Part shown: piece after piece, positions 1 to 48,777 of the stretch | Layout of the letters: every line of letters begins with the position of its first letter | How positions within the stretch are numbered: the first letter of the stretch is position 1 | NCBI GenBank assembly: GCA_944325565.1 | Contig: CALVAT010000005.1 | Location: 1 to 48,777, forward strand | Source of the DNA: Candidatus Gastranaerophilales bacterium | Lineage (GTDB): Bacteria > Cyanobacteriota > Vampirovibrionia > Gastranaerophilales > Gastranaerophilaceae | Length of the DNA stretch: 48,777 nt | Direction of reading: 5' to 3' | The notes under the pieces: generated by a model | The model's input: the letters and a program-made list of their open reading frames with translations, nothing else | What the model was told of the DNA's origin: nothing | Databases searched by the model: none | Translations under genes and position numbers: made by a program

Positions 1-10
1 ATTAAACAAA

Positions 11-607
11 TTATTTGATTACAACTTCACCCTGACGCAGAACTTTTATATCATCGCTCACCGCTAGTGCAACGGTAGAAGCCAGCCCCTGAGCTTTAAA
101 TCCGTAATCCTCAAATACATATTCAACATGAGCCCCTACATTTTGTACTGCTTCTTCATAGCTTGAGGCCGCCGACTGTCCGGAAAGATTCGCACTCGTC
201 GTCGCAAGCACATGCCCGTCTATAACTTCACAAAGACTTTTAAAAAACGGATTATCAGGAACGCGTATACCTACAGTATTTTTAAAAGAAGTAACATAAT
301 CAGGAGTTTTATCAGATTTTTCAAAAATTAAAGTCAATGCTCCAGGAAAATATTTTTCCATAAGCTCATGAGCCTTGCTCGGAATATCTTTTACATAAGG
401 CAAAAGATGTTCTACACTGTCCGACATTAAAATAAGCGGTTTTGAACGGTCGCGGTTTTTGAGTTCATAGATATTTTCAACGCCCTTCGCACTATCCGGA
501 AGACAGCCAACGCCCCATACCGTATCAGTTACAAAAGATATGACACCGCCTTGTTTAAGCTTTTCATTCAATTTTTTCACATAAGTTGTATCGCTAAAAA
601 TATCCAT
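11..607 (-). CDS. tsaC: Threonylcarbamoyl-AMP synthase (Sua5/YrdC/TsaC family)
   Basis: 198 residues, one YrdC-type domain with no C-terminal Sua5 extension. The family makes L-threonylcarbamoyl-AMP from threonine, bicarbonate and ATP, the first step of the t6A37 modification of ANN-decoding tRNAs in the cytoplasm. Visible family signatures are the N-terminal GGVISFVTDTVWGVGC strand-loop, the basic KNRDRSKPLILM motif (RNA/nucleotide binding), FPGALTLIF, VGIRVPDN and TSANLSGQ. The start ATG at 607 has GAGGATAATT in front of it. It is the last gene of the leftward spoIID-like > murJ > tsaC cluster and lies 2 bases after the murJ stop, so it is very probably co-transcribed. Family assignment is secure; the choice of tsaC over sua5 as a name is by size. 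Confidence 0.95.
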   Translation of the reverse strand: MDIFSDTTYVKKLNEKLKQGGVISFVTDTVWGVGCLPDSAKGVENIYELKNRDRSKPLILMSDSVEHLLPYVKDIPSKAHELMEKYFPGALTLIFEKSDKTPDYVTSFKNTVGIRVPDNPFFKSLCEVIDGHVLATTSANLSGQSAASSYEEAVQNVGAHVEYVFEDYGFKAQGLASTVALAVSDDIKVLRQGEVVIK

Positions 608-609
608 AA

Positions 610-2235
610 TTATCCTCTAAATTTCATCAACTTGCCCTTCACCCTGCCATAGAGTTCAAACACATAAGGGATTCTGACAATTGCAGCAAAAATACTGTAA
701 ACAACACCGCACAAAAGCGTAATCAGAATAATTTTTACAATCAAAAGAAACTGTGTCGGTTCAAAATATTTATCCCACAGTTTGTATGCGCCAAGGCAAA
801 CATAATATGTTGCGATAGAAATTACAGCCATTTTAAACAGATTTTTAAAATACACTCCATAATCCATGCTCATTTTTTTCTTTATCAAAAGTCCGAGCCA
901 GAACCCGTTTATCAAAGTTACAAACGAAGTGGACAGGGTAATACCGCCTATACCAAGCTGTTTTACAAACAAGAAGTTTAAAATAAATTTAATCACTATA
1001 GATGACAACGCAACCAGAAACGGTGTACGTGAATCATTAAATGCATAAAATACCCTTGTTATAGAATCTCTAAACACATAAAAAATAATAGAAATGGATA
1101 AATAACAGAGCGCCTCAGACACCATCATTGTAGCCACTTCATTAAATGCACCTCTTTGGAATATCAACTGAATAGCGTTTGTTGACAGAAGTAAAATCAA
1201 GACAAGCACAGGAAATGCCGCAAAGTTCAAAAGTCCTACGCCCTTGTTAAAATAATAGCGGATATTATCATAGTCCTTTTCCCCCACAAGTTTTGAAAAA
1301 ATGGGAAACAAAGGTACAAGAAACGCCGTAACCAGAACCCCGACAGGGAACTGGAACAATCTATTTGCATACCCTATTGCAGACCACGCACCCTCTTGCA
1401 GCTGCGAAGCAAAAAACATATCAACATAAATATAAACCTGTCCCACGGTAGAACTCAATATTGCAGGGAATAAAAGCTCCAGTATATTTTTAAACTGCGG
1501 ATTGTTCATTACCTCGAGATTGGGTTTGAATTTAAATCCCAGCTGTTTGAGCTTAGGCAATTGGTAAACAAACTGGCACAAAGCACCGACTGTTGTAGCA
1601 GCAGCAAGAACAACACCGGAGTTATCATTGTGAACAAGTGAAATTATCGCAATAATAGCAAGACTCATAAGAATAGGCGAAATATTCGGGATTAAAAACT
1701 CTTTATAAACAATCAAAATCCCGTAATAAATACCAACAACCCCGCCCACAGTCATAACAGGCGCCATTATTTTCAAATGAAGGCTTGCCAGTCTAATCAA
1801 TTCAGGCGAACCGTTAGATATTATAATCTGCATAATCACATCCGAAAACGCAAACACTAAAATACCGAGTAATAAAAATACAAGAAAAGAGCTCGTCAAA
1901 AAGGTATTGAAAAGCTTATTAACATTAGCAGGAGCTTTTTCTTCAAGATTCGGTATCATCTTAGAAAATACCGATACAACAGCACTATGAAAAGGGCCGC
2001 CTATACCACCAAGCAAAATGATTGATATAGAAGGAATCTGATATGCATAAAAATATGCATCAGATACCATGCCTGCACCGTAAAAATTGGCAATAACAAT
2101 ATCGCGCAAAAAACCTATTAATTTACTCACTATTGTAACAAAAGCTATTATCCATGCTGCTTTTAACAGACTCTGTGTTTTAGAAACATTAGGAGTTTGT
2201 TTTACGCAATCCGTATTATTCACGATATCAGTCAT
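610..2235 (-). CDS. murJ: Lipid II flippase MurJ
   Basis: About 541 residues, polytopic (about 14 hydrophobic segments), MVF/MurJ family of the MOP exporters. It moves lipid-linked peptidoglycan precursor across the inner membrane. Seen: the N-terminal ISKLIGFLRD-type segment (VSKLIGFLRDIVIANFYGAG) with the conserved Arg, and ANRLFQFPVGVLVTAFLVPLFP mid-protein. I choose ATG at 2235 rather than the in-frame ATG four codons upstream because GAGG sits 6 bases before it, while the upstream ATG overlaps that GAGG. With this start the gene overlaps the upstream stop codon by 8 bases (ATGACTGA), a classical translational-coupling arrangement. Upstream neighbour is a SpoIID-like cell-wall protein, downstream is tsaC. 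Confidence 0.95.
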   Translation of the reverse strand: MTDIVNNTDCVKQTPNVSKTQSLLKAAWIIAFVTIVSKLIGFLRDIVIANFYGAGMVSDAYFYAYQIPSISIILLGGIGGPFHSAVVSVFSKMIPNLEEKAPANVNKLFNTFLTSSFLVFLLLGILVFAFSDVIMQIIISNGSPELIRLASLHLKIMAPVMTVGGVVGIYYGILIVYKEFLIPNISPILMSLAIIAIISLVHNDNSGVVLAAATTVGALCQFVYQLPKLKQLGFKFKPNLEVMNNPQFKNILELLFPAILSSTVGQVYIYVDMFFASQLQEGAWSAIGYANRLFQFPVGVLVTAFLVPLFPIFSKLVGEKDYDNIRYYFNKGVGLLNFAAFPVLVLILLLSTNAIQLIFQRGAFNEVATMMVSEALCYLSISIIFYVFRDSITRVFYAFNDSRTPFLVALSSIVIKFILNFLFVKQLGIGGITLSTSFVTLINGFWLGLLIKKKMSMDYGVYFKNLFKMAVISIATYYVCLGAYKLWDKYFEPTQFLLIVKIILITLLCGVVYSIFAAIVRIPYVFELYGRVKGKLMKFRG

Positions 2236-4048
2236 GTTTAGCCTCATTAAGTTCTACAAACAATCTTACCGGTTTTTTATGCGCTTCCGAATACGGGAGC
2301 AAATATGTTATCCTGTTTTCACCATCAACGAGATACTCTGTAATATCAAATTTTTCTGCTTTAAATAACTGGGGAACAAGTTCCAGTTTAAACTCCTGAC
2401 CGTTTATTACCACTGTCATAGTAGTAAACTGAAATTTATTTTCTGCAACGAGATAGACCTTAGTATTTTTTCCGCGTTCTTTTTTGCTTGTATAAAAGAC
2501 CTGAACAGCAGTGTCACGGCCGTCCGGACAAGACAAAGTAACAGGATTTGTTGTAATAGATGTATCCGCAAAATAGTGCTGTATAATTTCAGCATAAGAA
2601 TACCCCTTATCGTTCATATCACCGGCACCAAACTGGCTCATACCTACACCATGGCCGTATCCGCCGCCGTGTACAACGACTTTTGTCACGGTTGCAGCTT
2701 CATCTCCGGATTTTGTTTTATCAGTTGTATTCTTTTTATCTTCTTTATTTTCTTTATTTTCCGTTTCCTGTTCATCGTCATCCCAGTTTGACCATACAAG
2801 CCTGCCCGGTTTGTCATGCTTATCAGGTTTTATTTTTTCAAAATCAAAAACTATATTAGCAGATGGTAGTGCCTTGTTATCCTTTTTAAAAGTTCTTCTT
2901 ATTACAAGTTCTTTTTGAACATTAAAAACATTTTTATCAGTAATAACATTTATAGACATAGCCTTGCCGGACACACCCCTTTTTACAACTTTAATATCTT
3001 TTAAAGTACCGAAGTTGTCAGGATTTTCCAGCCTTGGTTTAACAAACCCCGTGGCGGATTGTGTTACCAGTGTCTTTTTAAGCACATCTTCAAGCTCTTT
3101 TATATCCCACTCTCTAACCCATCTGAAATATGGAGAGTTGTTATCAAAGGTTTCAGGCTCTGATGTATAAAATTTCCTTGCGGCTTTTTCATCACTCAAC
3201 AACGGAGTATCTTTATTATCCGGCACTCCCTTTAAAAAGGGCTTTGAAACTCCGGGGAACATCTTTATCCCGTTAGCCATATCTGTAGAAAACGCATTTT
3301 CATAACTTTCTGTATAGCCGCCAGCCGTTGAGCTGTAAAGCGCAAGTATAAGTTCATTATTTTGCATTGCCACTATATTTTCTGTTTCTTTTATCGCCGT
3401 GTCAGAAAGCTCATTCTCTGTATTTGCACCAAAATAAACCTGACACGCAACAGAATCACATACATCATAATTATGGTAATTTTTTTCTCTTGGTTTTAAC
3501 ACATAGTTTCTTGCCAGTATAGCCTGTGCTTTCAATGCTTCCATACCAAATCTTACCGGCATTTCATTAGGCACAACTCCTCTTAAATAAGACTCAACAT
3601 CAATAACATTTATAACGTTGAACAAATTATCTTTTTTAGGAACTTTTGTTACCTGTATTGTTCCTCTATAGTGTGCCGGTTTACCCGCCCTTTTTAAATT
3701 AGCAACAGTAACAAAACCGTTTTGTGAATCTATTTCAACAGGCCCCTGAATATCAGCAGCTATTTCTGTACCGTCTTTTGTAACAATAAAAAGATTATTT
3801 TTTATATCAATTTGTACAACCTCATCAGCATTAAAGCTGCCGAGTATTTTATTCGTAGCCTTATCCGTAAGCGTATAGGAGTCAGTAGCGCTCAAGCTGG
3901 TTTGTGTAAAGTAATATTCCGAAAAATCCTGACTGCTAATACCCACCTTTACAATTGTTCCGTCCAGTGCAGGGACAGCAAAAACTTCAGCACTAAAGCC
4001 GCTACTTAAAATAAGCACACACAATAATAAAAATATTCTTTTCAACAT
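2228..4048 (-). CDS. SpoIID/LytB-domain exported protein
   Basis: About 606 residues from ATG 4048, which has GAGAG upstream and opens a clear signal peptide (MLKRIFLLLCVLILSSGFSA, cleavage near EVFA). A longer frame reaches 4213 but lacks a Shine-Dalgarno sequence and would bury the signal peptide. The SpoIID/LytB domain is recognised by the run around LRGVVPNEMP and AQAILARNYV, the YSSTAGGYTESYENAF motif, and GYGHGVGMSQFGA near the C-terminal third. Members are lytic transglycosylases or amidase enhancers acting on peptidoglycan outside the membrane. An acidic/lysine-rich low-complexity linker (DDDEQETENKENK region) interrupts the domain. First gene of the operon with murJ, so a wall-remodelling role fits. 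It need not imply sporulation; SpoIID domains are common in non-sporulating bacteria. Confidence 0.85.
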   Translation of the reverse strand: MLKRIFLLLCVLILSSGFSAEVFAVPALDGTIVKVGISSQDFSEYYFTQTSLSATDSYTLTDKATNKILGSFNADEVVQIDIKNNLFIVTKDGTEIAADIQGPVEIDSQNGFVTVANLKRAGKPAHYRGTIQVTKVPKKDNLFNVINVIDVESYLRGVVPNEMPVRFGMEALKAQAILARNYVLKPREKNYHNYDVCDSVACQVYFGANTENELSDTAIKETENIVAMQNNELILALYSSTAGGYTESYENAFSTDMANGIKMFPGVSKPFLKGVPDNKDTPLLSDEKAARKFYTSEPETFDNNSPYFRWVREWDIKELEDVLKKTLVTQSATGFVKPRLENPDNFGTLKDIKVVKRGVSGKAMSINVITDKNVFNVQKELVIRRTFKKDNKALPSANIVFDFEKIKPDKHDKPGRLVWSNWDDDEQETENKENKEDKKNTTDKTKSGDEAATVTKVVVHGGGYGHGVGMSQFGAGDMNDKGYSYAEIIQHYFADTSITTNPVTLSCPDGRDTAVQVFYTSKKERGKNTKVYLVAENKFQFTTMTVVINGQEFKLELVPQLFKAEKFDITEYLVDGENRITYLLPYSEAHKKPVRLFVELNEAKHD

Positions 4049-4130
4049 AATAACTCTCTCTTTTACTTCAATTCTATTATAAAAAGCAAAAAAATCGCTA
4101 AAAATCTCTAAAAAATTTGAAACTAAAAAT

Positions 4131-4167
4131 AAAAAAAATCGGCTTTTTCTAAAAAAGATTAAGCCGA
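4131..4167 (-). terminator. Intrinsic terminator / candidate attenuator in the spoIID-like operon leader
   Basis: Read on the minus strand: TCGGCTT arm, 15-base A/T-rich loop, AAGCCGA arm, then an uninterrupted run of eight T. It lies about 83 bases upstream of the spoIID-like start codon and downstream of a possible minus promoter (TTGACC 4225-4230, 16-base spacer, TAAACT 4203-4208). It could terminate antisense read-through from the HD-GYP gene at 5204-6325, or attenuate the wall-gene operon itself. The sequence does not decide. Confidence 0.6.
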
Positions 4168-4211
4168 GATGGATAGAATTAGTATTACGGAGTTTATAGA
4201 GGAGTTTACAC

Positions 4212-4256
4212 ATGCATGAAATCTGGTCAAAATTTTTTTTGCTACTAAAGTCGTAA
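4212..4256 (+). CDS. Possible 14-codon leader peptide
   Basis: ATG at 4212 is preceded by the strong ribosome-binding site AGAGGAG with a 7-base spacer and opens MHEIWSKFFLLLKS, then TAA. It ends 33 bases before the prenyltransferase ORF at 4290, which has no good Shine-Dalgarno of its own. It may be a leader peptide for that gene. It is too short to have coding statistics, and the opposite strand here may hold the spoIID-like promoter, so the call is tentative. Confidence 0.3.
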   Translation: MHEIWSKFFLLLKS

Positions 4257-4289
4257 AATATTAAAAAATATTAAGTTAAATTTTATGTT

Positions 4290-5201
4290 ATGCTTGTTAC
4301 CATGAAAAAATTACTTTTCTGGCTAGATTGTACACGTGCGTATGCCCTGCCTATGTCTATTACAGCGTGGGCCATAGCTTTTAGCGCAGGACTTGCGGCC
4401 AAAGGCAATATTATCTACGGGCTTATCGCTCTTATAGGTATTATTTGCGTGCATTTGGGCGGAAATCTTTTTGACGATGTAATGGACTACAAAAATTATC
4501 TTCTCAAACAAAAAGAAGATAAAGTTATCAATATTAAAAAAGGAAAATGCCGGTGTTTTAGAGAGGGACAAATTACAATTAACAAAGCTCTTAAAGTTTG
4601 CGCCATACTGTTTGGAACAGGCCTGATAACAGGTGCATTTTTTATAGAAATATACGGGCTGCCGATTCTTGAACTAATGGCAATAAGCGCAATATTGTGT
4701 TTAATATACCCGAAATCAGGCTACATAGGATTGAGTGAAACTATTATAGGAATCCTTTTCTCACCTTTGTTATTCAGCGGTGTTTATTATGCAATGACAG
4801 GCAAATTTTCGTCTTCACTATTATGGCTTTCTCTGTCATTTGCCATTGTTACAGTCACTTTGCTTTATACCGACTTTTTTCTGGACTATAACAATGATAA
4901 AGCAGGAGGTAAAAAAACAATTCCGATTATTTGCGGCAGTAAAAATAACGCCTACTATTTTTACATATTTTTGATTTTTTTAATTTATGCAATTTTATTT
5001 TCAGGTATACATGCACATTTGTTATCTATAAAATTCAGCGTAATATTTTTATCAATATTTCCGGCGCTGAGTACAATCAAAAGATTACAAAAATATACTG
5101 ATAAAGAAATCAAAGATGAAAAAGAATTCATGTCCGCAATGAACAATGTGCAAAAGTTTATTGCAATCTTTGCAATACTTTGTATTGTAAGCTTTTTTTA
5201 A
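4290..5201 (+). CDS. UbiA-superfamily prenyltransferase
   Basis: 303 residues (299 if ATG 4302 is used), about nine transmembrane helices. Two aspartate-rich motifs of intramembrane prenyltransferases are visible: NLFDDVMDYKN near residue 65 and DFFLDYNNDKAGGKKT near 200, the latter like the second DxxxD plus the GKKT pattern of MenA-type enzymes. The family transfers a polyprenyl chain from its diphosphate to an aromatic or other polar acceptor. The substrate cannot be told here; no menaquinone or ubiquinone gene is in the window. The stop is 2 bases from the stop of the convergent HD-GYP gene with no terminator between them. Start choice is uncertain because neither candidate has a clear ribosome-binding site. 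Confidence 0.8.
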   Translation: MLVTMKKLLFWLDCTRAYALPMSITAWAIAFSAGLAAKGNIIYGLIALIGIICVHLGGNLFDDVMDYKNYLLKQKEDKVINIKKGKCRCFREGQITINKALKVCAILFGTGLITGAFFIEIYGLPILELMAISAILCLIYPKSGYIGLSETIIGILFSPLLFSGVYYAMTGKFSSSLLWLSLSFAIVTVTLLYTDFFLDYNNDKAGGKKTIPIICGSKNNAYYFYIFLIFLIYAILFSGIHAHLLSIKFSVIFLSIFPALSTIKRLQKYTDKEIKDEKEFMSAMNNVQKFIAIFAILCIVSFF

Positions 5202-5203
5202 AT

Positions 5204-6325
5204 TTATTTTGTTTCGTAAATCTGTTTTTGAAGATAGCTGTATTTGGGATAATAAGTTTCAGGATCTTCTTTAGCAGCCTTAATTTCATCAGAACATTTT
5301 ACAAACAAATCCGCAAGCACAGGGTCAAATTGAGTACCTGCACATTTTTTAATTTCTTCAATAGCCGTTTCATGAGAAAGAGCTTTGCGGTATGAACGAG
5401 TAGAAGTCATAGCATCATAAGTATCTGCCAGCGCAATAATACGGCCGGAAATGGGAATCTCTTCGCCCTTTAAACCGTATGGATATCCTTTACCATCCCA
5501 TCTTTCATGATGGCATCGCAGCCAGTTTGATACAACGGTAAGCTTTTTAATGCCCATAAGCATCTTTTCCGCACGTGCAGGGTGAGATTTCATAAGCTCA
5601 TACTCTTCATCCGTAAGCTTGTCAGGTTTGCATAAAATCTTCTGTGGAATACCGATTTTCCCTATATCATGCAACAAACCTGCAGTTTCAATCTCTTCTA
5701 ATGTCGTATCATCAAGATTAAGATTTTTAGCCAGAATCAATGAATACATAGTTACACGGAGCGAATGCCCGTGAGTGTATGGGTCTTTTGCGTCCAGTGC
5801 CGATGCAATAAGTTTTATCGTTTTATAAAACAGTTCTCTTAAATCCTTTAAAATAACCGTTTTATTATTAACAAGATCAAACTTTCTTATGCCAGAATCT
5901 ATTGTCATTTTGAGTTCTTCTGGATCAAAAGGCTTTACGATATATTGATACAAATGACAGTCGTTAATAGAATCAACAATCGCATCTACATCTAAATGGC
6001 CTGTCAAAAGAATTTTTACAATATCCGGATACTCACCCGCAACACGTTTTAAAAACTCTGTGCCTTCCATTTCAGGCATTTTCTGGTCACTTACAATCAA
6101 CGCAATTTCATCGCCTTTGCCCTCAACGATTTCTAAAGCTTCTCTTCCGTTAGAGGCCGTGAGGATATTATAATCATGACGAAGTGTCCTGCGAAGCAGC
6201 TGCAGGTTATTGACTTCATCATCTACCAACAAAATAGTATGTTTTTCGTTTTTTTGATTCAATTGAAGAATTTCGCTTAAGCTTTCCTCAAAGGAATCTT
6301 CTTTTAATAATGCAAAATTGTCCAT
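5204..6325 (-). CDS. Response regulator with HD-GYP phosphodiesterase domain
   Basis: About 373 residues from ATG 6325; a TTG 45 bases further up is less likely. The receiver domain (about 30-150) has the acidic DD of ILLVDDE and the phospho-acceptor Asp in LIVSDQKMPEMEG. The HD-GYP domain (about 170-345) has HGHSLRV, LLHDIGKIGIP and HHERWDGKGYPYGLKG, the complete metal and GYP motifs expected of an active c-di-GMP phosphodiesterase. It probably links a kinase signal to c-di-GMP level or motility; no cognate kinase is adjacent. Converges on the prenyltransferase gene. Confidence 0.92.
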   Translation of the reverse strand: MDNFALLKEDSFEESLSEILQLNQKNEKHTILLVDDEVNNLQLLRRTLRHDYNILTASNGREALEIVEGKGDEIALIVSDQKMPEMEGTEFLKRVAGEYPDIVKILLTGHLDVDAIVDSINDCHLYQYIVKPFDPEELKMTIDSGIRKFDLVNNKTVILKDLRELFYKTIKLIASALDAKDPYTHGHSLRVTMYSLILAKNLNLDDTTLEEIETAGLLHDIGKIGIPQKILCKPDKLTDEEYELMKSHPARAEKMLMGIKKLTVVSNWLRCHHERWDGKGYPYGLKGEEIPISGRIIALADTYDAMTSTRSYRKALSHETAIEEIKKCAGTQFDPVLADLFVKCSDEIKAAKEDPETYYPKYSYLQKQIYETK

Positions 6326-6513
6326 AAAATACACCGTAATACATGTTTTATTTCGACCGGATGGGGTCAAAACTTTATAGCTTTTTGAAAAAACTTTACA
6401 AAAGTTTAAAAAAAAGCTATAACGTGGTCATTATATATTATTTTAGTGATAATTAAAATACGACATTTAAAGCACTTTAGAGAAAAATTATTTTAAATAA
6501 GACAGGAAAAAAT

Positions 6514-6945
6514 ATGTTTTTAAAACAGTATGAAAGAGGCAGAACATTTGTAGCAAAGCTGGATTATGGTTCAGATCTGCTTGAAGAATTAAATAAAATC
6601 TGCAGGCAGGAAAATATTAAAACGGGATATATTCAAGTTATTGGAGCAGTTTCCAGTTTAAAATACGGATTCTATGACCAGAACAGCAAAGAATATATCT
6701 ATACAACTTATGCGTATGATGAATCTCTGGAAATTGTATCTTGCAGCGGCAATGTGTCAATAAAAGACGAAAAACCATTCTGCCATATACATATTGTTAC
6801 CTCTGATAAAAAAGGCAAATGTATAGGCGGGCATCTTGTTGCCGGAACATCTGTTTTTGCTGCAGAAGTTGTGATTCAAGAAATTCTCGGAGAGGATTTA
6901 ATAAGAGAATTAGATGATACAACAAAACTCACTCTCTGGAAGTAA
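6514..6945 (+). CDS. PPC/DUF296 domain protein
   Basis: 143 residues, essentially one PPC (plants and prokaryotes conserved, DUF296) domain. Typical elements are GRTFVAKLDYGSDLLEELNK at the N-terminus, IQVIGAVSS, CHIHIVTSDKKGKCIGGHL and the C-terminal VIQEILG strand. In plants the domain accompanies AT-hooks in DNA-binding proteins; in bacteria it stands alone as a trimer of unsettled function. ACAGGAAAAA precedes the ATG. It converges on the next gene with only 3 bases between stops. Confidence 0.85.
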   Translation: MFLKQYERGRTFVAKLDYGSDLLEELNKICRQENIKTGYIQVIGAVSSLKYGFYDQNSKEYIYTTYAYDESLEIVSCSGNVSIKDEKPFCHIHIVTSDKKGKCIGGHLVAGTSVFAAEVVIQEILGEDLIRELDDTTKLTLWK

Positions 6946-6948
6946 TCA

Positions 6949-7989
6949 TTACCACTTCTTTAAGAGAATGTTTTCTACAAGCATTTCAAAAGTTTTTTCA
7001 AAAAATTCATCCGCTGTCATTTTATCTTTAGCAGGATTAAGATTATAAAACTCGCTGTTGCGTAAATAATTCATTCTATTTACAGACTCTTCAAGCGGCA
7101 TACGTCTGTAAATCGCCAACAATGTCTTATCATTCTTCATATTTTCATATAACGCAGCCAGCCCGAATCTATCATTGCCCTCTGTTTTTATAAATTCTCT
7201 TACATAAGACTGTTCAAGAATATTTGCAGCCTGATGATATCTGTCCTCACCACGTCCGGTTTTGTCAATAGAAAAATCCTGTGCTACCTTACGCATTATA
7301 TTAAAATCAATATGGCCGTCTTTTATGTTCTCAGCAATAATTCTGTCAGTTTCAGCAGCCTTCGCCTGTTTATTTTTAGTTATTTTATCAATAATACTGC
7401 TATTTGAAATATTTATGGATTTTTTCGCATGCTCAAGAGTTTTGCCGACAACTAATGCCTTCTCGGCAGAAAAATTCGGACTACCTTCTCTGAGTACAGG
7501 GAGATATTTAGTACCTTCCGGAAGCCTGAACAATCTTGCATCACCGCGCATCATATCAGGAGAAATATTCAATTTAACTTTTTTAATATCCTCTGCAGCC
7601 TTTGCTTCTGCCTGTGCAAAATCAAATACCTCTTTAACAGTTTCTTTTACTGTTTTTGGAGCTTCCATCAATTCTTCTTTTATTTCTTCTCCTATTTCTT
7701 TTAATTCCTCTTTTAGTTCTTCTTTCGCCGTTTCTTTTAAATTTTTATCAACCGCGCTTTTACCCCTTCCCCTTAAAAGATAAAAACCCAGCCCGGCGAG
7801 CACAACAACACCCGCCGCATAAGGAAGCGCCTTTTTAAAATTTTTAGAAGGTTTATTATCTGTAGTTTGCTGTGTAAAATTTTCAGGTTTAGAAACCTCT
7901 TCTTTTTTTTCTTTTATTTGAGTTTGTGGTTCAGTTTGAATAAATGTACTCTGAGGTAAAGTTAGCGTACTGATTGCCTTAATATCCAT
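6949..7989 (-). CDS. Membrane-anchored lineage protein with K/E-rich amphipathic region
   Basis: About 346 residues from ATG 7989, chosen because AGAGGGAA precedes it; an upstream in-frame extension has no such site. No family recognised. Layout: a polar, Q/T/K-rich N-terminal stretch of about 55 residues, one hydrophobic helix (LPYAAGVVVLAGLGFYLLRG), a K/E heptad-like region with recurring KEELKE and VKE units that should form a long amphipathic helix, and a roughly 180-residue folded-looking C-terminal part (DMMRGDARLFRLPEGTKYLP onward). The architecture resembles the smaller proteins at 24720 and 28473 in this window (short polar leader, one hydrophobic helix, charged helical tail). Function unknown. 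Confidence 0.75.
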   Translation of the reverse strand: MDIKAISTLTLPQSTFIQTEPQTQIKEKKEEVSKPENFTQQTTDNKPSKNFKKALPYAAGVVVLAGLGFYLLRGRGKSAVDKNLKETAKEELKEELKEIGEEIKEELMEAPKTVKETVKEVFDFAQAEAKAAEDIKKVKLNISPDMMRGDARLFRLPEGTKYLPVLREGSPNFSAEKALVVGKTLEHAKKSINISNSSIIDKITKNKQAKAAETDRIIAENIKDGHIDFNIMRKVAQDFSIDKTGRGEDRYHQAANILEQSYVREFIKTEGNDRFGLAALYENMKNDKTLLAIYRRMPLEESVNRMNYLRNSEFYNLNPAKDKMTADEFFEKTFEMLVENILLKKW

Positions 7990-8184
7990 ATAAATTCCCT
8001 CTAAAATATTTATGTGCAGTATATGTATTAATAATACAACTATTGAAAATTCAAACAAAATATTTTTTGCTATTAAAAATATTTACATTTTACAATTCAT
8101 AACAATTACGAAAAACTTAAACATATTGCATATAGTCCAGATTCTCGATATTATATATACTGTTAAAAATAATAAGGATAAAAG

Positions 8185-10074
8185 ATGTCATCAGACAGTA
8201 AAAATATTGAGTTTACGGATAACACAGAAAACAGGGAAAACAGTAAAGAAACTATTTCAGTAAAAATTGAGAACTTATCGCCGGAAGAAGCTGAAAATTT
8301 AAAATTCATGGCTGTGATAAAAGCCTTGATAGCAAACCTCGGCATAGCGCTTGTAAAATTTATCTGCTTTTTGTTTTCGTCCAGTTCCGCAATGCTTGCT
8401 GAAGCAATTCACTCGGGTGTGGATTCTTTTAACAGTATCTGTCTTCTTGTCGGTATAAAAAGAGGAGCAAGACCGGCAGACAATGTTCACCCGTTTGGAT
8501 ACGGACTTGAAGCTAACGTGTGGGCAATGTTTGCTTCTATATTAATGCTAGGTGGTACTTTTGTTGCTTTATATCACGGGTTTGAAAAACTAGTGCACGC
8601 TGAAGAAGCCGCAGAACTGCTAAAAAATTATCCATACATTGCAGTCGCTCTTATTTGCAGCATCTGTTTTGAAGCCTGGGCGGTAATGAGCGCCTCAAAA
8701 GCCGTTTTACACGAAGTCGGCATTCAGGAAAAAAATATTCTCAAGGAATTCTTCATCTCGATAAAATACATAGGCAAAATCAAAAGCCCTACAACAAAAT
8801 TTGTATGGTATGAAGATACAGCGGCTCTATCCGGTGTAATCGTAGCATTTCTAGCGTTGACTCTTGCAAAATTTGTTATGCCGCCGGCTCTTGCATATAT
8901 ACCTGATGCTATTGCTTCTATCATCATCGGTACAATATTATTTTTCCTTGCTATTTATCTTTTGAAAAATAATGTAAGCAGCTTGACAGTCCAATCTGCC
9001 GAACCAAAAGTTGAAGAAAAAATCAGACAGGTTGCCTCTACTATCCACGGTATCACAGATGTTATAGAGCTAAAAACAATAGATTTAGGGTCTTCAGGAG
9101 TAATTATTAATATGACTATTGAAGTTGACCCTGAAACCCAGATGAAAGATGCTGATGACATAGCGGATATGCTTGAGCGCAAAATCAGAAAAGTTATAAA
9201 AAATATTGCGCATATAACAATAGAGCTACAGGCTCATGACGCAGAAGATAACTGGGAAGAAAAATTCGACAAATTGATTAAAGAAGGCGAAAAACTAGAA
9301 ACCATTGACAGCCATGAGGCTCAGATGCTTTCTAACTTCTATGGTTTTGCCAACACTGTTGTTAAAGAAATCATGATTCCGCGTACAGAAATCTTTATGA
9401 TTAACGTTGAACAAAACATAAATGAACTCGCTGATTTAATCATCAATTCAGGCCATACACGCATACCGGTATACAGGGATAATGTGGATAATATAATTGG
9501 TATAATTAATGCCAAAGATGTACTGAAGGTCATAAAAAACAACCATGTTGACGACAATTTTTCAATAGAACTGCTTGCTAGAGAACTTTTGATTGTACCG
9601 GAGAACAAATTTATATCAGATTTGCTGAGTGATTTTACTTCTTCAAAAAACCAGATGGCAGCAGTTGTTGATGAGCATGGCGGAGTAGCCGGTATTGTAA
9701 CTATTGAAGATATCTTAGAAGAAATTGTCGGTGAAATATACGACGAATTTGATAAAGTAGAAACTCCTGAAGTAGTAAGAATCGACGAAAATACATTGAA
9801 TGTCTCCTGCAAAATGGATATAGACGACATAAACGAAAGATTTGATTTAGATATTCCGGCAGAAGACTTCCAGACCATCGGCGGTTATGTATTCGGCCTT
9901 TTAGGCAGAGAACCGGAATTAAACGATGTTATAGAAGACAAAAATATTACATATACTATCTTAGAAATCGACGGCAGAAGAATATCGCGCATTAAAATGC
10001 ATAAAGAAACACCGTTTGTAGATGCTCAGGAAGTAAAAACAGAAGAAGAAAATCCCACAACGGATGGAGAATAA
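8185..10074 (+). CDS. Cation diffusion facilitator fused to CBS pair and CorC_HlyC domain
   Basis: 629 residues. Residues about 40-350 form a CDF-type cation transporter: the HSGVD motif (H76, D80) in TM2, HPFGYGLEANVW at 102-113 as in ZnT9-like members, the paired site in EDTAALSG (D211) and PDAIAS (D241), and a cytoplasmic dimerisation domain around 270-350. Residues about 392-525 are a CBS pair starting VKEIMIPRTEIF and ending VVDEHGGVAGIVTIEDILEEIVGEI, exactly as in CorC/TlyC/HlyC proteins. Residues about 530-606 are the CorC_HlyC transporter-associated domain. In the usual CorC/HlyC protein the membrane part is DUF21; here it is a CDF transporter. Predicted role is efflux or uptake of a divalent cation gated by nucleotide sensing through CBS. 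The fusion is continuous, with no frameshift. It converges on rnpB. Confidence 0.88.
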   Translation: MSSDSKNIEFTDNTENRENSKETISVKIENLSPEEAENLKFMAVIKALIANLGIALVKFICFLFSSSSAMLAEAIHSGVDSFNSICLLVGIKRGARPADNVHPFGYGLEANVWAMFASILMLGGTFVALYHGFEKLVHAEEAAELLKNYPYIAVALICSICFEAWAVMSASKAVLHEVGIQEKNILKEFFISIKYIGKIKSPTTKFVWYEDTAALSGVIVAFLALTLAKFVMPPALAYIPDAIASIIIGTILFFLAIYLLKNNVSSLTVQSAEPKVEEKIRQVASTIHGITDVIELKTIDLGSSGVIINMTIEVDPETQMKDADDIADMLERKIRKVIKNIAHITIELQAHDAEDNWEEKFDKLIKEGEKLETIDSHEAQMLSNFYGFANTVVKEIMIPRTEIFMINVEQNINELADLIINSGHTRIPVYRDNVDNIIGIINAKDVLKVIKNNHVDDNFSIELLARELLIVPENKFISDLLSDFTSSKNQMAAVVDEHGGVAGIVTIEDILEEIVGEIYDEFDKVETPEVVRIDENTLNVSCKMDIDDINERFDLDIPAEDFQTIGGYVFGLLGREPELNDVIEDKNITYTILEIDGRRISRIKMHKETPFVDAQEVKTEEENPTTDGE

Positions 10075-10082
10075 AAATAAAA

Positions 10083-10437
10083 AGGAGCAGCTCATAAGCC
10101 GGGTTCTGTTTTTAGATAATCATCTGTCTGGGGTTGCAGTTGCCTGCAAGCTCAAGCGGTTTGTCAAAAGACGGCGGGTCACCTTAACCTTTTTGTCAAC
10201 CTTGCACCCGACCGGGGTTTACCTGGCCAAGACCTCTCAGCCTTGCCGGTGAGCTCTTACCTCACCGTTGCACCATCGCCTGTTTTCACTGACAGTATCA
10301 GGAATCATCGGCAGTCTGCATTTCTGTGGCACTGTCCTCACGGTCGCCCGCACCTGACGTTATCAGGCGGTCTGCCCTAGGGTGCCCGGACTTTCCTCAC
10401 GGAATGTTTCATCCGCGCGATTATCCGGCTGCTCCTG
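10083..10437 (-). ncRNA. rnpB: RNase P RNA (bacterial type A)
   Basis: Read on the minus strand this is a full RNase P RNA. P1 is formed by GGAGCAGC near 10436-10428 and GCTGCTCC near 10091-10084. Conserved region I GAGGAAAGTCCGGGC lies at 10398-10384, GGTAAACCCC in the middle, and the 3' conserved ACAGAACCCGGCTTAT at 10109-10094. Length about 355 nt fits. P1 is followed by a T-rich tract (TTTTTATTTTTATTC) that overlaps the stop end of the CDF-CorC gene and probably serves as terminator. It is the catalytic subunit of the tRNA 5'-maturation enzyme. End positions are good to a few bases. Confidence 0.96.
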
Positions 10438-10755
10438 ATTCTAAATTTAACATAACAAATCAGCTTTTTAAAGGGTAGCTAGTATATTATGACTAAATTA
10501 AATCTACTAGTTCAAATGTGAAAAATAATACTAATAAATTATTTTTTAATAAAGCTCAAACATCTGTCCCTGTAAATAAAAACAGCCTTTTCTAGACCAT
10601 GTGGTCTAAATCTTTAAGAATATAAAAAAACCACGCTATTTCAATCTCATAGCCGATGAGAGTCTACTGCATTTAGGGGTAATATACTATGTGTAAATAA
10701 TACAATTACACGATTATAAAATTTTAATTCAAAATAAAAATCTTGGGGGGAGTAG
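10438..10755. promoter_or_regulatory. Divergent intergenic region between rnpB and the response regulator
   Basis: 318 bases without a gene. It must hold the leftward rnpB promoter and the rightward response-regulator promoter. A dyad TAGACCA-TG-TGGTCTA occupies 10593-10608, about 150 bases before the regulator start, and looks like an operator. A -10-like TATACT lies near 10683. GGGGGGAG at 10745-10752 is the ribosome-binding site of the regulator gene. No ORF with a ribosome-binding site is visible. Confidence 0.5.
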
Positions 10756-11466
10756 ATGAGAAGAGGGATTGAATTTAAGAAAAAAGCCAGAATCATCATA
10801 GTAGATGACAACTATGAACATTTGTCAGGTATCAAAGAGTTGATTGAAATCGAAAGCGATTTTGATGTTGTAGCAACAGCAACAAGCGCAAGTGTTGCAA
10901 TCAGTCTTATTAAGAAGTATCGTCCCGAAATCGTTTTGATGGATATCAACATGCCTGAAAAAGACGGTCTGACTGCAATAGCAGAGATTGAAAAACTTGA
11001 TTTGGGAGTGCGTATCATCGCTTTGACAGGCTACGATGATCCTGATTTAATCTTCAGAGCTATGAAAATTGGTGCTAAAGGCTATATCTTAAAAACAATG
11101 GCATCAGCTCAACTCATCTACGCAATAGACGAAGTTGCAGCGGGCAAGATTTATCTTCCTGCAACTTTGTCCTCAAGATTTTTCGAATATTTTCAACAGT
11201 CCTTCAAAGAAGAAACAGAAAATGTAGAAGACGAAGAAAACCTTTTAAACTATCTTACTCAAAGAGAGGAGGAAGTTCTTGACCTTTTAACACAGGGCAT
11301 AACATACAAAGGCGTGGCACAAAAACTGTTTATTTCTGAAACAACTGTAAAAACACACGTCAACAATATCTTTCAAAAATTGCAGGTTAATGACAGAACA
11401 CAGGCTGTTTTGTATGCATTGAACAACGGATTTTTGAACAGAAGAAAAGTCAAAATCGCTATATAG
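10756..11466 (+). CDS. NarL/FixJ-type response regulator
   Basis: 236 residues. Receiver domain about 10-130: acidic pair in IIIVDDN, phospho-acceptor D63 in IVLMDINMPEKDG, T of ALTGYDD, K in GYILKTM. A LuxR-type helix-turn-helix occupies about 165-230 (LTQREEEVLDLLTQGITYKGVAQKLFISETTVKTHVNNIFQKL). It should be a DNA-binding transcription regulator activated by a histidine kinase. The kinase at 12041 on the same strand is the obvious partner, separated by an unusual hairpin-rich stretch. A strong GGGGGGAG precedes the ATG. Confidence 0.94.
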   Translation: MRRGIEFKKKARIIIVDDNYEHLSGIKELIEIESDFDVVATATSASVAISLIKKYRPEIVLMDINMPEKDGLTAIAEIEKLDLGVRIIALTGYDDPDLIFRAMKIGAKGYILKTMASAQLIYAIDEVAAGKIYLPATLSSRFFEYFQQSFKEETENVEDEENLLNYLTQREEEVLDLLTQGITYKGVAQKLFISETTVKTHVNNIFQKLQVNDRTQAVLYALNNGFLNRRKVKIAI

Positions 11467-12040
11467 CGGATTTTATGCGGCTGTGGAGTCGAGTCTGTGA
11501 AACAGACGAGCGAACAGCCATGTGAGCAAGGTTAATGAAGAGCGGAATCGGACGGTGCTGACCAACGGGAACGCCCCATACGTAGGCGGATGTTACTCCG
11601 CCGGAGTGTCCGATTTCAAGACGAAGAATTTTTAGAATAAAAATTCGAAACGAAATGCTTAACCTTGTGAACGTCAATAATCCAAGAGCGGATTTGCCTT
11701 CTTTTGCCGCTGAGCAAAACAAATTCGGGCGAAGCGTGCAAAATGGCTTCACGAAACAATCGTCAAGCCCCGTAAAACAAACAATAGTCCGTAAATAGTG
11801 AACGGACGGACGGAGCGAACGAAGCGAGCGAGTCCGGTGAGTAAGGACTCCGTGCGAAAGGTGCCAGTGGCACGTTTCGGATGGAGACTCTGCCGAATAA
11901 AAGCAACTAAATGTTGCTTTTATGAGAGGGCTAAGTCAGAAGCGAAGCTTCTAGGTGCTGTATAGAAATTAAGAAACAAAGCAAATCCAAAAAGCCAGGG
12001 ACAATCAAACAAGTCCCACATTTAAATAATGGTATGATTA
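11467..12040. repeat. Hairpin-dense, GC-richer intergenic region
   Basis: 574 bases with no convincing ORF and a base composition unlike the flanks. Perfect or near-perfect stems follow one another: GGCTGT/ACAGCC (11479, 11514) enclosing GTCTGT-GAA-ACAGAC (11493-11507); AAGGTTAA/TTAACCTT (11528, 11659) closing a multi-branch unit that contains GGAATCGGAC/GTCCGATTTC (11544, 11608), GGCGGA/TCCGCC (11585, 11597) and GAATTTTTA-GAA-TAAAAATTC (11626-11646); then GTCCGT/ACGGAC, GAGTCC/GGACTC, CGAAAGGTGCC/GGCACGTTTCG, TAAAAGCAAC/GTTGCTTTTA (11898-11922) and AGAAGC-GAA-GCTTCT (11938-11952). It lies between the response regulator and its likely kinase. It may be a structured RNA, a long UTR, or a pile-up of palindromic repeats. 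Confidence 0.7.
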
Positions 12041-13306
12041 ATGAGCGGAGCAAACTTTAGACAAAAAAATCTTTTAAAAGATTTAATTTATCTGGGACAA
12101 ACAAAACCCGTAACGAAACAAACCGTTAAAGGTTTGTTTCGCTTTGCGCTTGAACCGCTTTTAGAAGCCCAAACCCAGAAAGCCGTTGTACTTACTAGAT
12201 TGTTCGATACAAAAGAGCTCGATGGTGTTTTAAAAAGACTGGAATTCACAAATGCCGAAGTTTACTCCTTTGACGATGTAACAAACGGCGAAAACCTTAC
12301 AAAAGAAGACATCTGGGGAGATACAGAGTTTCTTGTTCTGCTTTCACCCAGATATTCAGCCTGCCTATTGTGGGATTATTCCACAGAACCGGTAAAAGAC
12401 ACATCATGTCTTTATTATTTACTAAACTCCAGAGATATTAATAATGTAATACGTATTATCTCTCAAAATTCCAAAATCGATTTAATGAGATATACACAGG
12501 AATACACTCCAGAAAGAAGAAGCAACGAGCTTTTAAATCAGGCTGTACATAAATTTATTAACTTTGCTGATTCCTTTGTTGAAGAAGCCGCTCTTACACA
12601 GGCCGAGGCTGGACTACTGGGTGAAAGCGATGATATTGTAAAAAAATACGAATATATATCGACTAAAACAAAAGTAATCTCACACGACATCAAAAATCAC
12701 CTTTCAATTATAGATTTGTATTCCAAAATAATTGAAAAAAGGCTTGAAATGGTAAAAAATGCAGAGCTGCATGATTCCATTACAAACGCCATCTCAAGCA
12801 TTAAAAAGTCAAAAGATGCCATCGGAGTACTCTTAACCGAGCTTAGAACAATTCAGAGTGCTAAGCTGGAAACTCATAATTTTTCTAAAATTTTGCAAAA
12901 TGCAATTGAGCTTGTTAATGCAAAAGCGCAGCAGCAGCAGGTCAGATTCGAAGTATCAAACAGCTATAACGGAGATGTTCTTGCTGATGAAAACAAACTG
13001 CTTAACGTAATGATAAACCTTTTCTACAACGCTATTGATGCTGTGGATAAAGACGGTATTATTAAAGTTAAAACAGAAGTAACGGAAGATAATATGTTAA
13101 AAATCCTTATCTCCGACAATGGCTGCGGCATAGAAAAAGACAACCGTGAAAAAGTTTTTGAAGAAGGCTACACATCCAAAGTTACAGGCAGCGGACTCGG
13201 ATTGTATATATCAAAAGAAGCAATGCAAGAACAATACGGGGATTTAAAACTTATAAGTTCTAATAAAAAAGGTACTACCTTTGAAATATCAATACCAAAA
13301 CTTTAA
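12041..13306 (+). CDS. Cytoplasmic sensor histidine kinase
   Basis: 421 residues, no transmembrane segment. Residues 1-about 195 form an unrecognised input domain. The H-box is VISHDIKNHLSIID (H215). The ATPase domain has the N-box VMINLFYNAIDAV, G1 DNGCGI, F-box VFEEGYTSK and G2 GSGLGLYIS. It autophosphorylates and should pass phosphate to a regulator, most simply the NarL-type one upstream. Its stop lies 22 bases before flgB, so it heads a flgB-flgC-fliE transcript and may control flagellar assembly. There is no clear Shine-Dalgarno at ATG 12041; an extended -10-like TGGTATGAT ends 3 bases upstream. The start may therefore be misplaced. Confidence 0.9.
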   Translation: MSGANFRQKNLLKDLIYLGQTKPVTKQTVKGLFRFALEPLLEAQTQKAVVLTRLFDTKELDGVLKRLEFTNAEVYSFDDVTNGENLTKEDIWGDTEFLVLLSPRYSACLLWDYSTEPVKDTSCLYYLLNSRDINNVIRIISQNSKIDLMRYTQEYTPERRSNELLNQAVHKFINFADSFVEEAALTQAEAGLLGESDDIVKKYEYISTKTKVISHDIKNHLSIIDLYSKIIEKRLEMVKNAELHDSITNAISSIKKSKDAIGVLLTELRTIQSAKLETHNFSKILQNAIELVNAKAQQQQVRFEVSNSYNGDVLADENKLLNVMINLFYNAIDAVDKDGIIKVKTEVTEDNMLKILISDNGCGIEKDNREKVFEEGYTSKVTGSGLGLYISKEAMQEQYGDLKLISSNKKGTTFEISIPKL

Positions 13307-13328
13307 GAAAACAGAGAGGAGGTAAAAA

Positions 13329-13841
13329 TTGGATTTGTTTAATGTAAGAGCCATTGAAGTATCAAAACTTGCAATGGACGGACTTGTTAAAAGACAAACA
13401 GCTATTGCCTCTAATACAGCTAACGCAATGACACCCGAATATCAGAGAAAACAAGTTGCATTCGAAGACCAGCTAAGAGAAATCATTGCAAAAGACGATG
13501 TAAGACGTGACTTAAGACAAATAAACAGTCAGGCATACAAAAATGAAACTTATAAAACAGGCTATGCCCCATCAACAAATCCCGTGCAAAATATTGCACA
13601 AAGACTTCCTCAGGAGCAGTTTATGTATATTCAGCAAACACAATCCGACCTAAACGGATATGCTCCCGAAGTCATAAGAGATACAAGTTATATTGACTAC
13701 GGCAACGGAAACAACGTAAACGTAGAAGAAGAAATGATGGACATGGCTAAAGCAGGTGCCCAGTACAATGTTCTCGCTACTTTAGAGGGACGTTTTATGT
13801 CAAACCTGCTTGATGTAGTAAGAGGCGGAGGGAATTCATAA
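13329..13841 (+). CDS. flgB: Flagellar basal-body rod protein FlgB
   Basis: 170 residues from a TTG start with an excellent GAGAGGAGGT upstream. N-terminal rod signature: the helix ending AIASNTANAMTPEYQRKQVAFEDQL, as in FlgB/FlgC/FlgG proteins. The C-terminal heptad segment VNVEEEMMDMAKAGAQYNVLATLEGRFMSNL is the FlgB form. It forms the proximal rod in the periplasm with FlgC and FliE. First of three flagellar genes behind the histidine kinase. Slightly longer than the usual 130-140 residues because of a polar middle insert. Confidence 0.93.
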   Translation: MDLFNVRAIEVSKLAMDGLVKRQTAIASNTANAMTPEYQRKQVAFEDQLREIIAKDDVRRDLRQINSQAYKNETYKTGYAPSTNPVQNIAQRLPQEQFMYIQQTQSDLNGYAPEVIRDTSYIDYGNGNNVNVEEEMMDMAKAGAQYNVLATLEGRFMSNLLDVVRGGGNS

Positions 13842-13844
13842 TAG

Positions 13845-14351
13845 ATGAGTTTTAGTGCATTCGACATTTCAGGCAGCGGCATGTACGCCCAGAGAACAAT
13901 GATGGACAACATCGCCAGCAACATTGCCAACGTTAACACAACAAGAAACCCTGACGGTACTCCCGGAGTTTACATCAAAAAAAACGTAAGCTTTAAGGCA
14001 ATATACGCGGACAGACTAGGCTCGCACGCTCCGGCATTTCCTGACGGACAGCACGAGGTGTTTTTCAGCCCGACAAACAACACCATGATGTTAAAAGGCG
14101 GCATATCCTATGACGACAGAACAATATCTCAAGGCGTTGAAGTAGCAGAAATAACACCGGCAAATGACCCGTATAAAACAATTTTTGACCCGTCAAACCC
14201 CGAAGCTGACGCTGACGGATTTGTCACTTTACCTAACATAAATGTTGTGGAAGAAATGGTAAACATGGTATCGGCCTCCCGTGCTTACGAGGCAAATGTT
14301 ACAACCGCGGAAACCACGAAGGGTATGATTAACGCAGCTTTAAGAATCTAA
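13845..14351 (+). CDS. flgC: Flagellar basal-body rod protein FlgC
   Basis: 168 residues, ATG 3 bases after the flgB stop, with GGAGGG inside the end of flgB. FlgC features: FDISGSGMYAQRTMMDNIASNIANVNTTR at the N-terminus, YDDRTISQGVEV with the following DPYKTIFDPSNPEADADGFV, and the C-terminal NVVEEMVNMVSASRAYEANV. Second proximal-rod subunit, exported by the flagellar type III apparatus. Cotranscribed with flgB and fliE. Confidence 0.95.
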   Translation: MSFSAFDISGSGMYAQRTMMDNIASNIANVNTTRNPDGTPGVYIKKNVSFKAIYADRLGSHAPAFPDGQHEVFFSPTNNTMMLKGGISYDDRTISQGVEVAEITPANDPYKTIFDPSNPEADADGFVTLPNINVVEEMVNMVSASRAYEANVTTAETTKGMINAALRI

Positions 14352-14419
14352 TCGTCGTTGAACCGGAACTTTGGAAATCCCGAAAATTCCGGCAAAAATA
14401 AAAAACAGGAGTATAAAAA

Positions 14420-14950
14420 TTGCAATTTAATCAGATAGCAAACAATTCCATACAAAATTACAACAAAATCTTCAGCCAGAATATGGAAGCTTTCAACATA
14501 ACTTCCGATAAAAACGGCATGACGGCTTTTGACAATGTATTGAACGGAAAAATACAGGAAATGAGTAATATTCCTCAAGGGCCAATTATAAACACGGGCA
14601 TTCAAATGAATGTAGGACTCGAGAACATGGGTATTTCTCCGATTGAAAGATTGGATAACGTTGCCCAACCTCAAGAAAGCTCAATGGACACAAACAAAAA
14701 ACGTTCAAACTCTCCCGTTGAAAATATGGCAAACGACATAGGCAACGCTTTTTCTAAAAGTTTAAATGACGTAAACGCTTCTCAAAACGCAGCTTACGAA
14801 GCTGCAGAAACTTTTGCTTCAGGCGGAGATATCAGTGTACATGAAGTAATGCTGGCATCTCAAAAAGCAAACCTGACAATGCAAATGGCGCTGCAGATGA
14901 GAAACAGACTCATTAACGCATACAATGAAATCTACAATGTACGTGTATAG
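14420..14950 (+). CDS. fliE: Flagellar hook-basal body protein FliE, N-terminally extended
   Basis: 176 residues from a TTG start with CAGGAG upstream. The last 75 residues are typical FliE (NAAYEAAETFASGGDISVHE, then VMLASQKANLTMQMALQMRN). FliE links the MS-ring to the rod. The usual length is about 100; here about 85 extra N-terminal residues (N/Q-rich, with PIINTGIQMNVG) precede the conserved part. A 68-base gap separates it from flgC. The remaining flagellar genes are outside this window. Confidence 0.9.
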   Translation: MQFNQIANNSIQNYNKIFSQNMEAFNITSDKNGMTAFDNVLNGKIQEMSNIPQGPIINTGIQMNVGLENMGISPIERLDNVAQPQESSMDTNKKRSNSPVENMANDIGNAFSKSLNDVNASQNAAYEAAETFASGGDISVHEVMLASQKANLTMQMALQMRNRLINAYNEIYNVRV

Positions 14951-14975
14951 AAACAGTCTATACTTCGTATGCTTG

Positions 14976-15005
14976 TTGACATTTAAATATTTAGCACATT
15001 AAAAT
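14976..15005 (+). promoter_or_regulatory. Sigma-70-type promoter for infC
   Basis: TTGACA at 14976-14981, 18-base spacer, TAAAAT at 15000-15005. Predicted transcription start is about 25 bases before the ATT start codon of infC. This gives infC its own promoter behind the flagellar genes. Confidence 0.6.
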
Positions 15006-15036
15006 AATTAAAATAGCAAATCAAAGGAGAACAATT

Positions 15037-15573
15037 ATTAGCAGAGATTTTTCAAACGGCGGCAAGGATGCAGCCTTAATTAACAGAAATATTAGATGTA
15101 AAGAAGTAAGATTAATAGGCAGCGAAGGAGAAAATTTCGGCGTTATACCTACAATAGAAGCCCAGAAACTTGCCGATGAAAAAGACCTCGATTTAGTAAT
15201 TGTGTCACCAAACCAAAATCCCCCCGTAGCAAAAATCATGAACTACGGCAAATATAAATACGAGATGGAAAAAAAGGCTAAAGAAGCCAAGAAAAAACAA
15301 CATACCGTAGAAATTAAAGAAATTAAAATCAGATACAAAATAGATGTTCATGATTACAATGTAAGAATTAAAAATATTAAAAAATTCATTGCATCAGGCG
15401 ACAAGGTTAAAATCGTTATTATGCTAAGAGGCCGTGAAATGCAGCATACAGAGCTTGCTTTCGACCTTGCTAACAGATTTATTGCTGACCTTGAGGGTGA
15501 ACCTATAAATGTTGAGAAAAAACCTTCCATGGAAGGCAGAAACCTCATTATAATTCTGGCACCCAGCAACTAA
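15037..15573 (+). CDS. infC: Translation initiation factor IF-3, ATT start codon
   Basis: 178 residues. The N-terminal domain reads LINRNIRCKEVRLIGSEGEN, with IVSPNQNPPVAKIMNYGKYKYE continuing into the linker. The C-terminal domain has EIKIRYKIDVHDYNVRIKNI and IMLRGREMQHTELA. No ATG, GTG or TTG exists in frame between the ribosome-binding site AAAGGAG (15024-15029) and the conserved N-terminal domain. The only start fitting that site is ATT at 15037, 7 bases after GGAG; an adjacent ATT at 15034 is closer. ATT/AUU initiation of infC is known in E. coli, where IF-3 represses its own mRNA by rejecting non-canonical starts. Starting at the first ATG (15202) would delete the whole N-terminal domain. 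IF-3 binds the 30S subunit and proofreads initiator tRNA pairing. Confidence 0.95.
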   Translation: MSRDFSNGGKDAALINRNIRCKEVRLIGSEGENFGVIPTIEAQKLADEKDLDLVIVSPNQNPPVAKIMNYGKYKYEMEKKAKEAKKKQHTVEIKEIKIRYKIDVHDYNVRIKNIKKFIASGDKVKIVIMLRGREMQHTELAFDLANRFIADLEGEPINVEKKPSMEGRNLIIILAPSN

Positions 15574-15631
15574 AAATTAACGGTATTTTTCTTTATTGCA
15601 GGGACAAAGATATTGATTGCAAACCCTACGA

Positions 15632-15784
15632 CTATTTAGAATGTTTTTCTACGTAATTTTTAATCAAGGTCGCAGCCAGATTACTTGCAGAACGATTTTC
15701 CTTTTTAGCAAGAAGTTTAAAAGCCTCAATCACTTCTTTTTCTATAACAACCACAAATCTTTGATTTTCTTCTTTTATTGTCAA
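15632..15784 (-). CDS. Small ribbon-helix-helix (CopG/Arc-like) protein
   Basis: 50 residues from TTG 15784; an in-frame TAA two codons upstream rules out a longer form. The layout is that of an RHH dimer: an N-terminal beta strand ENQRFVVVIEKEV, helix A VIEAFKLLAKKENRS, and helix B SASNLAATLIKNYVEKHSK. RHH proteins bind DNA as dimers and are often antitoxins or plasmid-type repressors. GTTTATAAAC, a perfect palindrome, directly abuts the start codon, and more AT-rich dyads follow upstream, suggesting autoregulation. No toxin ORF is adjacent. Confidence 0.7.
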   Translation of the reverse strand: MTIKEENQRFVVVIEKEVIEAFKLLAKKENRSASNLAATLIKNYVEKHSK

Positions 15785-15785
15785 A

Positions 15786-15887
15786 GTTTATAAACCCTTT
15801 ATAATTCTTTTGTAAACTTATTATAAATTTTATATTTGTTAACTTGAAAAGTAAATTACAAATGGTTATTATATAGTTTACAAACTA
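15786..15887. promoter_or_regulatory. Array of AT-rich palindromes upstream of the RHH gene
   Basis: GTTTATAAAC at 15786-15795, TTTGTAAACT near 15810, and TAGTTTACAAACTA at 15874-15887. The motif GTTTACAAA appears in opposite orientations about 65 bases apart. This is the kind of repeated half-site an RHH repressor would bind; the link is inference. Confidence 0.4.
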
Positions 15888-15923
15888 TTTAATAACCCTA
15901 AAAATCCACAAAGTATTAAAAAT

Positions 15924-16577
15924 CTAATGAAATATACTCCCTATCTCACCGTGTGAGTCTGACCCGCCGGTCATTATAACTTTATATTTCAGCGCAATTT
16001 TTCGAACAGTTTCAGCACTGTGGAATTTAATTATCCCTCTGTGGCGTCTGTACGGATAGTATGATTCTACCCCGTCCAAGCCCAAATCAATTAAAGATTT
16101 TATAAAATGGTCTAAATTAATAGCCCAGTAACATGCCGGATGCGCAAGCACCGCAGCACCGCCGGCAGAATGTATTGCCTTTATTACATCTTTGGGATGT
16201 CTGTGATTAAACAGCCTTACAATATCGGCTTCCGTTTCTTTTTTGGTTTTAGCACAGAGCTTTAAAAGCTCTTCGTTATTTATATCCACCCCGTAGCCAA
16301 GCAGATGCACAAGCACACCTTTATACCAGCAGTCAAATTCTATTGCGGTTATAACCATTGCGCTTTCGAGTATGTTTGTTTTTTTGTATGCTTCAACCGT
16401 GTTATGGTCAGCTATGGCAATAAGCCTGTAACCTTTGTCCTGTGCGTCTTTTAAAAGTTCTTCAGGGGTTAATTTGCCATCAGAAAAATTTGAGTGCATG
16501 TGCAAATCAACGTGCCCTCTAAAATCTTCCTGCGTTAATCCCCTCAAAATCTCTATTATATTTCTTTGCTCGTCCAT
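15924..16577 (-). CDS. PHP-domain phosphoesterase
   Basis: 217 residues, complete PHP fold. Metal-site motifs: DLHMHSNFSDG (H26, H28), IAIADHN near 57, EFDCWYKGVLVHLLGYGVD, LAHPACY and the C-terminal TGGSDSHG. It resembles the RNase AM/YciV-type metal-dependent phosphoesterases that act on nucleotides or short RNA rather than the DNA polymerase PHP. Exact substrate unknown. It is divergent from the membrane protein gene at 16629, and the 51 bases between must hold both promoters. Confidence 0.88.
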   Translation of the reverse strand: MDEQRNIIEILRGLTQEDFRGHVDLHMHSNFSDGKLTPEELLKDAQDKGYRLIAIADHNTVEAYKKTNILESAMVITAIEFDCWYKGVLVHLLGYGVDINNEELLKLCAKTKKETEADIVRLFNHRHPKDVIKAIHSAGGAAVLAHPACYWAINLDHFIKSLIDLGLDGVESYYPYRRHRGIIKFHSAETVRKIALKYKVIMTGGSDSHGEIGSIFH

Positions 16578-16628
16578 ACTTTACATGTTAATATAAACAT
16601 AAATTAAAAGAGGACTATTATAAGTATT

Positions 16629-17618
16629 ATGGCAAAAACGAAAAAAGAATCAGCTTTTGCAAGCGTTATGAAAATATTTTTTAACGGAGTAAAACTATAC
16701 TTTCTAAACTTTGAAAAGTTTTTTAAGTACATGGCTTTTCCTATATTCGGACAAATTATAGGAATCGCCTTAATATTTTTTGCTTCTTATATTTTTACAC
16801 TGCACGTGTCAGCATTGACCAACAAAAACCCGATTTTTGACAATATTCCTCTTGTATTTTTAATGCTGATTGTCTTGACTTTGCCGGGATTTTTTATCTT
16901 CTGCAAAGCTTTCTGGGATTACATAGTGGCACTTGCTGCGCTAAACTCCATGGCCAGTTCCCTTCTTGAAGGCGGAAACATAGATGACACAGGGGTGCAT
17001 ACAGAACTCATAAAAAGGCGTACCGGCTCTTATATCTGGTTTTTACTGTTGATTTCATTTGTTTATTTGATACTGTCTTTTCCGCTGTTGTGGGGACTGC
17101 TTTTTATAGTGTTTGTCTATATGTCGCTAAGTTTTCAGGTTTTTGCGCTTGAAGAAGATAAAAGCGCATTTGAAGCAATAAAATCAGCAATAGGATACGT
17201 AAAATTCAACTTCTGGAAAACAGCAATGCTTCTGGCTGTGCTCGGTATCACAACCTACTGGCTTGTTCCGGGGCTGATAAGCTGGGGCTTTGATATAGGG
17301 GATTTAGGCGGATTCTTCTCATATCCTGTAGAACAATACATCAGACTGCTGCCTTTAGACGGTTTCAATTCGATACTTTCGTCTAATAATATACCGTTTA
17401 CACTGAAAAGCTATTCCATTGCAAAGCATATAGTGCTTATGGCAGTAAGCTTTGCCGTCACAGGTTTTACACTTCCTTTAAGAAGCTTATGCTGTACTGC
17501 ATTATATAAAGACATAAACAAAAGAAACTATGCAGGCAAAATCGCCGCTGAAAAGCTGGCGCAAAGAGCCGCAAAACCGTCAAAACGCAGAATCAAAGAC
17601 GAGGATGACGAAGAGTAA
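16629..17618 (+). CDS. Polytopic membrane protein of unknown function
   Basis: 329 residues with about six hydrophobic segments and a charged C-terminal tail (KPSKRRIKDEDDEE). The layout (short cytoplasmic N-terminus, aromatic FLNFEKFFKYMAFPIFGQIIG segment, an amphipathic SAFEAIKSAIGYVKFNFWK loop before another helix) recalls the glycerophosphodiesterase-membrane/YciC-like families, but I do not claim membership. Its stop shares a base with the next start (TAATG), so it is coupled to the zinc-ribbon protein. Confidence 0.8.
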   Translation: MAKTKKESAFASVMKIFFNGVKLYFLNFEKFFKYMAFPIFGQIIGIALIFFASYIFTLHVSALTNKNPIFDNIPLVFLMLIVLTLPGFFIFCKAFWDYIVALAALNSMASSLLEGGNIDDTGVHTELIKRRTGSYIWFLLLISFVYLILSFPLLWGLLFIVFVYMSLSFQVFALEEDKSAFEAIKSAIGYVKFNFWKTAMLLAVLGITTYWLVPGLISWGFDIGDLGGFFSYPVEQYIRLLPLDGFNSILSSNNIPFTLKSYSIAKHIVLMAVSFAVTGFTLPLRSLCCTALYKDINKRNYAGKIAAEKLAQRAAKPSKRRIKDEDDEE

Positions 17619-17842
17619 TGTTTGTCTGCAAAAACTGTAAATCCGTAGATAAATTCGAGCTTATGTTCGCACCCAGCTACAAGGGCGCCAAAAACTACAG
17701 GCAAGAATACAACAAAAATGGTGATATAGTTATAACCGTAGACGGTTACACCTTTATACCCGATTTGAATTTTATGAACAGACACGCTGTTTGCAGATAC
17801 TGCGGACAGATTTATATGTGGGATTACAACTCAAAGCCGTAA
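17618..17842 (+). CDS. Small zinc-ribbon protein
   Basis: 74 residues with two CxxC knuckles: CKNC at residues 4-7 and CRYC near the C-terminus, so it should bind one zinc. The middle is YKNGDIVITVDGYTF-like beta structure (seen as NKNGDIVITVDGYTFIP). No named family recognised. It overlaps the upstream membrane gene by one base, and its last 19 bases overlap the convergent cytidine deaminase gene. Confidence 0.75.
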   Translation: MFVCKNCKSVDKFELMFAPSYKGAKNYRQEYNKNGDIVITVDGYTFIPDLNFMNRHAVCRYCGQIYMWDYNSKP

Positions 17843-18216
17843 GGCAAAAGTTCATCAATTGTAAAGACCGCGCATTTTGAGTCTTCACTCTCCAGTATAA
17901 TCTGCAAATTTTTGTCCTTTTTAAACTCGGCCATCCACTGTCTGCAGGCACCGCATGGCATACAGTTTTTTGTATTTGTTGAATACACTGCTATTTTAAC
18001 AAGTTTTCCTTTTTCACCGGCAACAATTGCATTAGACATTGCATTACGTTCCGCACACAAAGAAAGGCCGTAACTTGCATTTTCTACATTGCAGCCCAAA
18101 TAATAATTGCCTGTATCGTAAAGTGCACACGCTCCGACATTGAATTTTGAATACGGAGCATAAGCATTGGTACAAGCCTGTTTTGCTAAATTCAAAAGTT
18201 CTTGATTGTCCAACAT
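17824..18216 (-). CDS. cdd: Cytidine deaminase
   Basis: 130 residues from ATG 18216; a TTG two codons upstream is also in frame. Homotetrameric-type cytidine deaminase: YAPYSKFNVGACAL, GCNVENASYGLSLCAERNAM with the zinc ligand Cys and the catalytic Glu, and PCGACRQWMAEF with the other two Cys ligands. It converts cytidine and deoxycytidine to uridine and deoxyuridine for pyrimidine salvage. Confidence 0.95.
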   Translation of the reverse strand: MLDNQELLNLAKQACTNAYAPYSKFNVGACALYDTGNYYLGCNVENASYGLSLCAERNAMSNAIVAGEKGKLVKIAVYSTNTKNCMPCGACRQWMAEFKKDKNLQIILESEDSKCAVFTIDELLPYGFEL

Positions 18217-18368
18217 AAGCAAATTACCCGTTGTTATTAATTTCCGTAAAATTTATTTTACTACAACCATAAAAAAATTTAACCTAAAATATTGAAAAAT
18301 ACTGTATTTAAGGGATAAAAAATTACCAAAAAAGAATGATAATAAATACTAAGACAATGGGGATAGGT

Positions 18369-19640
18369 ATGATTTCTAACGGAATAATTAAGTTAATAAT
18401 ATTTGTATCAGTCGTTTTCGGTATATTTTTAACCGCATTTCAAAGCCCTGCTTTTGCTGCAAAAGAACATAAAATTCCGACAGTTCTTGTATTGAGCGAC
18501 TCGGGTCAAAGAAATGGCACAACTTACTTAACATGCGGCGCAGCAGCAGATTTAATAGCAGCAGACATCATCAATGAGCTAAACAAAACAGGCCGAATAA
18601 AAGCTCCGCTGCTTGGCGAAACAATGTCAAAAATTACACAAAAAAACATACCGCTTTATTATCTGACTTTCTTTAGAGAATACAGAAACAACTACAACAT
18701 AGATTTTGTGAACCTGAAACGTGTAACAAATAATATGAATGCGGATTACATACTCCTTGTAACAAGCGGTATGGATATACAAAGCAGATTTTTAAAAACT
18801 ACATGGTGGAACAAACTCGGCCTTGCTGAAGGAGATCCTGTTGTACCAACATACAAGCTAAGCACCCTTGTTTCACTCATCGACAAAAAAACTTATTCTG
18901 TAATCTGGCAGGATTTATATCTTAGAGATTTAAAAGCAGCGGATTATGATATCGGATTTGCACAGTTTTCACCCGGATATGCACAGTTGTCCAAGATAAA
19001 AAAATACTCTATGACGATGGCTCAATATGTAAGCAAAGAAGTTGACAAAAGAGTCAATCCCTGGACATTGCCGGAAGAAAAACCAAAATCTATAGAAATG
19101 AAAAGCAAATTCATTAACGAAGGAACGAAACTATACTACCCGAGCGTTAACGGCGAAGTAATCAAACAAAATATTAATGAATCACAACAAAATCGAAAAT
19201 CAAAACGCGAACAACGCCGTCTTGAAAAAGAACAACAAAAACATATAGAAAATATAAGACTTCTGGAACAAAAACGTCAGGAATTAGAAAGAAAACAACT
19301 CGAAGAACAGGAGGCTTTAATAGAAAAATCCAAAAAACAGGAAGAACCAAGACTGTTTGACTCTATAAGAGATGATATAGAAAACACAACTACCCCGCCT
19401 CAGCTTAGAGGAGAAAAAGTTATTCCTGCCGTGGATATACAAAAACAGGAGCCCAAAGTCTTAACACCGGTAATGGACAAACCCTCGGCAAACTCTAACA
19501 CAAAACCCGCGGTCAATACCAAAACAACCAAACCGTCAAATACACAACAAAAAAATACAATTCAACAGGAAAAGAAATTACCTCAATATGATTGGAATAT
19601 AAAAAATATTAATCTACAAAAGATAGGCAATTTACATTAA
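18369..19640 (+). CDS. Exported protein with coiled-coil tail, possible TolB/CsgG-like N-terminal domain
   Basis: About 423 residues from ATG 18369, which has GGGG 6 bases upstream; in-frame ATGs at 18336 and 18357 lack this. A signal peptide runs through IIKLIIFVSVVFGIFLTAFQ to the cleavage-like site SPAFAA. The globular part (about 35-240) starts KIPTVLVLSDSGQRNG and has ADYILLVTSG and YSVIWQDLYLRDL. This pattern is reminiscent of the TolB-N/CsgG-like fold, but it is not a confident match. From about 270 on: an R/E/Q coiled coil (REQRRLEKEQQKHIENIRLL), then a P/K/T/N-rich disordered end. It probably sits in the periplasm. Next gene on the strand is murA. Confidence 0.75.
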   Translation: MISNGIIKLIIFVSVVFGIFLTAFQSPAFAAKEHKIPTVLVLSDSGQRNGTTYLTCGAAADLIAADIINELNKTGRIKAPLLGETMSKITQKNIPLYYLTFFREYRNNYNIDFVNLKRVTNNMNADYILLVTSGMDIQSRFLKTTWWNKLGLAEGDPVVPTYKLSTLVSLIDKKTYSVIWQDLYLRDLKAADYDIGFAQFSPGYAQLSKIKKYSMTMAQYVSKEVDKRVNPWTLPEEKPKSIEMKSKFINEGTKLYYPSVNGEVIKQNINESQQNRKSKREQRRLEKEQQKHIENIRLLEQKRQELERKQLEEQEALIEKSKKQEEPRLFDSIRDDIENTTTPPQLRGEKVIPAVDIQKQEPKVLTPVMDKPSANSNTKPAVNTKTTKPSNTQQKNTIQQEKKLPQYDWNIKNINLQKIGNLH

Positions 19641-19728
19641 TTAAATTATGTACGACAATTCATGTTGGTTATATTATGATAGAAGAAAAGACATTATACG
19701 GATATAAACATAATCCCGGAGGGATATC

Positions 19729-21066
19729 TTGGTTGAAAAACTAAAAATAATTGGCGGTAATACATTAAAAGGCGAAGTTTCTATAAGCGGTGCAAAAAAC
19801 TCCGTCTTAAAACTCATGGCAGCAGCAATCCTGCCTAAAGGAGAAACTGTTATACATAACGTACCCGAGCTCACCGATGTTAATATAATGCTCAGGGTTA
19901 TTGAAGAATTAGGCGTAAAAACAAAATATGATAAAATTGCCAAAACTGTATCAATCGATGCTACAGAAATTTCAAGCATAACAGCTAAATACGAACTTGT
20001 CAGCAAAATGCGTGCTTCGTTTATCATACTCGGAGCACTGGTTTCCAGATGCAAAGAGGCAATTGTTGCACTCCCCGGCGGCTGTGCGATAGGAGAAAGA
20101 AGAGTAGATTTCCACATAAAAGGACTCGAAGCACTCGGAGCTGAAATAAAAATAGAAAACGGTTACGTTCATGCTAATGCGCAAAAACTTGTTGGTACGG
20201 ATATTTATCTTGATATCCCGTCAGTAGGAGCAACTGAAAACCTTATACTTGCTTCTATTCTTGCAGAAGGCGCAACAAGAATACAAAACGCTGCACAAGA
20301 ACCGGAAATCGTCGACCTTGCAAACTTCTTAAACGCAATGGGAGCAGATGTTTCCGGAGCCGGTACATCAGAAATTGTTATCAACGGTGTAAAACAAGAA
20401 GACCTGCATCCGATTGAATATACAACTATTCCAGATAGAATCGAAGCCGGAACATACATGGCTGCTATTATTGCTACAAAAGGCAAAGGTATCATAAGAA
20501 ATGTTCTGCCCTCACATTTGACATTCTATAACTCAAAACTGATAAAAATGGGTGCAAATATAAAACTTATTGAACCTACCGTCATAGAAGTAAGCTGCAA
20601 TCAAAGATTAAATCCGGTTAACATAGTAACACAGCCATACCCCGGATTTCCTACTGATTTGCAGGCAATAGCCATGGCCATGTTAACAACAGCAGAAGGC
20701 GTCAGCATTGTTACAGAAAGCTTGTATGAAAACAGATTTATGCAAGTTCCAGAACTCCGCCGTATGGGCGCTGATATTCATCAGGAAAGAAACCATGCCC
20801 TTATAAGAGGAGTAGAAAGACTCACAGGTGCTAACGTAAAAGCCAGCGACCTTAGAGCCGGAGCTTCTCTTATTATTGCAGCCCTTATGGCAGAAGGAGA
20901 AAGCGACATAGAAGCCCTGCACCATATTGACAGAGGATATGAGCTTTTTGAAACAAAATTTGCCAATTTGGGGGCAAATATAGTAAGATACAATGATGAA
21001 AGTGATATTTTGACAAAAAATATCCAAGAGGTTACAAATAAAGGAAGTATAAATGCCTCAATATAA
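19729..21066 (+). CDS. murA: UDP-N-acetylglucosamine 1-carboxyvinyltransferase
   Basis: 445 residues from a TTG start with CCGGAGGGAT upstream. It catalyses the first committed step of peptidoglycan synthesis (PEP + UDP-GlcNAc). Motifs: SGAKNSVLKLM with the catalytic Lys/Asn, the PEP-attacking Cys in LPGGCAIGERRVDFH (C119, the fosfomycin target, present as Cys), DRIEAGTYMAA, and QPYPGFPTDLQA with the catalytic Asp. Its last 14 bases overlap the next gene. Confidence 0.97.
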   Translation: MVEKLKIIGGNTLKGEVSISGAKNSVLKLMAAAILPKGETVIHNVPELTDVNIMLRVIEELGVKTKYDKIAKTVSIDATEISSITAKYELVSKMRASFIILGALVSRCKEAIVALPGGCAIGERRVDFHIKGLEALGAEIKIENGYVHANAQKLVGTDIYLDIPSVGATENLILASILAEGATRIQNAAQEPEIVDLANFLNAMGADVSGAGTSEIVINGVKQEDLHPIEYTTIPDRIEAGTYMAAIIATKGKGIIRNVLPSHLTFYNSKLIKMGANIKLIEPTVIEVSCNQRLNPVNIVTQPYPGFPTDLQAIAMAMLTTAEGVSIVTESLYENRFMQVPELRRMGADIHQERNHALIRGVERLTGANVKASDLRAGASLIIAALMAEGESDIEALHHIDRGYELFETKFANLGANIVRYNDESDILTKNIQEVTNKGSINASI

Positions 21067-21388
21067 AAGATGGTACGACCATGATCCGGTTTTAATGGAA
21101 GTAGTTGAGCTTTTGCGCAATTATCAGGACGAATTAAGAGCGCAGGCTGAAATCTTTCTTGCAAAAATAGAAGAAAAAGTATCCAAAGAAACTATAGACA
21201 AATTCTATGAAATGGTAAAACCGATAAACGGCAACAGATGGTATGACAAAGATCCAGTAATTTCAAAAACCATAGAACTGTTAAGAGTTGTTCCGCCTGA
21301 AATTCAAAAATCCGCAGCAGAAAATTTTATTAAATCGCTTGAGGATCTGGGCATAGACAAAAATACTCAAAAACAGCCGCAGGAATAA
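21053..21388 (+). CDS. Small protein with tandem RWYD-x-DP repeats
   Basis: 111 residues, no family recognised. It consists of two homologous halves: KRWYDHDPVLMEVVELLRNY near residue 5 and NRWYDKDPVISKTIELLRVV near residue 61, each followed by an amphipathic helix (AQAEIFLAKIEE, SAAENFIKSLED). The duplication suggests a pseudo-dimeric helical protein. It starts 14 bases inside murA, so the two are probably translationally coupled, which hints at a wall-linked or regulatory job. A terminator follows directly. Confidence 0.85.
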   Translation: MPQYKRWYDHDPVLMEVVELLRNYQDELRAQAEIFLAKIEEKVSKETIDKFYEMVKPINGNRWYDKDPVISKTIELLRVVPPEIQKSAAENFIKSLEDLGIDKNTQKQPQE

Positions 21389-21403
21389 ATAACTTTATAA
21401 TAA

Positions 21404-21437
21404 AAAAAAGACTATCACCAAAATGGTAGTCTTTTTT
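21404..21437 (+). terminator. Terminator after murA and the RWYD protein gene
   Basis: AAAAAAGACTATCA, loop CCAAAA, TGGTAGTCTTTTTT. Fourteen-base stem with one G-T pair, usable in both directions. Nearly the same hairpin occurs at 21866-21897. Confidence 0.9.
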
Positions 21438-21466
21438 GTTATGTAATAATTATTTTTTGATTTTGC

Positions 21467-21498
21467 AGCCGGAATTTTCAATAAAACTTCCGGCTTTT
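21467..21498 (+). terminator. Second hairpin with T tract
   Basis: AGCCGGAA, 13-base loop, TTCCGGCT followed by TTT. An additional, weaker terminator-like hairpin 30 bases after the first. Confidence 0.5.
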
Positions 21499-21522
21499 AA
21501 TAAGTAAAGAGAAAAAAAAGTA

Positions 21523-21682
21523 AAAGAGTATATTATTTTTTAACCTTTACGTAGTTTTATACAAAAACTTATCCGAACATTGACAAGGGCGAGTGTGTTT
21601 GAGCGCAGCGAGTTCGCGAGCCTGTAGTGAGGATTAGTTAATGTTAAAACGAAGTATCAGGTAAAAAAATAATATACTCTTT
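21523..21682. mobile_element. MITE-like element with 24-bp terminal inverted repeats
   Basis: The left end AAAGAGTATATTATTTTTTA (21523 on, to 21546) is matched, reverse-complemented, by 21659-21682 with a single mismatch in 24. The 160-base unit encodes nothing. Its interior 21553-21660 is related to 32109-32214: the first 30 bases from AGTTTTATACAAAAACTTAT are identical, and GAGCGCAGCGAG-type sequence is shared further in. No clear target-site duplication is visible. It looks like a small non-autonomous transposable or palindromic repeat element. Confidence 0.65.
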
Positions 21683-21691
21683 GAACAGAAA

Positions 21692-21747
21692 CTAATCTAG
21701 TGTCGCAGTTGCTGCCGGCTGACCGCAGCCAGCACCTGCTCACCTTT
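21692..21747. repeat. REP-like 56-bp palindromic repeat, copy 1
   Basis: Begins CTAATCTAGTGTCGCAG and ends CACCTGCTCACCTTT. Identical over 56 bases to 48708-48763. The core folds as an imperfect hairpin: GCAG, TGC and GGCTG arms against CAGCC, GCA and CTGC around a CGGT-type loop. It is GC-rich in an AT-rich neighbourhood. Confidence 0.85.
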
Positions 21748-21762
21748 TCAATGTGTCACTCA

Positions 21763-21804
21763 AAAAATTCGTTCACGTCGCTTGGCTCCTTATCACGAAT
21801 TTTT
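21763..21804. repeat. Inverted repeat AAAAATTCGT / ACGAATTTTT
   Basis: Two perfect 10-base arms at 21763-21772 and 21795-21804 around a 22-base loop, directly after the REP-like copy. The 531-base gap 21389-21919 contains only terminators and palindromic repeats; no gene is supported in it. Confidence 0.6.
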
Positions 21805-21865
21805 CTCGAACAACATCAGGTTAATTTTAAAGACAGCGGGATAAAAAAAATAAAAGCTACAAATA

Positions 21866-21897
21866 AAAAAGACTATCACCAAAATGATAGTCTTTTT
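21866..21897 (-). terminator. Terminator of pyk
   Basis: AAAAAGACTATCA, loop CCAAAA, TGATAGTCTTTTT: a perfect 13-base stem. It lies 22 bases past the pyk stop on the minus strand. It is a near-duplicate of the hairpin at 21404. Confidence 0.9.
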
Positions 21898-21919
21898 ATG
21901 TATTGTTTTAAACAGAAGC

Positions 21920-23350
21920 TTAAAAAGCACACATTCTGTGAACACGTACAAAGTTTGTTCTTCCTGTAATAAGTTTAGGAATAGAACCAATGATAATAAC
22001 TCTGTCATCTTTTTTAAATTCTGTTTTTTCTAACAACAATTTGTCGATTTTTTTCAACAATTCGTCATTTAAAACAACATCCCAATCCTTCTGATAAGGG
22101 TGCATATCCCAGAACAGGTTCAATTTTCTGCATACTTTTTCGCTGTCAGAAATAGCCATTACAGGAACTGACGGTCTTAATTTAGAGAGCAGTTTTACTG
22201 TATAACCTGTGTGAGTAAATGCAAGAATAGCTTTTGCGCCCAAATCTTTAGCCATCTTAACAGCAGCACCAGCAACAGCCTGCGGAGTTGGTTCATAGTT
22301 AGGATTCATTGGCAAATCAAGATTATAGCTTACAAAATTGCTCTGTTCAACTTCATGTGCAATCATTGCCATCATTTTTACTGCTTCAACAGGGTGTTTG
22401 CCTGCAGCAGTTTCGCCTGAAAGCATAACAGCGTCCGCACCGTCAAGGATTGCGTTAGCAACGTCTGAAGCTTCTGCTCTTGTCGGAATAGGATTGTCAA
22501 TCATAGATTCAAGCATCTGTGTAGCTACAATACAAGTTTTTCTGTGAGCAAATGCCGCGTCAACAATTTGTTTTTGTACCATAGGAACTTTTTCCGGAGC
22601 AAGTTCAATACCGAGGTCACCACGTGCAACCATTACAGCATCAACTACATCAAGTATTGATTCGATATTCTTAACTGCTTCAGGTTTTTCAATCTTAGCT
22701 ACTATAGGAATATCAGCACCGAAATGGCTCAAATATTTCTTAGCAAGCAAGATGTCATCTTTATCTCTTACAAAAGATAATGCAAGATAATCTGCATCAT
22801 TGTCTACTGCAAATTTAATAAAATCTACGTCACGTTCTGTGATTGCAGAAAGGCTCTTTGTACCGCCGGGGATATTGATACCCTTTCTAGGTTTAAGCAA
22901 TTCACCGTCAATAACTTTTACGTGAACTTTGGTGCCTTCTTTTCTGATAACCTGTATTCTGATTTTACCATCATCTAAAAGAATGTATTCGCCTTCGCGT
23001 ACATCGTCTGCAACACCTTTGTAGTCAACAGGTACAATGTTCGGATCTGTTTGTTCAAGACCGTATTCCAGAACAAGTTCCTTACCTGGTTCAATAGGAA
23101 TGGGTTCGATCAAGTTACCTACTCTGATTTTAGGCCCTTGAAGGTCAACCATTACAGGTATAAATGTTTTTAATCTTTTTTCTACACTTCTGATTTTTTT
23201 AATTGTTTCAGCATGAGCTTCTGCAGTATTGTGAGAAGTGTTAATTCTAAACATTGTAGCACCGGAGAGCACCAGTTCTTCAATAATAGATTCCTCACAG
23301 CTGGAAGGCCCGAGCGTGGCAACAATTTTTGTTTTGTTCTTTTTCATCAT
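21920..23350 (-). CDS. pyk: Pyruvate kinase
   Basis: 476 residues, full length for the family. Seen: KTKIVATLGPSS at the N-terminus, MFRINTSHN, VDLQGPKIRVG, the catalytic-lysine region VAKIEKPEAV, MVARGDLGIELAPEKVP, and TRAEASDVANAILDGADAVM with LSGETAAGKHPVEAV. It converts PEP + ADP to pyruvate + ATP, the last step of glycolysis. AAGGA precedes tandem ATGs at 23350 and 23347. The window also carries pyruvate phosphate dikinase, which runs between the same metabolites. Confidence 0.97.
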   Translation of the reverse strand: MMKKNKTKIVATLGPSSCEESIIEELVLSGATMFRINTSHNTAEAHAETIKKIRSVEKRLKTFIPVMVDLQGPKIRVGNLIEPIPIEPGKELVLEYGLEQTDPNIVPVDYKGVADDVREGEYILLDDGKIRIQVIRKEGTKVHVKVIDGELLKPRKGINIPGGTKSLSAITERDVDFIKFAVDNDADYLALSFVRDKDDILLAKKYLSHFGADIPIVAKIEKPEAVKNIESILDVVDAVMVARGDLGIELAPEKVPMVQKQIVDAAFAHRKTCIVATQMLESMIDNPIPTRAEASDVANAILDGADAVMLSGETAAGKHPVEAVKMMAMIAHEVEQSNFVSYNLDLPMNPNYEPTPQAVAGAAVKMAKDLGAKAILAFTHTGYTVKLLSKLRPSVPVMAISDSEKVCRKLNLFWDMHPYQKDWDVVLNDELLKKIDKLLLEKTEFKKDDRVIIIGSIPKLITGRTNFVRVHRMCAF

Positions 23351-23392
23351 TTTTCTGCTTCCTTATAGTTTCGACTAAAATTTCATATATTT

Positions 23393-23420
23393 AAAAAGGG
23401 CAAACATGAGGTTTGCCCTT
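23393..23420 (-). terminator. Terminator of fabI
   Basis: On the minus strand AAGGGCAAAC, five-base loop, GTTTGCCCTT, then TTTAAAT. A perfect 10-base stem between fabI and pyk, so the two are not simply one transcript. Confidence 0.85.
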
Positions 23421-23429
23421 AGTAAAAAC

Positions 23430-24245
23430 TTATTGATGTTCCTTTTGATAAGCGTAAGTAGCTTCCATTTCATCCACCGATGCATAAACGCAATGGCAGC
23501 CGCAATCTACGTGGACAACTTCTCCTGTAACACCGGAAGCAAGGTCAGAAACAAGGTATAAACCAGTCTTGCCTACATCTTCAAGTGAAACATTTCTTCT
23601 TAAAGGAGCTTTTAAGATAGCTGCTTTTAACATTCTGTCAAATCCTGAAATACCCTTTGCAGCAAGAGTTTTAACAGCACCAGCGGACAGACAGTTGACT
23701 CTGACACCGATTTTGCCGAGGTTATCAGCAAGATATCTTGCAGAAGCTTCAAGAGTAGCTTTTGCAACACCCATTACGTTGTAATTTGCAACAACCTTTT
23801 CTGAACCAAGGTATGTTAAAGCAAGAATGGCACCGCCTTCGTTAAACAAAGGTTTTGCAGCTCTTGCAAGAGATACCAGAGAGTATGCACTAACACTCAA
23901 TGCAGTATCCCAGCCTTCTTTTGAAGTATCAATAAAATCACCCATCAGGTCTTCTTTATGAGCAAAGGCAACGGCGTGGATAACAAAGTCCAATTTTCCG
24001 TAGATTTTTTCGTATTGTGCAAAAACGCTCTTCACCTGCTCTTCGTTAGTAACATCGCATTCAACAATCATTTTTGCATTCATTTCTTCTGCCAGAGGAC
24101 GTACTCTTGATTCCATAGCTTCGTTAGCATAAGTAAATGCAATTTCAGCCCCTGCTTCGTGAATTTGTTTAGCAATAGCATAAGCAATACCTCTGGAGTT
24201 AGAAACACCAAAAATAATACCTTTTTTGCCTTCCATTAATTTCAT
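23430..24245 (-). CDS. fabI: Enoyl-[acyl-carrier-protein] reductase (NADH), FabI type
   Basis: 271 residues, divergent SDR fold. The nucleotide-binding segment is GIIFGVSNSRGIAYAIAKQI. The catalytic Tyr-x6-Lys is in YNVMGVAK, VNCLSAGAVKTLAAKGI follows, and the C-terminal GEVVHVDCG is typical. It reduces trans-2-enoyl-ACP in fatty-acid elongation and is the usual triclosan target. AAGGAG precedes the ATG. An S-rich substrate loop LAAKGISGFDRML is intact. Confidence 0.96.
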   Translation of the reverse strand: MKLMEGKKGIIFGVSNSRGIAYAIAKQIHEAGAEIAFTYANEAMESRVRPLAEEMNAKMIVECDVTNEEQVKSVFAQYEKIYGKLDFVIHAVAFAHKEDLMGDFIDTSKEGWDTALSVSAYSLVSLARAAKPLFNEGGAILALTYLGSEKVVANYNVMGVAKATLEASARYLADNLGKIGVRVNCLSAGAVKTLAAKGISGFDRMLKAAILKAPLRRNVSLEDVGKTGLYLVSDLASGVTGEVVHVDCGCHCVYASVDEMEATYAYQKEHQ

Positions 24246-24498
24246 AAAAAATCTCCTTAATTAGTATAATTGTATCTTAGTATTAACATGTCCGAATGTC
24301 CATATTTTTGTTAACTTTGAGTAATTTTTACAAGTGTAAATGTAACAATTTTGAATTTACTACTACAAATGTATTGGCAAAATCTAAAAAAAGATGCATA
24401 ATATAATTAATAATAAAATATGGTCATTTAATATTTTGTGTTTATTTACTTTAACTAATTAAGCCTTTTTACAAAAAGGTCTAGAAATGAGGTCTGTA

Positions 24499-24672
24499 AT
24501 GAGTGGTGTAAACGGTAACAACATGTTTAGGAGAATATTATCAAAAGTCGAAGACAGCTCTGTTGAAAAAGCACCTACATTTAGAAAAGGAATAGCTGAA
24601 AGAATGGCTGCTCCGCTAAAAGAAAACTCTCTCGAAAGAGTTCCGGGGCACGATATGTTATCTTTTGAATAG
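24499..24672 (+). CDS. Small basic protein of unknown function
   Basis: 57 residues from ATG 24499 (GAGG 6 bases upstream), or 61 from ATG 24487 (AAAAGG upstream). It opens MSGVNGNNMFRRILSKVEDS and carries KGIAERMAAPLKENSLERVP; mixed charge, no hydrophobic helix. Reality is supported by a ribosome-binding site, a -10-rich AT stretch upstream (24400-24420) and a strong terminator 10 bases after the stop. No family recognised. Confidence 0.6.
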   Translation: MSGVNGNNMFRRILSKVEDSSVEKAPTFRKGIAERMAAPLKENSLERVPGHDMLSFE

Positions 24673-24682
24673 TTTACCAGAC

Positions 24683-24714
24683 AAAAAAGAGGTCTTAAAT
24701 AAGACCTCTTTTTT
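24683..24714. terminator. Bidirectional terminator
   Basis: AAAAAAGAGGTCTT, loop AAAT, AAGACCTCTTTTTT: a perfect 14-base stem between the convergent small genes at 24499 and 24720. Confidence 0.95.
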
Positions 24715-24719
24715 AATAT

Positions 24720-25100
24720 CTATTTAACATTTCCATTTGCAATATCAAAAACAACTTTTGAACCGTCCTTTTTGAAAAGGATCATATCAGGCTTTTCATC
24801 ACCGGTTACATCTTTAACAAGAAATGTATCTTTTCTGATCTCAGAATCATTAATAACTTTTTCAAATTTATCCAGAGTCTTGTTTTGCTCCCAAGAACTA
24901 AGACCATACATAATGCTCATACCCGTAACAGCAGCCATAGAGGCAATAAAAGTTATTGTATTAGCAAATTGTTTATGGTCATAGCTGTTTTGTTTGTCAT
25001 CGTCAATATGTTGTTCATTAGATTTAAAATTCTTTTTTAATGGATTATTAAAACCACGAACATTATAAGATGAAACCGCATTTATAGAATTTATATTCAT
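24720..25100 (-). CDS. Small membrane-anchored lineage protein
   Basis: 126 residues, AGGAG before the ATG. N-terminus MNINSINAVSSYNVRGFNNP is of the polar leader type seen in other proteins of this window. A hydrophobic helix follows at about 48-66 (TITFIASMAAVTGMSIMYGL). The C-terminal 45 residues (FLVKDVTGDEKPDMILFKKD, then GSKVVFDI) resemble one FG-GAP/VCBS-type DxxGDxxPD repeat. Function unknown. Confidence 0.75.
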   Translation of the reverse strand: MNINSINAVSSYNVRGFNNPLKKNFKSNEQHIDDDKQNSYDHKQFANTITFIASMAAVTGMSIMYGLSSWEQNKTLDKFEKVINDSEIRKDTFLVKDVTGDEKPDMILFKKDGSKVVFDIANGNVK

Positions 25101-25247
25101 TTTTATCTCCTAATAAAAATACAATCACTCTATTAGTCTAACATCCGAGAAAAAATTATTTTGTTATAAAATTAATAATTTGTTACAAAAATGAAACCTT
25201 AATATTAATAAAAAAGTTGATTTGAAAAGAATTTTAGGGAATTAAAA

Positions 25248-26801
25248 TTATAAAACAGAATTCTCGACAAAATTACGATACTGCAAAGCCTGCGCAATAT
25301 GCGAACTTTCTATATTTTCACTTTCTTCTAAATCCGCTATTGTTCTGGCCAGTTTAAGTATTCTATCGTATGATCTGCCGGATAAATTAAACCTTGATAT
25401 AGCTGTTTTTAAAAGATTTTCGCAATTTTCATCCAGCTTACAAAAGATTTTTACAAGCTCCGCATTAAGCTGGGAGTTCGTAAAAATAGGATAGTCCTTA
25501 TATCTCAATGACTGAATTTTACGCGCATTCACAACCCTTTTTCTAATTTCAGCAGAAGATTCAGACTTAACTTTTGTATTTAAAAGCTCCTCCGGCGTCA
25601 ATCTGGGAACTTCTATTTGTATATCAATTCTGTCAAGCAGCGGCCCTGACAATCTTGCGCGGTATCTTTGTATTTGGAATTCCGAGCAAGTACATTGTTT
25701 TTGAGAATCGCCAAGATACCCGCACGGACATGGATTCATTGCACCGAGCAGTATAAAATCAGCAGGATATTTTATGCTGGTTTGTGCCCTAGAAATGACA
25801 ACCTCTCCGTCCTCTAACGGCTGACGCATAACCTCAAGCACCTGACGAGGAAACTCAACAATTTCATCAAGAAACAAGACACCTCGATGGGCCAGCGTAA
25901 TTTCTCCGGGTTTTGGGCGGGAGCCGCCTCCTATTATTCCCACTGCAGAAGCGGTATGATGTACAGACCTGAACGGACGTTTGTTTATAAGCGGGCTGTC
26001 GTTACGTAAAAGTCCGGAAACGCTGTAGATTTTTGTAAGTTCAATAGCTTCTTCCAGCTCCAGCGGGGGTAGGATAGACGCAAAACTTTTTGACAAAAGT
26101 GTTTTCCCAGACCCTGGAGGTCCCATCATTAAAATATTATGTCCGCCTGCTGCTGCTATCTCCAGCGCCTTTTTCGCCTTTATCTGCCCTTTTATATCTT
26201 TAAAATCAAATTCGTAATGTGTTGTTGTATACTCATTCAAGTAATCTTCTACATCAACTTCACATGTTTCCAGTTCTTTTCTGTCTTCCGGTATTGAGCA
26301 AAAATGTTTTACAACATCCCCGAGGGTATCAGCACACAGAACCTTTACATCCGGCACGAGCGCCGCTTCCTTAGCGTTTTCATGGGGAACAACCACCTGC
26401 TCAATCTTCAAATCCTTTAAACCGGAAACAATCGGCAAGATTCCATTAACAGCCCTCAATGACCCATCCAGAGATAATTCACCGAGAAACGCAGTGTTTT
26501 TAATTAAGTTTTCATCCACAATACCATCACGGGCAAGTATGCCTATTGCAATAGGCAAATCATAATTCGTACCCTCTTTTCTGATATCAGCAGGAGCAAG
26601 ATTTATTACAACCTTCTGATTAGGGAAAGTAAATCCGGAATTTTTAATGGCTGTGCGCACCCTTTCCCTTGCCTCAGAAACAGCTGTATCAGGCAAACCC
26701 ACAATCACAACAGACGGTATCGACTGGACTAAATCAACCTCAACCAGAATTTTATACGCATCAATACCTATAACTGTAGCTGTAATTATCTGTGATACCA
26801 T
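25248..26801 (-). CDS. comM: YifB/ComM-family Mg-chelatase-like AAA+ ATPase
   Basis: 517 residues. An N-terminal ChlI-type domain (VIVGLPDTAVSEARERVRTA, INLAPADIRKEG) precedes the AAA+ core with Walker A GPPGSGKTLLSKSF, Walker B GVLFLDEIVEF and sensor residues. A C-terminal Mg_chelatase domain (CPCGYLGD, ISRFNLSGRSYDRILKLART) closes it. ComM is a hexameric branch-migration helicase acting in natural transformation recombination. Its place in a bioB-ruvA-comM run next to the branch-migration factor RuvA fits. No clear Shine-Dalgarno before ATG 26801. Confidence 0.93.
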   Translation of the reverse strand: MVSQIITATVIGIDAYKILVEVDLVQSIPSVVIVGLPDTAVSEARERVRTAIKNSGFTFPNQKVVINLAPADIRKEGTNYDLPIAIGILARDGIVDENLIKNTAFLGELSLDGSLRAVNGILPIVSGLKDLKIEQVVVPHENAKEAALVPDVKVLCADTLGDVVKHFCSIPEDRKELETCEVDVEDYLNEYTTTHYEFDFKDIKGQIKAKKALEIAAAGGHNILMMGPPGSGKTLLSKSFASILPPLELEEAIELTKIYSVSGLLRNDSPLINKRPFRSVHHTASAVGIIGGGSRPKPGEITLAHRGVLFLDEIVEFPRQVLEVMRQPLEDGEVVISRAQTSIKYPADFILLGAMNPCPCGYLGDSQKQCTCSEFQIQRYRARLSGPLLDRIDIQIEVPRLTPEELLNTKVKSESSAEIRKRVVNARKIQSLRYKDYPIFTNSQLNAELVKIFCKLDENCENLLKTAISRFNLSGRSYDRILKLARTIADLEESENIESSHIAQALQYRNFVENSVL

Positions 26802-26847
26802 AACAAGGTCATATTAGCATAAAACCCGATGTTTTACATCAATGTAA

Positions 26848-27489
26848 TCAATCTTGTGAAAGATAACTCAAAGCTTCTTTTAAAATATCTTCTGAAGAAT
26901 CTTTTTTATCAACAATTCTACATGCCTGTTTTATTGCCGCTCCGGCCTCTTGAGAAGAATATCCCAGAGATAACAACACGGCCTGAACCTCATTTAGTGC
27001 CTCTGATGAAACGTCAGAAATTGATGATTTATCCGCAACATCAGGTATATCCAGCGGAGAATTTTTCTGCCAGTTGATAAGTTTGTCTTTAAGTTCAAGT
27101 ATAATTTTTTGCGCTAATTTAGGCCCAACGCCTTTGGCTTTGGAAAGTTCTTTATAATCGCCCTTTATAACAACAGAAATCAAGTCACAGCCCGAAAATT
27201 TATCAAGCAATACAAGCGCAACCTTCATCCCCACACCGGAAACAGTCATTAAAATATTAAAAATATCTCTGTCCCCTTTATTTAAAAATCCGCATAAAAT
27301 CATAGCATCTTCACGGTGTATAAGTGTTGTATAAACTTTTGTTTGCGTCCCTTCCTGAATCGCTTCTGCAACAGTTCTGCCTGTTGTATTAATCAAGTAG
27401 CCAATATTGTTGCATTCCACAACAAATGATGCTCCGCCGATTACACTATTTTGTTTTGAAACAATTTTGCCATTAATATAGTCAAACAT
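26848..27489 (-). CDS. ruvA: Holliday junction branch-migration protein RuvA
   Basis: 213 residues. The OB-fold domain I starts MFDYINGKIV and has IGYLINTT and the acidic-pin region. Domain II helix-hairpin-helix motifs are VSGVGMKVALVLL and AKGVGPKLAQKIILELKDKL. Domain III is the last 50 residues (EVQAVLLSLGYSSQEAGAAI), which binds RuvB. Its ATG overlaps the bioB stop by one base (TGATG), so it is coupled to bioB. comM follows 46 bases downstream. Confidence 0.95.
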   Translation of the reverse strand: MFDYINGKIVSKQNSVIGGASFVVECNNIGYLINTTGRTVAEAIQEGTQTKVYTTLIHREDAMILCGFLNKGDRDIFNILMTVSGVGMKVALVLLDKFSGCDLISVVIKGDYKELSKAKGVGPKLAQKIILELKDKLINWQKNSPLDIPDVADKSSISDVSSEALNEVQAVLLSLGYSSQEAGAAIKQACRIVDKKDSSEDILKEALSYLSQD

Positions 27490-28397
27490 CAGATAATTTT
27501 CTTTCCTAAATTCTTAACCATCTCAACATCCTGTTTTGGATTTGCCCCTATAGTGGTCAGATAATTCCCGACCATAAGTCCTTCAACAGAAGTCATAAGA
27601 GCCTTTTCCTGATTTTCTCTGCTCAGCCTCATTCTGCCGCCACACAATCTGACAATAGATTTTGGGTTAGCAATTTTTATAACTGACATAGCACGCAGAA
27701 TATTTTCTTCATCAATTTTATCAATATAGCTTTCAAACGGAGTATGTGCAATCGGCATAAGAATATTTACAGGTATTGAGTCAGGTTGAATTTCAGAAAG
27801 AGTCATTGCCATTTCAACACGCTGCTGTGGAGTTTCTCCCATACCGAGAATCACGCCGCAGCATAGTTCCATTCCGTATTTTTTTACGAGTTTACAGGTG
27901 TTTATTCTTTCTTCAAAAGAATGTGTGGTACAAACCTCGCCATAGTATGATTCTGCCGTATTAATATTATGATGGAAACGTTTTAGACCGGCTTGAGCAA
28001 GTTTTTTTGCCTGTTCTTCATTTAAAATACCGATAGAGGCACAGCTTTTCAGCCCGTCTATTTTATTTATTTCCCCTATCATCTCAAGCATTTTATCAAA
28101 ATCGCTTTCGTCAGGAGTTTTACCTGAAGTAACTATTGCGAACCTTGACGCCCCGTGTGCTAGTGCATCTTGAGCAGATTTTTTGACCTCTTCTATATCC
28201 ACAAGCGGAAAAGAGTCTATTTCTGTATTGTAATGAGAACTCTGCGCACAATATTTACAATTTTGTGAACATTTCCCGTTTCTTGCGTTTATAAGCGAAC
28301 AAAACTCAACCCCGTTTTTAACATACATTTGAGATATGTTCAAAAGCTCAGGCAAAGCCAGATTATATAATCTTATTAATTCCTCTTTATCTAGCAT
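27489..28397 (-). CDS. bioB: Biotin synthase
   Basis: 302 residues. The radical-SAM cluster motif CxxxCxxC is at C43, C47 and C50 (GKCSQNCKYCAQSSHY); YYGEVCTTHSFEERI and CCGVILGMGET are typical BioB segments. It inserts sulfur into dethiobiotin using SAM and Fe-S clusters. It has no Shine-Dalgarno. A -10-like TATCAT spans exactly -12 to -7 relative to the A of ATG, so a leaderless mRNA is possible. The terminator of the preceding gene ends just before this. Confidence 0.95.
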   Translation of the reverse strand: MLDKEELIRLYNLALPELLNISQMYVKNGVEFCSLINARNGKCSQNCKYCAQSSHYNTEIDSFPLVDIEEVKKSAQDALAHGASRFAIVTSGKTPDESDFDKMLEMIGEINKIDGLKSCASIGILNEEQAKKLAQAGLKRFHHNINTAESYYGEVCTTHSFEERINTCKLVKKYGMELCCGVILGMGETPQQRVEMAMTLSEIQPDSIPVNILMPIAHTPFESYIDKIDEENILRAMSVIKIANPKSIVRLCGGRMRLSRENQEKALMTSVEGLMVGNYLTTIGANPKQDVEMVKNLGKKII

Positions 28398-28410
28398 AAC
28401 AACATGATAT

Positions 28411-28443
28411 AATAAAAAAAGCGAACTTTGTTAAAAGTCCGCT
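28411..28443 (-). terminator. Terminator of the gene at 28473
   Basis: Minus strand AGCGGACTTT, four-base loop, AAAGTTCGCT, then seven T. Ten-base stem with one G-T pair. It is placed only about 15 bases before bioB. Confidence 0.9.
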
Positions 28444-28472
28444 TTTCTCTTATATATTTATTATGTCAATAT

Positions 28473-29087
28473 TTACTTTACATCCTTAGCAGCCTGTTGT
28501 GCTGCGTCAGCTTGTGTAGAAGCTTCTTTTTTCAAATCAGAGAGAAATGTTTTAATTTTTTGATACAAACCCACAACTTTTTCTTTTACCCAGTTATAAC
28601 CTTCTTTTATGGTTCCCCAGGTCTTTGTAGCAGCATTTTTCAAAAATTCACCTGCATTTTTGAAAAAACCCTGTGTGCCATCTTTAATATTTTGTGCTGT
28701 TTCAGAATTCATCGCATCATCAAGAGCTTCTTTTCCTTCATCGATTTTATTTTGTACTGTTTCCTTAATTTTTCCGGCTTTTTCCTGTACAAAATCAACA
28801 CCTTCATCAACTTTACCCTTAACGGTATCTACAATATCATTAACCTTCTCTTTACCATTTTTCATAACATCATCCATGCTGTTAACTAAATTTGTAGTTG
28901 AAGGTGTAAACTTATCTTTTAATATTTTAAATGTATTTGCAATATTTTTTCTATAAACTACAGCACCTGTAATAGCAGCAGCAGTACCAAGACCGGCAGC
29001 AATATATGCTGCAGTATGTTTAGAATTATTTTTTTTCACCTGATTTTGCCCAAAAGTTACATTTGAATTTACCGAACCTACTGACAT
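28473..29087 (-). CDS. Lineage protein with N-x-FG leader, hydrophobic helix and long amphipathic tail
   Basis: 204 residues, AGGAG before the ATG. N-terminus MSVGSVNSNVTFGQNQVKKN, then a hydrophobic A/G-rich helix (TAAYIAAGLGTAAAITGAVV). About 150 residues follow of repeated amphipathic 11-mers (VKGKVDEGVDFVQEKAGKIK, VQNKIDEGKEALDD) like YtxH or LEA-type proteins. It is probably anchored in or associated with a membrane. Same plan as 6949-7989. No enzymatic motif. Confidence 0.75.
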   Translation of the reverse strand: MSVGSVNSNVTFGQNQVKKNNSKHTAAYIAAGLGTAAAITGAVVYRKNIANTFKILKDKFTPSTTNLVNSMDDVMKNGKEKVNDIVDTVKGKVDEGVDFVQEKAGKIKETVQNKIDEGKEALDDAMNSETAQNIKDGTQGFFKNAGEFLKNAATKTWGTIKEGYNWVKEKVVGLYQKIKTFLSDLKKEASTQADAAQQAAKDVK

Positions 29088-29250
29088 AATAAAAATCTCC
29101 TATTTTTTACACTTCCTATCCATGTAAAGTAAAATCCGATTCCATTTTTGACAAAATAAAAACAAATTATTACAATTTTGTTACAAAACAATATGATTTA
29201 TATTAGCTTAAAAATAACAGCTGAAACCACTCTAATTTAAATAGTTTTAA

Positions 29251-29284
29251 AAAATCGGGTGTATCATCTGACACACCCGATTTT
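29251..29284 (-). terminator. Terminator of the DAHP synthase gene
   Basis: AAAATCGGGTGT, ten-base loop, ACACCCGATTTT: perfect 12-base stem with T tracts both ways, just past the stop at 29304. Confidence 0.92.
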
Positions 29285-29303
29285 AACAATTATTTTATGT
29301 TCC

Positions 29304-30332
29304 CTATTTTGCAACAGGTTCACTAATATGCTTTCCAATTATAGGAGCAATTTTTTCTAAATCAGATTTCAATTCAGAAAACTGTTCGGGATACAATGAT
29401 TGAGCACCGTCACAAAGCGCTGTATCGGGATCATAGTGAACTTCTATAATCAAACCGTCGCAACCGGCCGCAACAGCAGCTCTCGACATGGGAGCAACCT
29501 TGTCACGCAAGCCCGTACCGTGGCTAGGGTCTATAATAATAGGCAGGTGGCTCAATTTTTTAACAACAGGTATTGCAGATAAATCAAGAGTATTTCTCGT
29601 AATCCTTTCAAAAGTTCTTATACCTCTTTCACAAAGGATAACCTCTCTATTGCCTCCTGACATAACATATTCTGCAGCCATAAGAAGTTCTTCTATTGTG
29701 TTAGCCATACCTCTTTTAACCATTACAGGTTTGTTAATGTAGCCGAGTTCTCTTAAAAGGTTAAAGTTTTGCATATTTCTTGCACCAACCTGCAAAATAT
29801 CAACGTATTTTAAGCACATCGGAATTTGAGAAATTTCCATAACCTCTGAAGTTACGGCCATACCATATTTGTCTGCAACATCTCTTATTATTTTTAAGCC
29901 CTCTTCACCGAGCCCCTGAAAAGCATAGGGTGACGTTCTGGGTTTAAACGCACCGCCCCTTAATATTTTTACACCCATCTGAGAGAGTTGTCTGGCGGTT
30001 TCGTCCATCTGCTCATAGCTTTCAACAGTACACGGGCCAGCAATAAGGCCTATATTATCACCGCCGAATTTTACACCGTTAACCTCTATGATAGTATCTT
30101 CAGGTTTAAACATACGGCCGGCAAGTTTATAGCTTGAGCTGATTCTTATAACTTCTTTTACACCATCAAGAAGTTCTATATCACGCGGGTCGATAATTTT
30201 CCCGCCTACTGCACCAATAACGGTCTGCACTTCGCCTTTAGACACATGAGCATCAAAGTTTTTTCTTTTTATAAAACTTACCACTGCCTGTATTTGTTCG
30301 TCCGTTGCAGAGGGGTTCATAATAATGAGCAT
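29304..30332 (-). CDS. aroF: 3-deoxy-7-phosphoheptulonate synthase (type I beta, ferredoxin-like N-terminal domain)
   Basis: 342 residues. The N-terminal ACT/ferredoxin-like regulatory domain (about 1-70) starts MLIIMNPSATDEQIQAVVSF. The TIM barrel follows with GLIAGPCTVES, LRGGAFKPRTSPYAFQGLG, TSEVMEIS, QVGARNMQNF, VMVKRGMANTIEEL, ILCERGIRTFE and IIDPSHGTGLRDKV. It condenses PEP and erythrose-4-phosphate into DAHP, entry to the shikimate pathway. The N-terminal domain is the kind that gives Tyr/Phe feedback inhibition in Thermotoga-type enzymes. The symbol follows common usage for this type. Confidence 0.94.
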   Translation of the reverse strand: MLIIMNPSATDEQIQAVVSFIKRKNFDAHVSKGEVQTVIGAVGGKIIDPRDIELLDGVKEVIRISSSYKLAGRMFKPEDTIIEVNGVKFGGDNIGLIAGPCTVESYEQMDETARQLSQMGVKILRGGAFKPRTSPYAFQGLGEEGLKIIRDVADKYGMAVTSEVMEISQIPMCLKYVDILQVGARNMQNFNLLRELGYINKPVMVKRGMANTIEELLMAAEYVMSGGNREVILCERGIRTFERITRNTLDLSAIPVVKKLSHLPIIIDPSHGTGLRDKVAPMSRAAVAAGCDGLIIEVHYDPDTALCDGAQSLYPEQFSELKSDLEKIAPIIGKHISEPVAK

Positions 30333-30632
30333 AAATTTTTATCCTTTTCCTTTTTTGTTACTAATGTTTACATAAATAATAAGCAATTTTATTTTTGTGC
30401 GTATTTTATTAGATTATAAATTGCATATGAATTAATATACATGATGGTACAACAAAAATTATTTTTGTAGTATTATTTCATAAGTCAACTGACACCCATA
30501 ATTTATTGAACGTGTGCATTAAACAAGTTCAATTTTTACAAAATACAGGCACACGCAACAAGTACAAGGGGTCAAATGCGTAAAATATAAGACTCTGTAT
30601 AAATATAAAGTTCCATGGAGATTGTATGCTAA
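30333..30632. promoter_or_regulatory. Divergent regulatory region between aroF and the decarboxylase gene
   Basis: 300 bases, no gene. A perfect dyad ACAAAAAT-T-ATTTTTGT lies at 30452-30468, extendable to TAC/GTA outer arms with one mismatch, and is a good operator candidate. GTCA-AC-TGAC follows at about 30484. Two overlapping stems, ATTGAAC/GTTCAAT (30505-30511 with 30527-30533) and CGTGTGC/GCACACG (30511-30517 with 30549-30555), cannot form together except as a pseudoknot. TATAAG and TATAAA boxes near 30587 and 30599 may be -10 elements for the rightward gene. Confidence 0.5.
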
Positions 30633-30661
30633 ATGTTGAAAGCAAAGACAAAAACACGTAA
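30625..30661 (+). CDS. Overlapping upstream mini-ORF
   Basis: ATG 30625 has the only good ribosome-binding site in the area (GGAG, 5-base spacer) and encodes MLNVESKDKNT then TAA at 30659-30661. It overlaps the first codons of the decarboxylase in another frame. The decarboxylase ATG (30633) is 12 bases from the same GGAG and is preceded by an in-frame TAA. May be a regulatory upstream ORF, or an accident. Confidence 0.35.
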
Positions 30662-32087
30662 GTTCCGTAAAATTTCCGATGATTTAAGAAGCGATGTAAA
30701 AGCACCGCTTGTAGAAGCGCTAGAAAACTTTTACAAAAACCCTATGATGCAGTTCCATATACCGGGTCATACAGGCGGACGCGCTTCATACCAGCCGTTT
30801 AAAAAACTCGTCGGAAACCGCGCTTTGCTTTTAGATACAACTGATGAATTTGATAATTTAGGTACACTCCATCCGGCAACCGGCCCTATAAAAGAGGCAC
30901 AGGAACTTGCTGCAAAAGCGTTTGGAACTCAAAGAACTTTTTTCCTTGTGGGGGGATCAACTATAGGAAATCTTACTCTTGCAATGTGCCAGTCCAAAAA
31001 AGGGAAAAAAGTTATCGTTAACAGAAACTGCCATCGTTCTATTCTCACGGGGATGATTATTTCCGGAGCAGAACCTGTATGGATTTTGCCAGAAAAGCTG
31101 GATGAATGGTCTTTATGGGGAGAGATAAGACCTCAAGATATAGAAAAAGCTTTACAACAAAACGATGATGTTTCTATGGTATGGATTACAAATCCTACAT
31201 ACGAAGGTGTTGTGTCTGACATCAAATCCATTGCGCAGGTATGCAAAAAATACGACGTACCGTTGATTGTTGATGAGGCTCACGGCTGTTTGTGGAACTT
31301 TAACAAAAATCTGCCGTCTTCTTCAATACATCTCGGAGCAGATGCTGTTGTACATTCTTTGCACAAAACAGGCGGCAGTATGTCGCAAAGTTCTATGCTG
31401 CATATAACTAAAGGATCTAAATTTGACCCTGAAAGAGTAGAAAGAACCTTACAGCTTTTGCAAACAACAAGTCCTTCTATGCTTTTAATGGCAAGCCTTG
31501 ATGCTGCACGTGCAAATCTCGAATCCAAAAAAGGCAAAAGACAATTAAGCCGTGCCATACAGTATGCAAAATTTGTTCGTAAAAAATTGCATAAAATTGA
31601 AGGTGTAAACGTACTCGAAGCAACAGAAAACTTTAATCAGGATATTACAAAAGTATTTATCAGCGTTGACGGTCTTTCAGGAAAACGTCTTGAAAGTATT
31701 CTGGAAATCGATTTTGATATCGAAGTCGAATCTGCCAGCGATGTTGGTGTTTTACTTTTAATAAACATAGGAAATACAAAACAGGAAATTCAATATCTTG
31801 TAAATTCGATTGAAAAAATCGCAAAATCAAATTATTCGGATATTTATTATATTGAAAAAAGAAAACACATGCCGATGCTTACACCGCAAATTGTTATGAA
31901 TCCGCGAGAAGCATACTACAGCGAAAAAGAAACAATACCAAAAGAAAAAGCCATCGGCAGAATCTCTGCTGAAGTTATTGCAGAATGTCCGCCGGGTATT
32001 TCCATTCTCCTTCCGGGTGAGCTTATTACAGAAGCACATATGCCTTATTTGAATGCCTATAACTGTATAGAAGTAATTAAAAATTAA
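30633..32087 (+). CDS. Orn/Lys/Arg decarboxylase family protein (PLP-dependent)
   Basis: 484 residues, the short (YaaO/SpeA-like Firmicutes-type) form without the wing domain. Signatures: FHIPGHTGGR near 41, TDEFDNLGTLHPATGPI, FLVGGSTIGN, NRNCHRSIL, DEAHG (214-218), and the PLP lysine in HSLHKTGGSMSQSS (K245). The C-terminal domain holds ECPPGISILLPGE. It decarboxylates a basic amino acid, giving cadaverine, putrescine or agmatine; the substrate cannot be fixed from sequence reading. The start is limited by an in-frame TAA immediately upstream. Confidence 0.92.
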   Translation: MLKAKTKTRKFRKISDDLRSDVKAPLVEALENFYKNPMMQFHIPGHTGGRASYQPFKKLVGNRALLLDTTDEFDNLGTLHPATGPIKEAQELAAKAFGTQRTFFLVGGSTIGNLTLAMCQSKKGKKVIVNRNCHRSILTGMIISGAEPVWILPEKLDEWSLWGEIRPQDIEKALQQNDDVSMVWITNPTYEGVVSDIKSIAQVCKKYDVPLIVDEAHGCLWNFNKNLPSSSIHLGADAVVHSLHKTGGSMSQSSMLHITKGSKFDPERVERTLQLLQTTSPSMLLMASLDAARANLESKKGKRQLSRAIQYAKFVRKKLHKIEGVNVLEATENFNQDITKVFISVDGLSGKRLESILEIDFDIEVESASDVGVLLLINIGNTKQEIQYLVNSIEKIAKSNYSDIYYIEKRKHMPMLTPQIVMNPREAYYSEKETIPKEKAIGRISAEVIAECPPGISILLPGELITEAHMPYLNAYNCIEVIKN

Positions 32088-32108
32088 TTATTTTTGGAAT
32101 CTTTAAGC

Positions 32109-32214
32109 AGTTTTATACAAAAACTTATCCGAACATTGGACCGGCAAGTATGCCTGAGCACAGCGAGTTCACGAGCCTGAGCTAAAATTAGTTGTTGTAA
32201 AAGCACCGTATCTG
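32109..32214. repeat. Second copy of the 21.55-kb repeat core
   Basis: AGTTTTATACAAAAACTTAT onward is identical for 30 bases to 21553-21582. The similarity continues through a GAGC-A-CAGCGAGTTC-type stretch (32156-32179) and fades by about 32214. The 24-bp inverted ends of the first copy are not recognisable here, so this copy is degenerate or the core moves independently. It fills the gap after the decarboxylase gene. Confidence 0.75.
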
Positions 32215-32345
32215 AATTTGAAATGTAACTTCCGGCTGAAATTATAATAATAAAAACTCTTTCTTTCAAATTTTTTAGCAGTAAGTATAAAAGTTTTCAC
32301 ACTTTTTTATGATATAATGTTATACCGTTTATAAGGAGTTTTGAA

Positions 32346-32609
32346 ATGAATAAAATTACAATTTACACATCAACTACATGTCCGTATTGTGTCAAAGCGA
32401 AAAGACTTTTAAAAATGCTTAATCTGGACTTTGAAGAAATTAACTGCGATGACAATTTTGACGAAATGTGTGCAAACCTGAGTGAAAAATACAACCAGCC
32501 TTGTATATCAACTGTTCCGCAAATTATTATCAACGACCATTATGTCGGCGGATATGATGATTTGGAACATTTATACAAAACAAAAAAATTAGACGAAATT
32601 TTAAATTAA
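32346..32609 (+). CDS. Glutaredoxin
   Basis: 87 residues, complete thioredoxin-fold glutaredoxin. Active site CPYC (C12, C15) in TSTTCPYCVKAK, cis-proline in STVPQIIIND, glutathione-binding GGYDDLEHL. GrxC-like dithiol type, used for glutathione- or thiol-dependent disulfide reduction. AAGGAG precedes the ATG. Followed by a strong terminator shared with ppdK. Confidence 0.95.
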   Translation: MNKITIYTSTTCPYCVKAKRLLKMLNLDFEEINCDDNFDEMCANLSEKYNQPCISTVPQIIINDHYVGGYDDLEHLYKTKKLDEILN

Positions 32610-32610
32610 A

Positions 32611-32642
32611 AAAAGACCTGAGAAAAATTTCTCAGGTCTTTT
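32611..32642. terminator. Bidirectional terminator between glutaredoxin and ppdK genes
   Basis: AAAAGACCTGAGAAA, two-base centre, TTTCTCAGGTCTTTT. Perfect arms of 15. Confidence 0.93.
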
Positions 32643-32661
32643 ACATTTGCTTTTAACAGGA

Positions 32662-35340
32662 TTATTTACATCCTAATGTACCTTCTTCTTCCTTGCTGTG
32701 TTTGAACTCAATAACAGCCTGAGCAGCGGCAAGTCTTGCCTGCGGAACTCTGAAAGGAGAGCAGGATACATAGTTCAAGCCGATTCTGTGGCAGAATTTA
32801 ACGGAAGCCGGGTCGCCGCCGTGTTCGCCGCAGATACCTCTTTTGAGGTGCGGTTTGACTGACAATGCTTTATCAAGAGCCAGTTTCATTAACTGTCCGA
32901 CACCTTCTTGATCTAATGTCTGGAACGGGTTAGCAGGAAGGATTTTGTTATCTACATATTTCTGTAAGAATTTGCCTTCCGCATCGTCTCTTGAATAACC
33001 AAAGGTCATCTGTGTAAGGTCGTTTGTACCGAATGAGAAGAACTCTGCGTATTCTGCAATCTGATCAGCAGTTAATGCAGCACGCGGAATTTCTATCATG
33101 GTACCAATCATATAATCTACACCGACACCTTTTTCAGCCATAACTTCTTTTGCAACACGTTCACAAACTGCTTTTGCTTCTTTAAGTTCGTTTACGTGAC
33201 CTACAAGAGGAATCATAACTTCAGGTTTTACATCCAGCCCTTCTTTTTTCAGGTCGCAAGCTGCGTAGAAAATAGCTTTAACCTGCATTTCGTTAATTTC
33301 AGGGAATGTAAGACCAAGACGGCAGCCTCTCAAGCCCATCATCGGGTTGGATTCCGACATGTTTTCTACAAGGTGAAGCATTTCTTCATCTTTTTTGTAA
33401 TCCTGATTCAATGCTTTTTTAGTAGCAACTGTCGCAATCAATTCTTCTTTAGAAGGTAAGAACTCGTGCAGCGGCGGGTCTAAAAGACGAATAGTCATAG
33501 GTTTGTCGCCGAGAGCCTTGAACATTTCGTAGAAGTCTTTATACTGCATAGGAAGCAAGTGTTCAAGAGCTTCTTTTCTTTGTTCGGTATTTTCAGCGAT
33601 AATCATTTTTTGAACCCAAGGTAGTCTTTCAGGATCCATAAACATGTGTTCGGTTCTGCAAAGACCTACACCTTCTGCACCCATTTCCAATGCTTTTGCA
33701 ACATCAGCAGGGGTATCTGCGTTAGCACGTACGCTCAAGAGTTTTACATCGTTAACCCATTCAAAGAGTTTTTTGAAATTGTCATCCAGCGTAGGCGGAA
33801 CAAGATGTACTGCACCTTCGAATACTTCACCGGTACCGCCGTCTAACGAGATAATATCGTTTTCGTGGTAAACTTTACCGCTTCCGTCTGTTAAAGTACC
33901 GTTTTTAAGGTCGATTTTCAAATCTTCACAGCCTGCAACGCAGGGTTTGCCCATACCTTTTGCAACTACTGCTGCGTGAGAAGTCATACCGCCTCTTAAA
34001 GTAAGAACACCTTGAGAAGCAATCATACCGTGGATATCATCAGGGCAGGTTTCCAAACGTACAAGAATAACTTTTTCGCCTGCTTTGCCTCTTTCTGCTG
34101 CTTCTTCTGTATCGAATACGATTTTACCTACGGCAGCACCCGGAGAAGCCGCAAGTCCCTGAGCAATTTTGTGAGCTTCTTTTTTAGCGGCAGGGTCAAA
34201 GTCTGGCAAAAGAACCTGATACAACTGGTTCGGGTCAACAAGTTCGATTGCTCTTTCCTTATCGATGATGCCTTCTTCAGCCATTTCAACAGCAATTCTT
34301 ACAGAAGCTTTTGCAGTTCTTTTACCGTTTCTTGTTTGCAAGATATAGAGTTTGCCTCTTTCAATTGTAAATTCCATATCCTGAACATCTCTGTAGCCTT
34401 CTTCCAATTTTTTGGCAATATCAACATACTGTTTGTATTGTTCAGGCATTTCTTTTTCAAGGTCTGCAATCGGGTGAGGTGTTCTGATACCCGCTACAAC
34501 GTCTTCACCCTGAGCATTTGTCAGGTATTCTCCGTAGAATTTGTTTTCACCTGTAGACGGGTTTCTTGTGAAGGATACACCTGTTGCACAGTCATCACCC
34601 ATGTTGCCAAATACCATTGTTTGGACGTTTACGGCAGTACCGTAGTTGTGGTCAATTTTGTAGTGGTTTCTGTATGCAACCGCACGGGGGATGTTCCATG
34701 AACGGAATACCGCTTCAATAGCTTCTTCCAATTGTACATAAGGATCCTGCGGAAATTCTTTGCCTGTTTCGGCTTTAATCAAAGCTTTGTAAGGTTCGAT
34801 TAAAGATTTCCAATCTTCTGCGGTCAGGTCTACGTCTTGTTTGTAGCCTTTTTCAGCTTTAATTTTATCTATGTATTCTTCAAACTTCATTCTTTCAATG
34901 TCCCAAGCAACAGAGCCAAACATTGTTAAGAAACGACGGTAAGAATCATAGCAGAATCTCGGGTTGTTGGTGAGTTTAATCATACCTTCAACCGTCTGGT
35001 CGTTCATACCGAGATTAAGGATTGTTTCCATCATACCTGGCATGGAGAGTCTTGCGCCGGAACGTACAGAAACGAGCAGCGGGTTTTCGGGGTCGCCGAA
35101 TTTTTTGCCTGCTTTTTCTTCAACTTTTCTCAAAGCTGCTTTTACTTCATCCATAACGCCTGCAGGCATTCTATTGCCGTGGTTTATATAATCCATACAA
35201 GTTTCTGTAGTAATTGTTAACCCCGGAGGAACTGGAAGCCCCAGATTAGTCATTTCAGCAAGGTTTGCACCTTTACCGCCCAGAAGATCACGCATCTGTG
35301 CGTTACCCTCTTCAAATAACCATACTCGTTTTGCTGTCAT
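32662..35340 (-). CDS. ppdK: Pyruvate, phosphate dikinase
   Basis: 892 residues, full length. The ATP-grasp N-terminal domain begins with KRVWLFEEGNAQMRDLLGGK and GANLAEMTNLGLPVPPGLTI. The swivelling His domain has LTLRGGMTSHAAVVAKGMGK with the phospho-His. The PEP/pyruvate barrel has GVGLCRTEHMF, SFGTNDLTQMTFGYSRDD and the catalytic Cys in GICGEHGGDP. It interconverts PEP + AMP + PPi and pyruvate + ATP + Pi. With pyk it allows PPi-linked glycolysis or gluconeogenesis at this node. AAGGAG precedes the ATG; a good promoter is at 35366-35393. Confidence 0.97.
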   Translation of the reverse strand: MTAKRVWLFEEGNAQMRDLLGGKGANLAEMTNLGLPVPPGLTITTETCMDYINHGNRMPAGVMDEVKAALRKVEEKAGKKFGDPENPLLVSVRSGARLSMPGMMETILNLGMNDQTVEGMIKLTNNPRFCYDSYRRFLTMFGSVAWDIERMKFEEYIDKIKAEKGYKQDVDLTAEDWKSLIEPYKALIKAETGKEFPQDPYVQLEEAIEAVFRSWNIPRAVAYRNHYKIDHNYGTAVNVQTMVFGNMGDDCATGVSFTRNPSTGENKFYGEYLTNAQGEDVVAGIRTPHPIADLEKEMPEQYKQYVDIAKKLEEGYRDVQDMEFTIERGKLYILQTRNGKRTAKASVRIAVEMAEEGIIDKERAIELVDPNQLYQVLLPDFDPAAKKEAHKIAQGLAASPGAAVGKIVFDTEEAAERGKAGEKVILVRLETCPDDIHGMIASQGVLTLRGGMTSHAAVVAKGMGKPCVAGCEDLKIDLKNGTLTDGSGKVYHENDIISLDGGTGEVFEGAVHLVPPTLDDNFKKLFEWVNDVKLLSVRANADTPADVAKALEMGAEGVGLCRTEHMFMDPERLPWVQKMIIAENTEQRKEALEHLLPMQYKDFYEMFKALGDKPMTIRLLDPPLHEFLPSKEELIATVATKKALNQDYKKDEEMLHLVENMSESNPMMGLRGCRLGLTFPEINEMQVKAIFYAACDLKKEGLDVKPEVMIPLVGHVNELKEAKAVCERVAKEVMAEKGVGVDYMIGTMIEIPRAALTADQIAEYAEFFSFGTNDLTQMTFGYSRDDAEGKFLQKYVDNKILPANPFQTLDQEGVGQLMKLALDKALSVKPHLKRGICGEHGGDPASVKFCHRIGLNYVSCSPFRVPQARLAAAQAVIEFKHSKEEEGTLGCK

Positions 35341-35365
35341 AATTGTGTCTCCTTTTAATAAACTG

Positions 35366-35393
35366 AGTATATCGTGTTTTTTATATATGTCAT
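35366..35393 (-). promoter_or_regulatory. Promoter of ppdK
   Basis: Minus strand ATGACA (35393-35388), 16-base spacer, TATACT (35371-35366); each hexamer matches consensus at 5 of 6. It sits about 30 bases before the ppdK start. Confidence 0.65.
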
Positions 35394-35524
35394 GAAACCA
35401 TTATTATTACACAGTTCTAGACTAGCATATTTTTTAAGAATACACAAACGATTTTTGCGAAGAAATAGTAACAACAGACAAATGAATGAAGCCTTCTCTG
35501 AAAAACAAATGAAAGATTTTATTG

Positions 35525-35607
35525 TACAATTTCAATAGGGTAAGCTCCTGTTTGCCACCCCCGGCACGGACTTGTTAAGAGAATGAAAACGGAAGGGTGG
35601 TGATGAA
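35525..35607 (+). promoter_or_regulatory. Promoter-like box and SD-sequestering leader of the small peptide gene
   Basis: TACAAT at 35525-35530 is a -10 candidate (the -35 is poor). The leader carries GCCACCC (35554-35560), complementary to GGGTGGT (35595-35601), which is the ribosome-binding region of the 24-residue ORF. The two can pair over six Watson-Crick pairs plus a wobble and would hide the site. Confidence 0.5.
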
Positions 35608-35682
35608 ATGCAATTTAGCGTAACTGAAAAAGCGCTATTTCTTATCTTTTTGATAATAATAGCGCTCGCTTTTGCAAAATAG
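35608..35682 (+). CDS. 24-residue hydrophobic peptide, candidate type I toxin
   Basis: ORF of 25 codons opening MQFSVTEKALFLIFLIIIAL, ending AFAK and TAG. One transmembrane helix with a charged patch (TEK) before it and a terminal Lys, the composition of Fst/TxpA/holin-like type I toxins. GGGTGGTG precedes the ATG. The hairpin AGCGCTATT/AATAGCGCT (35631-35639, 35658-35666) lies inside the ORF. A terminator-like stem follows (35681-35732), and an opposing promoter sits just beyond. Not a recognised named family; the toxin role is inferred from gene layout. Confidence 0.55.
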   Translation: MQFSVTEKALFLIFLIIIALAFAK

Positions 35683-35734
35683 GGAGTTAAGAAGAGCTTT
35701 AAGAGAATAGCGCCTCTTAAGGCTCTTTCCCTAT
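35626..35734 (-). ncRNA. Candidate antisense RNA (antitoxin) overlapping the small peptide gene
   Basis: Predicted from the promoter at 35741-35768. A start near 35734 would give a roughly 110-nt RNA that first copies the 3' stem-loop of the peptide mRNA (arms AGGGA, AAGAGC and TAAGAG against their complements, 35681-35732). It then runs antisense through the 3' half of the ORF to the hairpin AGCGCTATT/AATAGCGCT followed by TTTTTC, a modest intrinsic terminator. The loop AATAGCGC (35706-35713) is complementary to GCGCTATT (35632-35639), so loop pairing is possible. Confidence 0.5.
35681..35732 (+). terminator. 3' stem-loop of the small peptide transcript
   Basis: Composite stem AGGGA/TCCCT, AAGAGC/GCTCTT, TAAGAG/CTCTTA with an eight-base loop, followed by ATACTTTTATT. 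It begins within the TAG stop of the peptide ORF. Confidence 0.6.
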
Positions 35735-35740
35735 ACTTTT

Positions 35741-35768
35741 ATTATAGCTCGTTTTGCCTTTTTTTCAA
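35741..35768 (-). promoter_or_regulatory. Strong minus-strand promoter for the antisense RNA
   Basis: TTGAAA (35768-35763), 16-base spacer, perfect TATAAT (35746-35741). No ORF starts downstream on this strand before ppdK, whose own promoter is 370 bases away, so a non-coding transcript is the natural product. Confidence 0.7.
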
Positions 35769-35800
35769 GGTTTTTAAACAAATATTTTTAATAAAAACTC

Positions 35801-36754
35801 TCAATCATACAAATGACACGCAGCCATAGAAGCCCCTACGGGCTTTAAACACGGGTCATTTTGAATGCAAATTTCCATACAATCCTTGCATCTGGGGTGG
35901 AACGGACAGCCTGAAATATCATCGGTAATTGAAGGCGGATGCCCCTCTATAGTCTGCACGGTGTCCGTATTTATATCAAGAATCACATTTAACAAAGCTT
36001 TTGTATAGGGATGTTTTGGTGCATTAAAGAGTTGTGCATTAGAAGCATACTCAACAATGCGCCCCGCATACATTACGGCTATTTTATCCGCATTTTGCGC
36101 CACTATACCGAGGTCATGGGTAATCAAAATTATCGAAATATTGTACTTTTCTTTAATCTCTCTCAAAATTTCCATAATCTGGGCCTGTACCGTGACATCC
36201 AGTGCGGTAGTAGGCTCATCCGCTATGATGATTTCCGCATTGCAAGCAAGCGCCATGGCGATGATAACACGCTGTTTCATCCCGCCGGAAAACTCATGGG
36301 GATATGCTTTCATTTTTTCTTTTGCGTCGGGAATCTTTACACGCTCAAGCGCCTTTATTGCAACTTCGACAGCCTCTTTTCCTTTAAGTCCCTGATGCAA
36401 TTCTATAACCTCTAAAAGCTGGTTGCCTATAGTATAAAGCGGATTTAGCGAGGTCATCGGATCCTGCGGTATCAGAGCAATCTTTTTTCCTCTAATTTGC
36501 TGCATTTGTTTCTGGTTGAAACCGAGTAAATTCTGACCGTTATAAATAATCTCTCCGCTTTTTATTTGCGCACCCGGCGGCAAAAGCTGCAGGATTGACA
36601 TAGTGGAAACGGTTTTTCCGCAGCCTGATTCTCCTACAATAGCGAGAGTTTCTCCTTTTTCAAGAGAAAAATTGACGTCATATATTGCCTGCCTGAATCC
36701 GTCAGCAAGGTTAAAGCCTATGTTTAAGTTTTTTACTTCTAATATCTTCGACAT
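35801..36754 (-). CDS. Oligopeptide/dipeptide ABC transporter ATP-binding protein (OppD/DppD type)
   Basis: 317 residues. Walker A GESGCGKTVS, Q-loop ALIPQDPMTSLNPLYTIG, signature FSGGMKQRV, Walker B EIIIADEPTTALD, H-loop ITHDLG. The C-terminal oligopeptide-transporter extension has HPYTKALL, then CPFHPRCKDCMEIC with the cysteines that can hold an Fe-S cluster in DppD-like proteins. It powers peptide or nickel uptake. No permease or binding-protein gene adjoins. ATG overlaps the dapF stop by one base, so it is cotranscribed with dapF. Confidence 0.92.
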   Translation of the reverse strand: MSKILEVKNLNIGFNLADGFRQAIYDVNFSLEKGETLAIVGESGCGKTVSTMSILQLLPPGAQIKSGEIIYNGQNLLGFNQKQMQQIRGKKIALIPQDPMTSLNPLYTIGNQLLEVIELHQGLKGKEAVEVAIKALERVKIPDAKEKMKAYPHEFSGGMKQRVIIAMALACNAEIIIADEPTTALDVTVQAQIMEILREIKEKYNISIILITHDLGIVAQNADKIAVMYAGRIVEYASNAQLFNAPKHPYTKALLNVILDINTDTVQTIEGHPPSITDDISGCPFHPRCKDCMEICIQNDPCLKPVGASMAACHLYD

Positions 36755-37608
36755 TAAATATCAATAACACCTGTATAAACGTACTGAGCTTCACCTGTCA
36801 TAAATACATCAAAATCGGCATTTTTTGAATTGCCCGCCCATTCAATCGTCAGTACACCGCCGGGCAGGTTGACGTTAACTTTGCTGTCACACAGGTCGTT
36901 TAATATTGCCGCAACCACGCTTGCGCAGGCTCCCGTGCCACAGGCAAGAGTAATGCCGCAGCCTCTTTCCCAGACCGCAACATCAATTTCATTTCTGCTT
37001 TTGACTTTAACAAATTCAACATTTGTTTTTTCAGGGAAAAGGTTGTCGTGTTCAATGTCATTGCCGTATTTTTCAGCAAGTTCGTGTATGTCTTCGTCTT
37101 CTTTAACAAAGATAACACAGTGTGGATTGCCCATACTGACAGCATTTACGACGAATTTTTTAACCCCGTCCCACAGAGGATAATTCAGATTTTTGCTGCC
37201 TTTAAACGGAATTTTTTCAGGCTCGAGTATCGGTTTGCCCATGTTGACCTTTACCCTCATATCCTCGAGAACTTCGGGGACAATTTTGCCCGCACCTGTA
37301 TGGACTGTGAATTGTCTTTTGTTGACGATTTTTTTATCGTAGCAAAAACGTGCAAAACATCTCATACCGTTTCCGCACATCTGGGCTGTGGAACCGTCCG
37401 CCTGATAGAACAGCCATTCCAAATCAGAATATGTTTTTGGGTTTTCAATCGGAACAAAAATTCCGTCAGCACCTATGCCAAAGTGTCTGTCGCAAAGTTG
37501 AACGGCAATTTGCGGAAACTTATCCTCTATTTTTTTATATTCATTGTATTCCATTAAAATAAAATCGTTACCTGCGCCGTGCATTTTTGTAAATTTTACC
37601 TGAGTCAT
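36754..37608 (-). CDS. dapF: Diaminopimelate epimerase
   Basis: 284 residues, two-domain racemase fold. The catalytic cysteines are C78 in MCGNGMRC and C223 in LACGTGACAS. The start MHGAGNDFIL and DRHFGIGADG are standard. It converts LL- to meso-DAP for lysine and peptidoglycan. GGGG lies 9 bases before the ATG. Heads a two-gene unit with the OppD-type ATPase. Confidence 0.96.
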   Translation of the reverse strand: MTQVKFTKMHGAGNDFILMEYNEYKKIEDKFPQIAVQLCDRHFGIGADGIFVPIENPKTYSDLEWLFYQADGSTAQMCGNGMRCFARFCYDKKIVNKRQFTVHTGAGKIVPEVLEDMRVKVNMGKPILEPEKIPFKGSKNLNYPLWDGVKKFVVNAVSMGNPHCVIFVKEDEDIHELAEKYGNDIEHDNLFPEKTNVEFVKVKSRNEIDVAVWERGCGITLACGTGACASVVAAILNDLCDSKVNVNLPGGVLTIEWAGNSKNADFDVFMTGEAQYVYTGVIDI

Positions 37609-37931
37609 AAGTGTTTCCCCACTGTAGTGTACTGTCGCATTATATCATATTTAGACAAAATAAAAAGCCTTTGACGGTTATCAAAGGCGATGATTCGGTT
37701 AGTAATTTGGTAGTTAGGTTATAGAATTTATGGAGTTAGTTAAAAAGGATTTTTCACACTTATAAAAATTTGAAATATATCACTTACACACTTTTAAAAA
37801 CTTTAGGTTTTCCTGCTTTTACAAGAATCCTCAAAGTTAAAAATTTACTGTTTTAAATAAATTGTTTACAAAAGTTTATAATTCCGCCCCGCCTGCACAA
37901 AGCATTTATCCAACAAAATAAAATAACTAAA
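37609..37931. promoter_or_regulatory. Intergenic region priA to dapF with a minus-strand terminator
   Basis: 323 bases without a supported gene. On the minus strand GCCTTTGA, six-base loop, TCAAAGGC then TTTTTATTTT at 37688-37662 is an intrinsic terminator, leaving priA a 3' UTR of about 240 bases. The rest is AT-rich with no ORF that has a ribosome-binding site. The dapF promoter must lie between about 37610 and 37660. Confidence 0.6.
37662..37688 (-). terminator. Terminator of the priA transcript
   Basis: Eight-base perfect stem (GCCTTTGA/TCAAAGGC) with a T-rich tail on the minus strand, about 240 bases past the priA stop. Confidence 0.85.
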
Positions 37932-40184
37932 TTATAAAATATCAATCGGGTCGACATCTACCGTCAACCTTATATCATCGGGCAATTTGACCTGATTTAA
38001 AAATGAAATTACAAATCTGTGTCCCTTTTCAGCGAGTTTGTTTTTAACAAGAATTTGAAATCTATAATAATCCTGCAATTTTTCAATTACACAAGATGTC
38101 GGGCCAAGTACTGCAACAGGCTCTGTAAGCTGCATTTTGTCAACAACGTCATGCAAACGCATTGCAATCTCCTGAGCACTTCTTTCCGCTCTGAATTGGT
38201 TTTTTGAAGCGAGTATTATACGTATAATCTGGCTGAAGGGAGGATAATCAAAATCCTCGCGCGCTTCAATTTCCGTTTTGAAAAATGTTTCGTAATCCTG
38301 TTCTTTAGCTGTTTCCAGTCCGTAAAAATCAGGATTGTATGTTTGAAAATAAACTTCTCCAGGGTTATCGCCACGTCCGGCACGCCCTGCAACCTGCGTT
38401 AAAAGTTGAAAACCTCTTTCACAGGAACGAAAATCAGGAAGGTTAAAACCGTTATCCGCATTTATTACACCGACAAGTGTAACGTTCGGGTTATCAAGTC
38501 CTTTGGCCAGCATCTGCGTACCGATTAGTATATCGATTTTTCCGTTTCTGAAATCCTCGAGGATTTCAATATGCTGATTTTTTCTGGACATAACATCGCT
38601 GTCCAGACGAACAATATTGCAATCTGGAAACAGTTTTTTCGCTATAATTTCAACCTTTTGAACACCGGTGCCGCTATTTCTCAAAGCTTCGCTCCCGCAT
38701 TTCGGGCATTTTGTAACCATCGGCTGTTCGTGTTCGCAATAATGGCATTTTAAAGTCTGGGTTTGTGAGTGAAAGACCAGCGGAATAGCACATTTTGGGC
38801 ATTGAATAACCTCTCCGCATGCCAGACACTGGGTATAAGTAGAAAATCCGCGTCTGTTTATCAAAATAATGGTTTGTTTTTTGTCGCGCAGGTTTTGTTC
38901 AATTGCACTGACCAGAGCCCTTGAAAAAACGCCGTGATTGGCTCTAAAGTGTTCTTCTCTCATATCTATAATACGCACTTTAGCCATAGGATAATCGTTG
39001 TAACGTCTTTTTAAGGTCAAAAGATTTCCCGAATTTTTGGCATAATAATAGGTATTTATATCAGGAGTTGCGCTGCCTAAAAGAAGAGGGCATTCGTTTA
39101 GTTCCGACAGTTTTTGTGCAACTTTTTTTGCGTCATATCTGGGAGATGGCATGGTTTGCTTATAAGAGCTGTCGTGTTCCTCATCAATGATAATCAAGCC
39201 GATGTTTTTAAGCGGAGCAAACACAGCCGAGCGTGCACCGGCGAGAATTCTTATTTGATTATTTTTAATCTTCTGCCACACATCAAATTTTTCACCCTCT
39301 GAAATGCTGGAGTGCCATATTGCCGTTTTATCTATGCCGAAACGTCTTGCAACACGCTGCGTAAGAACGGACGCAAGAGCTATTTCCGGAGCAAGAAACA
39401 ACACATTTTTGCCCTGTTCAAGCACTTTTTTTATTGCTTTAAAATAAACCTCTGTTTTGCCCGAAGAAGTTACGCCGTGCAAAAGTATTGTGCTGTGAGA
39501 ACCCAGTCTTTTTTCTATTTCTTCATAAACGTGCTGCTGTTCTTCCATTAATTTTGGAAACTCTTCAAGCTCCTGATGTTTAAAGATTGAAAGCGGATTT
39601 CTAAAAACTTGTTCTTCCGTTATTTCAACACATCCCAGAGCCTCGAGTTTATTAACGGTTGCACGTGTGGTTTTCGCTGCTTTTTCAAAATCAACAAGTC
39701 TTGTTTTGCCGGTTTGTTCAAGTATTTTTAAAATTTCTTGCTGTCTTTTGGTGGCATTTTCGTAGGTTTTAAAAGAAATGTATTTTTCGCTCTGTTCTTT
39801 TTGGACACCGTTTAAAAACTTCATCGGCACAGCGCATTCTATTACGTTTTGTATGCTGCAGGCGTAATAAGAAGCAACCCATTCCAGAAATTTTAAGTAA
39901 TTCAAATCGAAAATAGGAGTGTAATCAAGGATTTTTGCGATTGATTTAGCTTTTATACCCTCGGGGAGATAGTTTGTAAAACCGCAGACAAAAGCATTTA
40001 TGAGCCCCATGCGCCCGAAAGGCACAAGCACGGGCATACCTGTTTTTATAACGGGTTTCATATCTTCTGGTATAAGATAGCTGAATGTTTTTACCCCTAT
40101 ACCCTTTATAGAAGTAAGAACAAGGGCATATTTATTCAACATGCCCTCTTGTAGTTCTTCTTTATTGTCAATGCTTTTTGACAT
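37932..40184 (-). CDS. priA: Primosomal replication-restart helicase PriA
   Basis: 750 residues. The N-terminal 3'-binding domain has VLVPFGRMGLINAFVCGF. A winged helix follows (around 145-200). The SF2 helicase has Walker A HGVTSSGKTEVY and DEEHDSSYKQ as motif II. Four CxxC pairs (CLAC, CPKC, CHYC, CPKC) bind two zinc ions, and QVAGRAGRGDNPGEVYFQ is motif VI. It reloads the replisome at stalled forks. The start at 40184 could be replaced by the ATG at residue 15 (MLNKYALVLTS), which is closer to the family's usual N-terminus. Confidence 0.96.
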   Translation of the reverse strand: MSKSIDNKEELQEGMLNKYALVLTSIKGIGVKTFSYLIPEDMKPVIKTGMPVLVPFGRMGLINAFVCGFTNYLPEGIKAKSIAKILDYTPIFDLNYLKFLEWVASYYACSIQNVIECAVPMKFLNGVQKEQSEKYISFKTYENATKRQQEILKILEQTGKTRLVDFEKAAKTTRATVNKLEALGCVEITEEQVFRNPLSIFKHQELEEFPKLMEEQQHVYEEIEKRLGSHSTILLHGVTSSGKTEVYFKAIKKVLEQGKNVLFLAPEIALASVLTQRVARRFGIDKTAIWHSSISEGEKFDVWQKIKNNQIRILAGARSAVFAPLKNIGLIIIDEEHDSSYKQTMPSPRYDAKKVAQKLSELNECPLLLGSATPDINTYYYAKNSGNLLTLKRRYNDYPMAKVRIIDMREEHFRANHGVFSRALVSAIEQNLRDKKQTIILINRRGFSTYTQCLACGEVIQCPKCAIPLVFHSQTQTLKCHYCEHEQPMVTKCPKCGSEALRNSGTGVQKVEIIAKKLFPDCNIVRLDSDVMSRKNQHIEILEDFRNGKIDILIGTQMLAKGLDNPNVTLVGVINADNGFNLPDFRSCERGFQLLTQVAGRAGRGDNPGEVYFQTYNPDFYGLETAKEQDYETFFKTEIEAREDFDYPPFSQIIRIILASKNQFRAERSAQEIAMRLHDVVDKMQLTEPVAVLGPTSCVIEKLQDYYRFQILVKNKLAEKGHRFVISFLNQVKLPDDIRLTVDVDPIDIL

Positions 40185-40203
40185 AAAAATCCTTTTGTTT
40201 TTA

Positions 40204-40233
40204 GATTCTTTGGCTTACGCCTCGGAATGACGG
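40204..40233. repeat. REP-like palindromic repeat GATTCTTTGGCTTACGCCTC
   Basis: The stretch around GGC-TTAC-GCC continuing CGGAATGACGG resembles a short dispersed repeat (CGTCATTCCGAGGC...) that I recall from many bacterial genomes. Single copy in this window. It lies in the 90-base gap upstream of priA. Confidence 0.5.
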
Positions 40234-40274
40234 TCGGTTTGTTGTATATTTTTTATCAGCTTTGACCGTCCGAA

Positions 40275-40520
40275 TTATTCTGCACCTTCAAGGCTCATTA
40301 ATTCTTTCATTGCTTCGTCAACGGCGTCTTTTAACAATTCAAGATTGTCAGGAGAAACCGTTACGCCCTTTTTAGTAGGAAGCCAGTTTTGACCGTCATC
40401 GGTTGTATAAAAAATTCTCAAATCAAGGTAGCTTTTGCCTTTGTATTCGTTAATAGAAATTTGAAGCTGTTCTGTTGCGCTTCTGGGGATTGTTGCTATT
40501 AATTTAGGTTCTACAGCCAT
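40275..40520 (-). CDS. PC4/p15-type ssDNA-binding protein
   Basis: 81 residues. The central region matches the transcriptional coactivator p15 (PC4) domain: QISINEYKGKSYLDLRIFYT, then DGQNWLPTKKGVTVSPDNLE and a C-terminal helix LLKDAVDEAMKEL. Bacterial PC4-like proteins are small homodimers that bind ssDNA, with proposed roles in transcription or recombination. AGAGGAG precedes the ATG. Upstream of priA on the same strand, a suggestive neighbour for a ssDNA binder, but the spacing (about 90 bases) may hold a promoter. Confidence 0.85.
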   Translation of the reverse strand: MAVEPKLIATIPRSATEQLQISINEYKGKSYLDLRIFYTTDDGQNWLPTKKGVTVSPDNLELLKDAVDEAMKELMSLEGAE

Positions 40521-40586
40521 AATTTTTAACTCCTCTTATTAATTATCAAAAATTATTGTAACACATTTTATTTAAAAAAGATTTTA

Positions 40587-42113
40587 TTATCTTTTATGTC
40601 TTGGTGTTTGATTTATCAGAATATCATCGTCGATTAACTTTTGAATTTGAGCAAGCAGTGATTCATTTTGCTGCATTATATTTTCATAATGTTTTTTGTT
40701 TTCCTGAGCAGCTGTTAAAACATCGCTTACTCTGTGTTTATCTTTTTTAAGCTGCCTTATTTCAGCCATCAAAGCTTCCATGCGGGCATTTATACTATCC
40801 AGTTTTTGCAGAGCACTGTCAGCAAGTTCACTGTGTTCTTTAAAAGAATTTTTTGACGCTTCGAGCCTTGTCAATGCTTGATGTTCTCTATATTTCAAAT
40901 ATTTTTTAACTTTTATTTTTATTAAATTATCAGTTTCATTAAGCAGTGTCTTTTTAATATCAACAGGATAATTATCATAGCCGGTAAGCTTTTCACGGTT
41001 AATAAAAGTCATTATTCTGTTCATTTGTCTTTGAAGATTTTTCTTCATTTCTGGATGAAGCTTGAGATACACTTTGTAAGGAATATTTGAGCGCTCAGTA
41101 TTACATTTTTTACAAAGCACTATGCCGTTTTCTATCGTATCTTCACCCTTATTGCTTCTTGCTTTAACATGTTCAAAAGTTGCTGTCATTTCCTGTGCAA
41201 ATTTTGACACAATTTCTTTATCGGAGGTTTTGTTTTGTGCGCACAGAGCAATAAATTCATCTGCAGCCGGAGTATCGTATGGAAGATTTTTTATAATATC
41301 GAACAGTTTTTTTCTAATTCGTTTTGTTTCACAGTTTTTAAGGAAATTATTATAAATATCTTCAACGCAAGCCCGTTTTATATGAGGTTTGTAATAATCA
41401 TTATTTAATACTTTTAGAGCCTCGTTATTTGTAACCTGTAACTTTTTTACATCCTGAGGCGGAAGTTTTTTAGAAAACTCCCTCAAACTTTTAAAAACTT
41501 CTATTTTTTGTTCCATTGACTGTTTTTTATATTGCTGGAACAATTCCGTGTGGTGTTGTGCAACTTCCGGTTTTTGAAAAATTTCTGCAAAAGTATTTTT
41601 GGGATATTTAGCTGCGTAAACCTCCATTAAATCAAGAATCTCTTTATCCTCTTTACAAAAATAGTCATAATATTTTGAAAGTTTTTCCATAACACGGGGA
41701 GATTTAAGCGTAATTTTGTCTGCAACCGACATAAATTCGCCGAGCATTATTTTTTTACGCGGGTCAACATTTTGCAATTGTTTTTGAGCGGTATCGGATT
41801 TCATCAATGCGTCAATAGTTTGTCTGGGGTTATTTTTAGAAAGTTCTTTAACAAATTTAAATGCCCAGCCGTCTTTAAAGCGGTTTAAAAAACTATTTTC
41901 AAGTGCTCTTGCAGAGCTGGCCATAAAAGATTTTATAAATTTATCCATTGCTTCGGGTGTAAACATATCTTTCCCGCAAGATGCACAGGTAAGATGAGAA
42001 ATATCTCTCATATCGCTGACGGCTTTTTTAGGCAGTCTATAACCAAAGTTAAGATTTTTATTGCTTTTATATTGATTGATATTAGTACTTATTAGAGGAT
42101 AAATTGATAACAT
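40587..42113 (-). CDS. HNH-like protein with the zinc knuckles split by a long helical insert
   Basis: About 508 residues from ATG 42113 (a TTG start at 42173 would add 20). N-terminal leader with NLNFGYR, then CASCGKDM (C43, C46). About 270 residues of mostly helical sequence follow, then an HNH-like core: FEHVKARSNKGED (H315), NGIVLCKKCNTERSN (C334, C337). Ordinary HNH domains have the first CxxC only about 20-40 residues before the His. The C-terminal 100 residues are a K/E-rich coiled coil. Nuclease activity is plausible but not shown, since the conserved HNH acidic/His set is partial. No Shine-Dalgarno; a TATTAT/TATACA box lies right before the ATG. Confidence 0.65.
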   Translation of the reverse strand: MLSIYPLISTNINQYKSNKNLNFGYRLPKKAVSDMRDISHLTCASCGKDMFTPEAMDKFIKSFMASSARALENSFLNRFKDGWAFKFVKELSKNNPRQTIDALMKSDTAQKQLQNVDPRKKIMLGEFMSVADKITLKSPRVMEKLSKYYDYFCKEDKEILDLMEVYAAKYPKNTFAEIFQKPEVAQHHTELFQQYKKQSMEQKIEVFKSLREFSKKLPPQDVKKLQVTNNEALKVLNNDYYKPHIKRACVEDIYNNFLKNCETKRIRKKLFDIIKNLPYDTPAADEFIALCAQNKTSDKEIVSKFAQEMTATFEHVKARSNKGEDTIENGIVLCKKCNTERSNIPYKVYLKLHPEMKKNLQRQMNRIMTFINREKLTGYDNYPVDIKKTLLNETDNLIKIKVKKYLKYREHQALTRLEASKNSFKEHSELADSALQKLDSINARMEALMAEIRQLKKDKHRVSDVLTAAQENKKHYENIMQQNESLLAQIQKLIDDDILINQTPRHKR

Positions 42114-42195
42114 AACACATGTATAATACAGGTAAATAAATTTTTTTGTTATATTTATACTTTTTTTGAACAATCTTTATTACTTTTAAAAAAAA

Positions 42196-42204
42196 TGATA
42201 TATT
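42196..42204 (+). promoter_or_regulatory. Extended -10 element placed for a leaderless start
   Basis: TGATATATT is a TGn-extended -10 whose last base is exactly 7 before the A of ATG 42211. The gene has no Shine-Dalgarno, so the mRNA may begin at the start codon. Confidence 0.4.
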
Positions 42205-42210
42205 AAATTT

Positions 42211-43224
42211 ATGGCAAAGATTAGAAGCTTAGCATTACGGGACATACCTGAACTAAAAAAAATGATTTCCATGATATCAAACCTGAGCGGCGCAGATGTT
42301 GCTTTCGGGTATAAATCTTATGTGCCTTTTCCGTTTAATTTAATAAACAGAATTTTGCCATTGAGCCTGAAATTTGCCTCGGATTCGTATGTTGCAATGG
42401 ACAATAATAAATTGAGCGGTCTTGTAACATTAAAACCGCAGGAAAACAACCCCCAGAGCTGGAGAATCAGCAAACTTTTCCTTGACGAAAACGGTTATGA
42501 TGTCGGACGCCAGCTGGTGAGTTTTGCTATTGCAAAATACGGCGCAATGGGGGCAAATACTTTTATGGTAAAAGTAGATGAAGACCATGAAGAATTATTG
42601 GAACTTTTTTCCAAAGGCTGCGGTTTCAGGGTGTGCGCTTCTGAACAGCTGTGGAAAATGGAAGAAATAAAAGTTGCCGGCCCATCTCTGGACAAGGGAT
42701 TTTTCAGACCTTTTAAAAACTCTGACGCTTCCGCAGCAGCAGGTATATTTAACGAACTTATTTTTCCGCATTTCAGGTATTCTCTGGCAAGAACTGCGGG
42801 AGAATTCGAAAATGTTATTTTAAGTGGTTTATACAGAACATCCTTCTTCAAATATGTTCTTGAGGACAGTTCCACACATTCCATTAAAGGATACTTTTCT
42901 ATCCAGACAAGCGACAATGAAAACTTTATATTGAACATTGATTTAGTCAGCGCTTTTGATAATTATCTGCCGGATGTAATAAATTTTTCATTAAGTCAGA
43001 TTTTTATGCGCAAGAAAAAATTTAACTTTTTTGTGCGCAATAAAAAATACCAGACAAGCGGTGCCAAAATTGAAAAATATCTTAAAGAAAACGGTTTCGA
43101 AAATGTAAAAACCCAGATAGTGCTTGTAAAAGACTATTACAAACGCATTCAGGAAGACGAAAGATACTCAAAACCTGCGATTGCCTTTTCTGAAATAAGC
43201 AGAAAACCGGCATTTAAGATTTAA
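42211..43224 (+). CDS. GNAT-like acetyltransferase-fold protein
   Basis: 337 residues, probably two GNAT-like halves. The N-terminal MAKIRSLALRDIPELKKMIS opening, the SWRISKLFLDENGYDVGRQL strand-helix and LLELFSKGCGFRVCASEQLW match the order of a GNAT fold. The second half starts FRPFKNSDASAAAGIFNELI and ends KYLKENGFENVKTQIVLVKD. The acyl-CoA loop is not clearly conserved. Substrate unknown. Its stop overlaps the convergent scpB stop by 4 bases. Confidence 0.65.
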   Translation: MAKIRSLALRDIPELKKMISMISNLSGADVAFGYKSYVPFPFNLINRILPLSLKFASDSYVAMDNNKLSGLVTLKPQENNPQSWRISKLFLDENGYDVGRQLVSFAIAKYGAMGANTFMVKVDEDHEELLELFSKGCGFRVCASEQLWKMEEIKVAGPSLDKGFFRPFKNSDASAAAGIFNELIFPHFRYSLARTAGEFENVILSGLYRTSFFKYVLEDSSTHSIKGYFSIQTSDNENFILNIDLVSAFDNYLPDVINFSLSQIFMRKKKFNFFVRNKKYQTSGAKIEKYLKENGFENVKTQIVLVKDYYKRIQEDERYSKPAIAFSEISRKPAFKI

Positions 43225-43778
43225 TTTTCTTCAACAAAATCAGACAGGTCGATGTGTTCTTCTAAATCCTCATCACCGTTGTCACGTGCCTGTTTTTCAA
43301 GGTCAATAATTTTAGCAAGAGTTTTAGCATCGCCTTTTAGTTTAAAATACTCTTTAAATTTCGGGGTTGTTCTCAAATTGAATGAGCGGCCGTTTTTGTC
43401 TCTGTGACGCGAAATCAGCCCCATTTTTAAAAGCTCCTGCACGTGCTCATAGGCATTTGAGCGCAATTCTTTTAAATAAGACTGTCTGATAGGTTCTTTT
43501 AAAGCAATGACGGTCAGTGTCTTTAACACAGCCGGCTTTAGCTCTACAGGACAGAGCTGCTCCACTATATCCATGTATTCCTCTTTAACCTGCAGGATAT
43601 AGCCGTTTTCATCGTCGATTTCAAGCGCACCCTCGCGTGCAGAATAATCCATAATCAAATCCAGCAAAGCTTCTTCAACGACAGCTTCGTCTTCTTTTAA
43701 TATCTCTGCAATGTCTTTGACCTCAAGAGCCTGTGCAGTGATGAACAATACCGCTTCTATTCTTGCTTTAAGTGACAT
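43221..43778 (-). CDS. scpB: Segregation and condensation protein B
   Basis: 185 residues from ATG 43778, which has CGGAG upstream; the frame extends 60 bases further without support. Two winged-helix domains: MSLKARIEAVLFITAQALEV at the start and AVLKTLTVIALKEPIRQSYL with RSNAYEHVQELLKMGLI later, a typical ScpB pattern. It forms the bacterial SMC-ScpAB condensin that organises chromosomes; smc and scpA are not in the window. Confidence 0.93.
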   Translation of the reverse strand: MSLKARIEAVLFITAQALEVKDIAEILKEDEAVVEEALLDLIMDYSAREGALEIDDENGYILQVKEEYMDIVEQLCPVELKPAVLKTLTVIALKEPIRQSYLKELRSNAYEHVQELLKMGLISRHRDKNGRSFNLRTTPKFKEYFKLKGDAKTLAKIIDLEKQARDNGDEDLEEHIDLSDFVEEN

Positions 43779-43910
43779 GTTATAATCTCCGGTGATATTA
43801 TAACACAAATCATGCCGGTATAACAGTTGAATATACACAGAGGAGCAAGGTTCTGTAACAACGCTAGGCAGAGCTGATTACTTTAACAACATAATCATAC
43901 GAATGCACTA

Positions 43911-45227
43911 TTAAACAATAGACGAAGAAATCATGTCTGCTGATTTTTCCAGACGTTTTTTCAACTCGCCTTTTGGCTCATAATAAGGAGTAACCGTCAT
44001 AATCTTGGCTGCAATATCCGGATAATAATATATAAATTTCAACTCGCTGTCAGTCAGAGGCAGCTGCGTGTGTACATTGGCATATCTTGCGAGTTCGAGG
44101 ATATTTCTTGCTTCATCCTCATCATGGAATTCAAGTTCAAGATTTTTATAAACATTTCTGAACCCTTTAATACCGCCGTATTCACCGATTGTAATCATTC
44201 TGCCGGTTTCAACAATTTCAGGCTCACCTCTGCCCAGTTCTTCAAAATCATACAATTCATAATTTCTTCTGTCTTTAAGAGCGCCGTCTGCGTGAATACC
44301 TGATTCATGCGCAAACGCATTGGCCCCTACAGCAGGCTGATTAACAGGTATCGGCACACCAAAAGCATGAGAAGTATATTTTGCGAGCTTCCAGGCTTTT
44401 GACATATCTATATTCGGGTCGATTTCGTATTTGCCGGCAAACCCCGCAGATTTTTTTATCGCAAGAAGGCAGGAAATCAAATCCGCATTGCCAGCACGCT
44501 CTCCCATACCGTTGATTGCCGTATCAATATATGCGTCAACACCTGCGTCAACAGCGGCTTTTGCCCCGAGCACAGAACAGCCTACAGCCATCCCTAAATC
44601 GTTATGAAAGTGCATTTCCATATCGATTTGCGCCTCTTTAGCAATTTTATAGATTCTGTCATAAGTAGTCCCCGGGTCTTCATAGCCAAGGGTATCACAG
44701 TATCTAAAGCGGGAAGCGCCGTGCTTTTTACATTCTTTTGCGTATTCAATCAGATAATCAATGGAACTTCTCGAAGCGTCTTCGGCGTTCACTCCGATTG
44801 TTTCCACTCCGTATGTTTTAGCAGTTTCAACAGCTTCGATAGTTTGTGCAAGAATAGCATCTTTGGTCATTTTATTGCCGTATTTGCCCTGAATCATCTG
44901 GTCGGAAGTGGATTGTGACAGGTTTAAAAATTTAAGGCGGGGAACATTTTGTATAGCCTGTATAACGTCTTTCGAAAGCGCACGTACCCAGCCTGAAAAT
45001 TTTGTTCTTTTAATAACACCCCTGTCCACAAGTTCAAGATTGGCATTCAGATAGTTGATTTCATGTCTTGTTGTTGGAAAACCGATTTCTGATTGAGTAA
45101 TCCCCATATCATCGAGCATTATATTAATTATTGTTTTTTGCAATTTTGCCAGACCGAGGCGGGAAGTTTGTACACCATCTCTGTTTGTTACGTCGACAAA
45201 ATATATTTTCTTTTTGGTATCACTCAT
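43911..45227 (-). CDS. Homocitrate synthase-like HMGL/DRE-TIM enzyme
   Basis: 438 residues. The DRE-TIM barrel has the metal/catalytic DVTNRDGVQ at 12-20, RYCDTLGYEDPGT, MHFHNDLGMAVG and NGMGERAGNADL. Next come VGANAFAHESGIHADGALKD and a C-terminal subdomain. These enzymes condense acetyl-CoA with a 2-oxo acid. NifV-type homocitrate synthase, 2-isopropylmalate synthase relatives and Re-citrate synthase are all possible; there are no nif or leu genes here to decide. In an anaerobe lacking Si-citrate synthase, a Re-citrate synthase role is worth considering. Confidence 0.82.
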   Translation of the reverse strand: MSDTKKKIYFVDVTNRDGVQTSRLGLAKLQKTIINIMLDDMGITQSEIGFPTTRHEINYLNANLELVDRGVIKRTKFSGWVRALSKDVIQAIQNVPRLKFLNLSQSTSDQMIQGKYGNKMTKDAILAQTIEAVETAKTYGVETIGVNAEDASRSSIDYLIEYAKECKKHGASRFRYCDTLGYEDPGTTYDRIYKIAKEAQIDMEMHFHNDLGMAVGCSVLGAKAAVDAGVDAYIDTAINGMGERAGNADLISCLLAIKKSAGFAGKYEIDPNIDMSKAWKLAKYTSHAFGVPIPVNQPAVGANAFAHESGIHADGALKDRRNYELYDFEELGRGEPEIVETGRMITIGEYGGIKGFRNVYKNLELEFHDEDEARNILELARYANVHTQLPLTDSELKFIYYYPDIAAKIMTVTPYYEPKGELKKRLEKSADMISSSIV

Positions 45228-45304
45228 TTTCGGTTTTTCTTCTTTCTAGCCTGTCTTAAATAAATTATACGAAATTATAACATATTTTATCAGACATTTG
45301 TTAA

Positions 45305-45328
45305 TTTATAATCGGACAGGATTATAAA
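45305..45328. promoter_or_regulatory. Perfect 9-base dyad, operator candidate
   Basis: TTTATAATC and GATTATAAA separated by GGACAG, located between the divergent homocitrate-synthase-like gene and the small exported protein gene. Confidence 0.45.
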
Positions 45329-45427
45329 CTTACTTAGCTAATTAGTCTAATGTAATTTTTTTCAGGAATGTAAAAATGAGTATACGGGGAAGCAAAAACT
45401 TCCCGATACATAAAAAGGAGAAAAATT

Positions 45428-45724
45428 ATGAAAAAGATATTTTTGTTATCAGCCGCTGCTATGATTCTTGCCTCAACAACGGCATTTGCATCATGTTCGA
45501 TTAATCCGGTGAACAACTCTTGCTCTATAAATCCGACCGGCAGAATCACGGGTGCCGCAGCTCCTGTATCATATATTGTCGCTCCGGCGCAGCAAAGAAC
45601 ATTTTTGCCGCCTTGCAACAACTGTAACACACAGCAGAAAAAATCTTTCTTCCAAAAAATGATGACCCCTGTTTCAGGTGTATATAATGCGGTATTCTCA
45701 CCATTTACACAGCTTTATGACTAA
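45428..45724 (+). CDS. Small exported protein with CSINP repeat
   Basis: 98 residues with strong AAAAAGGAG before the ATG. Signal peptide MKKIFLLSAAAMILASTTAFA. The mature part begins SCSINPVNNSCSINPTGR, a tandem CSINP motif, then has PPCNNCN and an aromatic C-terminal helix. Four cysteines could form disulfides or bind metal after export. A GGGAAG/CTTCCC hairpin lies just before the ribosome-binding site. No family recognised. Confidence 0.8.
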   Translation: MKKIFLLSAAAMILASTTAFASCSINPVNNSCSINPTGRITGAAAPVSYIVAPAQQRTFLPPCNNCNTQQKKSFFQKMMTPVSGVYNAVFSPFTQLYD

Positions 45725-45743
45725 TTAATCTTACAGGCGCTGA

Positions 45744-46721
45744 CTATAAAATCATAGCCAGAACCATCAGCAGAATGCTGCCAATTTGGATACCTGTGTT
45801 TAACCTGCGCGCCCACTTATTAGAGTCATATTCCTGAGATGTCTTTTGAGCTGTCGTAACAGCAAGAAGCCTTTGAATACGAGCTTCGTCATTGTCACTA
45901 AAGGTACGCTGGAATAAGCTTGACTCTAATCGGGCAAGACGCTTGGAAGGCGGTTCTTGAGCAAATCTTTTGCCAAAGAGCTGCTTTTCCAAAACGTCTA
46001 AATCATAATTCTGTGCATAACCGACTATTTCGTCATCATAGTCGGGATAAGAGGAATAAGATGAGGTCGACGGTTGTACTATATGGTTTTTAGCCCCTTC
46101 ATAACTGTAATAATTGTATTGAGTATCGCTGTCCCCCATATATTTTTGTCCGTTTTCAAGAATAATTTCCTCGCGCGAGGGATCAATATCTACAGCGGCA
46201 AGCTTTGCCCCTCCCAGCAGTTTGTCGCGCAAAGCATCTACTCTTTCATTCAAAGAGAGGGTGCTTTCTCTTTTAGCGTCATTTGGAAAAATCTTTTTCT
46301 CAAGTCTGGATAGTCTGTTATAAATATCATCATTTTCATAAGATTTTTGAAAAACCTTTTGCTCCAGTTTATCCACTATTGGATATTTTATTCCGGCTTC
46401 TGCTTCGGGGCCTATATCTTTAGCAACCGGCTCTGCAGGAGCATAACTCTCATTCATCGGAGCGGCCGCACCTGTTGAAGTTCCAAGATTCATATCTTTA
46501 TAAATTTTGTCCACTCTATTTTTTAAAGACTGAGAAGATGTTTGTCCGTAAAGATCTTTTTCAACACGTGCAACCCTTGATATATCAGAGCCCTTGTTTA
46601 TGTAGCCGTAAAAATATTTTTCTATCTCGTTTAACTTTGTAGTTATATAATCCGCAGCAAAAGAATTTGAGGACAAAACAAGTAGCGCAAAAATAGATAA
46701 TAATAATTTTTTATATTTCAT
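45744..46721 (-). CDS. Exported protein with LEK-x-LFG-type repeats and C-terminal membrane helix
   Basis: About 325 residues from ATG 46721, which opens the signal peptide MKYKKLLLSIFALLVLSSNS ending FAADY. A degenerate repeat recurs: VARVEKDLYGQTSS, VDKLEQKVFQKSY with RLSRLEKKIFPND, and LDVLEKQLFGKRF with RLARLESSLFQRTF; each unit is L-E-K-x(2)-[LF]-[FY] followed by RL-x-RLE. A tyrosine/serine-rich linker lies between. The last 16 residues form a hydrophobic helix (IQIGSILLMVLAMIL). Probably an envelope protein held by its C-terminus. Function unknown. Confidence 0.75.
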   Translation of the reverse strand: MKYKKLLLSIFALLVLSSNSFAADYITTKLNEIEKYFYGYINKGSDISRVARVEKDLYGQTSSQSLKNRVDKIYKDMNLGTSTGAAAPMNESYAPAEPVAKDIGPEAEAGIKYPIVDKLEQKVFQKSYENDDIYNRLSRLEKKIFPNDAKRESTLSLNERVDALRDKLLGGAKLAAVDIDPSREEIILENGQKYMGDSDTQYNYYSYEGAKNHIVQPSTSSYSSYPDYDDEIVGYAQNYDLDVLEKQLFGKRFAQEPPSKRLARLESSLFQRTFSDNDEARIQRLLAVTTAQKTSQEYDSNKWARRLNTGIQIGSILLMVLAMIL

Positions 46722-47008
46722 ACAAAATACCCGTTTAACATAACCCGACTTTAAGATAAACGGATTTTTAACCGTGCTCAATTCTCCTGATATCAAGGTT
46801 TTATCCCAAAATATTACCCGTTAAAAAATAAGACTTTATGGTAATGAAATCCTAAAAACAAATAAAAACCGGAACGTTTTATTGCCTAAAAGTTCTAAAA
46901 ATAATATTTTTAAAAAGAAAAAAATAATTGCTGCCCGACAACAAGCCCCTTATTTTACCTTTAGAGGTTTTTGTGCAATAATAAAAGAAATTATAAAATG
47001 AGGCGATT

Positions 47009-48508
47009 ATGACGGAAACACTGGATTTTAGAGCATTTGGAAAAAATGATATAAGAGGCATTTACGGCGAAGATGTAACAGAAGAACTATTCTATTTTGC
47101 AGGACGCGGATATGTAAGATTTGTTGTGGAAAGTTTAAACAAACATCTTGAAGAAGACAAAAAAATTACCGCAAAAGATATCTGGGTAAGTATTGCACGT
47201 GACGCAAGAACACATTCAGAATCTTTGACAAACGCTTTAATAAAAGGTGTAACCTCAACAGGAGCCTGTGTGCTTAACATAGGTATGGTGCCGACTCCTC
47301 TGGGATACTATTCAGAATTTGCACAAATTCCAGAAACAGTGATAAGTGTAGGCAAAGTCAACGGTGCACTTATTGTCACAGCCAGCCATAATCCAAGTGA
47401 ATATAACGGTTTAAAAATGACTTTCAACAAAGCTTCTTTAACAGAAGAGCAGATTAAAGAAGTTAAGGCGTTTTCAATGGAAGAGGTAAACATACGCGAC
47501 ACCTCTAACAGACACGGTATTGTCAGAAAATACGATATAATTGAACAATATAGCGAAAATATTGTTAATAAATTTGCTTCAGTCGGAAGAGGAATAAAAG
47601 TTGTAACAGACTGCGGCAATGCTACAGCAGGTGTGGTTGCTCCGCAATTATACAGAGATCTGGGCTGTGAAGTAATCGAACTCTACAGCGAACCGGACGG
47701 CACCTTCCCGAACCATCACCCGAATCCCAGCGATGAAAAAACTCTTGAAGCTATTAAGAAAAAAGTTGTGGAAGAACAGGCTGATGTGGGAATTGCTTTT
47801 GACGGTGACTCCGACAGAATCGGTGTTATTGACTCTAAAGGCAACTCTCTTACAGGCGACAAGCTGCTGCTGATTTACGCGCAGGACATTATAGAACCCC
47901 TTGCCAAAAGAGGTGAACATCCTGTTGTTGTGTCAGAAGTCAAATGCTCTCAGGTGTTGTACGACACAATCGATGCAATGGGCGGCAAAGCCATCATGAC
48001 AAAAACCGGACACGGATACATAAAGTCAAAAATGAAAGAAACCAATGCAATCCTTGCCGGAGAGATGTCCGGACATACCTTTTTCAAAGACAGATATTAC
48101 GGATTCGACGATGCAATTTATGCGGGATGCAGAATTATAGAAATCATTGCAAAACAAAAATTACAGAATCCTGATTTTAAAATCGAAAATCTTTTAAAAC
48201 CGTTTGATGGTGTTTGTACATCAAAAGAGGTCAGATTCCGCTGCCCCAACGATTTCAAAAAACCGGTTCTTGAAGATATGAAAAAGGCTGTTGCGGACAA
48301 CCCAGATTTATTTGGTACAAAAATCAAAGATATTATAACTCTTGACGGTATGAGAATTATTCTCGAAGACGGTTTCGCTATGATAAGGCAAAGCAATACA
48401 GAACCCGTGTTTACACTCAGGTTCGAAGCTAAATCTCAAGAAAATTGCAAACATTACGAAGATACTTTTGTTGCGCTGCTGGATAAAACCGTCAAAAAAT
48501 ACTGTTAG
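47009..48508 (+). CDS. Phosphoglucomutase/phosphomannomutase (alpha-D-phosphohexomutase)
   Basis: 499 residues, four-domain alpha-D-phosphohexomutase. Phosphoserine loop TASHNPSEYNGLK (S126), metal loop FDGDSDRIG near 265, sugar-specificity loop GEMSGHTFF, phosphate-binding loop RQSNTEPVFTLR near the end. It interconverts hexose 1- and 6-phosphates for envelope sugars. GAGG is 5 bases before the ATG. Whether it prefers glucose or mannose cannot be read; GEMSGH is the dual-type loop. Confidence 0.93.
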   Translation: MTETLDFRAFGKNDIRGIYGEDVTEELFYFAGRGYVRFVVESLNKHLEEDKKITAKDIWVSIARDARTHSESLTNALIKGVTSTGACVLNIGMVPTPLGYYSEFAQIPETVISVGKVNGALIVTASHNPSEYNGLKMTFNKASLTEEQIKEVKAFSMEEVNIRDTSNRHGIVRKYDIIEQYSENIVNKFASVGRGIKVVTDCGNATAGVVAPQLYRDLGCEVIELYSEPDGTFPNHHPNPSDEKTLEAIKKKVVEEQADVGIAFDGDSDRIGVIDSKGNSLTGDKLLLIYAQDIIEPLAKRGEHPVVVSEVKCSQVLYDTIDAMGGKAIMTKTGHGYIKSKMKETNAILAGEMSGHTFFKDRYYGFDDAIYAGCRIIEIIAKQKLQNPDFKIENLLKPFDGVCTSKEVRFRCPNDFKKPVLEDMKKAVADNPDLFGTKIKDIITLDGMRIILEDGFAMIRQSNTEPVFTLRFEAKSQENCKHYEDTFVALLDKTVKKYC

Positions 48509-48544
48509 CAAAACTTTGACGTATATAACGATATATAAATCATT

Positions 48545-48710
48545 TTAGGGCTTTTTCTTCTGGAAAACAATTTCATAACCTAAAAGCTCAACTATTTCTT
48601 CGACTTCGTCAAATTTCATTGTGCTTCTATTTATCTTTTGCGATAAACCGTTAGATAAAACGTGCTCATTTCTTTTGTCAGATAAAAGTTCTGCAACCTT
48701 TTTTAATCTA
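48545..48710 (-). pseudogene. Truncated small HTH-like gene, interrupted by the REP-like repeat
   Basis: On the minus strand an open frame encodes KKVAELLSDKRNEHVLSNGL, SQKINRSTMKFDEVEEIVEL, LGYEIVFQKKKP and stops at 48547-48545. The pattern (LSQKINRSTMKFDEVEEIVELLGYE) is the second half of small XRE-like helix-turn-helix proteins. Reading upstream, a TAG inside the 56-base REP-like repeat ends the frame before any start codon. Either the repeat has inserted into the gene or the N-terminus is lost. Confidence 0.6.
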
Positions 48711-48763
48711 ATCTAGTGTCGCAGTTGCTGCCGGCTGACCGCAGCCAGCACCTGCTCACCTTT
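48708..48763. repeat. REP-like 56-bp palindromic repeat, copy 2
   Basis: Identical base for base to 21692-21747, same orientation on the plus strand. It directly adjoins the truncated HTH-like frame. Confidence 0.85.
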
Positions 48764-48777
48764 GCCTTCTTTTTCCA

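Follow-up and report, generated by a model that had tools for sequence, protein, structure and literature searches.

In the genome of Candidatus Gastranaerophilales bacterium, the spacer that separates a response regulator gene from a histidine kinase gene consists of 574 bases densely packed with hairpins, raising the question of whether it holds one large structured RNA or a series of palindromic repeats inserted one after another, the two readings left side by side by the first-pass annotation of the DNA studied here (contig CALVAT010000005.1, positions 1 to 48,777; hereafter the window). We put the probability at about 90% that small non-coding mobile elements make up the region, having been inserted successively in the spacer between the two genes and in one another. 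This reading draws on copies scattered elsewhere, on blocks that are cleanly present or absent when relatives are compared and on multi-branch folds that are conserved; in addition, the 5′ end is fixed and follows an A, targets are not duplicated, and in many cases the first base of the element is the G that completes a TAG stop codon of the upstream gene. That the elements have moved is suggested by their pattern of presence and absence among sequences.

The spacer and its modules

The features of the locus, with the evidence that delimits them (own-genome copies are those in C45, C127 and C131; L061 is the locus of the closest relative), are as follows.

10756–11466, plus strand: response regulator gene (open reading frame, name read from the sequence), with its TAG stop codon at 11464–11466
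11466–11541, plus strand: left part of element A, starting GCGGATTT, its first G doubling as the final G of the TAG; copies in C127, C131 and C45, and L061 alignment
11542–11622, plus strand: element B, 81 nt, inside element A (GCGGAATC...GATTTCAAGAC); absent from L061 and L123 and from the A copies in C45, C127 and C131
11623–11687, plus strand: right part of element A, ending GTCAATAATCCAAGA; own-genome copies and L061 alignment
11688–11696, plus strand: left end of D (GCGGATTTG), with block C next; L061 alignment
11697–11802, plus strand: block C (106 nt), an insert within element D; site empty in L061 and L123, related copies in C131 and C127
11803–11842, plus strand: first hairpin of element D (CGGACGGACGG...GAGTCCGG); L061 alignment and D-type family alignments
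11843–11971, plus strand: element E inside D, carrying block F (AAGGACTCC ... GCTGTATAGAAATTA); E-core copies, with E also in L061 and L062
11888–11927 (ends uncertain by a few nt), plus strand: hairpin F, about 40 nt, inside E (ACTCTGCCGA ... GAGAG); absent from L061, other copies exist
11972–11997, plus strand: probable right remnant of D (AGAAACAAAGCAAATCCAAAAAGCCA); largely common to L061 and L062
11998–12017, plus strand: native spacer hairpin (GGGACAATCAAACAAGTCCC); common to L061 and L062
12041–13306, plus strand: histidine kinase gene (open reading frame and relatives, name read from the sequence)

As the annotation had stated, there is no supported gene in 11467–12040; the sole listed open reading frame inside the region (97 aa, GTG start, minus strand, 11459–11752) is taken as spurious, since it crosses palindromes and overlaps block C, which is absent in L061. 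The region is also GC-richer than its flanks (0.463, vs 0.367 for the upstream and 0.355 for the downstream gene), a level reached by 11/1929 sliding stretches of 574 nt. Its strong stems were borne out by a minimum free energy structure with 14 hairpin loops and by comparison with dinucleotide shuffles (n = 100): the plus-strand fold, at −198.9 kcal/mol, is far better than the shuffles (mean −149.5, sd 6.3; z −7.8; 0/100 as good), and the minus strand of the region gives z −6.4. Several GAA triloops had been reported, and three of the 14 loops are of this kind (near 11498, 11634 and 11943), while the multi-branch unit is closed by AAGGTTAA (11528–11535) and TTAACCTT (11660–11667). The hairpin region is real, with a correction to its start: the unit begins one base before 11467, at 11466, where the upstream stop codon ends.

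Dispersed copies had been named as the sign of repeats, and blastn found them: searching the own genome (a metagenome-assembled genome, MAG, of 2.06 Mb in 175 contigs) with the region yielded 45 matches, which cover different parts of it. Copies of the left unit on C127, C131 and C45 join the halves of A directly, where the window has 81 extra bases. In L061, flanks are near-identical to those of the window and three blocks are missing (B, 11542–11622; C, 11697–11802; F, ~11888–11927), with a 14-nt block found in L061 only; this alignment places B within A, C within D, F within E and E itself inside D. On the proposed history, B would have entered A, C and E would have entered D, and F would have entered E. 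Locus L062 carries E and the right part of D without A or the left part of D, so the order proposed for the oldest insertion steps is tentative. Any single block may have been lost by deletion instead, although insertion is favoured because A copies without B occur at other places.

E-type copies (L032, L059 and L148, among others) have hairpins whose stems differ while loops such as ACTAAATGT or TTGAGTA recur, a hint of palindrome correction or of swapped stems. A 59-nt repeat containing the palindrome GGCTGACCGCAGCC occurs twice in the window (21689–21747 and 48705–48763, 98% identical), the second time at the contig end, and has relatives on other contigs. The relative G061 (L138, 14972–15236) has a 263-nt block beginning TTTCATATAGTCAACTGACCCCGACAA that the window lacks (16601–16605); the ends of this block recur at other loci, for instance around the Y1 transposase gene in L115. 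An adjacent inverted repeat (CGAAACAAACCGTT/AAAGGTTTGTTTCG, 93% complementary) lies early in the histidine kinase coding sequence, at 12114–12141.

A structured family and its range

Elements that begin GCGGA[AT]T and end [AT]TCCAAGA consist of a closing helix with two branches; D-type copies in our alignment (A1) are 98–116 nt long, run from GCGG to CAAGA and contain 26 pairs in five helices. Among 14 copies, 98.1% of cells pair and 13/26 pairs show changes on both sides; none of 500 shuffles reaches this pairing, and slid controls drop to 15–41%. A search of the window plus 80 fetched stretches with a covariance model (R1) then gave 108 copies, each lying in one of the stretches; in the window itself, D is interrupted by C and E. 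In the resulting alignment, which is fitted to the structure, the 96 distinct rows have 98.0% paired cells and both-side changes in 20/26 pairs, a score reached by 0/500 shuffles. The two internal loops carry tandem GA/GA in 94/108 and 89/108 rows, and short loops of the first hairpin (n = 51) read GAA 27 times, AAA 19 times and GCA five times. In single-stranded DNA, GNA triloops and tandem GA pairs are known for very high stability; as a lead, their occurrence here may point towards a DNA form of the element. Copies of B type were left out, as their MAFFT alignment was too poor for pair counts. Each module is structured in its own right, and covarying stems, proposed as the sign of an RNA, are strongly present among its copies, so that both proposed signs turn up for the repeats rather than the locus.

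With the whole region as query, blastn matched 23/23 genomes of the genus, 5/13 others of the family and 0/23 beyond it, while the D-type model matched 21/23, 9/13 and 3/23, respectively, the last three genomes all belonging to one other family. D-type matches reach 47 in a single genome (G007, 85% complete). We saw no match to the whole region in phages, to one D copy in plasmids or to two exact patterns in viral contigs. Open-licence papers on repeats or palindromes in Gastranaerophilales, Melainabacteria or Vampirovibrionia gave no account of these elements, and open-licence literature on nested palindromic elements, group II introns at stop codons and MITEs with stop codons held nothing on them.

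Junctions and stop codons

Insertion sites were examined in empty and filled form. Stretches of three genomes gave 39 such rows, several of which are other repeats or indels, and some empty sites are paralogous repeats rather than the same locus. For B, the empty form ...AATGAAGA/GAAGAATT... (AAGA/GAAG, the slash marking the junction) is filled with GCGGAATC...GATTTCAAGAC and nothing is duplicated; a B-like insert in L177 occupies a quite different repeat, with the empty form GACA/AGCTG. Some elements of D type lie inside a dispersed target repeat, which reads GTTCATCAA/GTAGTCGG when empty vs GTTCATCAA, GCGG...CAAGA + N and a GTAGTCGG-like sequence when filled; among 15 empty target forms, one is exactly GTTCATCAA/GTAGTCGG and three are of the form GTTCAACAAGTAGTCGG. 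At ten right junctions (CAAGA + N + target), N is A in five, C in three and G in two. From these junctions the 5′ end is fixed, the 3′ end varies by about a base (CAAGA + 0–2 nt) and the target is not duplicated, although a one-base duplication of A may have arisen where N = A. The terminal CAAGA had been considered as a target duplication, an idea dropped after this comparison.

The flanks of D-type insertions were drawn from high-scoring matches (80 stretches of the matches listed), with nine of the 108 copies dropped for flanks identical to those of another copy; orthologous genes are counted several times among the 99 distinct flanks that remain. The base to the left is A in 89/99, and the three left flanks ending in T are all T-tracts. 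With placement classes set by simple patterns and at least 35 open codons required upstream, the element begins in 29/99 flank pairs exactly on the third base of a stop codon that is in frame and on the same strand; the remainder lie after another element (25), in a GTTCAWCAA repeat (14), in other palindromes (six), behind T-tracts (three) or elsewhere (22). By ORF-based gene calls, 72 elements share their strand with the nearest upstream gene and 21 are opposite to it; for six, no such gene was found.

Across all loci examined, which were partly chosen by the D model, an RCGRATTT start has offset 0 to a stop codon in 45 cases and an offset of 1–12 in eight, and antisense ends give 0 cases at offsets 0–4. 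Four control 8-mers gave 0/21, 0/18, 0/68 and 0/47 at offset 0, and the reverse complement of the start gave 3/206. The rule is not common to all modules, since E-type starts (0/79) and B-like starts (GCGGAATC; 0/39) do not follow it. In contig stretches not picked by the D model and with an ORF end upstream, the stop-codon position accounts for only 4/88 GCGGATTT sites and 1/20 GCGAATTT sites, many of the other sites lying inside genes or tandem copies. When a closing-helix partner is required, 42/73 candidate stop-codon cases stay, in 18 gene families; from their sequences we take these to include EF-Tu, ribosomal proteins S11, S13, L19 and L36, EF-P and flagellar genes. In 21 genomes, the rpmJ-rpsM-rpsK spacers show elements of A, D and other types sharing one stop-codon position across species, while G022 and G014 have short spacers without elements behind rpsM. 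The window's own element A obeys the same placement, its first G completing the TAG of the response regulator gene.

The same ribosomal spacers (L298–L318) also contain, in several species, a second and more degenerate kind of element directly after stop codons, ending ..CTTAATATCAGCGACGTAAGAGTTTTTGAAAAACTCCACAGGAGC.

Known systems, carriers and alternative readings

In manner, the elements resemble REP and SDR sequences; they are larger, branched and nested. Likeness to the REPs and REPINs of the GTAG and CGTC types covers short, dispersed, intergenic palindromes placed preferentially behind genes (PMC3733652; PMC3116915), and many dispersed intergenic copies were indeed found here. The same sources report compensatory changes for REPINs (PMC3733652; PMC3116915), and GTAG REP termini are reported to supply a TAG stop codon at times (PMC3733652), so where the elements sit relative to stop codons is not enough by itself to define a new class. 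REPs are, however, single hairpins of 20–40 bp with an unpaired GTAG or CGTC tag, unlike the elements described here, which span ~70–160 nt (98–116 nt and five helices for D type), start GCGGATT, end AATCCAAGA and have no partner transposase that we could find.

The SDR elements of Nostoc and relatives (Elhai and colleagues, 2008) are reportedly tiny and dispersed, with structure conserved over little sequence and with compensatory changes; they are also said to nest in themselves and in other repeats, and an RNA route has reportedly been proposed for them. Both structure supported by compensatory changes (here for D type) and nested insertion in other repeats and themselves are shared. At a reported 21–27 nt, SDRs are set apart by size from elements of ~70–160 nt. 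SDR5 is reported to insert precisely within HIP1 (PMC4390886).

Like MITEs (Nezha of cyanobacteria, NEMIS, ERIC), the elements are non-coding, dispersed, folded and probably moved in trans. In classical MITEs, the terminal inverted repeats are those of a known IS, and insertion duplicates the target; here, no such IS was found and no target-site duplication was seen, whether for D type (empty GTTCATCAAGTAGTCGG) or for B. Group II introns make no target duplication, those of group IIC insert behind terminator hairpins, and one case reportedly lies in the groEL stop codon of Azotobacter. The lack of duplication, the stop-codon site and the position behind terminators are points of likeness to these introns; the elements differ in being ~100 nt long, in a 5′ end of GCGGA vs the GUGYG of the introns, in the lack of a reverse transcriptase in most hosts and in having no Rfam match.

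No carrier enzyme was identified among the genus genomes, and Y1 transposases, reverse transcriptases and IS110 are absent from most of them. Reverse transcriptase (PF00078) matches occur in only 3/23 genomes, leaving 20/23 without one, the own genome included; IS110 matches occur in 1/23, and the IS91-like Y2 transposase in 0/23, a result without weight since control genomes were silent too. None of Y1, reverse transcriptase, IS110 or Y2 explains the spread, and gaps at repeats in MAGs may hide a carrier.

It is unlikely that these are REP/REPIN-type elements moved by a RAYT, a Y1 transposase of the same genome acting on single-stranded DNA. The absence of target duplication and the folded single-strand elements fit Y1 transposition in general. 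Y1 matches exist in 8/23 genus genomes (L113–L120), and the elements often lie just behind genes and give a TAG, as is described for GTAG REPs (PMC3733652). Against this, no Y1 match was found in the own genome and 14 others of the 23, including G007, which has the most D copies; the elements lack the GTAG tag; and the Y1 genes inspected (7/12 matches) mostly adjoin short hairpins of their own (GTAGGTTGGG..CCCAACCTAC-like, that is, GTAGG..CCTAC-like), rather than being flanked by the same element as in REP/RAYT pairs, with half an A element near one of them (L114). A RAYT as carrier is weakened by both this distribution and these hairpins. D elements were also seen inserted in the loops of GTAGG..CCTAC-like hairpins (L231, L244 and L267).

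Also unlikely, and slightly more so, is spread through RNA intermediates joined at cut mRNA, an RNA route having reportedly been proposed for cyanobacterial SDR elements. Joining at cut mRNA would explain the exact sense-direction UA^G placement, and is in line with the 45 sites at offset 0, the empty antisense offsets, the 18 gene families, the zero counts for E-type starts and unrelated 8-mers, and the T-tracts at all three T-ending flanks. Most genus genomes, however, lack PF00078, many sites lie within untranslated repeats and, as GTAG REPs give stop codons too, a DNA-level route with selection may suffice.

A single large structured non-coding RNA or riboregulator between the two genes is very improbable. 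The plus-strand fold and the covariation of the modules speak for it. The orthologous loci speak against it: the kinase has relatives at 23 loci, of which 21 are close (74–96% identity; labelled as 19 Candidatus Gastranaerophilales, one 'uncultured bacterium' and one 'uncultured Clostridia') and two distant (20–21%), and response regulator orthologs, ~96–100% identical, could be placed in 20/21 close loci. The spacer from upstream gene to kinase measures 69–119 nt in 12/20 of these, and the longest (L061, 365; L064, 439; L066, 323) contain different modules. Blocks are cleanly missing in L061, and no Rfam family reaches threshold within 11467–12040 (sub-threshold matches only, best E 0.15). 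On spacer variation and the Rfam result we rejected one conserved RNA; of the two readings first offered, it is successive repeats that stand, on the 45 own-genome matches and the three blocks that L061 lacks. The sole Rfam match in the window is a bacterial RNase P class A RNA (10079–10436, minus strand, 248.5 bits), just upstream of the response regulator gene and on the opposite strand.

An assembly artefact, with repeats collapsed or mis-joined, would suit a MAG of 175 contigs, several of which end in these repeats, but is hardly credible given that the A+B composite was also assembled in another species (L121, L125, L126, L127) and that the window's flanks match L061 almost base for base.

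Returning to the composite of mobile elements, the modules would be non-autonomous and rely on an enzyme acting in trans, which would recognise the fold in single-stranded DNA (or RNA) form and carry out the joining at an A^G step; the odds that this mover acts on single-stranded DNA seem about even. Insertions would persist at stop codons, within intergenic palindromes and behind the T-tracts of terminators because genes are spared there, with the sense-strand stop-codon site favoured over others, and elements so placed are probably transcribed as hairpins between cistrons. We regard as quite unlikely the stronger proposition of a new class of branched structured mobile elements, near-confined to one gut Cyanobacteriota family, that inserts sense-strand at A^G with a bias to the stop codons (UA^G) of expressed genes, its target choice coupled to translation or mRNA cleavage, without a known transposase or reverse transcriptase.

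For the question of how REP- and SDR-like elements move without an obvious enzyme, this family is useful material: similar copies are numerous, empty sites are clean, the 5′ junction is fixed, structural covariation is strong and the striking stop-codon placement is testable. Hairpin spacers of this sort should not be annotated as locus-specific RNAs, and the elements explain the hairpin-rich spacers and contig ends of Gastranaerophilales assemblies. The part that deserves follow-up is the stop-codon bias, a placement that involves ribosomal, translation and flagellar genes.

Follow-up and report, generated by a model that had tools for sequence, protein, structure and literature searches.

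A window of 48,777 nucleotides, a contig from a Gastranaerophilales (Melainabacteria) genome, contains at 35525-35768 a unit of about 230 bases for which a first-pass annotation had proposed a type I toxin-antitoxin module. Does this unit encode a toxic peptide held in check by an antisense RNA, or a harmless small protein, a non-coding RNA pair or a regulator of the adjacent gene? Conserved anatomy, co-variation, protein-level selection and spread of the unit were computed; from these we infer that the unit is transcribed and its translation controlled, that RNase III acts on it, that the peptide inserts into the membrane and is toxic, and what role the system may have. The locus is best read as a type I toxin-antitoxin system of a new family (probability about 0.85), a reading based on sequence comparison and folding models.

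Anatomy of the unit and its predicted RNAs

About 160 copies of the unit were collected. The 92 copies with an intact ORF were reduced to 63 non-redundant copies for the analysis of anatomy and co-variation. The parts in the window are:

35525-35530, plus strand: candidate -10 box TACAAT of the sense promoter, 7 nt 5' of the conserved GGG
35538-35742, plus strand: predicted peptide mRNA of ~205 nt, from the 5' motif through the 3' terminator (folding)
35538-35548, plus strand: conserved 5'-end motif GGGTAAGCTCC, near-invariant in 63 aligned leaders and co-varying with the post-stop motif
35554-35560, plus strand: anti-Shine-Dalgarno (anti-SD) GCCACCC, pairing with GGGTGGT at a probability of ~0.9-0.95 (partition function)
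35594-35604, plus strand: extended Shine-Dalgarno (SD) AGGGTGGTGAT, predicted to be sequestered, containing GGGTGGT; SD core mostly paired across the 63 copies
35608-35682, plus strand: 24-aa ORF MQFSVTEKALFLIFLIIIALAFAK, whose product is a presumed membrane toxin; intact in most family copies, with in-frame selection
35631-35666, minus strand: putative intrinsic terminator hairpin of the antisense RNA within the ORF (stem plus T-tract score; covariation)
35631-35626, minus strand: T-tract of this terminator, inside the ORF
35682-35688, plus strand: post-stop motif GGGAGTT, 3' arm of a long-distance pairing, beginning in the stop codon and matching the type of the 5' motif
about 35690-35728, plus strand: 3' stem-loop, predicted to terminate the sense RNA and to form the first stem of its antisense partner (fold; swapped-arm test)
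35741-35746, minus strand: -10 box TATAAT of the antisense promoter; TATAAT or AATAAT in most of the 63 non-redundant copies
35763-35768, minus strand: -35 box TTGAAA of the antisense promoter, spacer 16 (sequence; family promoter scoring)
35624-35734, minus strand: predicted antitoxin RNA of ~110 nt, from the promoter to the ORF-internal terminator (folding of 35620-35735)

The 24-codon ORF for a hydrophobic peptide and the convergent promoter TTGAAA-16-TATAAT (35768-35741, minus strand), both named at first pass, were thus located and are conserved in the family, the promoter in its geometry. The pairing of the 5' end with the post-stop region and the multicopy nature of the family had been overlooked.

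The predicted plus-strand RNA folds at -73.1 kcal/mol (z = -5.24) and the minus-strand RNA (35620-35735) at -41.6 kcal/mol (z = -5.94); in both cases 0 of 200 shuffled sequences were as good. In the plus-strand fold, 5' AAGCUCC pairs with the GGGAGUU that starts in the stop codon; the 3'-terminal CCC is paired with GGG, and the SD lies under the anti-SD. The motif GGGTAAGCTCC has two alternatives, a small local hairpin or the pairing with the post-stop GGGAGTT. The pairing of GCCACCC with GGGTGGT, proposed from the single sequence, reaches a probability of ~0.9 or more and recurs with compensatory changes in relatives. According to the predicted folds, the SD is sequestered in most copies, the unpaired probability of its core having a median of 0.06 (63 copies).

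The conserved 5' end GGGTAAGCYC pairs with the post-stop region in at least seven compensatory pair sets. Among the 63 non-redundant copies, those with 5' AAGCTC or AAACTC have the post-stop partner GGGAG (22/22), and those with AAGCCC have GGG(G)C (40/41) or GGGTT (one copy). The wider set adds the pairs AAACCC-GGGTTT, GTACC-GGTAC, GTTCC-GGAAC, GACCC-GGGTC, ATGCCC-GGGCAT and GTGCC-GGGTAC; in 22 of its 23 5'/post-stop motif classes, the own partner beats swapped partners. A swapped-arm test likewise favoured the own partner for 60/63 leader arms (anti-SD against SD), 57/57 ORF halves and 52/63 arms of the 3' hairpin, the last being the shared stem-loop already described at first pass. Plain MAFFT plus RNAalifold on the leader alignment did not recover the leader stem, because the lengths of arms and loops vary, and found a 3-bp 5' hairpin alone; therefore, the leader model built from this alignment (R1, see below) is essentially a sequence model. 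Support for the leader stem comes from the swapped-arm test and single-sequence folds, whereas the ORF hairpin was judged on an ungapped ORF alignment. Thermodynamic folding models, with covariation added, predict a translationally inert primary transcript with an occluded SD, as is characteristic of type I systems.

One suggested contact was dropped. The loop of the 3' stem-loop, AATAGCGC, had been taken to complement GCGCTATT in the ORF; the closest copies read AATGGCGC, AATGACGC and AGTGAAGC, and the loop is unrelated elsewhere. Since its sequence is not conserved, the complementarity is probably a coincidence.

On the minus strand, the family promoter takes the form TTGAAA-16-TATAAT or TTGACA-17-AATAAT. 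A score of ≥ 10/12 was obtained in 57/63 copies versus 4/57 control windows, and the mean was 10.6/12 versus 8.25 in control windows farther downstream. The two boxes show a trade-off: TTGAAA combined with TATAAT in 26 copies and TTGACA with AATAAT in 13. Across the family, the sense promoter scores lower (mean 9.1/12) and varies more; in the window it is weak and lacks a good -35 box. As a separate observation, the array L215 shows a sense promoter TTGACA-17-TATTAT.

The hairpin and T-tract inside the ORF, at which the antisense RNA had been suggested to end, score as a terminator (stem plus T-tract score ≥ 8) in 62/63 copies, versus 0/63 when shuffled and 9/63 on the sense strand. In an ungapped alignment of 49 rows, 90.2% of the cells of this hairpin are paired, its covariation is 0.292 versus 0.120 when shuffled, and 78 versus 28 cells are doubly changed; the signal collapses on sliding. 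The pairing ties synonymous choices in the E-K-A-L codons to Ala/Val/Thr changes ten codons downstream. The conserved signals thus predict a gene for an antisense RNA that has a promoter and a terminator to itself and overlaps the toxin mRNA. A search for homologues and covariation across related genomes, proposed as a check at first pass, found the geometry of promoter and antisense RNA kept in >130 copies.

The peptide ORF

The pN/pS ratio is 0.48-0.56 in frame, compared with about 0.83 and 1.5-1.8 when the two alternative frames are read. Because the RNA stem that overlaps the ORF contributes to these values, only the difference between frames was used. The ORF is under purifying selection at the protein level. 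The family comprises 131 distinct peptides of 19-39 aa, 130 of which have a 13-residue hydropathy peak of ≥ 1.6, and is thus of the small hydrophobic kind (usually <60 aa) found in type I systems. At least three unrelated sequence types occur, each hydrophobic or amphipathic: an ITEKALxLILLIII type of 21-25 aa, a K/R-rich amphipathic MKRxIIK type of 24 aa, and a SKWDWLAIIII/SERELLIL type of 35-39 aa.

The ORF is intact in 92 family copies, a set that had been filtered for an intact ORF. For this reason, ORF integrity was re-tested on hits of the leader model, obtained without an ORF filter. The automatic ORF test was passed by 69/70 hits, among them L234, whose ORF is clearly interrupted, and L238 and L241, which carry a different ORF (see below); a fair figure is therefore ~67/70 (66-68). 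Some of these 70 hits, a small number, are also in the first copy set. Of the 80 loci retrieved, 15 were not parsed by the stricter pattern of this test, the element still being found there by the model. Copies with a broken ORF and retained stems, which according to the first-pass annotation would indicate a plain ncRNA, were rare. The first set has three clear examples, in which the start codon has become GTA (L009), sequence has been inserted (L064) or the frame is shifted (L127); the second set has two, with an interrupted (L234) and a truncated ORF (L248). In L064 and L234, foreign sequence lies right within the toxin ORF, possibly as inactivating insertions.

Two further observations concern unusual ORFs. 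L238 (G002:C4) and L241 (G023:C1) carry a different, less hydrophobic ORF of 32 aa ending in ELLELFLKS or EILELFLSH, which may or may not be functional; both keep the RNA frame, with 5'/post-stop pairing via GTACC/GTGCC-GGGTAC. In L011, L013, L016 and L036, an ATGTGA overlap places a stop immediately after the ATG. Here, the GTG shifted by two bases is the likely start codon, and the overlap may tune initiation.

These data bear on whether the ORF is incidental, the unit being a non-coding sense/antisense RNA pair or a selfish, MITE-like non-coding repeat. Its strongly conserved RNA stems, its accessory behaviour and its presence in both orientations at a single site (see below) would fit such an element. 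However, the near-perfect SD and the in-frame purifying selection speak for translation, as do the ~67/70 leader-model hits with an intact ORF of suitable size and the persistence of hydrophobic or amphipathic character in at least three unrelated ORF types. Neither terminal repeats nor a target duplication could be established. We consider a non-coding unit very improbable. Selection on the ORF together with the conserved promoter and antisense geometry instead supports the type I toxin-antitoxin reading, as judged from sequence.

Distribution, arrays and possible exchange

Using blastn, the unit or parts of it were found in 15/59 relatives. The leader model R1, built on the 63 copies, found new ones and detected the unit in 111 of the 286 genomes sampled from the order; a single genome had up to 8 matches. 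Other families of the order were also matched by an anatomical pattern (5' motif plus spaced SD), for which the reversed control gave 0 matches. Across one genome per species (84,980 species), 104 stretches matched this pattern. The complete anatomy was present only in records of Gastranaerophilales, Melainabacteria and Cyanobacteria bin RA.bin105 or in bins apparently mis-named or lacking names; in the same search, matches in other named phyla were without it. Matches in Lachnospiraceae, Bacteroidetes, Spirochaetales, Symploca and others, which lacked the ORF, post-stop and promoter features, were rejected as chance, and one chance match (L066), which had passed the automatic filter, was removed from the copy set by hand. 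In a sample of the phylum (292 genomes, 115 genera), all matches listed belong to the window's own family. No copies outside Gastranaerophilales were found in the species-wide pattern search or among the matches listed in the phylum sample. The phage and plasmid collections searched gave no match to the unit, and viral contigs gave one pattern match (L142) without the anatomy.

Diverged copies also form tandem arrays of two to four units with a spacing of about 305-340 bp. L215 (157-1156) holds four copies, L236 three and L229 two; L257 is also among these arrays.

Between ppdK and the gene for an oligopeptide-transport ATPase, where the window carries its copy, the unit is present in G000, G013, G017 and G019. 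In G002, a 93% identical unit occupies the same site (window 35340-35800) in the opposite orientation (C8:31794-32023; L003, L261), from either an inversion or an independent insertion. At least nine congeners have matching neighbours and no unit between them. A role as leader peptide, attenuator or 3'-UTR element acting on the adjacent gene might be suggested by the proximity to ppdK and the ATPase gene in the window, or by copies directly after leuS elsewhere. It is hardly credible and was rejected, because neighbours differ among copies, both orientations occur at one site and the site can be empty.

At one site downstream of leuS, G019 carries a TEKAL-type ORF and G017 an MKRQIIK-type ORF (L016 versus L020). 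The leuS ends are 94% identical, leader and ORF 57%, and the GGGTAAGCTCC end and a 44-nt antisense promoter segment are identical. Unrelated ORFs between identical ends suggest cassette exchange. The parts common to the copies are the 5' lock, the super-SD, the post-stop arm, the antisense promoter and the ORF-internal antisense terminator. It is quite possible, albeit short of probable, that this constant regulatory RNA chassis takes up unrelated toxin ORFs by recombination at its conserved ends and spreads between intergenic sites without a transposase, the antisense terminator stem dictating part of the toxin sequence.

Selection on the peptide shows only that the peptide matters, and would also suit a small membrane protein with a non-toxic cellular function under the control of a cis-antisense RNA. 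This explanation is unlikely, because a small protein with a housekeeping role would not be expected to combine a patchy accessory distribution with empty sites at one locus, multiple copies and tandem arrays, the exchange of unrelated ORFs inside one RNA frame and silencing of translation at several levels.

Relation to known systems and proposed mode of action

The peptides gave no significant match in Pfam, NCBIfam, PHROGs or PADLOC; only weak transmembrane look-alikes (e.g. TatA) appeared. Rfam had no match at the locus, sub-threshold matches there being due to chance; its only match in the window is an RNase P RNA (bacterial class A, RF00010, 248 bits) at 10079-10436, minus strand. AapA-type peptides, at about 22-30 aa, are similar in size to those of the new family. 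The Fst/par system of the Enterococcus plasmid pAD1 has convergent RNAs with a common terminator-like hairpin and a small membrane toxin, a layout also predicted here; the models of the Fst family did not match the family peptides.

As in AapA/IsoA of Helicobacter and Campylobacter, a cis-antisense RNA, here a predicted one, overlaps the toxin mRNA, several copies occur per chromosome, and a long-distance 5'-3' interaction, here predicted from covariation, would render the full-length mRNA inert (PMC6733600). The arrangement differs from that of AapA/IsoA: the antisense RNA is predicted to begin beyond the terminator of the mRNA and to span the 3' half, and the anti-SD precedes the SD. Family databases revealed no sequence relation to AapA/IsoA, and composition and motifs differ by eye.

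In txpA/RatA, the genes converge with a 3' overlap of about 120 nt, and RNase III destroys the duplex (PMC3531473). TxpA/RatA, BsrG/SR4 and YonT/SR6 of Bacillus subtilis pair a hydrophobic toxin with an antisense RNA overlapping at the 3' ends (PMC3531473, PMC5848175), and the antisense RNA predicted here likewise overlaps the ORF and the 3' end. Their toxins, however, are longer (YonT, 58 aa; PMC5848175), and the distinctive lock of the new family is the pairing of 5' end and post-stop region. The peptides had no significant family match and the locus no Rfam match that would indicate homology to TxpA or BsrG. The likeness to TxpA and BsrG drawn at first pass therefore stands for the 3'-overlapping geometry and fails for the toxin family, while the mRNA lock is closer to AapA/IsoA and hok. 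According to these models, the unit would operate like AapA/IsoA in its mRNA lock and like TxpA/RatA in its 3' overlap, with no sequence evidence for membership of either. MsoT1/MsoA1 of Microcystis aeruginosa, the first cyanobacterial type I candidate (PMC12390103, 2025), belongs to the same phylum in a broad sense; MsoT1 differs in its 63 aa, two predicted membrane helices and design.

The following mode of action is proposed, with the order of events, the role of RNase III, activation by 3' trimming and toxicity modelled on TxpA/RatA (PMC3531473) and AapA/IsoA (PMC6733600). The plus strand would be weakly transcribed into the ~205-nt mRNA for the 24-aa hydrophobic peptide. As long as this mRNA is full-length, its 5' GGGTAAGCUCC end would pair with the segment that directly follows the stop codon, GGG would pair with the CCC at the 3' terminus, and the upstream anti-SD would cover the near-perfect SD; with pairing and masking combined, the message would be translationally silent. 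Loss of the mRNA 3' end is expected to free the message, by analogy with AapA and hok. The stronger convergent promoter would yield the ~110-nt antisense RNA, presumably more abundant, which would run across the 3' hairpin, continue through the ORF's second half and end at the ORF-internal terminator. By forming a duplex, it would eliminate the mRNA, probably through RNase III, as for TxpA/RatA; an RNase III gene was found in the genome. The system may serve addiction or a response to stress or phages.

Type I systems were previously known from Proteobacteria, Firmicutes and Tenericutes only (PMC12390103), and no report of one in Melainabacteria or Gastranaerophilales was found in the open-access literature. 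With no match in databases, Rfam or literature, the unit is regarded as a new family of a known kind. Being present in about 40% of the sampled species of this gut lineage, it would carry type I systems into a new class. For the mRNA-lock model, some 160 natural copies and their compensatory changes offer unusually rich evolutionary data, and the antisense terminator overlapping codons provides a testable case of RNA structure shaping protein sequence. The unrelated ORFs apparently swapped within one RNA frame may bear on the origin of new type I toxins.
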